Source of the DNA: Haloplasmatales bacterium 4B
GTDB lineage: Bacteria > Bacillota_I > Bacilli_A > Haloplasmatales > Haloplasmataceae
Length of the DNA stretch: 39,251 bases
Direction: 5' to 3'
Assembly (NCBI GenBank): GCA_003586005.1
Contig: NSKI01000022.1
Span: forward strand, 1-39,251
The notes beneath the pieces are model-generated. The model worked only from the letters and a program-made list of their open reading frames with translations, searched no databases and was not told the origin of the DNA. The first letter of the stretch is position 1. Each line of letters opens with the position of its first letter. Both the position numbers and the translations under genes were made by a program. Of this stretch, positions 1-39,251 are shown one piece after another.

Positions 1-80
1 GGAAATTGGATTTATGTCTCTTTTTGTGTACAAAAAAACTGATGTGAGTTTTCACCCACACCAGATATTATAGAACCAAA
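1..80. repeat. Left copy of an 80-bp terminal inverted repeat, probable IS end
   Basis: These 80 bases are the exact reverse complement of 39172-39251. Read from the inside outward, the repeat begins GGTTCTATAATATCTGGTGTGG at position 77 (on the minus strand). This resembles the termini of ISL3-family insertion sequences, though the family is inferred from memory of such ends and no transposase is visible. The three further matching A residues at 78-80 may be chance. Each side therefore carries 77 bases of the same IS end, a length equal to a common assembler k-mer, so the window is probably a contig that stops inside a multicopy IS. The repeat holds an intrinsic terminator pointing outward. 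Confidence 0.6.
32..64 (-). terminator. Intrinsic terminator inside the left IS-like end
   Basis: On the minus strand an 11-bp stem (arms 54-64 and 39-49, two G-U pairs) closes a GAAA tetraloop and is followed by seven U. It would stop transcription passing leftward from the chromosome into the element. The same structure is present at the right end. Confidence 0.75.
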
Positions 81-168
81 AAAAGGAAAGGAGGAAAAGA
101 AAATGAGTTTCTTTTATTTTATTATTTTCAACTAAATGTTATAATAATTAGTAGTTATAAACTTCAAT

Positions 169-177
169 TGGTAAAAT
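169..177 (+). promoter_or_regulatory. Extended -10 promoter element for uvrC
   Basis: TGGTAAAAT at 169-177 fits the extended -10 pattern (TGn before a -10 hexamer). No good -35 is visible at 17 bp. A TATAAT at 140-145 is an alternative. The uvrC leader would then be about 50 bases long. Confidence 0.45.
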
Positions 178-210
178 AATAATTTATCAAGTATGAGAAG
201 AAGGTGAAGT

Positions 211-226
211 CGAGTTAGTTTACTCG
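211..226 (+). other. Small hairpin between the Shine-Dalgarno and the uvrC start
   Basis: CGAGT (211-215) pairs perfectly with ACTCG (222-226) around a 6-base loop. The best Shine-Dalgarno (AAGGTGA, 201-207) lies upstream of it, 27 bases from the ATG. Folding the hairpin would reduce the effective spacing to about 11. A weak GGTG at 226-229 is the alternative ribosome site. Confidence 0.45.
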
Positions 227-234
227 GTGTAAAG

Positions 235-2004
235 ATGAATGAAACGATTGTGAATAAATTGAATTTAGTTCCATTTGAACCTGGATGTTATTTAATGAAA
301 GATACTAATGGTTTAGTGATTTATGTAGGAAAAGCTAAAAGATTACGTAATCGATTGCGATCTTACTTTACAGGAAGTCATAATTCGAAAACAACTAAAT
401 TAGTAAATGAAATTGAAGATTTTGAATATATTATTACATCTAGTGAAATTGAAGCGCTAATTCTAGAATTAAATTTAATTAAACAATATGATCCTAAATA
501 TAATATCATGCTTAAGGATGACAAAACATATCCATATATTCAACTAACAAAGGAGAAGCATCCTAGATTAATAATTACAAGAAATATAAAAGAAAACAAA
601 GGTGATTATTTTGGACCATATCCAAATGTAGGTGCTGCGAGAGAAACTAAAAATTTATTGGATAAATTATATCCGTTTAGAAAATGTCACCCATTAGAGA
701 AAAAACTATGCTTATATTACCACATTAAACAGTGTTTAGGTCCGTGTGAAAAGGATTACGACTTTTCGATATATGAAACATATCGTAGTGAAATCATTAA
801 AATTTTAAAGGGAAATGCTATTGAATTAATACAAGAAATGACAGAAAAAATGCATAGTTATGCTGATAATTTACAATTTGAAAAGGCAAAGGAATATAAG
901 GAATTAATCGACTATCTACAAAAAACAATTGAAAAACAAAAAATTGTAGCTAATGATTTCGTTGATCGTGATATATTTGGTTATTATTATAAAAATGGTT
1001 ATTTAAGCATTCAAGTTTTTTATGTTAGAGGGGGAAAAATTATTGAAAGAGATGCATTCATTACACCTTATTATGATGAAGCACATGAAGAATGTTTGCA
1101 TTTCATTATTGATTTTTATAATAATGGTAATAATATTAAACCAAAAGAAATCTATATTTCTGATATATTAGATATAGGATTACTTGAACAATATTTAAAA
1201 GTTAAAATAACAGTTCCGAAAAAAGGTGAAAAGCATAAACTAGTAGAACTAGCTAATCAAAATGCGCAAATAACATTAGAAAATAAATTTAAACTATTGA
1301 TGTTAAATGAAGAAAAAACAACTGGTTCTTTAAACAATTTAGCGAAACTTTTAAAAGTTCCTTCCATTTCAAGAATTGAAGCATTTGATAATTCACATAT
1401 ATCAGGTACAGAAGCTATTTCAGCAATGGTTTGTTATATAGATGGTAAGCCAAGTAAAAAAGATTATCGAAAGTATAAAATAAAATATTCTGATAATGGT
1501 GATGATTACGCGTATATGAGAGAGGTTATTTATAGACGCTATTTTAGAGTCCTTAAGGATGATTTACCAAGACCAGACCTAATTGTCATTGATGGCGGAA
1601 AAGGGCAAGTAAACATCGCTAAGGATGTTTTAAATGATTTAAATCTTCAAATCAAAGTAGTTGGTTTAATAAAAGATGATAAACATAAGACTAGTGACTT
1701 ATTAGATGGTGATACACTAGAAATAATTCATCTTGATAAGCACAGTAAAACATTTCAATTATTAATGAATATTCAAGAAGAGGTACACAGATTTGCAATC
1801 ACTTTTCATCGTAATTTAAGATCTAGTAAATTAACAAAATCTTTTTTAGATGACATTGATGGGATTGGACCTCGAAGGAAGAAAAAGTTGTTAAATCATT
1901 TTGGTTCTATAAAAAAAATTAAAGAAGCTTCAAAGCAAGAATTAATAGATATTGGAATGCCTAAAAATATTGTTGAAAATATCATAGAGCAACAAAAAAA
2001 ATAA
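235..2004 (+). CDS. uvrC: Excinuclease ABC subunit C
   Basis: UvrC makes the two incisions on either side of a DNA lesion after UvrA-UvrB recognition. The 589-residue length is normal. In order: an N-terminal GIY-YIG nuclease domain (residues about 13-90, with the GCYL and IYVGKA elements), a cysteine-bearing linker, a UVR domain (about 205-240) that contacts UvrB, the RNase H-like 5' nuclease domain (with DNSHISG and VIDGGKGQ motifs), and C-terminal helix-hairpin-helix motifs (DIDGIGPRRKKKLL). ATG 235 is the first start after an in-frame stop at 205-207. It is followed without an obvious terminator by gerE. In B. subtilis uvrC is also near gerE, separated there by sdhCAB. The unusual leader is described separately. 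Confidence 0.97.
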   Translation: MNETIVNKLNLVPFEPGCYLMKDTNGLVIYVGKAKRLRNRLRSYFTGSHNSKTTKLVNEIEDFEYIITSSEIEALILELNLIKQYDPKYNIMLKDDKTYPYIQLTKEKHPRLIITRNIKENKGDYFGPYPNVGAARETKNLLDKLYPFRKCHPLEKKLCLYYHIKQCLGPCEKDYDFSIYETYRSEIIKILKGNAIELIQEMTEKMHSYADNLQFEKAKEYKELIDYLQKTIEKQKIVANDFVDRDIFGYYYKNGYLSIQVFYVRGGKIIERDAFITPYYDEAHEECLHFIIDFYNNGNNIKPKEIYISDILDIGLLEQYLKVKITVPKKGEKHKLVELANQNAQITLENKFKLLMLNEEKTTGSLNNLAKLLKVPSISRIEAFDNSHISGTEAISAMVCYIDGKPSKKDYRKYKIKYSDNGDDYAYMREVIYRRYFRVLKDDLPRPDLIVIDGGKGQVNIAKDVLNDLNLQIKVVGLIKDDKHKTSDLLDGDTLEIIHLDKHSKTFQLLMNIQEEVHRFAITFHRNLRSSKLTKSFLDDIDGIGPRRKKKLLNHFGSIKKIKEASKQELIDIGMPKNIVENIIEQQKK

Positions 2005-2038
2005 TAATATCTTAAAGAACACATGATAATTATCACTC

Positions 2039-2065
2039 ACAATTTATTTCTTAATTCATATGATA
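2039..2065 (+). promoter_or_regulatory. Sigma-K-like promoter for gerE
   Basis: CATATGATA (2057-2065) matches the sigma-K -10 consensus CATANNNTA, and ACA (2039-2041) sits 15 bases upstream, within the expected 16 +/- 1 for the AC-containing -35. Transcription would start near 2073, just before the Shine-Dalgarno at 2091. In B. subtilis gerE is transcribed by sigma-K in the mother cell. The motif is short, so position and context carry much of the weight. Confidence 0.6.
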
Positions 2066-2103
2066 AAGTGAGAATGTAAACCTTCATGTTAGGAGGTAAA
2101 CTT

Positions 2104-2319
2104 ATGGAGGGGAATAAGCAACAATTTCTCACTAAGCGTGAAAGAGAAATATTCGAATTACTTATCCAGAATAAAACAACTAAAATGATAGCAAATGAAC
2201 TATTTATTAGTGAAAAAACAGTAAGAAATCATATTTCAAATGTAATACAAAAGCTTTCAGTGACAAGTCGTACACAAGCAATAGTTGAATTAATTAAAAT
2301 GGATGAGATAAAATTATAA
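2104..2319 (+). CDS. gerE: GerE-type spore germination/late mother-cell regulator
   Basis: This 71-residue stand-alone LuxR/GerE helix-turn-helix protein is very close, as far as I recall it, to B. subtilis GerE (74 residues). Shared stretches include LTKRERE, the recognition region ELFISEKTVRNHIS and the ending VELI-M-E--L. GerE is the last regulator of the mother-cell cascade, acting with sigma-K on spore-coat genes. The start is set at ATG 2104 because AGGAGG (2091-2096) lies 7 bases before it; an ATG at 2086 would sit upstream of that ribosome site. A sigma-K-like promoter precedes the gene and an intrinsic terminator follows. The neighbours murI, gerM and rph match the Bacillus order. 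Confidence 0.93.
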   Translation: MEGNKQQFLTKREREIFELLIQNKTTKMIANELFISEKTVRNHISNVIQKLSVTSRTQAIVELIKMDEIKL

Positions 2320-2344
2320 CTGCCTTGTTTCAAGGTGGTTTTTT
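2318..2344 (+). terminator. Intrinsic terminator after gerE
   Basis: A 10-bp stem (2318-2327 with 2331-2340, two G-U pairs, 3-base loop) is followed by a run of six T. It overlaps the gerE stop codon. Confidence 0.8.
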
Positions 2345-2430
2345 CATTTTACATAATATTATATTAAAATAATTCATATGCATTTTATTAAATGATCTAA
2401 AACAAAATATATATAGGGACTAATTTATTA

Positions 2431-2458
2431 TTGCATTACTAAATAGTTCTGGTAAAAT
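2431..2458 (+). promoter_or_regulatory. Promoter for the exonuclease gene
   Basis: TTGCAT (2431-2436), a 16-base spacer and TAAAAT (2453-2458) preceded by TGG form a vegetative extended -10 promoter. The start of transcription would be near 2465, giving a leader of about 60 bases. Confidence 0.55.
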
Positions 2459-2523
2459 AATTGTAGATAAATAAATGATATAAGTAACAATTTAACTTTA
2501 TATGAAGAAAGGCTAGAGGTAAT

Positions 2524-3411
2524 ATGAGTCGTGAAATAAAAGGACAAATACACAATGTTTCAAAAGATTTTAAATTAATTAGTATTCAAATTATTGATAA
2601 ACTAGAATTTTTTTATTTGCAACCTCGTTTTGTGAAAAAATTTAGAAAATATTTATATCCAGGTGTTTTTATTGTTTTTTCATGTGATGGAAAAAAATTT
2701 AAAATGAAAAGAAGACTTGTATCTAGAGTAATTGCTTTTGAAAAAATTACCGGAAATAGATACCATCGAAAACTATCTTATTTTGATCAATTTGTTTCTA
2801 AACAAAATATTTTAGAAAAGATTCATAAATATCAGTATCGATTATTTTTAGATTTAGAAATGACTTTACAAAGATTAAAAAATGAAAATGAAGAAATAAT
2901 TCAAATTGGGGCACTTTTAGTTGATCAATTTGATCAAGTTATATTTACCTATAATTACTATATTAAACCAACCTTAATTGAGAATGTATCTAATAGAACT
3001 TTAACTTTTTTGAATATTGAAAAACAGCAAATAAATAGTGGAATACCATATAGCAAATTTTACGAAGATTTAAAAGAGGTAATTCTTCATTATAAACCTG
3101 CAGTGATTGTTTGGGGAAATAATGATAAATATTCCTTAGATAAATCATATACTATAAATAAGGTCTCACCAATCTTTTTCGATGCAGACTTTATTAACAT
3201 GCAACAAATTTTAAAAAAATTTTATAATTTTAACAATGAATTAGGTTTGTTTACAACTGCTAAGATTTATGGAATTGAGTGTGGAGATCAACTTCATGAT
3301 GCTTTTGATGATGCTTCTCTTACGAGATTAATATTCAACAAATTCTACTCTATCGCGTATAATGATTTAGAGTTTGATTTTTTGGAAAACATGCAAAAAC
3401 ATCATTCATAA
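2524..3411 (+). CDS. DEDDh 3'-5' exonuclease-domain protein
   Basis: Residues about 105-275 form a DnaQ/RNase T-type exonuclease domain. D110 and E112 supply the DxE of motif I (FLDLEM), D202 or D207 motif II, and H259 and D264 the HxxxxD motif III (HDAFDD), so the DEDDh set looks complete and the enzyme should be active on a nucleic acid. The first about 90 residues are a basic beta-rich region I do not recognise, perhaps an OB-like nucleic-acid-binding fold. Bacillus has a small MarR gene (ysmB) between gerE and racE, and this gene occupies that place here. The related KapD exonuclease of B. subtilis influences sporulation, but equivalence is not shown. Start ATG 2524 has AAAGGCTAGAGG upstream. 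Confidence 0.75.
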   Translation: MSREIKGQIHNVSKDFKLISIQIIDKLEFFYLQPRFVKKFRKYLYPGVFIVFSCDGKKFKMKRRLVSRVIAFEKITGNRYHRKLSYFDQFVSKQNILEKIHKYQYRLFLDLEMTLQRLKNENEEIIQIGALLVDQFDQVIFTYNYYIKPTLIENVSNRTLTFLNIEKQQINSGIPYSKFYEDLKEVILHYKPAVIVWGNNDKYSLDKSYTINKVSPIFFDADFINMQQILKKFYNFNNELGLFTTAKIYGIECGDQLHDAFDDASLTRLIFNKFYSIAYNDLEFDFLENMQKHHS

Positions 3412-3435
3412 GAAAAATCTAATGTGGGGTGAGTT

Positions 3436-4203
3436 ATGAAGGAAAGAATAGCGATTATTGATTCTGGGATAGGAGGATTAACAGTTTTCAATTATTTGCT
3501 TAAATTTGATAATAATGCTAATATAACTTACTTAGCAGACAATAAAAATTTTCCATACGGTAATAAAAGCGATACAGAATTAATTAGGATAATTGATCGG
3601 ATTATTGTTTATTTTTTAACTAATAATTATCAAAAAATAATAATAGCCTGTAATACTGCTTCACTTATTTACAATAAATATTTAAAAGAAAAATATTATG
3701 AATTTGTATTTCCAATAATAGAATCAACAATTAAAAATTTGGAAAATATTAAAAATTTAAAAAATATTGGTGTTATTGGTACTGATTATATAATTAACTC
3801 TAAAGTTTATGAAAAATTAATTAAAAAGGATTACTCTGTTAATACTTTCTCTTTAGCATGTTATAAGCTAATTGAATACTGTGAAAACAATGACAAAGAT
3901 AAAATAAATGATTATATTAAAGAAAACTTCAATTATTTTAAAAATAATAAAATCGATACATTAGTATTAGGATGTACACATTTTAATACCATTTTTTCAG
4001 AAATTAATGATTATTTTTATAACAATGTTAATATCATTTCATCAGGTTATTCACTAGTACATAATATTAAGCAAAGTGATTTTTGCGCTATGTGTTGTAG
4101 GAAGAAAATTTATTTGACTAATTACCAAACTGAATACGTAAATAAAATTAAAAATGTATTTCCTATTCTAAATAATATTCAAATAAAGGCATTAAATATA
4201 TAG
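3436..4203 (+). CDS. murI: Glutamate racemase
   Basis: It converts L-glutamate to D-glutamate for peptidoglycan stem peptides, which implies a walled cell. The 255 residues carry the family signature at the start (IIDSGIGG, D9-S10), the first catalytic cysteine in ACNTAS (C72) and the second in LGCTH (C180, H182). The start ATG has a strong GGGGTGAG ribosome site. The gene corresponds to racE, which also precedes gerM in Bacillus. Composition is strongly AT-rich, with many Asn, Lys and Ile codons, as in its neighbours. It follows the exonuclease by 24 bases and ends in a strong terminator. Confidence 0.95.
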   Translation: MKERIAIIDSGIGGLTVFNYLLKFDNNANITYLADNKNFPYGNKSDTELIRIIDRIIVYFLTNNYQKIIIACNTASLIYNKYLKEKYYEFVFPIIESTIKNLENIKNLKNIGVIGTDYIINSKVYEKLIKKDYSVNTFSLACYKLIEYCENNDKDKINDYIKENFNYFKNNKIDTLVLGCTHFNTIFSEINDYFYNNVNIISSGYSLVHNIKQSDFCAMCCRKKIYLTNYQTEYVNKIKNVFPILNNIQIKALNI

Positions 4204-4205
4204 AT

Positions 4206-4240
4206 AATAAGTACACTTATTAAGAGTGTACTTATTTTTT
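4206..4240 (+). terminator. Intrinsic terminator between murI and gerM
   Basis: A perfect 12-bp stem (4206-4217 with 4225-4236, 7-base loop) runs into six T. It ends only 15 bases before the gerM start, so gerM transcripts from upstream must read through it. Confidence 0.85.
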
Positions 4241-4255
4241 GATTAGGTGATGAAT

Positions 4256-5164
4256 ATGTTAAACAAATTTTATATTAAGTTTTGTCTTTTATGTATTTTG
4301 CTTATACTATGTGTTTTAATAATTGAAGCTAAAAGAATGACTGTTAATTTGCCAATTTTCGTTAGAGATGAGGTTACAATAACAAAAAAAGCGATGAAAG
4401 AATCTGAATATTTTGTTTATGTGGCTGATAATAATAATTATATATTTCCGATAAATATAGTAACTAAAAAGAAATTAGATTTTAATATGTCTTATTACCA
4501 AAATAAAGTTAAGAATACAGTAGATGATACAATCTATATGACATTTTCTTTGTTAACTAATTATAGTAATTATTTACCAAAGGGTGTAGAAACATTAATT
4601 CCAACCTCAACAAAATTACTTGAGTATGAAATTATTGATAATACATTAACTTTAAACCTATCTAAAGCTTTCCTTAATTATAATCAATTATATGAAAAAG
4701 AGATGTTAGAAATTATAACATATACTTACACAAATGTTTTTAATATAAAATTAGTAAAATTATTGTGTGAAAATGAGCGAATTAATTTCGTTAATTATGA
4801 ACAAAATATCTTTAAGCAAAACGATTTTATGTTAAATGTTTTTTTAAAAACTACAAATGTAAATAAAGCAGAATTGTATATTGTTTATTTTTTTACTAAT
4901 ATTAATGAGGTATATTATCTAGTTCCAACAACAATAATTAAAACCGATGACAATCTTAGCCAAGAGCAAGATGTAAAAAAATTATTGAGTAATACTTTAG
5001 ATATTCCTTTAATATCATTTTTTAATAATAATCAAAACGATGATTTTAGTGAAAGTTTTGCGAATTATCAATATTTTTTAACCTGCTTTGAAAATAACAT
5101 AATGAGTAGAAATTATTCTATTGATATAAAAAGCATCAATTTCTATAATATTGAATTAAAGTAA
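4256..5164 (+). CDS. gerM: GerM-like sporulation/germination protein
   Basis: About 303 residues. The protein begins with a hydrophobic segment (residues about 8-25), followed by extracellular sequence with two GerMN-type repeats. The first is clearest: [10 protein letters not shown] then [18 protein letters not shown] second, weaker copy follows from about residue 190. In B. subtilis GerM is a lipoprotein needed for engulfment and for anchoring the SpoIIIA-SpoIIQ channel. Here no convincing lipobox is seen, so a membrane anchor is likelier. ATG 4256 is preferred because AGGTGA (4245-4250) then has a proper spacing; GTG 4247 and ATG 4250 overlap that site. Identification rests partly on its place between murI and rph. 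Confidence 0.78.
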
Positions 5165-5187
5165 GAATAGAAATTAAGTGTAATCAA

Positions 5188-5196
5188 TGGTATAAT
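5188..5196 (+). promoter_or_regulatory. Extended -10 promoter for rph
   Basis: TGGTATAAT (TATAAT at 5191-5196) is a strong extended -10, with TAGAAA at 5168-5173 as a fair -35 at 17 bp. It should drive rph-rdgB-ysnB independently of gerM. Confidence 0.65.
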
Positions 5197-5226
5197 TTAG
5201 AAGAAATTAATGTAAGGATGATGATT

Positions 5227-5943
5227 ATGCGTAGAAACAATAGAACAAATGATGGGAAAAGAAACGTAAATTTTGAATTAGATGTTAATATCCACGCAGA
5301 GGGGTCTGTTTTGGTTAGCTTTGGGAATACTAAAGTAATTTGTACTGCATCAATAGATGACAAAGCACCTATTTTTTTGCGTGGCGAAAATAAAGGGTGG
5401 GTAACTGCTGAGTATTCTATGATACCCCGTGCAACTAATACTCGTAACCCAAGAGAATCAGTTAGAGGAAAACTAACTGGTAGAACAATGGAAATTCAAA
5501 GATTAGTTGGAAGAGCATTAAGGTCAGTTGTAGATTTACATAAACTTGGCGAGAGATCTATTGTGATTGATTGTGATGTTATTCAAGCTGATGGTGGTAC
5601 AAGAACTGCCTCAATTACCGGTGGCTTTGTGGCAATGTATTTAGCTATAAAAAAATTATTGAATGACGGTATAATAAAAGAAAATCCTGTAAAAGAATTT
5701 TTAGCAGCAATATCAGTTGGAATAGAAGAAAAAGAAGTTATATTAGACCTCGATTACGAAGAAGATTCTAAAGCAGATGTTGATATGAATATCGTTATGA
5801 CTGAAAGTGGAAAATTTGTAGAAATTCAAGGAACGGGTGAAGAATCAACTTTTAGTGAAGATGAATTAAATAAGATGATAGATTTAGCTAAGAAAGGTAT
5901 AAAGGAACTTATATCTGAACAAAAACAAATTTTGGGAGAATAA
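5227..5943 (+). CDS. rph: Ribonuclease PH
   Basis: A phosphorolytic 3'-5' exoribonuclease that trims tRNA 3' ends, working as a hexamer. The 238-residue protein shows the family elements [15 protein letters not shown] near the start, the arginine-rich [14 protein letters not shown] stretch, and [19 protein letters not shown] forming the phosphate and active site. ATG 5227 is chosen because AAGGA (5214-5218) is 8 bases away and family members begin at this point. ATGs at 5218 and 5221 are too close to that site. It opens the rph-rdgB-ysnB operon, which has the same order in Bacillus. Confidence 0.96.
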
Positions 5944-5948
5944 TAGTT

Positions 5949-6536
5949 ATGGAGACAGTTTACATTGCGACTAGTAATAGCGGGAAAGTCAAAGAATTTG
6001 AAACATTTTTTAACAAGTATTCTATAAAAGTTAAATCACTACTAGATTTTGAAAAAGATTATGATATCGAAGAAACTGGAAATTCATTTTCAGAGAATGC
6101 TTTAATTAAAGCAAGATATCTTAGCCATATTACCAATAAAGTTGTTTTAGCAGATGATTCAGGGCTTGAAGTTGATATACTTAATAATGAACCAGGAATA
6201 TATTCTGCGAGATATGCAGGGAGTCATGGTGATAGTTTAGCTAACAACCTAAAATTATTGGCTAAGCTAAAAGATATTCCGTTTGAAAATAGGACTGCAA
6301 GATTTGTTTGTGCAATTGCTATTGTTTATCCTGATGGAAGAGAAAAAGTTGTTATTGGTGAATGTAAAGGTATAATTGGTCTTGAAATGATTGGTAGTAA
6401 GGGGTACGGATATGATCCTTTATTTTATGTCCCTGAAATGAAAAAGACTTTTGGCCAATTAACAAATAATGAAAAAGAATTAATTAGCCATCGTGGGAAT
6501 GCATTAAGAAAGTTAGATGTGATTATTAATGAATAA
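5949..6536 (+). CDS. rdgB: XTP/dITP pyrophosphatase (RdgB/HAM1 family)
   Basis: It hydrolyses non-canonical purine nucleoside triphosphates (XTP, dITP) to monophosphates and so keeps deaminated bases out of DNA. The 195 residues contain the N-terminal ATSNSGKVKEF nucleotide-binding motif, ADDSGLEVD with the catalytic acidic residues, SARYAG, GYGYDPLF, and SHRGNAL near the C-terminus. It starts 5 bases after rph, with GGGAG from the rph end as ribosome site, and its end overlaps ysnB by 8 bases. It equals ysnA of B. subtilis by position. Confidence 0.95.
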   Translation: METVYIATSNSGKVKEFETFFNKYSIKVKSLLDFEKDYDIEETGNSFSENALIKARYLSHITNKVVLADDSGLEVDILNNEPGIYSARYAGSHGDSLANNLKLLAKLKDIPFENRTARFVCAIAIVYPDGREKVVIGECKGIIGLEMIGSKGYGYDPLFYVPEMKKTFGQLTNNEKELISHRGNALRKLDVIINE

Positions 6537-7020
6537 GATAGTTGTAGTAAGCGATAGTCATGGATTGTTTAAAGAATTAGAAGATATTTATACTTTATAT
6601 AAAAATGATGCTAATTATTTTCTCCATTGTGGCGACAGTGAGATGGATGAAAATCATCCGCTTTTTAATGTATATAAAGCAGTTAATGGCAACTGTGATG
6701 ACCATAGTTTTCCAGATAAATTACTGCTTGAAGTCGAAGGGAAAAAAATTCTATTAATCCATGGACATCATCATAGCGTAAAATACAATTTAACGAGCTT
6801 ATTTTATTACGCACAAGAAAATAATGTTGATATTGTTTGTTTTGGTCACACTCATTATCCACAAGTTGAAAAATACGAAAATATAACCATTATTAATCCC
6901 GGAAGTATACTTGCAAATCGAGGTATAAAAGGAAGAAGTTATGCGGTAATAGAAATTGAAAATGATAATATTTCAGTTAAACACTATGATGTAGTAACAA
7001 ATAAAGAATATAAATTGTAA
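6529..7020 (+). CDS. ysnB: YfcE/MJ0936-type metallophosphoesterase
   Basis: A 163-residue calcineurin-like phosphodiesterase. The metal ligands are visible in order: D9 and H11 (SDSHG), D36 (HCGD), N55 (NGNCD), H78 (LIHGH), and H107 and H109 (FGHTH). Members of this small family hydrolyse phosphodiesters in vitro; the physiological substrate is generally unknown. It overlaps rdgB by 8 bases, which implies translational coupling, as for ysnA-ysnB in Bacillus. It ends at a strong terminator. Confidence 0.88.
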   Translation: MNKIVVVSDSHGLFKELEDIYTLYKNDANYFLHCGDSEMDENHPLFNVYKAVNGNCDDHSFPDKLLLEVEGKKILLIHGHHHSVKYNLTSLFYYAQENNVDIVCFGHTHYPQVEKYENITIINPGSILANRGIKGRSYAVIEIENDNISVKHYDVVTNKEYKL

Positions 7021-7050
7021 GAAAGAAGCCATTAGATTGGCTTCTTTCTT
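7019..7050 (+). terminator. Intrinsic terminator after ysnB
   Basis: A perfect 13-bp stem (7019-7031 with 7038-7050, 6-base loop). The descending arm is itself T-rich, but no long T tail follows. Confidence 0.7.
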
Positions 7051-7240
7051 ATAACGATGTAGTCTAAAACTTCTTGAAGATTGGTACTAACAGTATCATA
7101 TATTTTTTTCGAGTTTTCTCGTTTCATCAATTAGTAATGGGAATGTAAAAATATACTTTATTTAAAAAAATTGATGTGAGTTTAATGAAAAATTAAAAAA
7201 ACCTCTTTACAAAAGTTGAATAATTTTATATAATTATTAT
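7051..7240. other. Intergenic stretch with possible IS remnant
   Basis: No gene of normal length is present. Positions 7164-7183 match the window-end repeat (positions 32-51) at 19 of 20 bases (seven A, then YTGATGTGAGTTT), which could be a decayed IS end. A short minus-strand reading frame (7032-7127, 31 codons, no ribosome site) is not supported. The 5S promoter occupies 7206-7234. Confidence 0.4.
7206..7234 (+). promoter_or_regulatory. Dedicated promoter of the 5S rRNA gene
   Basis: TTTACA (7206-7211), exactly 17 bases, and TATAAT (7229-7234). The predicted start, 7 bases after the -10, falls at 7241, the 5' end of the 5S helix. Confidence 0.75.
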
Positions 7241-7354
7241 GCAAGTTTGGTGATAATATCAAGAAGGATACACCTGTTCCCATCCCGAACACAGAAGTTA
7301 AGCTTTTTAGAGCCGATGATAGTTTACGCGAAAGTAGGACGTTGCCAAGCTTGC
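7241..7354 (+). rRNA. rrf: 5S ribosomal RNA, free-standing
   Basis: The 114-base gene has complementary ends (7241-7250 with 7345-7354, one G-U pair) forming helix I, plus the conserved core CCCATCCCGAACACAGAAGTTAAG written here in parts: CCCATCCCGAAC, then AGAAGTTAAG, and GTAGGACGTTGCC near the 3' end. No 16S or 23S sequence lies upstream; ysnB does. It has its own promoter and is followed after 8 bases by tRNA-Gly, so the two are probably cotranscribed. Confidence 0.93.
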
Positions 7355-7362
7355 AAAAACAT

Positions 7363-7436
7363 GCAGGTGTAGTTTAATGGTAGAACCTCAGCCTTCCAAG
7401 CTGATTGTGAGAGTTCGATTCTCTTCACCTGCTCCA
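7363..7436 (+). tRNA. tRNA-Gly (anticodon TCC)
   Basis: The acceptor stem GCAGGTG (7363-7369) pairs with CACCTGC (7426-7432). The anticodon loop CTTCCAA gives anticodon TCC, and the T loop is GTTCGATTC. The discriminator is T and CCA is encoded (7434-7436). It shares a transcript with the 5S gene. Confidence 0.96.
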
Positions 7437-7450
7437 AAATGACTTGTAGC

Positions 7451-7491
7451 AAACCATAAAGTTAAGCATCTCTAGACTTTGTGGTTTTTTT
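7451..7491 (+). terminator. Terminator of the 5S-tRNA-Gly unit
   Basis: A 12-bp stem (7451-7462 with 7476-7487, one G-U pair, 13-base loop) is followed by a run of T. Confidence 0.75.
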
Positions 7492-7525
7492 ATTTTATTA
7501 TAATAGATAAAGAGGTGTTTTTTTA

Positions 7526-8251
7526 ATGGATAAAAAATCTTTGTTGAGGAAATTAATTAAAGATTCTAATTATATAGTCATTATGACAGGAGCTGGATTT
7601 TCAGTTCCATCTGGGATTCCAGATTTTCGCAGTAATAATGGGTTATATAAAGAAATAGATTTTTTAAATGATAACCCTGAAAAAATATTATCTAATTCAT
7701 ATTTTCGGAATCAACCAGAAAAATTCTATCAATTTTATCGAAGTAAAATGATTAATTCGGATGCCTTACCTAATATAGCTCACTATACAATCGCAAATTT
7801 AGAGAAAATCGGAAAAGTTAAGGCAGTAATAACTCAGAATATTGATGGTTTACACCAATTAGCAGGCAGTAGCAATGTTGTAGAATTACATGGTAGTATT
7901 CATCGAAATTATTGTATGAAATGTGGTAAAAGTTATAAGTTGCCAGATATCTCAAAAGCAAATGGAATTCCAAAATGTGACTGCGGGGGCATAATTAAGC
8001 CTGATGTTGTTCTTTATGAAGAATCACTAAGTAATAAATTAATTGAGAAAGCTATAAATGAAATCGAAAAGGCAGATTTGTTATTGGTTGTAGGAACATC
8101 ATTGCTTGTTTATCCTGCAGCTGGGTTAATTTCTTATTATAATAAACCAAATATGGTTATTATCAATAAAGATGCTACACCATATGATGACTTTGCTAAA
8201 TTGGTTATACATGATAAACTGGAAACAATTTTAACTGATGACCTTATTTAA
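7526..8251 (+). CDS. cobB: Sir2-family NAD-dependent protein deacylase
   Basis: A bacterial sirtuin that removes acyl groups from lysines while consuming NAD. The 241 residues include TGAGFSVPSGIPDFRS (about 21-36, NAD loop), TQNIDGLH (about 103-110), the catalytic histidine H122 (ELHGS), a zinc site made of C130, C133, C151 and C153, and GTSLLVYPA. The set is complete, so activity is expected. AAGAGGTG lies before the ATG. The gene stands alone between a tRNA terminator and a bidirectional terminator shared with tRNA-Arg. In B. subtilis the counterpart would be SrtN. Confidence 0.93.
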   Translation: MDKKSLLRKLIKDSNYIVIMTGAGFSVPSGIPDFRSNNGLYKEIDFLNDNPEKILSNSYFRNQPEKFYQFYRSKMINSDALPNIAHYTIANLEKIGKVKAVITQNIDGLHQLAGSSNVVELHGSIHRNYCMKCGKSYKLPDISKANGIPKCDCGGIIKPDVVLYEESLSNKLIEKAINEIEKADLLLVVGTSLLVYPAAGLISYYNKPNMVIINKDATPYDDFAKLVIHDKLETILTDDLI

Positions 8252-8297
8252 TATTAAACATCAATTAGTTACCTTTATATTCTATACAGAAATAAAA

Positions 8298-8354
8298 AAA
8301 TCTAATTAGTACGCATTACATAATAATGTCTACTAATTAGATTTATTTTTTTTA
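8298..8354. terminator. Bidirectional terminator between cobB and tRNA-Arg
   Basis: A perfect 14-bp stem (8298-8311 with 8331-8344) has a partly paired 19-base loop. T follows on the plus strand (8342-8354), and an A run before the left arm gives U on the minus strand, so it can serve both convergent genes. Confidence 0.85.
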
Positions 8355-8431
<77 letters not shown>

Positions 8432-8445
8432 AGATGACAAAATTC

Positions 8446-8474
8446 ATTGTACTACATATTTTCATTAAAATCAA
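8446..8474 (-). promoter_or_regulatory. Promoter of tRNA-Arg
   Basis: On the minus strand TTGATT (8474-8469), 17 bases and TACAAT (8451-8446) precede the tRNA by 14 bases. Confidence 0.65.
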
Positions 8475-8542
8475 TACTTTTTTATATTTTTTCTCTCTTG
8501 ACCATAAATATACAAAGTTACTAAATGTTGGATGTTCTTTAT

Positions 8543-8571
8543 TTTACATATAGCTAATAAATTTGTATAAT
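8543..8571 (+). promoter_or_regulatory. Promoter of ysoA with long leader
   Basis: TTTACA (8543-8548), 17 bases, TATAAT (8566-8571). The start near 8578 gives a leader of about 150 bases. That leader contains a 10-bp inverted repeat (8597-8606 with 8618-8627) and a possible Shine-Dalgarno-masking helix (8656-8667 with 8711-8724). Confidence 0.6.
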
Positions 8572-8655
8572 GTAAAGTGAGATTAAATTAATCTTTCAAA
8601 ATATTTTTTTTAGAACTAAATATTTTGTCGAGTGTTATTTTTAACATTTTTTGTC

Positions 8656-8724
8656 TAATACCTCATTAAATACACAAAAATGAATAATAATAAGTATGGA
8701 AAAAACTGTAAATGAGGAGTATTA
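8656..8724 (+). promoter_or_regulatory. Possible Shine-Dalgarno-masking helix in the ysoA leader
   Basis: TAATACCTCATT (8656-8667) can pair with AATGAGGAGTATTA (8711-8724) as 7 + 5 base pairs around a 2-base bulge. The right arm contains the ysoA ribosome site GAGGAG, 9 or so bases before ATG 8729. Inference from complementarity only. Confidence 0.4.
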
Positions 8725-8728
8725 GTTT

Positions 8729-9664
8729 ATGGAAAGATTTATTTTTTTCCCCAAAAATGAGATTAAATATTTTAATGAAGCTAAAAAATATTTTAACAGT
8801 AATCATTATGAAATGGCTATTCCTTTATTTGAAAAGGCATTTAAATTAAAATATCTTAAAAAAGAATGCATAAAATATTTGATTGATTGTCATATTGAAA
8901 TACATAACTATGAAGAGGTATACAAAATGATTGAAAATGAATTTGTAGATAAGAATGTTGATGAAGAATATTTGTTGAAGAAGTATTTATATACTATGGC
9001 CTTGGATGAGCAATATATAGAAGCAAGCGAAATAATAAAAATATATAAACAAAACAAAGTCGTTTCAGAAGATTTGCTTCAGTATCTAGATAATTTATCA
9101 TTTCTAATTGAAGAAAAATTAAAATACCAAAATAATTATCAAGAAGATTTAGTAAAAAAATATTTATTATCTGACAAGTTTGATGATCATATTCAAATCA
9201 TTTTAAACTTAGAAAATTTAAATTACCAGAAAAACGCTAATGAAATTCAAATGTTTTTAAATAATAAAGAAGTCGATTCTTTTGTCAAATATAATCTTTT
9301 AAAATATGTAATCGAAAATAACTTAGTTACTGAAATAGATTATACAAACTACTATAACGAAAAAACAAGAATATCAGCAAATGATTTTATTGATTTGTTA
9401 GATGATTCACATTATAATGATGTTATATCGAGAGTTTTGAATGAAATTGAAAATGATTATGTAAATACTAAAGAGTATGTTAAAAATATTTGGTTAGACT
9501 TTTGTGTTAAGCATTTTCCTAACTTTATTGATGATTTTGATCTTGCTTGTGGTGTATTGCACGTTTTATTACTTAAAACTATAGACACTGATTTTAATAT
9601 TAATGATGTATGTAAACTTTATAATTTAGATTCAAGAAGTTTATTTAATTATTTTGACATGTAA
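8729..9664 (+). CDS. ysoA: TPR-repeat protein, YsoA-like
   Basis: A 311-residue, largely helical cytoplasmic protein. Residues about 15-75 fit tetratricopeptide repeats (FNEAKKYFNSNHYEMAIPLF then AFKLKYLKKECIKYLIDCH). Further degenerate helical pairs follow and the C-terminus has no recognisable catalytic motif. The identification with YsoA comes from the repeats plus its position directly before tig, as in B. subtilis; the function of YsoA is not established to my knowledge. There is no signal peptide. GAGGAG precedes ATG 8729. Expression may be controlled by its long leader. Confidence 0.7.
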   Translation: MERFIFFPKNEIKYFNEAKKYFNSNHYEMAIPLFEKAFKLKYLKKECIKYLIDCHIEIHNYEEVYKMIENEFVDKNVDEEYLLKKYLYTMALDEQYIEASEIIKIYKQNKVVSEDLLQYLDNLSFLIEEKLKYQNNYQEDLVKKYLLSDKFDDHIQIILNLENLNYQKNANEIQMFLNNKEVDSFVKYNLLKYVIENNLVTEIDYTNYYNEKTRISANDFIDLLDDSHYNDVISRVLNEIENDYVNTKEYVKNIWLDFCVKHFPNFIDDFDLACGVLHVLLLKTIDTDFNINDVCKLYNLDSRSLFNYFDM

Positions 9665-9731
9665 TATTTTACAAAATGGAGTTTTATGTTATAATTATTA
9701 ATTGTATGAATAAATTAATGGAGGTTTACGA

Positions 9732-11021
9732 ATGACTGTAAAAGTTGAAAAAATTGAAGAAAATAAAGTAAAATTGACCGTGACTTTAAGCGAGGAACAA
9801 TTTAATAAAGCTTTGGATGAAGCTTTTAAAAAGGTTGTAAAAGAAGTCAATGTCCAAGGGTTTAGAAAAGGGAAAGTACCAAGAAAAATGTTTGAACAAC
9901 GTTTTGGCGTAGAATCATTATATGAAGAAGCAATAAACTACCTTTTACCAAATGCTTATCCAGAAGCTGTTGAGGAAGCAAAAATTGAACCAGTAGCACA
10001 ACCTGAAATTGACGTGGATTTTGAAAATATTGGTAAAGATAAGCCATTAACATTCTTTGCTACTGTAGTTGTAAAACCAGATGTTAAGTTGGGACAATAT
10101 AAAGGGCTAGAAGTTGAGGAAATATCTAAAGATGTAACAGAAGAAGACATTGACGCTGAAATTAATAAATTGTTAGAACAAAATGCTGAGTTAGTTATTA
10201 AAGAAACTGAAGCTGTTTTAGGCGATACAGTGGTAATTGATTATGAAGGATTTAAAGATGATGTCGCTTTTGAAGGTGGGAAAGCTGAAAATCATTCATT
10301 AGTTTTAGGCTCAAATAGTTTTATTCCTGGTTTTGAAGAACAATTAGTAGGAATAAAACCTGGTCAATCAAAATCAATAAATGTTAAATTTCCTGAAGAA
10401 TATCAATCTGAGGAATTAAAAGGCGCAGATGCTAAATTCAATGTTGTTTGTCATGAAGTTAAAACTCGTGAATTACCAGAATTGAACGAAGATTTTGTTA
10501 AAGAACTTAACCGTGAAAATATTAATACTTTAGAAGAATTAAAAACCGATATTAAAACAAATTTAATAAACCAAAAAGAAACAGCAGCTAAAAATCATTT
10601 AGTTGATCAAGTTGTTGAAAAAGCAGCAACTAATGCTGAAATTACTATTCCACAAGAGATGATTGATGCAGAAGCAGATAAAATGTTACATGATACCAGT
10701 CACCGTTTAGAACAACAAGGTATTAATTTAGAATTATACTTACAATATACTGGGTCTACTAAAGAAGGATTACTTGAACAATTCAAAGGTGAAGCTGTAA
10801 AACGTATTCGATATAGTTTGACACTTGAACAAATTACTAAAGAAGAAGATTTCGCTGTGACAGAAGAAGATATTAATAAAGAATTTGAACAAATTTCAAA
10901 AATGTATAATATTTCAGTTGAACAAGTGAAAGAAGCTATTCCTAATACTAGTGAAATGGAGCAAGAAATTAAAAGTCGTAAGGCAGTAGACTTTCTTGTT
11001 GAAAATTCTGTCAAGTTATAA
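9732..11021 (+). CDS. tig: Trigger factor, ribosome-bound chaperone and prolyl isomerase
   Basis: It binds at the ribosome exit tunnel and shields nascent chains. The 429 residues show the N-terminal ribosome-binding domain with the signature GFRKGKVPRKMF (F44-R45-K46 as in E. coli), the FKBP-type isomerase domain (about 155-240, GDTVVIDYEGF and IPGFEEQLVG) and the helical C-terminal cradle. GGAGG lies before the ATG, and a TATAAT (about 9690) sits 40 bases upstream. It is followed by its own terminator and then clpX, the Bacillus order. Confidence 0.97.
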   Translation: MTVKVEKIEENKVKLTVTLSEEQFNKALDEAFKKVVKEVNVQGFRKGKVPRKMFEQRFGVESLYEEAINYLLPNAYPEAVEEAKIEPVAQPEIDVDFENIGKDKPLTFFATVVVKPDVKLGQYKGLEVEEISKDVTEEDIDAEINKLLEQNAELVIKETEAVLGDTVVIDYEGFKDDVAFEGGKAENHSLVLGSNSFIPGFEEQLVGIKPGQSKSINVKFPEEYQSEELKGADAKFNVVCHEVKTRELPELNEDFVKELNRENINTLEELKTDIKTNLINQKETAAKNHLVDQVVEKAATNAEITIPQEMIDAEADKMLHDTSHRLEQQGINLELYLQYTGSTKEGLLEQFKGEAVKRIRYSLTLEQITKEEDFAVTEEDINKEFEQISKMYNISVEQVKEAIPNTSEMEQEIKSRKAVDFLVENSVKL

Positions 11022-11028
11022 TTATTTT

Positions 11029-11062
11029 AGGTACCGTGTCTTAAGGCACCGGGTACCTTTTT
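11029..11062 (+). terminator. Intrinsic terminator after tig
   Basis: AGGTACC (11029-11035) pairs with GGTACCT (11052-11058). An inner GTG/CAC helix extends the stem across a small bulge, and five T follow. The GC-rich stem stands out in this region. Confidence 0.8.
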
Positions 11063-11081
11063 ATCAGAGCGAGGTGTAATA

Positions 11082-12362
11082 ATGAGCAAAATCAATGAGG
11101 AAATTACTTGTTCATTTTGTGGACGTAATACCCATGAAGTTAACCGTATAATCTATGGTGAAGATGTTTATATATGTGATCAGTGTGTTTATATGTGCGC
11201 AGATATGTTGAAAAATGAAAAGATCGAAGACATTTATAAAACTACTGAGGATTTTATCGATAAAGAAAAAATATTAAAACCAAAACAAATTTATGATATT
11301 TTAAATGATTATGTTATAGGTCAAGATAAAGTTAAAAAAGTTTTGGCTGTAGCGGTATACAATCATTATAAAAGGCTTTTAGAAATAGATGATAATAATG
11401 AAGCAGATGTTGAAATTGAAAAAAGCAATGTTGTTTTGATTGGAAAAACTGGAAGTGGGAAAACTCTTTTAGCACAAACTTTAGCAAAAATATTAGATGT
11501 ACCTTTTGCGATAAGTGATGCAACAAGTTTAACTGAAGCAGGATATGTTGGAGAAGATGTTGAAAATATTTTGCTACGATTAATTCAGGCTGCAGATTAC
11601 GATATAGATAAAGCTGAAAAAGGCATTATTTTTATTGATGAATTAGATAAAATTGCTCGCAAATCGGAGAATCCATCGATTACACGTGATGTTTCTGGCG
11701 AAGGTGTACAACAAGCTTTATTAAAGATTCTTGAAGGAACTGTAGCGAATGTACCACCACAAGGTGGTAGAAAACACCCTAATCAAGAGTTTATTCAATT
11801 TGATACTTCAAATGTTTTATTTATTTGTGGTGGTGCATTTGACGGTATTGAAGATATTGTTAAAAGACGTCTAGGTAAAAAGGTAATTGGTTTTAATTCT
11901 GACTTAGCAAATAATAAGGTAGATGAAAATGCTGTATATCAATCAGTAGTACATGAAGACTTGCATAAATTTGGTTTAATACCTGAAATCGTAGGTAGAT
12001 TGCCTGTTTTAGGTGTATTAAATCCATTAAATGAAGATGATTTAATTAGGATTTTAATTGAACCTAAAAATGCAATTATTAAGCAGTATAAAAAACTTTT
12101 TGAATATGAAAATGTGGAATTAATTTTTGATGAAGTCGCTTTACAATTAATCGCAAAAAAAGCAATTAATAGAAAAACTGGTGCTAGAGGCTTAAGAAGT
12201 ATTATTGAAAACATCATGAATTCGATTATGTTTGATTTACCTTCAAAAGATAATATAAAAAAATGTATTATTACTAAAGAAGTTATCCAAAATAATGAAG
12301 AACCAAAGTATGTTTATAAAGAGATTGAAACATCAGTAAAAAAAGTTAAAAAAACAAGTTAA
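11082..12362 (+). CDS. clpX: ATP-dependent Clp protease ATP-binding subunit ClpX
   Basis: The AAA+ unfoldase that feeds tagged substrates to ClpP. The 426 residues contain the N-terminal zinc-binding dimerisation domain (C10, C13, C32, C35), Walker A GKTGSGKT (121-128), Walker B FIDELDK (D186, E187), the [10 protein letters not shown] stretch with pore loops, and the IGF loop (KVIGFNS) that docks on ClpP. clpP is not in this window. Walker A begins GK where GP is usual, a minor variation. The ribosome site is GCGAGGTG. No terminator follows before the lon leader. Confidence 0.97.
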
Positions 12363-12363
12363 T

Positions 12364-12391
12364 TTGCATGTTTATGGAAAAAAATGATAAT
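12364..12391 (+). promoter_or_regulatory. Possible lon promoter
   Basis: TTGCAT (12364-12369), 16 bases, GATAAT (12386-12391), immediately after the clpX stop. It would give a leader of about 170 bases. No CtsR or CIRCE-type heat-shock operator is recognisable. Confidence 0.4.
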
Positions 12392-12443
12392 ATGGAGTAT
12401 AAGTAATATGTAGAAAAAAAACTTCAGGTGGAGTAAAAAGATT

Positions 12444-12548
12444 ATGTACGCTACAACTTATATTATTCAAAAAATAAAAAATATAGAAGGGAGTAATTAC
12501 GTAAAAACTAATAACATAAATTACTCAAAAAAGCGAAGAGTTTTATAG
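12444..12548 (+). CDS. Possible 34-residue leader peptide upstream of lon
   Basis: ATG 12444 follows AGGTGGAG (12426-12433, 10-base spacing) and opens a 34-codon frame starting MYATTYIIQKIK and ending KKRRVL. Its TAG stop (12546-12548) is the first part of the right arm of the hairpin in front of lon, 21 bases before the lon ATG, which has no Shine-Dalgarno of its own. This layout suggests a translated leader coupled to lon. No homologue is recognised, and the AT-rich context makes chance frames common, so coding is uncertain. Confidence 0.4.
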   Translation: MYATTYIIQKIKNIEGSNYVKTNNINYSKKRRVL

Positions 12549-12560
12549 TTTTTACCGTAA
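12491..12560 (+). promoter_or_regulatory. Competing hairpins in the lon leader
   Basis: TTACGTAAAAACTA (12497-12510) pairs with 12546-12560 as a 14-bp stem with one bulged base. The overlapping GAGTAATT (12491-12498) can instead pair with AATTACTC (12519-12526). The two folds share bases 12497-12498 and would compete. A ribosome site AAGGGAG (12487-12493) lies just before the long stem, and lon starts 10 bases after it. Confidence 0.55.
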
Positions 12561-12569
12561 CTGAACGAA

Positions 12570-14894
12570 ATGATTAAATTAAATGAAGTTCAAGATTTAA
12601 GTCTTCCAGCTTTAGCGATACGTGGATTAGTAATCTTGCCATACAACGAGATACGTTTAGAAGTTGGAAGAGAATCAAGTATAAAAGCTTTAATTGATTC
12701 AGAGCGATTTGACGGAAATATAGTATTAATTAATCAGTCGGATCCTTTAATTGATAATCCAAAGGCAGAAGATTTATTAAAATATGGTATTGTTTGTAAG
12801 TTATTAATGAAAATTAAGCAACCAAATGGTAATTATAAGGTGAAAGTTAAAGGGATTATGAGATGTTCTATCGATGAATATCTGCAAGAAGAACCATTTT
12901 TTTTTACTAATGTTAAAACAACTCCATCAATTTTAACCGATACAGATAAAGAAATTGCTTTAGTTAGAATGCTTGTGAGTACAGTAGTTGAAAGTGCAGA
13001 TTTGTTATTTAACTTGCCTAAAGAAATTATTGCTAGTATCCAAGGTAACACAACTGGAGATAAAATTTCTGACATAATTGCTTTTAATTTAAAATCTTCT
13101 GAAACTCAGAAATTAAAATACGTAAGTCTAATTGATTTAAACGAACGTCTTGAAAAATTGTTGGTAGATGTTGAAAAAGCAAAACAGGTCTCGCAAATTG
13201 AGGATAAAATAACTAGGGAAGTCAAAAAAAATATTGAAGAAAATCAACGTGAATACATCTTGCGTGAGAAAATGAAAGTAATACAAGATGAATTAGGTGA
13301 AAAAGCGACACGTGAAAGTGAAGTAACTAAATTAAGAGATTCTATAGAAAATTCTGGAATGCCTGAGGCAACTTTACGAAAAGCGCTGGATGAATTGCGT
13401 CGTTATGAATCAATTCCAGCTTACTCTAGTGAATCAAATATTATTAGAACTTACATCGATTGGCTAATAGCATTACCATGGGCAAAGAAAAGTGAAGAAA
13501 ACAATGATATTTCAAATGCAGAAAAAGTACTAGAAGCTGAACATTATGGTCTTGAAAAGGTTAAAGAACGGATTATTGAATATTTAGCTGTGAAACAAAT
13601 GACTGGGAAAACACCACCGACAATTTTATGTTTGGTTGGCCCACCAGGTGTAGGTAAATCATCATTAGCAAAATCTGTGGCTAATTCTTTAGGTCGCAAG
13701 TTTGTGAAAATGTCATTAGGTGGAGTAAAAGATGAGGCAGAAATCAGAGGTCATAGAAGAACTTATATAGGTGCAATGCCTGGAAGAATCATACAAGAAA
13801 TGAAAGTTGCGGGAACTAATAATCCAGTATTTTTATTGGATGAAATAGATAAATTATCTAGTGATTATAAAGGTGATCCGGCTAGTGCTATGTTAGAAGT
13901 TCTAGACCCTGAGCAAAATAAAATATTTAGCGATCACTTTATTGAGGACCCATTTGATTTATCAAATGTTTTGTTTATTGCTACAGCGAATTATTTAGGA
14001 AATATTCCTGAACCATTACGTGATCGTATGGAAATTGTTGAAGTAAGTAGTTATACTGAAATAGAAAAATATCATATTGCTAGAAACCACCTAATCCCTA
14101 AACAATTAAATTTACATGGATTAGAAAAAAAACATGTAAAAATCACTGATGAAGCATTAACTAAACTAATTCGTTCATATACCCGCGAATCAGGGGTTCG
14201 TAGTTTAGAAAGAAATGTTGGATCTTTGTGTCGAAAAGCAACAAAAGAAATTTTAACTACAAAGGTTAAAACAGTAACATTTAAACCTGAAAATTTAAAG
14301 GATTATCTAGGAAAAGAAATTTTCTTCCATAACAAGAGCGAAGCTGAAAATGAAATTGGAGTAGTAAATGGATTAGCCTATACTCCTTACGGTGGCGACA
14401 CATTGCCAGTAGAAGTTACTTACTTTAAAGGATCTGGTAAGCTAATGTTAACTGGTAAATTAGGAGATGTTATGAAAGAATCTGCACAAGCAGCATTTAG
14501 TTATGTTCGCTCAAATGCCGATAAATATAAAATAGATGTGGATATTTTTAAAGAGAATGATATTCATGTTCATGTTCCTGAAGGGGCTATACCTAAAGAT
14601 GGGCCATCAGCTGGTATTACGATGGCTACAGCTATAATGTCAGCTCTTGCTCATCGTAAGGTTGATCATTTAGTGGCAATGACTGGTGAAATAACTTTAA
14701 GAGGTCGTGTACTTCCAATCGGTGGGTTAAAAGAAAAATCAATTGCTGCACATCGTTCTGGACTTAAAACTGTTGTTATTCCAAAAGATAATGAAAAAGA
14801 TTTAGATGATATTCCACTAATTGTTCGAAATGATATAAAATTCATTTCTGTATCAGAAGTAAGCGAAGTTTTTGATTTGGCATTAGTTGAATAA
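12570..14894 (+). CDS. lon: ATP-dependent Lon protease (LonA)
   Basis: A hexameric AAA+ serine protease that degrades misfolded and regulatory proteins. Its 774 residues equal the B. subtilis LonA length. In order: the N-terminal LON substrate domain ([21 protein letters not shown]), a coiled-coil linker, Walker [10 protein letters not shown], Walker [10 protein letters not shown], and the protease domain with catalytic Ser in KDGPSAGIT and Lys in LKEKSIAAH. An in-frame stop at 12558 fixes the earliest start at ATG 12570, which has no ribosome site. The spore-specific lonB found between clpX and lonA in Bacillus is absent. Confidence 0.97.
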
Positions 14895-14915
14895 TAACTA
14901 CTAGTAGGTGAGAAT

Positions 14916-15509
14916 ATGTTGATTAATAAGGCAGAATTAGTAGCAATGGGGACAAATGACACGCATTTTCCGGTTGATGGTTTAGAAGAAATTGTTTTAG
15001 CAGGAAGATCAAATGTAGGGAAGTCATCTTTTATTAATTCAATGGTACAAAGAACAAAATTAGCCTATACTTCAAGCAGTCCTGGTAAAACGCAAACCTT
15101 AAATTTTTACAATATAAATGACATGTGTTATTTTGTTGATGTGCCAGGTTATGGCTATGCAAAGGTTAGCAAAAAACAACGAGAAGAATTTGGGGTAATG
15201 ATTGAAAAATATCTAAAAACTAGAAAGACGCTTAAACTGGCAATTTTACTAGTTGATTTTCGTCATAAACCAACTGAAGATGATATTTTAATGTATGAAT
15301 TTTTAAAATATTATAATATTAAGACTCTAGTCGTAGCTACAAAAGCTGACAAAATTGGTAATACTCATTACATTAAACATGAGAAAATTATTAAAAAAGC
15401 TTTGAATTTTTCAAAAGATGATTATTTTATTCGTTATTCTTCAGAAACAAATGTAGGACGTAGCGAAACATGGTCACTAATAATGAATAAATTATCAAAT
15501 AAACAATAG
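14916..15509 (+). CDS. engB: Ribosome biogenesis GTPase YsxC/EngB
   Basis: An essential GTPase in late 50S subunit assembly. The 197 residues contain G1 [10 protein letters not shown]2 region [12 protein letters not shown]3 [10 protein letters not shown]4 TKADK and G5-like SSETNVG. It begins 21 bases after lon with TAGGTGAG as ribosome site, so lon and engB are probably cotranscribed, as in Bacillus. There the heme genes follow; here a terminator and an unrelated gene do. Confidence 0.96.
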
Positions 15510-15546
15510 ATTTAGAGGGCTCATTTATTAATGAGTCCTTTAAATC
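15509..15546 (+). terminator. Terminator after engB
   Basis: A 16-bp stem (15509-15524 with 15531-15546, two G-U pairs, 6-base loop) begins at the last base of the stop codon. The T tail is poor. Confidence 0.65.
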
Positions 15547-15666
15547 TATAAATTTCTTCCAGATTTGTCTCGTACGAGAGTAAAAACACTACTTTTTATA
15601 AATTTTAATTAAAAAATGCATCTGTATGTTATAATCTTTTTATATACTAGCAAATGGAGGTAGTTT

Positions 15667-16221
15667 ATGAGTGAGTTTAGCGAAAGCTATCATTTAAGAA
15701 CAAAAGACGCAGAAGATGCTGTAAAATTATTGAAAAAATCAGGATTAAATGGCTTTATTTTTAAAGAAGAAAATGGATGGGTAAGTTTTGTTGTTGATGG
15801 TTCGGAATTTAAGCCAAACAAAAAAGTACTTTCAGAAAATGAAGGTATTATTGTTCACTATGCTAATGCTGAAAATTATGGATTCTTTATTTCAATTTTT
15901 AATAAAAATAAATTAGTATCTCATTATGAATTAATATTATGGGATGAGGAAATATACAATGATAGTCCAAAAATTAAAGATGAAGAATTAGATATAGACA
16001 TTATGTATCAATTAATTAAGCAAAACATAGCTGAAATAACTATAGGAGAACTTACATCTATTTTATATCCTGATAACCTTGAAAACATTTTTGATTGTAA
16101 CTATGCAATAAGATTAGCAAATTTAATTGGTTTGACAAATTATTCTTGGACATCATATCATTATTTAGCAAATGATTTTTCAAAAAATAAATTAAGAAGA
16201 GAAATTAAGGTAATAAATTAA
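15667..16221 (+). CDS. Uncharacterised 184-residue cytoplasmic protein
   Basis: I do not recognise a named family. The protein is soluble, acidic, and has no signal peptide or membrane segment. It starts with a stretch in which a glycine-bearing loop follows an amphipathic helix (SYHLRTKDAEDAVKLLKKSG, then NGWVSFVVDG), which looks like a small alpha-beta domain of about 100 residues, followed by a helical C-terminal half. AATGGAGG precedes ATG 15667, and a TATAAT about 30 bases upstream gives it its own promoter. It ends at a short strong terminator, so it is a single-gene unit. Similar openings occur, as I recall, in hypothetical proteins of other Firmicutes. Confidence 0.75.
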   Translation: MSEFSESYHLRTKDAEDAVKLLKKSGLNGFIFKEENGWVSFVVDGSEFKPNKKVLSENEGIIVHYANAENYGFFISIFNKNKLVSHYELILWDEEIYNDSPKIKDEELDIDIMYQLIKQNIAEITIGELTSILYPDNLENIFDCNYAIRLANLIGLTNYSWTSYHYLANDFSKNKLRREIKVIN

Positions 16222-16245
16222 AAAGTAGTTATTGACTACTTTTTT
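16220..16245 (+). terminator. Intrinsic terminator after the unknown gene
   Basis: A perfect 10-bp stem (16220-16229 with 16235-16244) with a 5-base loop. The right arm ends in a T run. Confidence 0.75.
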
Positions 16246-16278
16246 ATGTTCTATAATTTACAAATTTTGATAAGTATC

Positions 16279-16287
16279 TGATATAAT
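16279..16287 (+). promoter_or_regulatory. Extended -10 promoter of the pseudouridine synthase gene
   Basis: TGATATAAT, with TTTACA at 16257-16262 at a long 19-base spacing. Transcription would start about 40 bases before the ATG. Confidence 0.5.
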
Positions 16288-16330
16288 ATAGTTAGAACTT
16301 TATAATAAATTTCTAAGGAGTAAATTATAA

Positions 16331-17209
16331 ATGGATTTTATAAATAATGAAAAAATATTATCGCATTTAGTCAAAAAGGATGCTAAGCTATTTGATTATT
16401 TGAAAAACGAATTAATCTTATCATATAGACAAACTAATGCTTTTATCAAAAACAAAACATTACTAATTAATGATAATGTTATTACTAAGAATAAATCTAT
16501 AAAAAAGGGAGATATAATCATATTAAGATTTCCTGATGAGGATAATGAATACTTACCAGAAAATATACAATTAGATATAATATATGAGACAATCGATTTA
16601 TTAATTATTAACAAACCACCCCACATACTAGTTCATCCAACAGTAACAGTTAAGGAACATACAATTGCAAATGCAATTTGCTATTATTATAATAAAATAA
16701 ATCTTAAAAGTAAAATTCGTTTTGTCAATCGTCTTGATCAAGATACAAGTGGAATATTAATAATAGCTAAAAATGCTTATGCTCATAGTTTTCTAGCTAA
16801 ACAATTTGAAAACAATCAAACTACTAAAAAATATTTAACAATTATTGAAGGACATTTATTTCCCAAAAATGGAGTGATTGAGGCAAATTTAATTAAAGGA
16901 AAAGATGATATTAAATATCATATTAGCGATAGTGGTAAAGCTTCAAAAACCATATACAAAGTCCTTAAAGAATATGAATCATATTCTTTGTTAGAATGTA
17001 TTTTAAAAAGTGGTAGGACTCATCAAATTCGCGTATCGTTAAAAAGTATTGGGGGTTTTATTTTAGGTGACACATTATACTATAAAAAAAGTGATTTAAT
17101 TAATCGTCAAGCCCTTCATGCATATAAATTAGAATTTATCGAACCAAGAACTTTACATAGAAAGTGTCTAGCTTGTGATTTACCATTTGATATGAAAAAT
17201 CTATTATAA
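16331..17209 (+). CDS. RluA-family pseudouridine synthase
   Basis: It isomerises specific uridines in rRNA or tRNA. The 292 residues carry an N-terminal S4-like RNA-binding region (about 12-65) and the catalytic domain, with the conserved VNRLDQDTSG (catalytic Asp D136), IINKPPHILVHP upstream and GRTHQIRVSL downstream. The usual His of HRLD is Asn here, as I recall for some YjbO-like members, so a YjbO type is possible; the exact target base cannot be told. ATG 16331 follows TAAGGAG. Its promoter is at 16279-16287. No terminator is obvious after it. Confidence 0.9.
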   Translation: MDFINNEKILSHLVKKDAKLFDYLKNELILSYRQTNAFIKNKTLLINDNVITKNKSIKKGDIIILRFPDEDNEYLPENIQLDIIYETIDLLIINKPPHILVHPTVTVKEHTIANAICYYYNKINLKSKIRFVNRLDQDTSGILIIAKNAYAHSFLAKQFENNQTTKKYLTIIEGHLFPKNGVIEANLIKGKDDIKYHISDSGKASKTIYKVLKEYESYSLLECILKSGRTHQIRVSLKSIGGFILGDTLYYKKSDLINRQALHAYKLEFIEPRTLHRKCLACDLPFDMKNLL

Positions 17210-17256
17210 GTAAATAAAAATTAGTTGCCAACCATTCTGTCCATTTATTAATAAAG

Positions 17257-17266
17257 ACATATATGT
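17257..17266. promoter_or_regulatory. Palindrome upstream of the MarR-type gene
   Basis: ACATATATGT is a perfect 10-base palindrome, inside GACATATATGTGTC, about 40 bases upstream of the -10. MarR-type regulators often bind such sites in their own promoter regions. Inference only. Confidence 0.25.
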
Positions 17267-17298
17267 GTCGACTTTATATATGTTTTTTCAAGCAAATA

Positions 17299-17307
17299 TG
17301 GTATAAT
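17299..17307 (+). promoter_or_regulatory. Extended -10 promoter of the MarR-type gene
   Basis: TGGTATAAT, identical to the elements before rph and deoC. It lies 22 bases before ATG 17330. The -35 is poor. Confidence 0.6.
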
Positions 17308-17329
17308 TATATCAGATGAGGTGATTGGT

Positions 17330-17770
17330 ATGAATAATAGACAAATAGTAAATGGAATTCTTGTTGAAATCTTTAATTATATTTTATTACTTGAAGAAAG
17401 AAATTTAAAAACAAATGGACTTAAAAATTTATCGATAACCGAAATCCATATAATTGAAGCAATAAATAAAGTGAACTTTCCTTCTATGGGTGAGGTTTCT
17501 TCTAAGTTAATGGTAACTATCGGAACTTTATCAACATCAGTCAACAGGTTAGTGCAAAAAGGTTATGTTCATAGTGAAAGAAGTGAAAATGACAGGAGAG
17601 TTGTTCTATTATCTTTAACGGAAAAAGGTAAGGAAGCTTTTTTGATTCATGAAGCTTTTCATAATAATATGATTTCTAAAGTTTTAGAAAAATCCAACTT
17701 AAAAGATGACAATCTATTAGTTGAATCTTTACAAAAGTTATTGCTTTTTTTCAAAGCATTAAAAGTATAA
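17330..17770 (+). CDS. MarR-family regulator, FabT-like
   Basis: A 146-residue winged-helix repressor. The body (ERNLKTNGLKNLSITEIHII, then SSKLMVTIGTLSTSVNRLV and the wing SENDRRVVLLSLTEKG) is very reminiscent of FabT, the streptococcal repressor of fatty-acid synthesis genes that senses acyl-ACP. No fab genes lie here, but the convergent neighbour cls makes a membrane lipid. B. subtilis has the MarR gene ysmB near gerE, so relocation of that gene is an alternative. ATG 17330 suits GAGGTGA (17318-17324); GTG 17321 overlaps it. A shared terminator follows. Confidence 0.82.
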   Translation: MNNRQIVNGILVEIFNYILLLEERNLKTNGLKNLSITEIHIIEAINKVNFPSMGEVSSKLMVTIGTLSTSVNRLVQKGYVHSERSENDRRVVLLSLTEKGKEAFLIHEAFHNNMISKVLEKSNLKDDNLLVESLQKLLLFFKALKV

Positions 17771-17786
17771 TTTTATAGGCTATAAT

Positions 17787-17815
17787 AAAACCACATTTAA
17801 TTGAATGTGGTTTTT
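17787..17815. terminator. Bidirectional terminator between the MarR gene and cls
   Basis: A perfect 11-bp stem (17787-17797 with 17804-17814) with A-rich left and T-rich right flanks serves both convergent genes. Confidence 0.85.
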
Positions 17816-17818
17816 AAA

Positions 17819-19153
17819 TTATAATATTGTTGAAAGTAATTTACATAATGATTCTGAAATTTTAGTTGCTGTAGTTCGATTGTTAATCATTTCCTTAGTA
17901 TACATTGTACAGTAGTTTAATTGTTTGTCGAACAATTCTTTAGTATATATCGCTAAATCATTATCATAAATAAATGAATTGATCTCTAAATTATATTTAA
18001 AACTTCTGATATCAAAATTCGTTGTCCCAATTGATAAATAATAGTCGTCACAAATAAATACTTTTGAATGTAGGAAAGAAGATTTATTAAATAAATAGAT
18101 ATTAATATTTTCTTGAATAAGATTAGCAGCATAAGCTTTTGTTGCTTTTAATATAAAAGGATGGTCAGTCTTATTAGGTAACATAATTTTTATGATAACG
18201 CCATTAGATGCTGCATATTTTAAAGCATAAATCATGGTATCATTTAATATTAAGTAAGGTGTTTGGATATAAATGTAGTTTTTTGCTTTATAGATGTATT
18301 CTAGAATTTTGTTTTCTATAGAATTAATGTTTTCAATATCTGCACCACTAGAAATAATCTCAATTTGTTTTTTTCCGATATATTTTTGTCTTACTAAGTA
18401 TTGATGGATTTTTAATATTTTTTTGGAACTATACATGTAATCTACAAGAAATCTTTTTTCGATTTGACTTGTGGCATCACCAATAATTTTTAATTCACAG
18501 TCTACCCAAACTCCTAATTTTTTATTTCTTCCTAAATATTTATCACCAATATTATAGCCTCCGATGTATGAAACCTTGTTATCAATAATAATCGTTTTTC
18601 GATGGTATCGATGATTTAAATTTATAAATTTTAATTTTTTAAATGGTACTAATTGTCCTCCGAGCTCTGTAAATCTTTTAAACAATTTTTTTTTCATGTT
18701 ATATGAACCAATTGAGTCATATAATACCACAACTTCCACACCGTCTGTTAACTTTTCTTCTAATTTTTTAATAAATGTTCTCCCAATATTATCTGTGTTA
18801 AAAGTAAAAAAACCGATATGAATAAAATTCTTCGCATTTTTTATTTCCTCAAAAATATCATTAAATAAATCATCGCCTCTAATGAAAATTGACACATTAT
18901 TGTTAAAAAAACTAGTTTTTGAATTAACATCAGGTATTATATTTTCATCAATTACTCTTTTTTTCACGAGGGATTCTTTATTGATTTCATCAAAGTAATC
19001 AATTAAGTACACAATGGGTATAAAAAATGGGAAAATGATTAATGTTATCAATAGGTAATTCATACTAGATAAGTTATTATTATGTCTAAAAAGTAATTTT
19101 AATCCGTAAAATAAATTTAAAAAATATATTGATAATAAAATGTAAAGAGCCAT
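17819..19153 (-). CDS. cls: Cardiolipin synthase (phospholipase D family)
   Basis: It condenses two phosphatidylglycerols to cardiolipin at the membrane. The 444-residue protein has two N-terminal membrane segments (about 2-20 and 30-52) and two HKD motifs, HRKTIIID in the first phospholipase D domain and HSKVFICD in the second, each followed by the Gly-rich IGGYN or IGTTN element. Start ATG at 19153 has GGGAGGA 4-5 bases upstream. An intrinsic terminator ends directly before that ribosome site, so transcription from mrp must read through. It is slightly shorter than typical Cls. Confidence 0.94.
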   Translation of the reverse strand: MALYILLSIYFLNLFYGLKLLFRHNNNLSSMNYLLITLIIFPFFIPIVYLIDYFDEINKESLVKKRVIDENIIPDVNSKTSFFNNNVSIFIRGDDLFNDIFEEIKNAKNFIHIGFFTFNTDNIGRTFIKKLEEKLTDGVEVVVLYDSIGSYNMKKKLFKRFTELGGQLVPFKKLKFINLNHRYHRKTIIIDNKVSYIGGYNIGDKYLGRNKKLGVWVDCELKIIGDATSQIEKRFLVDYMYSSKKILKIHQYLVRQKYIGKKQIEIISSGADIENINSIENKILEYIYKAKNYIYIQTPYLILNDTMIYALKYAASNGVIIKIMLPNKTDHPFILKATKAYAANLIQENINIYLFNKSSFLHSKVFICDDYYLSIGTTNFDIRSFKYNLEINSFIYDNDLAIYTKELFDKQLNYCTMYTKEMINNRTTATKISESLCKLLSTIL

Positions 19154-19164
19154 GCTTTCCTCCC

Positions 19165-19205
19165 TAAAAAAAACCTTAATAAAGAAAATATATTCTCTAT
19201 TAAGG
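19165..19205 (-). terminator. Intrinsic terminator directly in front of cls
   Basis: On the minus strand a 13-bp stem (19205-19193 with 19186-19174, one G-U pair, 6-base loop) is followed by eight U (19173-19166). The cls Shine-Dalgarno begins at 19164. It ends the mrp transcript and may act as an attenuator for cls, because no promoter is visible between it and cls. Confidence 0.85.
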
Positions 19206-19235
19206 TACCATTTTATTAAAAATATATGTAAATAG

Positions 19236-20252
19236 TTAGTCCTTTTGTATAATTTGTTTAGCGATTGATAAATATATTAGTCCATTAGGTTCATCAAGTG
19301 AGAAAATAGAATGACTTCCTGATTTTGGCTGTGCAATCTCTAGTTGTCCTAAAAGAGGAACTTCTAATTGCTCTGCAACATCTATTCCGCCACCTTTACC
19401 AAAGATTAATTCTTGTTTATCATTTGCTGGATTTTTATAATAAGCCATATTTTCAATTACACCAATAATCTCATGATTAAGTTGTTTGGCACCAAAACCT
19501 GCTTTAACTGCGATTGTAGAAGCTGTTGGATGCGGTGTGGTAATTACAATCATATCACATTGTGGAATAATAGATTGAATGTCAAGGGCGACATCTCCAG
19601 TTCCTGGAGGTAAATCTATAAATATGTACTCAATGTCCTCATCCCATTTTACATCATAGAAGAAATGTTCAAGCATTTTGTGAAGCATTGGACCTCGCCA
19701 CAATAAAGGCTTATTGTTATCAACAAAAAAAGCGGTTGAAACAACTTCAATATTAAATTTATTTGATGGTATAATTTTTTGGTCCTCTGTTCCTCTTGGT
19801 AATTTAATTTCAATATCCATAACACTAGGAATTGAAGGACCATAAATATCAGCATCAATTAATCCTACTTTGTGTCCTAATTTCGCAAAGGCTACAGCTA
19901 AATTAGCAGTAATTGTTGATTTCCCAACTCCACCTTTTCCAGAAGCAACACCGATATAACGTATATTTTTTTCTTTGTCCAAAACAGTGCCTTTCTCTTT
20001 TGGATTTAATTCTTCAAGTTCTAATTTTAGTCCAGCAAAACCTAACTCTAATTTTATTAACTTAGTTAGTTCAAGCTTAAAATGTTTTACTTTATCACTT
20101 TCTTTTTTTTCTAAGGCAATTACTAATACAGCTTTTTGGGTTTCTTCATCGATACCAACATAACGAACCCCGCCAGTTTCTTTTAAGGTTTTTTGACATG
20201 TTGGGTCAATTAACAATTCTATTTTTTCGTGCAATATTTCTTTTGAAACCAT
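19236..20252 (-). CDS. mrp: Mrp/NBP35-family P-loop ATPase (SalA-like)
   Basis: A MinD/Mrp-type ATPase of 338 residues. An N-terminal MIP18 (DUF59)-like domain of about 85 residues is followed by the deviant Walker A SGKGGVGKST (about 103-112), DADIYGPS, and FIDLPPGTGD. Mrp proteins deliver Fe-S clusters. The C-terminal CxxC that holds the cluster is missing here (after IENMAYY comes KNPAND), as I recall for B. subtilis SalA, a regulator of scoC and protease genes. The start at 20252 is chosen because GGAAAGGA precedes it; an ATG at 20276 lies upstream of that site. Its promoter overlaps the tmcAL end. Confidence 0.88.
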   Translation of the reverse strand: MVSKEILHEKIELLIDPTCQKTLKETGGVRYVGIDEETQKAVLVIALEKKESDKVKHFKLELTKLIKLELGFAGLKLELEELNPKEKGTVLDKEKNIRYIGVASGKGGVGKSTITANLAVAFAKLGHKVGLIDADIYGPSIPSVMDIEIKLPRGTEDQKIIPSNKFNIEVVSTAFFVDNNKPLLWRGPMLHKMLEHFFYDVKWDEDIEYIFIDLPPGTGDVALDIQSIIPQCDMIVITTPHPTASTIAVKAGFGAKQLNHEIIGVIENMAYYKNPANDKQELIFGKGGGIDVAEQLEVPLLGQLEIAQPKSGSHSIFSLDEPNGLIYLSIAKQIIQKD

Positions 20253-20316
20253 TTTATCATCCTTTCCTAGTTTCATAACAATATTATTTTAGCATTTTAT
20301 TAATAAAAAATAAACT

Positions 20317-20344
20317 ATTATACATTATTCTTGGATAATTGGAA
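20317..20344 (-). promoter_or_regulatory. Promoter of mrp
   Basis: On the minus strand TTCCAA (20344-20339), 16 bases, TATAAT (20322-20317). It lies over the 3' end of tmcAL. Confidence 0.45.
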
Positions 20345-21467
20345 TCTTTCGCTCTGTATCTCCATCTTGTAAGTGGTATATTTCATTAATTCTTATATCA
20401 AGTTTTAATTGAGAGTAATTATCTTTATTAACATTAGTTATAATAGGGATGTTTGTCTTCTTTTTTATTTGTTTTAAATATTGTGATTTTTCTTTTTTGA
20501 TTCCTAATATTCTAATATGTTTTGGTCCATCTAATATGTTAAGAGCATCAACTTTAGTAACGCGATTTAATGTATGTGTTAAAATTCTTTTAATTTTTGC
20601 TTTAGTGTAGCGTTTAGATACTAGTGATTGAACAAGATCAGTAAATGAATCGTTTTTACTTACATTTTTTATAATAGCCTTTTCTAAACCCTCGTTAATG
20701 TCATGAATTTCATTTAGGTTATCTTGATTACTGATAATTTGATATTTAAGATATGGATAGTAATCATACCAACTGTGTAGGCTATTATTCGTTAAAACTG
20801 TATTTACGTATTGCGGTACATAATTTGTGATATCTTGATTATTTAATAAAGCATTTCTAATATTTGTTGCACTTGCGAATGTTTCGTGAGAGATTTTGGA
20901 ATCATTATATTTAGTATGGATTCTTTTAATTGAGTTAAAGGATATTTTAGGATTAATTTTAATAATATTTCTAATATATTGAATGCCTAACAAATCATTT
21001 GCATCTAATTCATGATCTGTTTTAATAAGCGATTTTATTGTTAAATAAGCTGATTCTGGGTAACTATATCCTTCACCTAATTTAACCTTGATTTGTTGAT
21101 TAAATAAAGTAGATTCGGTTATTTCAGCAATGTTTTTTAATAAGTTTAAGTCATTTGTTTCACTACCAAAAATTATCTCATTAACGCCTAATTCATTTAA
21201 TAATTTAATCGCACCAAAAGCAAATAAATCAGCATGACTTACAGCAAAAAGATAGGGGAGTTCAATTACTAAATCTACCCCAGCTTGTAAAGCCATCTCA
21301 GTACGTATCTGTTTATTTACAATAGCAGGTTCTCCTCTTTGAACAAAGTTACCACTCATAACCGCAATCAGCATATCACAGTTTGTGAGTTTTTTACATT
21401 TTTCAAGATGATATAAGTGACCATTATGCATTGGATTATATTCAACAATTATTCCACAGATTTTCAT
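20325..21467 (-). CDS. tmcAL: tRNA(Met) cytidine acetate ligase TmcAL (YlbM)
   Basis: It uses acetate and ATP to acetylate the wobble cytidine C34 of elongator tRNA-Met. The 380 residues open with the nucleotidyltransferase signature EYNPMHNGHLYHL (HxGH), followed by MSGNFVQRGEPAI and DLVIELP, typical of YlbM. It is slightly shorter than B. subtilis YlbM. The start at 21467 has GTGGTGAT as ribosome site. In Bacillus ylbM lies just before ylbN (yceD) and rpmF; here the same neighbours are kept but tmcAL is divergent. Confidence 0.94.
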   Translation of the reverse strand: MKICGIIVEYNPMHNGHLYHLEKCKKLTNCDMLIAVMSGNFVQRGEPAIVNKQIRTEMALQAGVDLVIELPYLFAVSHADLFAFGAIKLLNELGVNEIIFGSETNDLNLLKNIAEITESTLFNQQIKVKLGEGYSYPESAYLTIKSLIKTDHELDANDLLGIQYIRNIIKINPKISFNSIKRIHTKYNDSKISHETFASATNIRNALLNNQDITNYVPQYVNTVLTNNSLHSWYDYYPYLKYQIISNQDNLNEIHDINEGLEKAIIKNVSKNDSFTDLVQSLVSKRYTKAKIKRILTHTLNRVTKVDALNILDGPKHIRILGIKKEKSQYLKQIKKKTNIPIITNVNKDNYSQLKLDIRINEIYHLQDGDTERKIPIIQE

Positions 21468-21798
21468 TAAATCACCACACTTTTGGTTATAGTTTATAAT
21501 ATAATTAATGCATATTAAAAAACATTTGTCAATTTAATACTTAATTTTCTACCCTGGTGGAATAAATAATTAGTTTATATAAACACTACATGTATGAAAT
21601 CACATTCTAAATTATGAAGAAGATTATTATTAAGATGACGACTAAGTAATTTTTTTAATATGTAGTTCTAAGTAAAAAGTGTAAAAGATTTAAAGTTGTG
21701 ATATAATAAAAAGAATTTATTTATCTGAACAAGAAAAATAAGTTGACATTTTACGTTAAAAAATATATAATTTTAATGTTGCATAGAGGTGATAAATC
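21468..21798. other. Divergent promoter region between tmcAL and yceD
   Basis: No gene is seen in these 331 bases. They hold the consensus yceD promoter (21743-21771) and an additional extended -10 TGATATAAT at 21699-21707. On the minus strand there is a TTGACA (21532-21527) that could be the tmcAL -35, although its -10 is poor. Confidence 0.6.
21743..21771 (+). promoter_or_regulatory. Perfect consensus promoter of yceD-rpmF
   Basis: TTGACA (21743-21748), exactly 17 bases, TATAAT (21766-21771). It is the strongest vegetative promoter in the window, as suits a ribosomal protein operon. Confidence 0.85.
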
Positions 21799-22305
21799 TT
21801 GAAATATAATATCAGTGAATTGATTAAAAATGGAAATGAACCATTTGATGTCAATGAGAAGGTTGATTTCTCTTCAATTGCTTCACTTCATCACGAAGTA
21901 AGAAAAATTACACCAGTAAGCATTATAGGTAAAGGGCAATTAACAGGTGAAAATGTATTATTTAATTTAAATATAAAATGTGAATTAATCTTACCTTGTG
22001 CGCTGACTTTAGTAGATGTTAATTACCCAATAGACATTCATACTGAGGAAGTTTTTACTTTTAAAGAAGGTGCTAAGGAAGTAGATTATGATGAAGATAT
22101 TAATATAGTTAAAGGTAACTTCATTGAATTAGCTCCTGTAATTTGGCAAAATATTATAGTTAATATTCCGATTCGTGTAATAAGTGATAATGCATATGAA
22201 AGAGTGCAAAAACAAGGTGATAATTGGCAATTAGTTAAAGAAGATAATCAGGAGAATGATATAGATCCTCGATTTGCGGTACTGAAAGACCTATTAAAAA
22301 AATAA
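21799..22305 (+). CDS. yceD: YceD-family (DUF177) protein
   Basis: A 168-residue acidic protein of the DUF177 family, which accompanies rpmF across bacteria. The central CELILPCALTLVDVNYPIDI stretch and the C-terminal DPRFAVLKDLL match the family pattern. It has been linked to 23S rRNA maturation in E. coli and plants, but the mechanism is not settled. The start codon is TTG 21799, with GAGGTGAT 6 bases upstream; no ATG would give a sensible N-terminus. The gap to rpmF is 20 bases, forming one operon. Confidence 0.9.
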   Translation: MKYNISELIKNGNEPFDVNEKVDFSSIASLHHEVRKITPVSIIGKGQLTGENVLFNLNIKCELILPCALTLVDVNYPIDIHTEEVFTFKEGAKEVDYDEDINIVKGNFIELAPVIWQNIIVNIPIRVISDNAYERVQKQGDNWQLVKEDNQENDIDPRFAVLKDLLKK

Positions 22306-22325
22306 TATTAGAGGAGGTGCTATAA

Positions 22326-22511
22326 ATGGCTGTACCTTTTAGACGTACGTCAAAAACTGCAAAAAGAAAAAGAAGAAGTCATTTCAAACTTGAAATTCCA
22401 GGTATGGTAAAATGCCCTAACTGTGGAGAAACCGTAAAACCTCATCATGTATGTGTAGAATGTGGATATTATAACGGTAAAGAAGTAATTTCTGTAGAGG
22501 CTTCTAAATAA
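22326..22511 (+). CDS. rpmF: Ribosomal protein L32, zinc-binding form
   Basis: The 61-residue protein opens [19 protein letters not shown], standard for L32, and carries two CxxC pairs (CPNC and CVEC), so it is the zinc-containing type rather than the cysteine-free paralogue made under zinc starvation. GAGGAGG lies before the ATG. It closes the yceD-rpmF operon. Confidence 0.97.
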
Positions 22512-22517
22512 GTGAGA

Positions 22518-22542
22518 GCGTTGAGTAATCAGCGCCTTTTTT
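22518..22542 (+). terminator. Intrinsic terminator after rpmF
   Basis: A 7-bp GC-rich stem (22518-22524 with 22529-22535, one G-U pair) closes a GTAA tetraloop, and T follows from 22537. Confidence 0.8.
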
Positions 22543-22595
22543 ATTATTAACAGCTTAAATGTAAAAATTTGTCGAAATTTTTGTTACGATATATT

Positions 22596-22635
22596 TTGAC
22601 ATATCTTGCTAAATATTGCTAAATTATATTATAAT
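22596..22635 (+). promoter_or_regulatory. Promoter of the GGDEF gene with a tandem repeat
   Basis: TTGCTA (22606-22611), 18 bases, TATAAT (22630-22635); a TTGACA at 22596-22601 with TAAATT offers an alternative. The 9-base unit TTGCTAAAT occurs twice in tandem with a 10-base period (22606-22614, 22616-22624), one helical turn, which may be an operator. The leader is about 105 bases. Confidence 0.5.
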
Positions 22636-22747
22636 AAGTACAGTAACTATATGTTCCAAAATGGATTTTTTATGGATTAATTAAACATTGAATATACATA
22701 ATATTTATAAGGGTTTCTTACAAATATTTAGTGTGAGGGGTGTAAAA

Positions 22748-23827
22748 ATGGAATTTGAAATGACTTTATTTATAGTAATTTATCAAAGTGCATGTCTTTT
22801 TCTTTTTATTTTAACAATACAGTATATTTATCAAAAAAAATCGTTTTATATGGAACATAAATCTATACTAAATAGGGGGATTTTAGGTATATTTGTCGGG
22901 ATATTTTTAACCTTAATGTACGTTTTAAATATCTCAAATATCCTAGCATTGTTTATGATAATTTTACCATTTACTATGATGTATTTAGGGTTTGGAACAA
23001 CCCTTTATATTTATTTTATTATTTCTACGGGGAATATGCTTTTTATGCATGCTAAAATTCGTTTATTAATTTTATATCTTGGAATGATATTAATTTCGAA
23101 ATTAGTAATGATATTGAAGAAGAACTATCTTCGACAATTAGTGTTTGTATATATATTATCCTCTATTTTTTTAAATTTTGAATTATTTTCTTTTTCAAGT
23201 AAGCTTTGGGAATACCTAGTTTACAATATAGTTTCTCTTATAATTTGGTTTAAATTATTGTTTTTGATATATAAATTTCATGAAAAAAAGATTAGGTATA
23301 TAAAAAATAAAAAAATAACATATGTCGATAAAATAACAAATGTTAATAACTATTTTTGCTTATTAAATAATTCTAAAAAAATCTTAGAAAATAAAACAAA
23401 TCAGATATCATTAATTTTATTTAATGTGGACCGTCTAAAAGATATTAATCTTTTATATGGTAGCCAATGTGGAGATAAAGTAATAAAAATTGTAAGTGAT
23501 ATAATCAAAAAAAATGTTTCATTATATGGAGTAGTCTACCGCTTAGATGGAGACACATTTTGTGTAGTTGCTGTTAAAGAAAAATTTAGTATAATGCAAA
23601 CTATTTCTGAAAAAATCAGGATGGAAATAGATAAAAAAGTTATCATTGTTGATAATAATAAAATAAATATTTCTGTATCGGCTGGTGGCTATCATGGTGA
23701 AATTACAAGTGAAAAAATTGATGACTATATTGAATTAGCTCAACAATCATTATTTTGTTCTAAATATCATGGGAGAAATCGTGTAATGTTAAATAATCAA
23801 ATGGTTTATTATCCTAAAGTTATTTAG
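22748..23827 (+). CDS. Membrane-bound GGDEF-domain protein with degenerate active site
   Basis: A 359-residue protein with about six or seven N-terminal membrane segments (residues 5-176) followed by a basic linker and a GGDEF domain (about 190-350). The first metal-binding Asp is kept (FNVDRLKDIN, D228) and so is the CGD element, but the signature reads DGDTF (267-271) instead of GGDEF. No RxxD inhibitory site is seen. Weak or lost cyclic-di-GMP synthesis is therefore likely; it could bind nucleotide as a sensor. ATG 22748 follows GAGGGGTG; the reading frame is open upstream to a TTG at 22688, but no ribosome site supports it. Confidence 0.85.
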   Translation: MEFEMTLFIVIYQSACLFLFILTIQYIYQKKSFYMEHKSILNRGILGIFVGIFLTLMYVLNISNILALFMIILPFTMMYLGFGTTLYIYFIISTGNMLFMHAKIRLLILYLGMILISKLVMILKKNYLRQLVFVYILSSIFLNFELFSFSSKLWEYLVYNIVSLIIWFKLLFLIYKFHEKKIRYIKNKKITYVDKITNVNNYFCLLNNSKKILENKTNQISLILFNVDRLKDINLLYGSQCGDKVIKIVSDIIKKNVSLYGVVYRLDGDTFCVVAVKEKFSIMQTISEKIRMEIDKKVIIVDNNKINISVSAGGYHGEITSEKIDDYIELAQQSLFCSKYHGRNRVMLNNQMVYYPKVI

Positions 23828-23896
23828 TTATGTAAATAAATATTACAAAAACCATTAAACTAACTATGTAGAATTCTTTTAATTTTAGATAATAAA

Positions 23897-23905
23897 TGGT
23901 ATAAT
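23897..23905 (+). promoter_or_regulatory. Extended -10 promoter of deoC-deoD
   Basis: TGGTATAAT lies 20 bases before ATG 23926. The -35 is weak (TTTTAA). Confidence 0.6.
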
Positions 23906-23925
23906 ATGTACATGGAGGAATGTTT

Positions 23926-24588
23926 ATGAAACTAAATAAATTAATTGACCACACCCTTTTAAAACCACAAGCAACAGTAAATAATATTGTAGAATTATGT
24001 GAAGAAGCTAAAAAATATGACTTTAAATCTGTATGTGTTAATCCAACACATGTTAAACATTCAAAAGATTTATTAAAAGACACAGATGTTTTAGTTTGTA
24101 CTGTTATTGGGTTCCCATTAGGAGCAAATTCAATAGAGACGAAGGTTTTTGAAACGAAAAATGCAATTCAAAACGGTGCAGATGAAATTGATATGGTTAT
24201 TAATATTGGTAGAGCAAAAATCAATGATTTTGATTATATCGAAAAAGAAATTAGATCAGTAGTTGAGGCTGCAGATGGCAAACTTGTTAAAGTCATAATC
24301 GAAACATGCTTGTTAACTGAAGCAGAAAAAATTAGTTGCTGTCAAGCAGCAAAATCAGCAAAAGCTATGTTTGTTAAAACCTCTACAGGTTTTTCAACAG
24401 GCGGGGCAACTAAAGAAGATGTTGCCTTAATGCGAAAAACTGTAGGTGATTTAATGGGTGTTAAGGCATCAGGTGGAGTTCGTAGTAAAGAAGACTGTAT
24501 AATAATGATTAAAAATGGTGCTACTAGAATTGGAACTTCAAATGGTGTTAAAATTATGGAAAATGAAAAATCAAATAATGAATATTAA
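23926..24588 (+). CDS. deoC: Deoxyribose-phosphate aldolase
   Basis: It cleaves 2-deoxyribose 5-phosphate to glyceraldehyde 3-phosphate and acetaldehyde in deoxynucleoside catabolism. The 220 residues show LIDHTLLKP at the start, DEIDMV (D89), the Schiff-base lysine K151 in FVKTSTGFS, and the second active-site lysine K180 in GVKASGG. ATG 23926 has TGGAGGA at a 6-base distance, so it is favoured over ATG 23920. It forms an operon with deoD, 15 bases downstream, which supplies deoxyribose 1-phosphate. A phosphopentomutase is not in the window. Confidence 0.96.
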
Positions 24589-24603
24589 TTATAGGAGGAA
24601 ACA

Positions 24604-25314
24604 ATGACTGTACCTACACCACATATTGAAGCAAAGGATGCTTCTTTAATCGCTGAAACTGTATTATTACCAGGTGATCCTTTACGGGCAAAATTTATTG
24701 CCGATAATTTTTTAGAAGATGTAGTGCAATTTAATGCTGTAAGGAATATGTTTGGTTATACAGGAACCTATAAAGGAAAAAGAATATCAGTTATGGGCTC
24801 AGGAATGGGGATGCCATCAATTGGAATTTATAGCTATGAATTAATTCATTTTTATGGAGTTAAAAACTTAATTCGAGTTGGTTCTTGTGGAGCAATGCAA
24901 CCAAACTTGAAGTTATATGATATAGTGATTGCTATGACAGCTTCAACAAATTCAAACTTTATCCACCAATATGGACTTCCTGGAACTTATGCTCCATGTG
25001 CTAGCTTTGAGTTATTGAATAAAGCTGTTAAATTAGTTGAATCAAAAAATTACCCTTATCATGTTGGTAATATTTTATCAAGTGATGTATTTTATGACGA
25101 GGACTCTGATAGTTGGAAAAAATGGGCAAAGATGGGTGTTTTAGCGGTTGAAATGGAAGCAGCTGCGCTTTATGCTATCGCTCAAAGAGCATCAGTTAAC
25201 GCTTTAACAATTTTAACTGTATCAGATTCTTTAGTTACACATGAATTAACTACTTCAAGTGAACGTCAAACAGCTTTTACAAATATGATAGATGTAGCTT
25301 TAGGATTAGCTTAA
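24604..25314 (+). CDS. deoD: Purine nucleoside phosphorylase, DeoD type
   Basis: A hexameric phosphorylase that splits purine (deoxy)nucleosides into base and (deoxy)ribose 1-phosphate. The 236 residues contain [28 protein letters not shown], the RVGSCGA phosphate site, VEMEAAALY and SDSLV (catalytic Asp region). AGGAGG precedes the ATG. Together with deoC it channels nucleosides to central metabolism. It ends at a perfect 17-bp hairpin. Confidence 0.97.
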
Positions 25315-25317
25315 TAT

Positions 25318-25357
25318 AACAAAGAAAGATTGGTATTTAAACCAATCTTTCTTTGTT
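25318..25357 (+). terminator. Hairpin terminator after deoD
   Basis: A perfect 17-bp stem (25318-25334 with 25341-25357) with a 6-base loop. The descending arm is T-rich (CTTTCTTTGTT) and no separate T tail follows. Confidence 0.75.
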
Positions 25358-25453
25358 ATTAACAACATCTTGGTTATTTATACCAACTATAAATATTGTA
25401 TTTTTACTTAGATTTGTAAATAATAAATAATAGCTATAAAAAGAGGTGTAATT

Positions 25454-26728
25454 ATGGAGAGATCAAATTATAAAACAAATGGACTTAATGTTACCTTGAT
25501 TAAAACAGATAAATTTAAAACAGTTGATCTTGTTTTGAATTTTCGTAACTATTTGCGTAAGGAGACAGTTACTTCAAAAGCATTAGTTCCATATGTATTA
25601 AAATCAGCAACAGAAAAGTATGGAAACAAAAGAGAAATAAATAGAAAACTAGAAAAATTGTATGGAGCTAATTTAGGAATATCAATAAATAAACAAGGAA
25701 TATTACAAGTGATTTCCTTTAGGATTTCTATTGTAAATGATATTTATTTATCAAATGAATCTTCGCTAATTGATGATGCCTTTGCTTTCTTACATGAAAT
25801 CATTTTCAATCCAAAACTAGAAAATGGAGTTTTTACTGAAAAAGTTGTTTTAGAAGAAAAACGCTTGCTAAAAGATCAATTTATATCATTATATAATGAT
25901 AAAATACGTTATGCTTATAATAAATTGATTGAAGAAATGTGTAAAGATGAAATTTATCGATTTCGGGCATTAGGGCAAATGGAAGATTTAGACAATATAA
26001 CAAACGAGTCATTGTTTAATGTATATAAAGATTTATTGAAAAATGATACTGTAGATTTATTGGTTACTGGTGATATCGATGAAAATCGTATTAAAAAGTT
26101 AATTGAAAATAACCTTAAATTTGAAGATAGAACGGATATAAACGAAGTTGTTGATAAAGAATCAAAAGAAATTAGTAAGGTAAAAAAAACGTTTGAGTAT
26201 CAAGATGTGAGTCAAGCTAAGATTAATATTGGTTTTAGAACAAATACAACTGGTCTTGATAAAGATTATTATCCTTTATTATTAATGAATGCAATGCTTG
26301 GAGTATATCCTCATTCATTATTATTTCAGAATGTCAGAGAGAAAGCTAGTTTATGTTATTACATTGCAAGTAATATTGATAAAGCTAAAGGAATTATGGT
26401 TATTTATGCTGGAATCAATAAAGATGATTATGATAAAGCCCATGATTTAATCCTAGAACAAATTCGTAAATTGCAAGTCGGCGAGATTGATGAAAAGCTT
26501 CTCTTAAATTCAAGCAAAGCTCTAGTAAACGATTTGCTTGAAATTGGTGATAACCCAATAGGCATTTTAGCAAGTAATTATTCACATCTGCTTTATCAAG
26601 AAGAATTTGATATTGATTTGATAACAAAGAAAATAAATGAGGTAACTAAGGAAGAAATCCAAAATGTTGCTAAAAAAATTAAAGAAGACACAATCTTCTT
26701 TCTAGCAAAAGAAGAGGTGAAAGAATAA
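25454..26728 (+). CDS. ymfF: M16-family peptidase-like subunit, YmfF type
   Basis: A 424-residue M16 (insulinase/processing-peptidase) homologue without the HxxEH zinc motif: the corresponding N-terminal region contains no such pair. It does keep the C-half Arg/Tyr substrate-binding pair (NVREKASLCYYIAS). With the next gene, which has the zinc site, it resembles the two-subunit M16B peptidases. The B. subtilis pair YmfF-YmfH has the same order; similar pairs mature bacteriocins or peptides, but the natural substrate here is unknown. AAAGAGGTG precedes the ATG, and its stop overlaps the next start by one base. Confidence 0.88.
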   Translation: MERSNYKTNGLNVTLIKTDKFKTVDLVLNFRNYLRKETVTSKALVPYVLKSATEKYGNKREINRKLEKLYGANLGISINKQGILQVISFRISIVNDIYLSNESSLIDDAFAFLHEIIFNPKLENGVFTEKVVLEEKRLLKDQFISLYNDKIRYAYNKLIEEMCKDEIYRFRALGQMEDLDNITNESLFNVYKDLLKNDTVDLLVTGDIDENRIKKLIENNLKFEDRTDINEVVDKESKEISKVKKTFEYQDVSQAKINIGFRTNTTGLDKDYYPLLLMNAMLGVYPHSLLFQNVREKASLCYYIASNIDKAKGIMVIYAGINKDDYDKAHDLILEQIRKLQVGEIDEKLLLNSSKALVNDLLEIGDNPIGILASNYSHLLYQEEFDIDLITKKINEVTKEEIQNVAKKIKEDTIFFLAKEEVKE

Positions 26729-28014
26729 TGGAAAAAATAGTATATGATAACTTAAAAGAAGAACTTTATTATGAGCAATTAGATAATGGTTTAAATGTTT
26801 ATATATTACCGAAACGAGGTTTTAATAAATATTATGCAACTTTTACTACGAAATATGGGTCAATTGATAATAAGTTTATTCCAATTGGGAAAAAAGAATT
26901 AATTACTGTACCAGATGGCATTGCTCATTTTTTAGAGCATAAAATGTTTGAAAGTGAAAAAGGTGATGCCTTTGATAAGTTTACAGAATTTGCAGCAAAA
27001 TCAAATGCCTATACATCATTTAATAGAACAGCTTATTTGTTTTCATGTACTTCATTTTTTGAAGAAAATTTAAATTTGCTATTAGACTTTGTCCAAGAAC
27101 CGTACTTTACTGAAGATAATGTTGAGAAAGAAAAAAATATTATTGCTCAAGAAATAAGTATGTATGATGATAATCCTGAATGGCGTTTATATTTTGGTAC
27201 TATTCAAAATATGTTTAAAGATAATGTTGTGAAAGTAGATATTGCGGGAACAGAGGAATCTATTTATAAGATTACAAAGGACTTATTATATGAGTGTTAT
27301 AATACCTTTTATCACCCAGCAAATATGGTACTATTTGTAGTTGGTGATGTTGATATTGAAAAAACGTTTGACCTTATTCGTAATAATCAAAGCAAAAAGG
27401 AATTTGACTCATTTACAAAATTAGAAAAAAATTATGTTTTTGAATCAAACAAAGTTGCTAAAAAAGCTGAAACATTAGAAATGGATGTGGCAACTCCTAA
27501 AATCGCTGTAGGAATAAAAAATAACGAATCGCGTTTACTTGGTAATGAATTAATGAAATATGAGATTGCTTTAGATATAATTTTTGATTATTTATTTAGT
27601 AATAGTTCGGAAAGCTATCAAGAATTATTAGATGAAGAGTTAATAAATAATACATTTAGTTATGAATTATCAATTGAATATTCCTATGGATTTGGAATAA
27701 TTAGCAGTGATACTGAAAAACCAGAGGAGTTAATAAAGCGACTAAAAGAAATTTTAATAAGCGCTCGTAATTTAAAAATAAGTGAAGAAGATTTCACGAC
27801 GATCAAAAATAAAATCCTTGGTGATTCAATTAAATCACTTAATTCACCTGAGGCAATCGCCAATTCTTTTACTCGTTATAAATTTTGTGAGATGGATATG
27901 TTTGAAGCTATAAAAGCATATGAAAATCTCACATTAGAAGATTTAGAAGCTGTATTACCTTTCTTTGATGAAAAGGCGTTAACATCGATGACAATATTAC
28001 CTAAAAACAATTAA
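26728..28014 (+). CDS. ymfH: M16-family zinc peptidase, YmfH type
   Basis: A 428-residue partner of YmfF. It carries the inverted zinc motif HFLEH (H67, E70, H71) and a downstream Glu (AQEISMYDDNPEW) as third ligand, so it is the catalytic half. Its own C-half lacks a clear Arg/Tyr pair, which YmfF provides. TAATG overlap of stop and start plus AGAGGTG inside ymfF shows translational coupling. There is no signal peptide, so the pair works in the cytoplasm. A weak hairpin follows. Confidence 0.92.
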   Translation: MEKIVYDNLKEELYYEQLDNGLNVYILPKRGFNKYYATFTTKYGSIDNKFIPIGKKELITVPDGIAHFLEHKMFESEKGDAFDKFTEFAAKSNAYTSFNRTAYLFSCTSFFEENLNLLLDFVQEPYFTEDNVEKEKNIIAQEISMYDDNPEWRLYFGTIQNMFKDNVVKVDIAGTEESIYKITKDLLYECYNTFYHPANMVLFVVGDVDIEKTFDLIRNNQSKKEFDSFTKLEKNYVFESNKVAKKAETLEMDVATPKIAVGIKNNESRLLGNELMKYEIALDIIFDYLFSNSSESYQELLDEELINNTFSYELSIEYSYGFGIISSDTEKPEELIKRLKEILISARNLKISEEDFTTIKNKILGDSIKSLNSPEAIANSFTRYKFCEMDMFEAIKAYENLTLEDLEAVLPFFDEKALTSMTILPKNN

Positions 28015-28020
28015 ACTAAA

Positions 28021-28050
28021 GAGGCTTATAACTTATGAGTTACAAGCCTC
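28021..28050 (+). terminator. Probable hairpin terminator after ymfH
   Basis: GAGGCTT and TAACT (28021-28033) pair with AGTTA and AAGCCTC (28038-28050) around one A-C mismatch and a TATG loop. The T tail is weak. Confidence 0.5.
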
Positions 28051-28135
28051 AATTTATGCCTATGGGTTGTTTTTAAAATTTATTATAAAAAAATATTTTT
28101 GAATGTTAACTTTTAATGTCGAACAATGTCATTTG

Positions 28136-28144
28136 TGATATAAT
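28136..28144 (+). promoter_or_regulatory. Extended -10 promoter of thyA-folA-plsC
   Basis: TGATATAAT, 31 bases before the thyA ATG. No good -35 is visible. Confidence 0.6.
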
Positions 28145-28175
28145 TATTTTAATGATTTGTTTTTTTGGAGGAAGT

Positions 28176-28970
28176 ATGAAACAATATTTAGATTTGTGTC
28201 AATATATTTTAGACAATGGAACATACAAAAATGATAGAACTAATACAGGGACCATTTCTACATTTGGTTATCAAATGCGTTTTGATTTGGCTAAAGGTTT
28301 TCCTTTATTAACAACTAAAAAACTACATTTAAAATCTATAATACATGAATTATTATGGTTTATAAATGGAGATACTAATATAAAATATTTGCAAGAAAAT
28401 GGTGTTAGAATTTGGAATGAATGGGCTGATGAAGACGGTAATTTAGGACCAGTTTATGGACATCAATGGCGGAAATGGGAAAACAAAGATGGACGTGTGA
28501 TTGATCAGCTGAGTAATTTAATTGATCAAATTAATTTGAATCCTAGTTCTCGTAGATTAATAATATCGGCATGGAACGTAGGAGATTTGGAAAAAATGGC
28601 TTTGCCACCTTGTCATTTATTATTTCAATTTTATGTAAATAATAATAAATTATCTTGTCAACTTTATCAAAGGTCTGCTGATGTTTTTTTAGGTATTCCC
28701 TTTAATATTGCATCTTACAGTCTTTTTACAATGATGATTGCCCAAGTATGTGGTTTAGAACCTGGTGAATTTGTTCATACATTAGGAGATACTCATATTT
28801 ATTCGAACCATCTTGAACAAGTTAAATTACAATTAACTAGGATCCCAAAATCATTACCAAAGTTAAAAATGAATCAAAATGTGACTTCAATATTTGATTT
28901 TAAATATTCGGATTTTGAATTAGTTGATTATAATCCTGATCCTCATATTAAAGGAAAGGTAAGTGTATAA
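28176..28970 (+). CDS. thyA: Thymidylate synthase (ThyA)
   Basis: It methylates dUMP to dTMP using methylenetetrahydrofolate and leaves dihydrofolate for the next enzyme. The 264 residues match the E. coli length, with catalytic C146 in [11 protein letters not shown] and the [15 protein letters not shown] dUMP-binding motif. GGAGGAAGT precedes ATG 28176. The frame is open upstream to 28116, but that stretch crosses the promoter. The end overlaps folA by 8 bases. Confidence 0.98.
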
Positions 28971-29460
28971 TGTGTTTTCAATTATTGTTGCGTTTGATAA
29001 AAATCAATTAATAGGCAAAAATAATAAAATGCCTTGGCATTACCCCGAGGATTTAAAATATTTTAAAAAAATTACGACAGGAAAGAAAGTAGTGATGGGT
29101 AGCAACACTTACAAATCGATTTTAAGTTATCTACATAAACCATTACCAAATCGTCATAATATTGTGATTTCTTCAAAATGCGAATTATATCAAGATGTAG
29201 AATGTTATAGTAGCATTGAGCAATTTATTAAACAATATAAAGCAACTAAAGAAGAAATATTTATAATTGGTGGTAAAACAATTTATAATTATTTTATCAA
29301 TTTCGCAGATCGTTTATATATTACTCATATAGACAAGGAATTTAATGGTGATACTTATTTTCCTGATTTTAAATATGATGACTATAAATTGTTAACAAAG
29401 AAAACGATTGATGAACTATGTTTTTGCATCTATGAAAGAAAGGTGAAGTACAGTGACTAG
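28963..29460 (+). CDS. folA: Dihydrofolate reductase
   Basis: It regenerates tetrahydrofolate from the product of ThyA. About 165 residues with [15 protein letters not shown] (catalytic acidic residue in PEDL), [25 protein letters not shown] and DTYFPDF. The start is a GTG: 28963, 6 bases after AAAGGA, is chosen; GTG 28972 would give an N-terminus closer to most family members but a worse spacing. The 8-base overlaps with thyA and with the next gene indicate tight coupling. Confidence 0.94.
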
Positions 29461-30256
29461 GGTTTATTTGATGCCTAAAGTAATAATTTTAATGCTAATT
29501 ATGTTATATTTTTATAAGGAACTGACATGGTTTTCAGTACTATTTACATTGCTTATTTCGATTGTGGTAGTTTCGGTTTTTCATATATTGGAAATATATC
29601 TACATGGGAAATTTTATTTATCATTAATTAAAAAAGGAAAACATGTCCCACCCGAGAAAATTTACAGTGTTGTACATCGATACATGGGACTTGTTAATAA
29701 AATTTTAAGAGTAAATGTTATTGTTTATAATTATGAATATTTTGATAAATCTAAAAATTATCTTATAACACCTAATCATCAAAGCAATGCTGATATAACA
29801 GTATTGCTAGAAGCATTTAAATCACCATTATTTTTTGCGGCTAAAAGTTCTTTATCAAAAGTAATTCTTGTAAAAGATTGGATGAAGTTATTGGGATGTT
29901 TATTTCTTAAAAAAAATGATATACGAAGTCAAATAGTAGTTATGAATGAGGTAGCCTATAAACTAAAAAATGGTGAAAGTGTAATCATATTCCCAGAAGG
30001 AAAACGATCATTTTCCGCAACGATGAATGATTTTAAAGCTGGAACATTTAAAATGGCAACAAAGACAAAGGTTGATATTTTACCAGTAACTATCAATCAT
30101 ATTTATAAAATACGTAAGCATTTTCCATGGAGAGGTACTGAAGTTCATGTCACTATTCATGAACCATTAAATTATGAGGATTATAAAGAATTAGGAACTA
30201 AGGTCCTTGCTAATAAAGTTCAACAAATTATTGAAAATAAAATTGAATATCATTAA
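29453..30256 (+). CDS. plsC: 1-acyl-glycerol-3-phosphate acyltransferase family protein
   Basis: A 267-residue membrane acyltransferase of phospholipid synthesis. N-terminal hydrophobic segments (about 8-50) are followed by NHQSNAD (H109, D114 of the HxxxxD motif) and FPEGKRS (180-186). Both are needed to transfer an acyl chain to lysophosphatidic acid. The start is GTG 29453 with AAAGGTGA upstream, overlapping folA by 8 bases. It closes the thyA-folA-plsC operon and a terminator follows. Confidence 0.9.
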   Translation: MTRVYLMPKVIILMLIMLYFYKELTWFSVLFTLLISIVVVSVFHILEIYLHGKFYLSLIKKGKHVPPEKIYSVVHRYMGLVNKILRVNVIVYNYEYFDKSKNYLITPNHQSNADITVLLEAFKSPLFFAAKSSLSKVILVKDWMKLLGCLFLKKNDIRSQIVVMNEVAYKLKNGESVIIFPEGKRSFSATMNDFKAGTFKMATKTKVDILPVTINHIYKIRKHFPWRGTEVHVTIHEPLNYEDYKELGTKVLANKVQQIIENKIEYH

Positions 30257-30263
30257 TCAAAAC

Positions 30264-30309
30264 AAATCATCTCTATATAGTACACTAAAACTATTTAGGG
30301 ATTTTTTTT
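30264..30309 (+). terminator. Terminator after plsC
   Basis: An imperfect stem (about 30264-30281 with 30290-30303, including CTATATAGT and ACTATTTAG) is followed by eight T. Confidence 0.55.
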
Positions 30310-30390
30310 CAATAATAAAATATTTATTTTACTTTTATATTAGGCACTAATAAAATATTGCATCATAAAATAGATAATGGTAAAACTTTC

Positions 30391-30420
30391 ATCATATTAC
30401 CAACATATATTTCATAAATT
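30391..30420 (+). promoter_or_regulatory. Sigma-E-like promoter of spoVID-ysxE
   Basis: ATCATATT (30391-30398), 14 bases, CATAAATT (30413-30420) fits the mother-cell sigma-E pattern (GTCATATT, 13-14, CATACAAT) at most positions. The start near 30427 lies just before the ribosome site at 30438. A CATAAAATA at 30364-30372 could be an additional sigma-K-type -10, with a poorer -35. spoVID is a sigma-E gene in B. subtilis. Confidence 0.6.
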
Positions 30421-30452
30421 ATAATGATAAAAAAAATTAGGAGATGAAAATA

Positions 30453-31214
30453 ATGAAATATACTATCCCATATGATGACAAAATAACATTACCTCATATT
30501 AAAAAAATTGACAGTATTGGAATTAACGCTGATAATTTGAATTACGATCAAAAAGAGTTATTAGGTGAGGTTATTATTTCTGGCGAATATTTACTTGACA
30601 ATAGTAAAGATATTATGGAATTTAGCCATGATATCCCTGTTTCATTTTTAATTGATGATGAGACTATTTCACCACATGTTAATATATCTAACTTTAAATA
30701 TGAATTAATTCCCGGTAGGGGAATTGAAGTTATGTTTGACTTAGATGTTATTCTTTCTGAGATAACAGAAGAAGAAAAAGAAAGCATTGCTCGTAGTTCA
30801 AAAAAATCTAACCACGACAAAGAGCTTATTGCTGAAAATATTGAAGAGGATGAAAAAGACAAATCTGATGAAGAGGAAATTAAGAAATTTCAAAATAAAA
30901 TCGATAATGATTTAGACGGTATTATTAATAGTCGTAATGATGCAGACGATACATTAGAATTAGAACCAATTGAAGATAATGATATTGATGATTTTGAATT
31001 CAATACTAATTTAATGCCAACAATGGAATCTTTTGATACAAGCTTTGTTCCAAGAGATAATGATAAATTTACGACTTATAAAATATTACTTGTAGAAGAT
31101 AATGAGAACATTGATGAGTTATTAGAGGCAAGGAATCTTCCAAAAGCATTAATTTGTAATGAATATAAATTTGATAAAAAGATTGTTTTAAAAATAGAAA
31201 ATGAGCAATTTTAA
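30453..31214 (+). CDS. spoVID: Spore-coat morphogenetic protein SpoVID-like
   Basis: About 253 residues. The N-terminal about 100 residues (IDSIGINADNL to YELIPGRGIEVMFDLDVIL) resemble the beta-rich N-terminal domain with which SpoVID encases the forespore. An acidic Glu/Asp/Lys-rich linker follows (about 105-200). The end (TYKILLVEDNENIDELLEARNL) looks like a divergent LysM module, as at the C-terminus of SpoVID. It is much shorter than B. subtilis SpoVID (575 residues). The place directly before ysxE and valS is the Bacillus order. AGGAG (30438-30443) suits ATG 30453, not ATG 30444. It overlaps ysxE by 14 bases. Confidence 0.8.
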   Translation: MKYTIPYDDKITLPHIKKIDSIGINADNLNYDQKELLGEVIISGEYLLDNSKDIMEFSHDIPVSFLIDDETISPHVNISNFKYELIPGRGIEVMFDLDVILSEITEEEKESIARSSKKSNHDKELIAENIEEDEKDKSDEEEIKKFQNKIDNDLDGIINSRNDADDTLELEPIEDNDIDDFEFNTNLMPTMESFDTSFVPRDNDKFTTYKILLVEDNENIDELLEARNLPKALICNEYKFDKKIVLKIENEQF

Positions 31215-32169
31215 TCAAGCATTAATTGATCATATTGAAAAGAGTTATAATCTAAAAATTGTTCAAATTGTCCCAATAAATGGAATATTAAAAATTAAAA
31301 CTAAGAAAAAAAAATATTACATATTGAAAGAAACTAGTAGAAAAGAAGTAGTGGATGTTTATTATTTTCTATTATCACAAAAATTTTCTAATTTTATTAT
31401 GCCAGAATTTACTGTTTACAAGCAATTGTTTACAAATTTTGATAATCAAATTTATTATTTGTTGCCATATTTAGATGATATTGATTATCCAACTGAAAAA
31501 AAACTAATTGATTATATTGACTTATTATATAAATTACATCAAAAAACAACCATTAGGAAAAGGTTTAATAAAACTCAATTTAATCGTTTGTATAAAAAAA
31601 AGTTAAAACAACTAGAAAGACAGTTTCAACTTTTAGATTATTATATTGTCGAATGTGAAAATAAAGAATATAAGTCAGTGTTTGATTGGACTTATGCAGT
31701 TAAATATTATGAAATAATGTATATTAAAAATATCGTTTTAAAGCTACAAACACAAATTGATGAATTAGTAGAAAATATAGATAAATATGATTATTGTATT
31801 ATCCATAACAATCCTAGTATTGATCACTTTGTTGTAACAAATGAATTGAACTATTTAATTAGTTTTGATTATAGTACAATTAGTTTTAAAGTCCATGATT
31901 ATATAAAATTGTTTATTGATTATAGTGAATATGAAGTAGATTGGTTATCTTTAATTATTAATGATAATGTTTCTAAATTTGAATTTTACTATTTTATATT
32001 TAATGTATTGTTTTATATCATCAAAAATTTTGAAATAACATTCTTAAGCAAAAATAATAATTTAGAGTCAATTAATATTTTAATTCATAATTTATATGTT
32101 GCCTCAAAGGCAATTGAGTTATACCAAAAATATGAATCAATAGAATCTTCTACCGAAAAACAAGAATAA
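31201..32169 (+). CDS. ysxE: YsxE/CotS-family spore-coat protein (kinase-like fold)
   Basis: A 322-residue member of the CotS/YsxE group, related in fold to aminoglycoside phosphotransferases. The motif IIHNNPSIDHFVV (about 202-214) stands where kinases have HxDxxxxN: the Asp is replaced, so catalysis is doubtful, as in YsxE. An N-lobe-like start (KIVQIVPINGILKIKTKKKKYYIL, written here only as a region, residues about 18-41) precedes it. It is encoded in the same transcript as spoVID with a 14-base overlap and no clear ribosome site, so translation is probably coupled. It is expected to act in coat assembly around the forespore. Confidence 0.82.
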   Translation: MSNFNQALIDHIEKSYNLKIVQIVPINGILKIKTKKKKYYILKETSRKEVVDVYYFLLSQKFSNFIMPEFTVYKQLFTNFDNQIYYLLPYLDDIDYPTEKKLIDYIDLLYKLHQKTTIRKRFNKTQFNRLYKKKLKQLERQFQLLDYYIVECENKEYKSVFDWTYAVKYYEIMYIKNIVLKLQTQIDELVENIDKYDYCIIHNNPSIDHFVVTNELNYLISFDYSTISFKVHDYIKLFIDYSEYEVDWLSLIINDNVSKFEFYYFIFNVLFYIIKNFEITFLSKNNNLESINILIHNLYVASKAIELYQKYESIESSTEKQE

Positions 32170-32298
32170 ACATTCAACCATTAGTAAAATAATAAATAAA
32201 ATGAAATTTACTGTTGTAAAACAAAAGATCATCAATAAAAATTGATATACACAAATAACTGTGCAATAACTTAATAAACAATTTCTTCTACGATACAT
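32137..32298 (-). CDS. Small Cys-rich membrane protein, candidate late-sporulation gene
   Basis: This 53-codon frame runs on the minus strand from ATG (32298-32296) to TGA (32139-32137). AAAGGAG (32313-32307) lies 8 bases upstream, a strong ribosome site. The product begins MYRRRNCLLSYC and ends FFGRRFY, with a hydrophobic middle long enough for one or two membrane segments and five cysteines (7, 12, 16, 25, 41). Upstream lies a sigma-K-like promoter. Its 3' end overlaps the convergent ysxE end by 33 bases. No homologue is recognised, and coding is inferred from ribosome site, promoter and composition. Confidence 0.6.
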   Translation of the reverse strand: MYRRRNCLLSYCTVICVYQFLLMIFCFTTVNFILFIILLMVECLFLFFGRRFY

Positions 32299-32325
32299 TT
32301 TTTAAACTCCTTTCAATCTATATAA

Positions 32326-32353
32326 TATTTTATGATTTAATGATAAAATGTGT
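32326..32353 (-). promoter_or_regulatory. Sigma-K-like promoter of the small membrane protein
   Basis: On the minus strand ACA (32353-32351), 16 bases, CATAAAATA (32334-32326) matches the sigma-K pattern (AC, 16 +/- 1, CATANNNTA). The start near 32318 leaves a short leader ending in the ribosome site at 32313-32307. Confidence 0.5.
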
Positions 32354-32373
32354 AAGATAAAAACAAATAATTA

Positions 32374-32402
32374 TTGTATTTTTATTGAAAATTGTGTACA
32401 AT
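32374..32402 (+). promoter_or_regulatory. Promoter of the T-box transcript
   Basis: TTGTAT (32374-32379), 17 bases, TACAAT (32397-32402); the start near 32409 is just before the T-box Stem I. Confidence 0.6.
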
Positions 32403-32420
32403 AATATAAAGTATTAATAA

Positions 32421-32636
32421 CTGTGACCAGGAGGAGTAAAAATATGCTTCTTTATAGAGAAGAACTGTTTGGTGGAAAGTTCTAAGAAAGTATTTTGAAG
32501 GTAGCCTGTTGAGTTGGTGTTATGAATTTAGTAGTAATATCCGTTCTCCGCGTTAAGGATTAGAGTTGGAATTATTTATAATTCAATTAGGATGGTACCG
32601 CGAGATTAGTCGTTCCTTTATGGAGCGATTTTTTTT
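32421..32636 (+). promoter_or_regulatory. T-box riboswitch, valine type
   Basis: The conserved T-box sequence AGGATGGTACCGCG is at 32589-32602 and is followed by a terminator (32610-32616 with 32622-32628, then eight T). Stem I starts near 32421 with GACCAGGAGGAGTA (AGTA element) and carries GGTGGAA distally. CTTC (32447-32450) pairs with GAAG (32497-32500), which places GTA (32501-32503), a valine codon, as specifier. Uncharged tRNA-Val should therefore turn on the GNAT gene and valS downstream. Confidence 0.93.
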
Positions 32637-32655
32637 ATATTTGGAGGCGATACGC

Positions 32656-33255
32656 ATGGATATAAAATTACTAAAAATGCCTATTATTGAAACTAAACGG
32701 CTTTTGTTAAGGCCAGTGAATATTAATGATGCTGCTGACATGCTTGAATATGGAACAGATCCGATTGTTACTAAGTTTTTAAGTTGGGAACCATATGAAA
32801 CTTTGGAAGACGTGTTTAACTCATTACAAAATTATTTCTTTAAGCGAATTGAAAATAACCTCCCTGAAGCACAGGCAATAATATTAAAAGCAGAAAATAA
32901 AATGATTGGTTTATGTGATTATGTTCAATTAGATACTAAAAACTATTGTGGTGAAATTGGCTATTTACTAAATAGACTATACTGGGGGAAGGGGTATATG
33001 GTTGAAGCGTGTCAAGAAGTAATTAAATTAGGTTTTGAGCGTTTTAACCTAAAGCGTGTTCAAATCTCACATGATGTAAACAATTATCAAAGTCAAAGAG
33101 TCATTAAAAAACTAGGCTTTACTTTTGAGGGCATTAAACGTAATGGTTTAGTAAAATGGGATGGGACAATTTGTACACTAAAAACATATTCCATAATTCA
33201 AAAGGAATTTATTAACAAAGAATTACCATGGCAAAAAAAACAAGAAAAGGAGTAA
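32656..33255 (+). CDS. GNAT acetyltransferase, RimJ/RimL type
   Basis: A 199-residue N-acetyltransferase. The opening IIETKRLLLRPVNINDAADM, the central GEIGYLLNRLYWGKGYMVEA (acetyl-CoA-binding motif A with GKGYM) and VNNYQSQRVIKKLGF (motif B) are typical of enzymes that acetylate ribosomal-protein N-termini or amino acids; the substrate is unknown. ATG 32656 has TTGGAGGCGA upstream. The frame is open back to 32566, but that stretch is the T-box RNA. It lies between the T-box and valS, 3 bases before valS, so tRNA-Val charging controls it. Confidence 0.9.
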   Translation: MDIKLLKMPIIETKRLLLRPVNINDAADMLEYGTDPIVTKFLSWEPYETLEDVFNSLQNYFFKRIENNLPEAQAIILKAENKMIGLCDYVQLDTKNYCGEIGYLLNRLYWGKGYMVEACQEVIKLGFERFNLKRVQISHDVNNYQSQRVIKKLGFTFEGIKRNGLVKWDGTICTLKTYSIIQKEFINKELPWQKKQEKE

Positions 33256-33258
33256 TTT

Positions 33259-35898
33259 ATGAAAAATAAAGAATTAGCTAAAAAATACAATCATTTAGAA
33301 GTAGAAGAGGGAAAATATCAGTTTTGGATAGATAATGAATTTTTTAAAGCTGATGTATTATCAAATAAACCTCATTATACTATAGTTATCCCACCGCCTA
33401 ATGTTACTGGTAAACTTCATTTAGGCCATGCCTGGGACACAACTCTACAAGATATGATAATTAGAAGAAAAAGAATGCAAGGTTTTGATGCTTTATGGCT
33501 ACCGGGAATGGATCATGCCGGCATTGCTACGCAGGCCAAAATTGATGAAAAATTAAGAAAAACAGGTGTCTCTCGTTATGATTTAGGTCGAGATAAATTT
33601 TTAGAGGTTGCCTGGAGTTGGAAGAAAGAATATGCGGATTTTATACGTGCTCAGTGGGAAAAATTAGGATTATCTTTAGATTATTCTCGTGAACGCTTTA
33701 CATTAGATGAAGGCTTAAACAAAGCTGTAAATGAAGTGTTTGTTCACTTATATAATAAAGGACTAATTTATCGTGGAGAACGGATTATTAATTGGGATGT
33801 TCAAGCTCAAACAGCGTTATCAAACATAGAAGTAGAACATAAGGAAATTGAAGGGGCATTTTATTACTTTAAATATCTGATTGAAAACGGTGATGGAGAA
33901 TATTTAGAAGTAGCTACAACAAGGCCAGAAACGATGTTTGGCGATGTAGCAGTTGCCATAAACCCTAATGATAAAAGATATGCACATTTAGTAGGTAAAA
34001 AAGTATTAGTGCCAGGAAATAAATTACCTGTACCAATCATTTTAGATGATTATGTTGATATGGAGTTTGGTACTGGTGCTGTTAAGGTTACACCTGCACA
34101 TGACCCAAATGATTTTGAGATTGGTAATCGTCACAATTTATTGCGACCAATTTGTCTTAACCAAGATGGAACAATGAATGAATTAGCATTAAAATATAAA
34201 GGATTAGATCGATTTATTTGTCGTAAACAACTTGTAGAAGATTTACAAATAGAAGGACTTGTAATAAAAATTGATAAACATCTTCATTCAGTTGGTCACA
34301 GCGAACGTACTGGAGTTATAGTTGAACCATATTTATCAAAACAATGGTTCGTTAAAATGAGACCTTTAGCTGATAAAGTTTTAGAAAATCAACAAGATGC
34401 ACAAAAAAAGGTTAAATTCTATCCGGAAAGATTTGAAAAAACTTTGAACCAGTGGATGGAAAATGCCTATGATTGGTGTATTTCACGACAATTGTGGTGG
34501 GGACATAGAATACCCGCATATTATTCAATTAAAACTGGTGAAGTAATTGTTTCTGCAACACCTCCTAAAGATATTGAAAATTATAGACAAGATGAAGATG
34601 TTTTAGATACTTGGTTTTCTTCAGCACTTTGGCCATTTTCAACACTAGGATGGCCGAATTTAGATAGTGAAGATTATAAAGCTTACTTTCCAAATGACAT
34701 CTTAGTAACTGCCTACGACATCATCTTTTTTTGGGTAGCTAGAATGATTTTTCAATCATTAGAGCTTACAAATTCAAGGCCATTTAAAAATGTTTTAATC
34801 CATGGCTTAATTCGTGATGCCGAAGGTCGTAAAATGAGTAAGTCATTAAATAACGGAGTTGACCCCATGGATGTCATTGAAAAATATGGTTGTGACAGCC
34901 TGCGTTATTTTTTAACTACTAATTCAGCACCAGGACAAGATTTGCGCTATATTGAGGAAAAACTTGAGGCTTCTTGGAACTTCATTAATAAAATTTGGAA
35001 TGCTTCACGTTATGTTTTAATGAATTTATCTGATGATAATTTTGAATCAATTAAAATTAATATTGATAAATTAAACGTTTCTGATAAATGGATTTTAAAT
35101 CGCCTTAATGAAACCATTAAAAATGTTGATTATAATTTTGAAAAATATGAATTTGGTGAGGTTAGTCGTCATTTATATAGTTTTATTTGGGATGATTATT
35201 GTGACTGGTATATTGAAATGTCAAAATTAACTTTATATGGTGAAGGTGAAACAGCTAAACAAACAACTAGAGATGTTTTGTTGTTTGTATTAGATAATAT
35301 ATTAAAATTACTACATCCATTTATGCCATTTGTGACAGAAGAGATTTATCAATCAATTCCTCATGAATGTGAATCAATTACTATTAGTAATTGGCCAGCT
35401 GTAAATTCTGACTTTGAGTTTACTGCTGAAGTTAACGTAATGAATTCATTGCAAGAAATAATAAGGGCAATTAGAAACATGCGAAGTGAGGTTAACTCAC
35501 CTATGTCTAAACCAATAGACTTAACAATAAAAGTTGCAAATGAAGAATTTAAAAAAGAATTACTACTAAATAAAGCTTATATAATTAAATTTTGTAATGT
35601 AGAAAACTTAATTATATGCAACAGCATAGTCGTAAATGAAAAAGTAATGACATCGGTTATTACTAATGGTGAATTATTAGTGCCTTTAAGAGGATTAATC
35701 GACATTGAAGCTGAAATAGCTAGACTACAAAATGAATTAGGGAAACTATCACAAGAAGTGGGTAGGTGTGAAAAAATGCTTGCTAATCCTAATTTTGTGA
35801 AAAAAGCACCAAGTGATAAGGTTGAAGCAGAAAAACATAAATTATCTGATTATAAAACAAAGTATGAGGCTATTAAAAATAGAATAAAAGACTTATAA
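33259..35898 (+). CDS. valS: Valyl-tRNA synthetase
   Basis: A class I synthetase that charges tRNA-Val. The 879 residues contain [14 protein letters not shown] (HLGH at 54-57), the CP1 editing domain ([15 protein letters not shown], and [16 protein letters not shown]), [10 protein letters not shown], the anticodon-binding helical domain, and a C-terminal coiled coil (about 810-879) that grips tRNA. ATG 33259 has AAAAGGAG upstream. It is the second gene of the T-box operon and in the Bacillus order after ysxE. folC, next in Bacillus, is absent here. Confidence 0.98.
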
Positions 35899-35903
35899 AA
35901 GTA

Positions 35904-35931
35904 AAAGAGAGTATTTTTAAATACTCTCTTT
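35904..35931 (+). terminator. Terminator after valS
   Basis: A perfect 12-bp stem (35904-35915 with 35920-35931) with a TTTA loop. The descending arm is CTCTCTTT. Confidence 0.75.
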
Positions 35932-35966
35932 GAAAAGTTTTATAAGTTCCATAAAGGAGAAAAGTT

Positions 35967-36254
35967 TTGGAAAGCATATGGATTATATATATTAGTTTAT
36001 GTCTGGGAATATTAATTGGTGCCCTAAATATTATTCCTAAAAAAATTATTGTTTATAATGAAAGATTAACTTTGATAGGAATATTTTCGTTATTATTTGT
36101 TATGGGATTAAGTATAGGTAGTAAGAAAGATATTATAAATAATCTACATCAGGTAGGTTTGATAGGTTTAATGTATGCTTTTTTTTCTGTTTTATTTAGT
36201 ATTATAACTGTTTATCTTTTAACTACAGTTATTTTTAGGAGGAAAAATAAATGA
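35967..36254 (+). CDS. lysO: LysO-type lysine exporter, N-terminal subunit
   Basis: A 95-residue membrane protein with three hydrophobic segments (about 4-22, 36-52, 62-88). The arrangement LTLIGIFSLLFVMGLSIGSKK is that of the N-terminal third of LysO (YbjE), the lysine exporter of E. coli. The start is TTG 35967, 8 bases after AAAGGAG; no ATG is available near it. The stop overlaps the next start (ATGA), so the two chains are made together and probably form one transporter. The pair adds to about 294 residues, the length of one-chain LysO. Confidence 0.8.
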   Translation: MESIWIIYISLCLGILIGALNIIPKKIIVYNERLTLIGIFSLLFVMGLSIGSKKDIINNLHQVGLIGLMYAFFSVLFSIITVYLLTTVIFRRKNK

Positions 36255-36850
36255 AAATGACAATTTATATACTCGTTTTAGTTATTATAGGAATATTTTC
36301 TGGTTATTTTTTCCTCGGAAATGAAGTTAATAATTTAGATATATATATATCAGTTATTTTAAATATTACAATCTTTTCAGTAGGAATTACTTTGGGTTTA
36401 AATAAAAAAATATTTAAAGAATTAAAAAAAACAGGAAAGAATTTATTGTTATTACCTATTGGTACAATTATAGGTAGCTTACTAGGGGGATTAGTTACAG
36501 GAATACTAATAAATCACTCGTTAAGTTTAAGTTTAGCAATTGCATCAGGTTTTGGCTGGTATAGTATTTCAGCAGTTATTTTAACTGAAAATGCAGGTGT
36601 AGAAATTGGTAGTATTGCATTTATTACTAATGTTATTAGAGAAATGATGGCTTTCTTATTTATTCCAATAGTAGCTAAAAAATTAACGCCATATACAGCT
36701 ATTTGTATAGGCGGTGCGACAACAATGGATACAACATTACCACTAATAACAAAGTCAACTAATGAAAAATATGCATTAGTTTCATTTATACACGGTGGGG
36801 TATTAAGCTTTCTTGTTCCTGTGCTGGTGCCTTTTTTCGCAAGTATATAA
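36251..36850 (+). CDS. lysO: LysO-type lysine exporter, C-terminal subunit
   Basis: A 199-residue membrane protein with about six segments that corresponds to the rest of LysO. GFGWYSISAVILTENAG and IGGATTMDTTLPLI are the conserved family motifs that line the transport path. ATG 36251 has AGGAGGA upstream, at the end of the first gene. Two-chain forms are found in other Firmicutes to my knowledge, so this is not simply a frameshift: the ATGA overlap and own ribosome site argue for a genuine two-gene arrangement. The substrate is predicted to be lysine or a related amino acid. Confidence 0.85.
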   Translation: MKMTIYILVLVIIGIFSGYFFLGNEVNNLDIYISVILNITIFSVGITLGLNKKIFKELKKTGKNLLLLPIGTIIGSLLGGLVTGILINHSLSLSLAIASGFGWYSISAVILTENAGVEIGSIAFITNVIREMMAFLFIPIVAKKLTPYTAICIGGATTMDTTLPLITKSTNEKYALVSFIHGGVLSFLVPVLVPFFASI

Positions 36851-36871
36851 GTGGGTAATCCCACTTTTTTT
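36849..36871 (+). terminator. Intrinsic terminator after lysO
   Basis: A perfect 7-bp stem (36849-36855 with 36860-36866), TAAT loop, followed by T to 36871. Confidence 0.85.
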
Positions 36872-36967
36872 GTTCCCTTTCAGATAAATAGTAAAAAAAA
36901 CAAATTAATTGTGATTAAACACAATGCGGTTTTGTCACGTAATAAATTATTTTATAGTTAATAAATA

Positions 36968-37003
36968 ATTAAAGAGTGAAGTTTTTCAACTTCACTCTTT
37001 AAT
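36968..37003 (-). terminator. Hairpin terminator of yyaL
   Basis: A perfect 16-bp stem (37003-36988 with 36983-36968) closes a GAAA loop on the minus strand. The yyaL stop codon (36994-36992) lies inside the stem. Confidence 0.75.
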
Positions 37004-39049
37004 GTCTGATAGTTTTGTAATTTCAGATATTATTTCTTGTTTATTATATAGAGGCTCATTGCATTGATAGTTTGAACAAATAAAGCAAGCTATTTCCTCA
37101 GAATGGCTTCTATATCCAAGGAATAAATCATTCTTTTTTGAAACATCTTCTTTAAATAATGTAACCGTTGTAGTAAATGGTAAATATTTATCATTAATTA
37201 AAGCTAATACTTCTTTTAAACTAGGACTATCTTTTGTTGAAACTAATACGATTTTAGTTTTAGGTACTTTATAAAACATATAACTTGATAACATGAATGT
37301 ATGTGACGTAGGTGAATCGTTAATTTTTCCAGCAAAATATTCTATTTGTTTTTGAGCTATAGTGTTTTGGTAAATATCATCTGTAATTTCCGCTAAACGG
37401 ATTAAATTCATTGTCACAATACTATTGCCTGAAGGAATTGCACCATCATAGATTTCCTTTGTTTTCATGATTAGTTCATCACTATCATTACCAGTTTGAT
37501 AGAGTCCACCTTTATCTGAATCTCTAAACAGATCAAGCATTCTAGTATTTATATCTTGTGCTCTTTCAATATAATCACATTTTCCAGTTGCTATAAATAG
37601 TTCTATTAATCCCCATATGAAATAACCATAGTCATCTAAATAGCCTAAATATTTAGCTTCTCCATCTCTATATCTTGCTAGAATTCTACTATCTTTTGTG
37701 ATTAGATTATCAATAATAAAGCTAACTGCTTTTTCCGCTTCAAAGATATAGAATTTATTATCAAATACTTTTCCGGCAATAGTTAATGCAGCAATCATCA
37801 TCCCATTTGTAGAGGTCAATATTTTATCATCTTTATAAGGATGAACTCGTTTTTCTCTTTCATTAAATAATTTAACGCGAATTTCCTCTAATTTATCTTG
37901 ATCAATATTAGTGAATTCGTTATCTTTATGATGAAGTAAGTTTAAAATATTTGCATTTTCAAAATTTCCTGTTTCAGTGATATTAAAGTAATCACAAATA
38001 AATTTAGCATCATCATTTGGTAAAATATTTGTAATTTCAGTTTTAGTCCATAGGTAAAATTTTCCTTCAACACCTTCTGAATCAGCGTCAATTGCGGTAT
38101 AAAATCCACCATCAGGACTTACCATTTCACTTAAAACAAATTTTATTATTTTTTCAGCTATTTCTTTATATAGTTTTTTATGTGTCACTTGATAAAGCTC
38201 TGTATAAGCTATTGTTAGAAAGGCATTGTCATAAAGCATTTTTTCAAAGTGAGGTACTAACCACTTTTTATCAACAGAGTATCTAGAGAATCCATATCCG
38301 ATATGGTCAAAAATACCACCTTTATACATTGAAACTAATGTCTTTTCAACCATATCAATTGCTTTTTGAACATTATTATAAATCCCATATCTTAATAAAT
38401 ATAATAATTGATGTGGTGATGGAAATTTTGGTTGAGAACCAAAACCACCATAATTTTTATCAAAAGACATTTCGAGTGTATTAAAGGCTTTTTCAAAAAT
38501 TTGTTTATCTATTTCTTGATGGGGATTATCATCTCTGTATTCTCTTATTATTCTAGTTATTTCTTCAGCTGAGTTAAGAATTTCACTTTTATTTTCTTTC
38601 CACTTATCATAAGCTTTGTTTAGTAATTCCATGATTCCATTATGGTTACCATAAGATATTTTTGGGAAATAAGTTCCTGCATAAAAAGGTTTCATGTCAG
38701 GAGTCATTAAGATTGTAAGAGGCCAACCACCACTTCCTGTTAGTGCTTGACATACTTCCATATAAATATTATCTATATCAGGCCTTTCTTCACGATCGAC
38801 TTTAATAGAAATATATTTTTCATTTAATACAGATGCCACTTCATTATCTTCAAATGATTCTCTTTCCATAACATGGCACCAATGACAAGTACTGTATCCA
38901 ATACTTAAAAAGATAGGTTTATCTTCGCTTCGAGCTTTAGAAAAAGCCTCCTCACTCCAAGGATACCAATTGACTGGATTATGGGCATGCTGGAGTAGAT
39001 ACGGAGACTTTTCGTCTGCCAATCTATTGGCTACTTCTTCGCTGTTCAT
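36992..39049 (-). CDS. yyaL: YyaL-type thioredoxin-domain protein (DUF255)
   Basis: A 685-residue protein close in length to B. subtilis YyaL (689). It opens [24 protein letters not shown], split as [15 protein letters not shown] and NPVNWYPW, then [12 protein letters not shown] with a thioredoxin-like C55-x-x-C58, [10 protein letters not shown] and GGWPLT. These form the DUF255 thioredoxin fold, followed by a large alpha/alpha barrel like that of glycan epimerases. The function is unknown; the human relative is SPATA20. The start at 39049 is chosen because AAGGGG lies about 8 bases upstream; an ATG at 39139 has no such site. It is cytosolic and stands alone beside the IS-like end. Confidence 0.9.
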
Positions 39050-39171
39050 AATATCAACCCCTTCTATTTTAAAAAATAATTCATTATTTATTGTACCCTT
39101 ATAATAGGAATATATAAACCGATATGCTTTGAACATCAAAAAAGCACAGGAATTATTCCAGTGCTAAAAGC

Positions 39172-39251
39172 TTTGGTTCTATAATATCTGGTGTGGGTGA
39201 AAACTCACATCAGTTTTTTTGTACACAAAAAGAGACATAAATCCAATTTCC
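39172..39251. repeat. Right copy of the 80-bp terminal inverted repeat
   Basis: The exact reverse complement of 1-80. The IS-like part is 39175-39251 (77 bases), starting GGTTCTATAATATCTG and reading outward. Because both window ends enter the same end of the element, the flanking copies must be in opposite orientation to each other. Confidence 0.6.
39188..39220 (+). terminator. Intrinsic terminator inside the right IS-like end
   Basis: An 11-bp stem (39188-39198 with 39203-39213, two G-U pairs) with a GAAA tetraloop is followed by seven T. It points out of the window, into the element. Confidence 0.75.

Follow-up and report, generated by a model that had tools for sequence, protein, structure and literature searches.

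A candidate family of small membrane proteins of the late mother-cell sporulation programme, encoded antisense to the 3' end of ysxE in Haloplasmataceae and other Bacilli

SpoVM and CmpA are tiny sporulation proteins of the mother cell that were overlooked by gene finders; both are products of sigma-E and neither is known to form a membrane hairpin. A small membrane protein of B. subtilis, YszA, which we take to be uncharacterised, is presumably encoded between ysxE and valS, and dpaA of the same organism is a sigma-K gene. BofA is a two-helix sporulation membrane protein, which inhibits SpoIVFB (PMC9042235). Promoters of the sigma-E and sigma-K type have a common -10 box and are told apart by a single base of the -35 element: sigma-K promoters have C there, sigma-E promoters T (PMC517825). 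In B. subtilis spoVID and ysxE are under the control of sigma-E, and the spores of ysxE mutants are more sensitive to lysozyme and hypochlorite (PMC2860764); those of B. anthracis ysxE transposon mutants look normal yet fail to mature (PMC12700454).

The window analysed here, a stretch of 39,251 nt from Haloplasmatales bacterium 4B (contig NSKI01000022.1), contains an open reading frame of 53 aa (MYRRRNCLLSYCTVICVYQFLLMIFCFTTVNFILFIILLMVECLFLFFGRRFY), which starts with ATG, runs antisense to the end of ysxE and has its 5' end facing the side of a T-box (Table 1). The initial annotation of this stretch had described the frame, a well-spaced ribosome-binding site (RBS), a basic-hydrophobic-basic layout with five cysteines and an upstream sigma-K motif, and our analysis recovered all of them: RRR occupies positions 3–5 and RR positions 50–51, the cysteines are residues 7, 12, 16, 26 and 43, and the promoter reads ACA-N16-CATAAAATA. 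The overlap with ysxE comprises the last 33 nt of the small ORF, stops included, and the gene order spoVID-ysxE-valS is present in the window and in several relatives. A gene for a GNAT-type acetyltransferase lies between the T-box and valS in the window (32414–33258 region) and in the related genome G003 (L043), and because of this position it is apparently under T-box control in two genera; in the relatives G001, G002, G006 and G007 valS directly follows the T-box. On the 3' side of valS, two adjacent short membrane ORFs of the window (95 and 199 aa, 35967–36850) resemble a split lysine-exporter-type (LysO/DUF340) protein, a name given by eye only. A second sigma-K-like site (35993–36020, minus strand), within the first part of the gene that follows valS, has no plausible target frame and was taken as a chance match.

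Table 1. Features of the small gene and its surroundings (window coordinates)
Feature	Position	Strand	Basis
53-aa ORF, predicted small two-helix membrane protein	32137..32298 incl. stop	-	sequence, relatives, selection, AlphaFold
RBS AAAGGAG, 8 nt from ATG of the small gene	32307..32313	-	sequence; retained in relatives
-10 element CATAAAATA, sigma-K/sigma-E type	32326..32334	-	motif and conservation
-35 element ACA; base discriminating sigma-K from sigma-E is C	32351..32353	-	motif and in-lineage comparison
Complete promoter of the small gene	32353-32326	-	
Antisense overlap of the 3' ends of the small gene and ysxE	32137..32169		
ysxE, spore-coat pseudokinase, conserved neighbour	31201..32169	+	
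spoVID-ysxE promoter CAT-N17-CATAAATTA, sigma-E base; in-lineage yardstick	30393..30421	+	
T-box	32414-32620		

Six further genomes of the Haloplasmataceae have an orthologue at the same place, antisense at the 3' end of ysxE; among the named carriers of the gene are MAGs of Haloplasma contractile and of an uncultured member of the Haloplasmataceae. The protein search of relatives gave same-place copies with 58–67% identity in G006, G003, G001, G002 and G007, and at this position G005, whose YsxE is only 44% identical to that of the window, contains a divergent copy (profile E-value 3e-19, G005 itself having been part of that profile). The RBS is kept in all seven Haloplasmataceae genomes and so is the -10 element CATAAAATA, in the form CATACAATA in G007. 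Synonymous changes far outnumber non-synonymous ones, also in the segment outside ysxE. Within the family, the best pair for purifying selection shows 17 synonymous changes versus 1 non-synonymous, and dN/dS ranges from 0 to 0.42 among close pairs and stays below 0.45 wherever it is computable. The initial annotation had named synonymous-biased conservation in related genomes as one check, and loss of the frame or of the ribosome site in sister species as the sign against its proposal; such conservation is seen in sister genera and, since the same-place orthologues keep the RBS, the -10 box and the reading frame, the small ORF is not a product of chance. On these comparisons it is almost certainly a real coding gene. 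No family matching its product was identified in Pfam, NCBIfam or PDB, in agreement with the earlier proposal of an undescribed small membrane protein.

The promoter match is weak by itself (17 matches in the whole genome versus 11 for the reversed control), so the promoter call rests on conservation. Across the class, CATAnnnTA precedes the start codon by 12–50 nt in 34 of 46 members (2000 shuffles gave 1.3 on average and 7 at most), it is present in all seven Haloplasmataceae members, and it usually stands directly 5' of AGGTGA(T); AC occurs 15–17 nt upstream of CATA in 25/39 members. The discriminating -35 base is C in 7/7 Haloplasmataceae; as exceptions in the -35 region, the spacer of G005 is one nucleotide shorter and G002 and G007 exhibit TC instead of AC. 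As 7/39 members have only AT at this position, and in view of the TC of G002 and G007, sigma-E may contribute as well. For comparison within the lineage we used spoVID as the sigma-E yardstick because the spoIVA promoters, with few CATA boxes, were unclear; the spoVID promoters, read from printed sequences, exhibit CAT-N17-CATA with the T base in 7/7 genomes, and the C base of the small gene passes this comparison. In almost every genome examined, AC[CA]-N16-CATAAA[AC]TA precedes the dpaA-like gene, and the genome from which the window comes possesses sigK and sigE/G-like genes. Taken at sequence level, this makes control of the small gene by sigma-K very likely. Just upstream of the small-gene promoter, G007 has an inverted repeat, AATGACCTTGACAACTTAATCAAGGTCATT (L006; less regular in L005), a putative terminator or operator for which no equivalent was seen in other genera.

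The distribution of the family was analysed in 73 non-identical ysxE loci, with a profile iterated over all short frames on both strands within 1 kb from the end of ysxE, which yielded 46 matches in 45 of the loci, every one antisense and none sense. In class-wide searches, the seven-sequence profile gave weak matches, many of them exactly 3' of and antisense to ysxE, and a 37-member profile, built partly from the searched genomes so that those matches are non-independent, identified 57 of 296 genomes at E <1e-5, clearly set apart from the matches that rank below. Strong matches occur in seven families (f1, f3, f5, f10, f11, f18 and f21); eleven genomes were gained in the class-wide search, each with an adjoining ysxE-like frame, and every genome with a strong match carries ysxE itself or a diverged version of it. 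No member was detectable in about 18 of the 58 ysxE genomes in the sample, including all members of f13 examined, hence the small gene is not indispensable for sporulation everywhere. There is one strong copy per genome, plus a single broken extra copy in G151 (contig C4), which is interrupted by a stop codon, lacks a recognisable start and was excluded from the member set. No relative was found among the viral contigs searched, and a search of the plasmid collection with an f11 YsxE gave no match. A phylum-level search with YsxE returned no genome above the cut-off that B. subtilis passes, Bacillus seemingly being outside the sample.

This distribution bears on the possibility that the gene encodes a hydrophobic peptide akin to type I toxins, restrained by an antisense RNA. 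Size, basic ends and hydrophobic core are similar to those of such peptides, but where type I toxins would be expected to be patchy, mobile and independent of developmental genes, the gene is found mostly at one locus over seven families and in ysxE genomes only, and a single strong copy per genome behind a developmental promoter makes a toxin very improbable. Or perhaps the RNA is the main product, a sigma-K transcript that runs antisense into ysxE-spoVID and shuts off the sigma-E coat operon late, the frame being incidental? The overlap with the 3' end of ysxE in 36 of 46 members, the opposed sigma-E and sigma-K promoters, and the fact that no intrinsic terminator was detected between the two genes or just past the small ORF on its strand are what such a mechanism would call for. 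However, purifying selection acts at the codon level also outside the overlap, ten of the 46 members do not overlap ysxE at all, and the copies of G057 (L227) and G199 (L228) lie away from it, next to uvrB-like or ligA-like genes (neighbours named by eye), with the frame, the RBS and the -10 box intact and the CATAnnnTA/AGGTGA start retained in both. The displaced copies argue that the protein and not antisense pairing is the product under selection, and we regard a purely RNA-based function as improbable; antisense damping of ysxE may be a by-effect.

The encoded proteins are typically ~50–75 aa long and have a very small conserved core. Among 37 members the only invariant residue is Q19, which is always preceded by Y or W, and N or D follows at +12 in 34 of them, giving the pattern [YW]Q-x11-N/D. 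The AlphaFold model built from the alignment (mean pLDDT 83, pTM 0.59) comprises two helices (aa 2–25 and 29–51) connected by a short turn; [YW]Q belongs to helix 1 and N/D to the beginning of helix 2. Going by this model, a helical hairpin in the membrane is a highly probable structure. The mean charge is +3.6 in the N-terminal tail, +0.3 in the turn and +0.8 at the C-terminal end. According to the positive-inside rule, the basic N-tail suggests that the N-terminus is in and, with two helices, the C-terminus as well. Members of the f10 lineage have a conserved CxCxxC(K) motif in the N-terminal tail, e.g. FFCKCNSCK or FFCRCRACR (L040, L051, L070, L092, L121, L126, L142, L228, L230, L231), which resembles a metal-binding knuckle and is lacking in all non-f10 members. 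The initial annotation had offered two options, a small coat protein cross-linked through cysteines or a spore-membrane protein. The five cysteines of the window copy, the neighbouring coat operon and the sigma-K-type promoter could be read in favor of the former, but no cysteine column is conserved, the members have from 0 to 6 cysteines (5/37 have none), and those present fall within the predicted membrane helices. The alignment thus largely refutes cross-linking into the coat, to which we assign a minimal likelihood, and it is the membrane option that is favoured, since the hydrophobic core of ~40 residues is predicted to form a helical hairpin.

Taken together, we propose, with a probability of roughly 0.78, that the small gene represents a family of small membrane proteins of the late, sigma-K-dependent mother-cell sporulation programme. 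The protein would be produced in the mother cell once sigma-K is active and would insert into a membrane such that both termini face the cytoplasm of the mother cell; the outer forespore membrane, plausible for a sigma-K product, is the probable place, with about an even chance of being the actual one, and the mother-cell membrane is the other candidate. As a guess, [YW]Q of helix 1 and N/D of helix 2 could bind a membrane partner or a second copy of the protein, which may take part, as a micro-subunit or a regulator, in a late step such as the attachment of the coat, the loading of dipicolinate or the maturation of the spore; the assignment to any particular one of these steps is doubtful. 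The most far-reaching version, an undescribed late mother-cell micro-subunit of the Haloplasma/Turicibacter side of the Bacilli, whose invariant intramembrane aromatic-Gln and following Asn hold together a conserved complex of the outer forespore membrane that spores need to mature, is speculative and rather unlikely to hold in full. The linkage with ysxE most likely stems from an old compact pair of sporulation genes.

If correct, this prediction extends the set of late mother-cell genes in poorly studied spore formers, e.g. the relatives of Haloplasma, by a candidate from an old family that extends over seven bacterial families, has a tiny nearly invariant core ([YW]Q-x11-N/D) and is missing from Pfam and NCBIfam. 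The locus would also be a clean example of a sigma-E gene and a sigma-K gene placed face to face. The ysxE mutants of B. anthracis and B. subtilis merit a second look if ysxE of these species is likewise overlapped by the small gene.

Its relation to YszA decides whether the family is without any name or has one but awaits characterisation. The small gene possibly corresponds to yszA of B. subtilis and would then be the Haloplasmataceae member of the YszA family. The presumed likeness, which covers gene name and position only, is that of a small membrane protein gene lying between ysxE and valS, and it is matched by the spoVID-ysxE-valS order described above; literature searches on yszA retrieved nothing relevant. 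We consider this assignment tentative, at slightly less than even odds; it is compatible with the sporulation membrane protein proposed here and concerns its novelty, not its mechanism. BofA, too, is small, belongs to the sporulation membrane and has residues that matter for its function within or close to a membrane segment, but the protein described here is shorter, its promoter is of the sigma-K type, and no member of the 37 matched the BofA model in a Pfam scan; given its promoter, it would be produced once the pro-sigma-K checkpoint, which BofA controls, has been passed. With SpoVM and CmpA it would have in common the status of a tiny mother-cell sporulation protein, but no sequence relation to either was seen. 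DpaA is an unrelated soluble enzyme, with which only the timing is in common; the geometry AC-N17-CATAAA[AC]TA is common to dpaA and the small gene in the same genomes.
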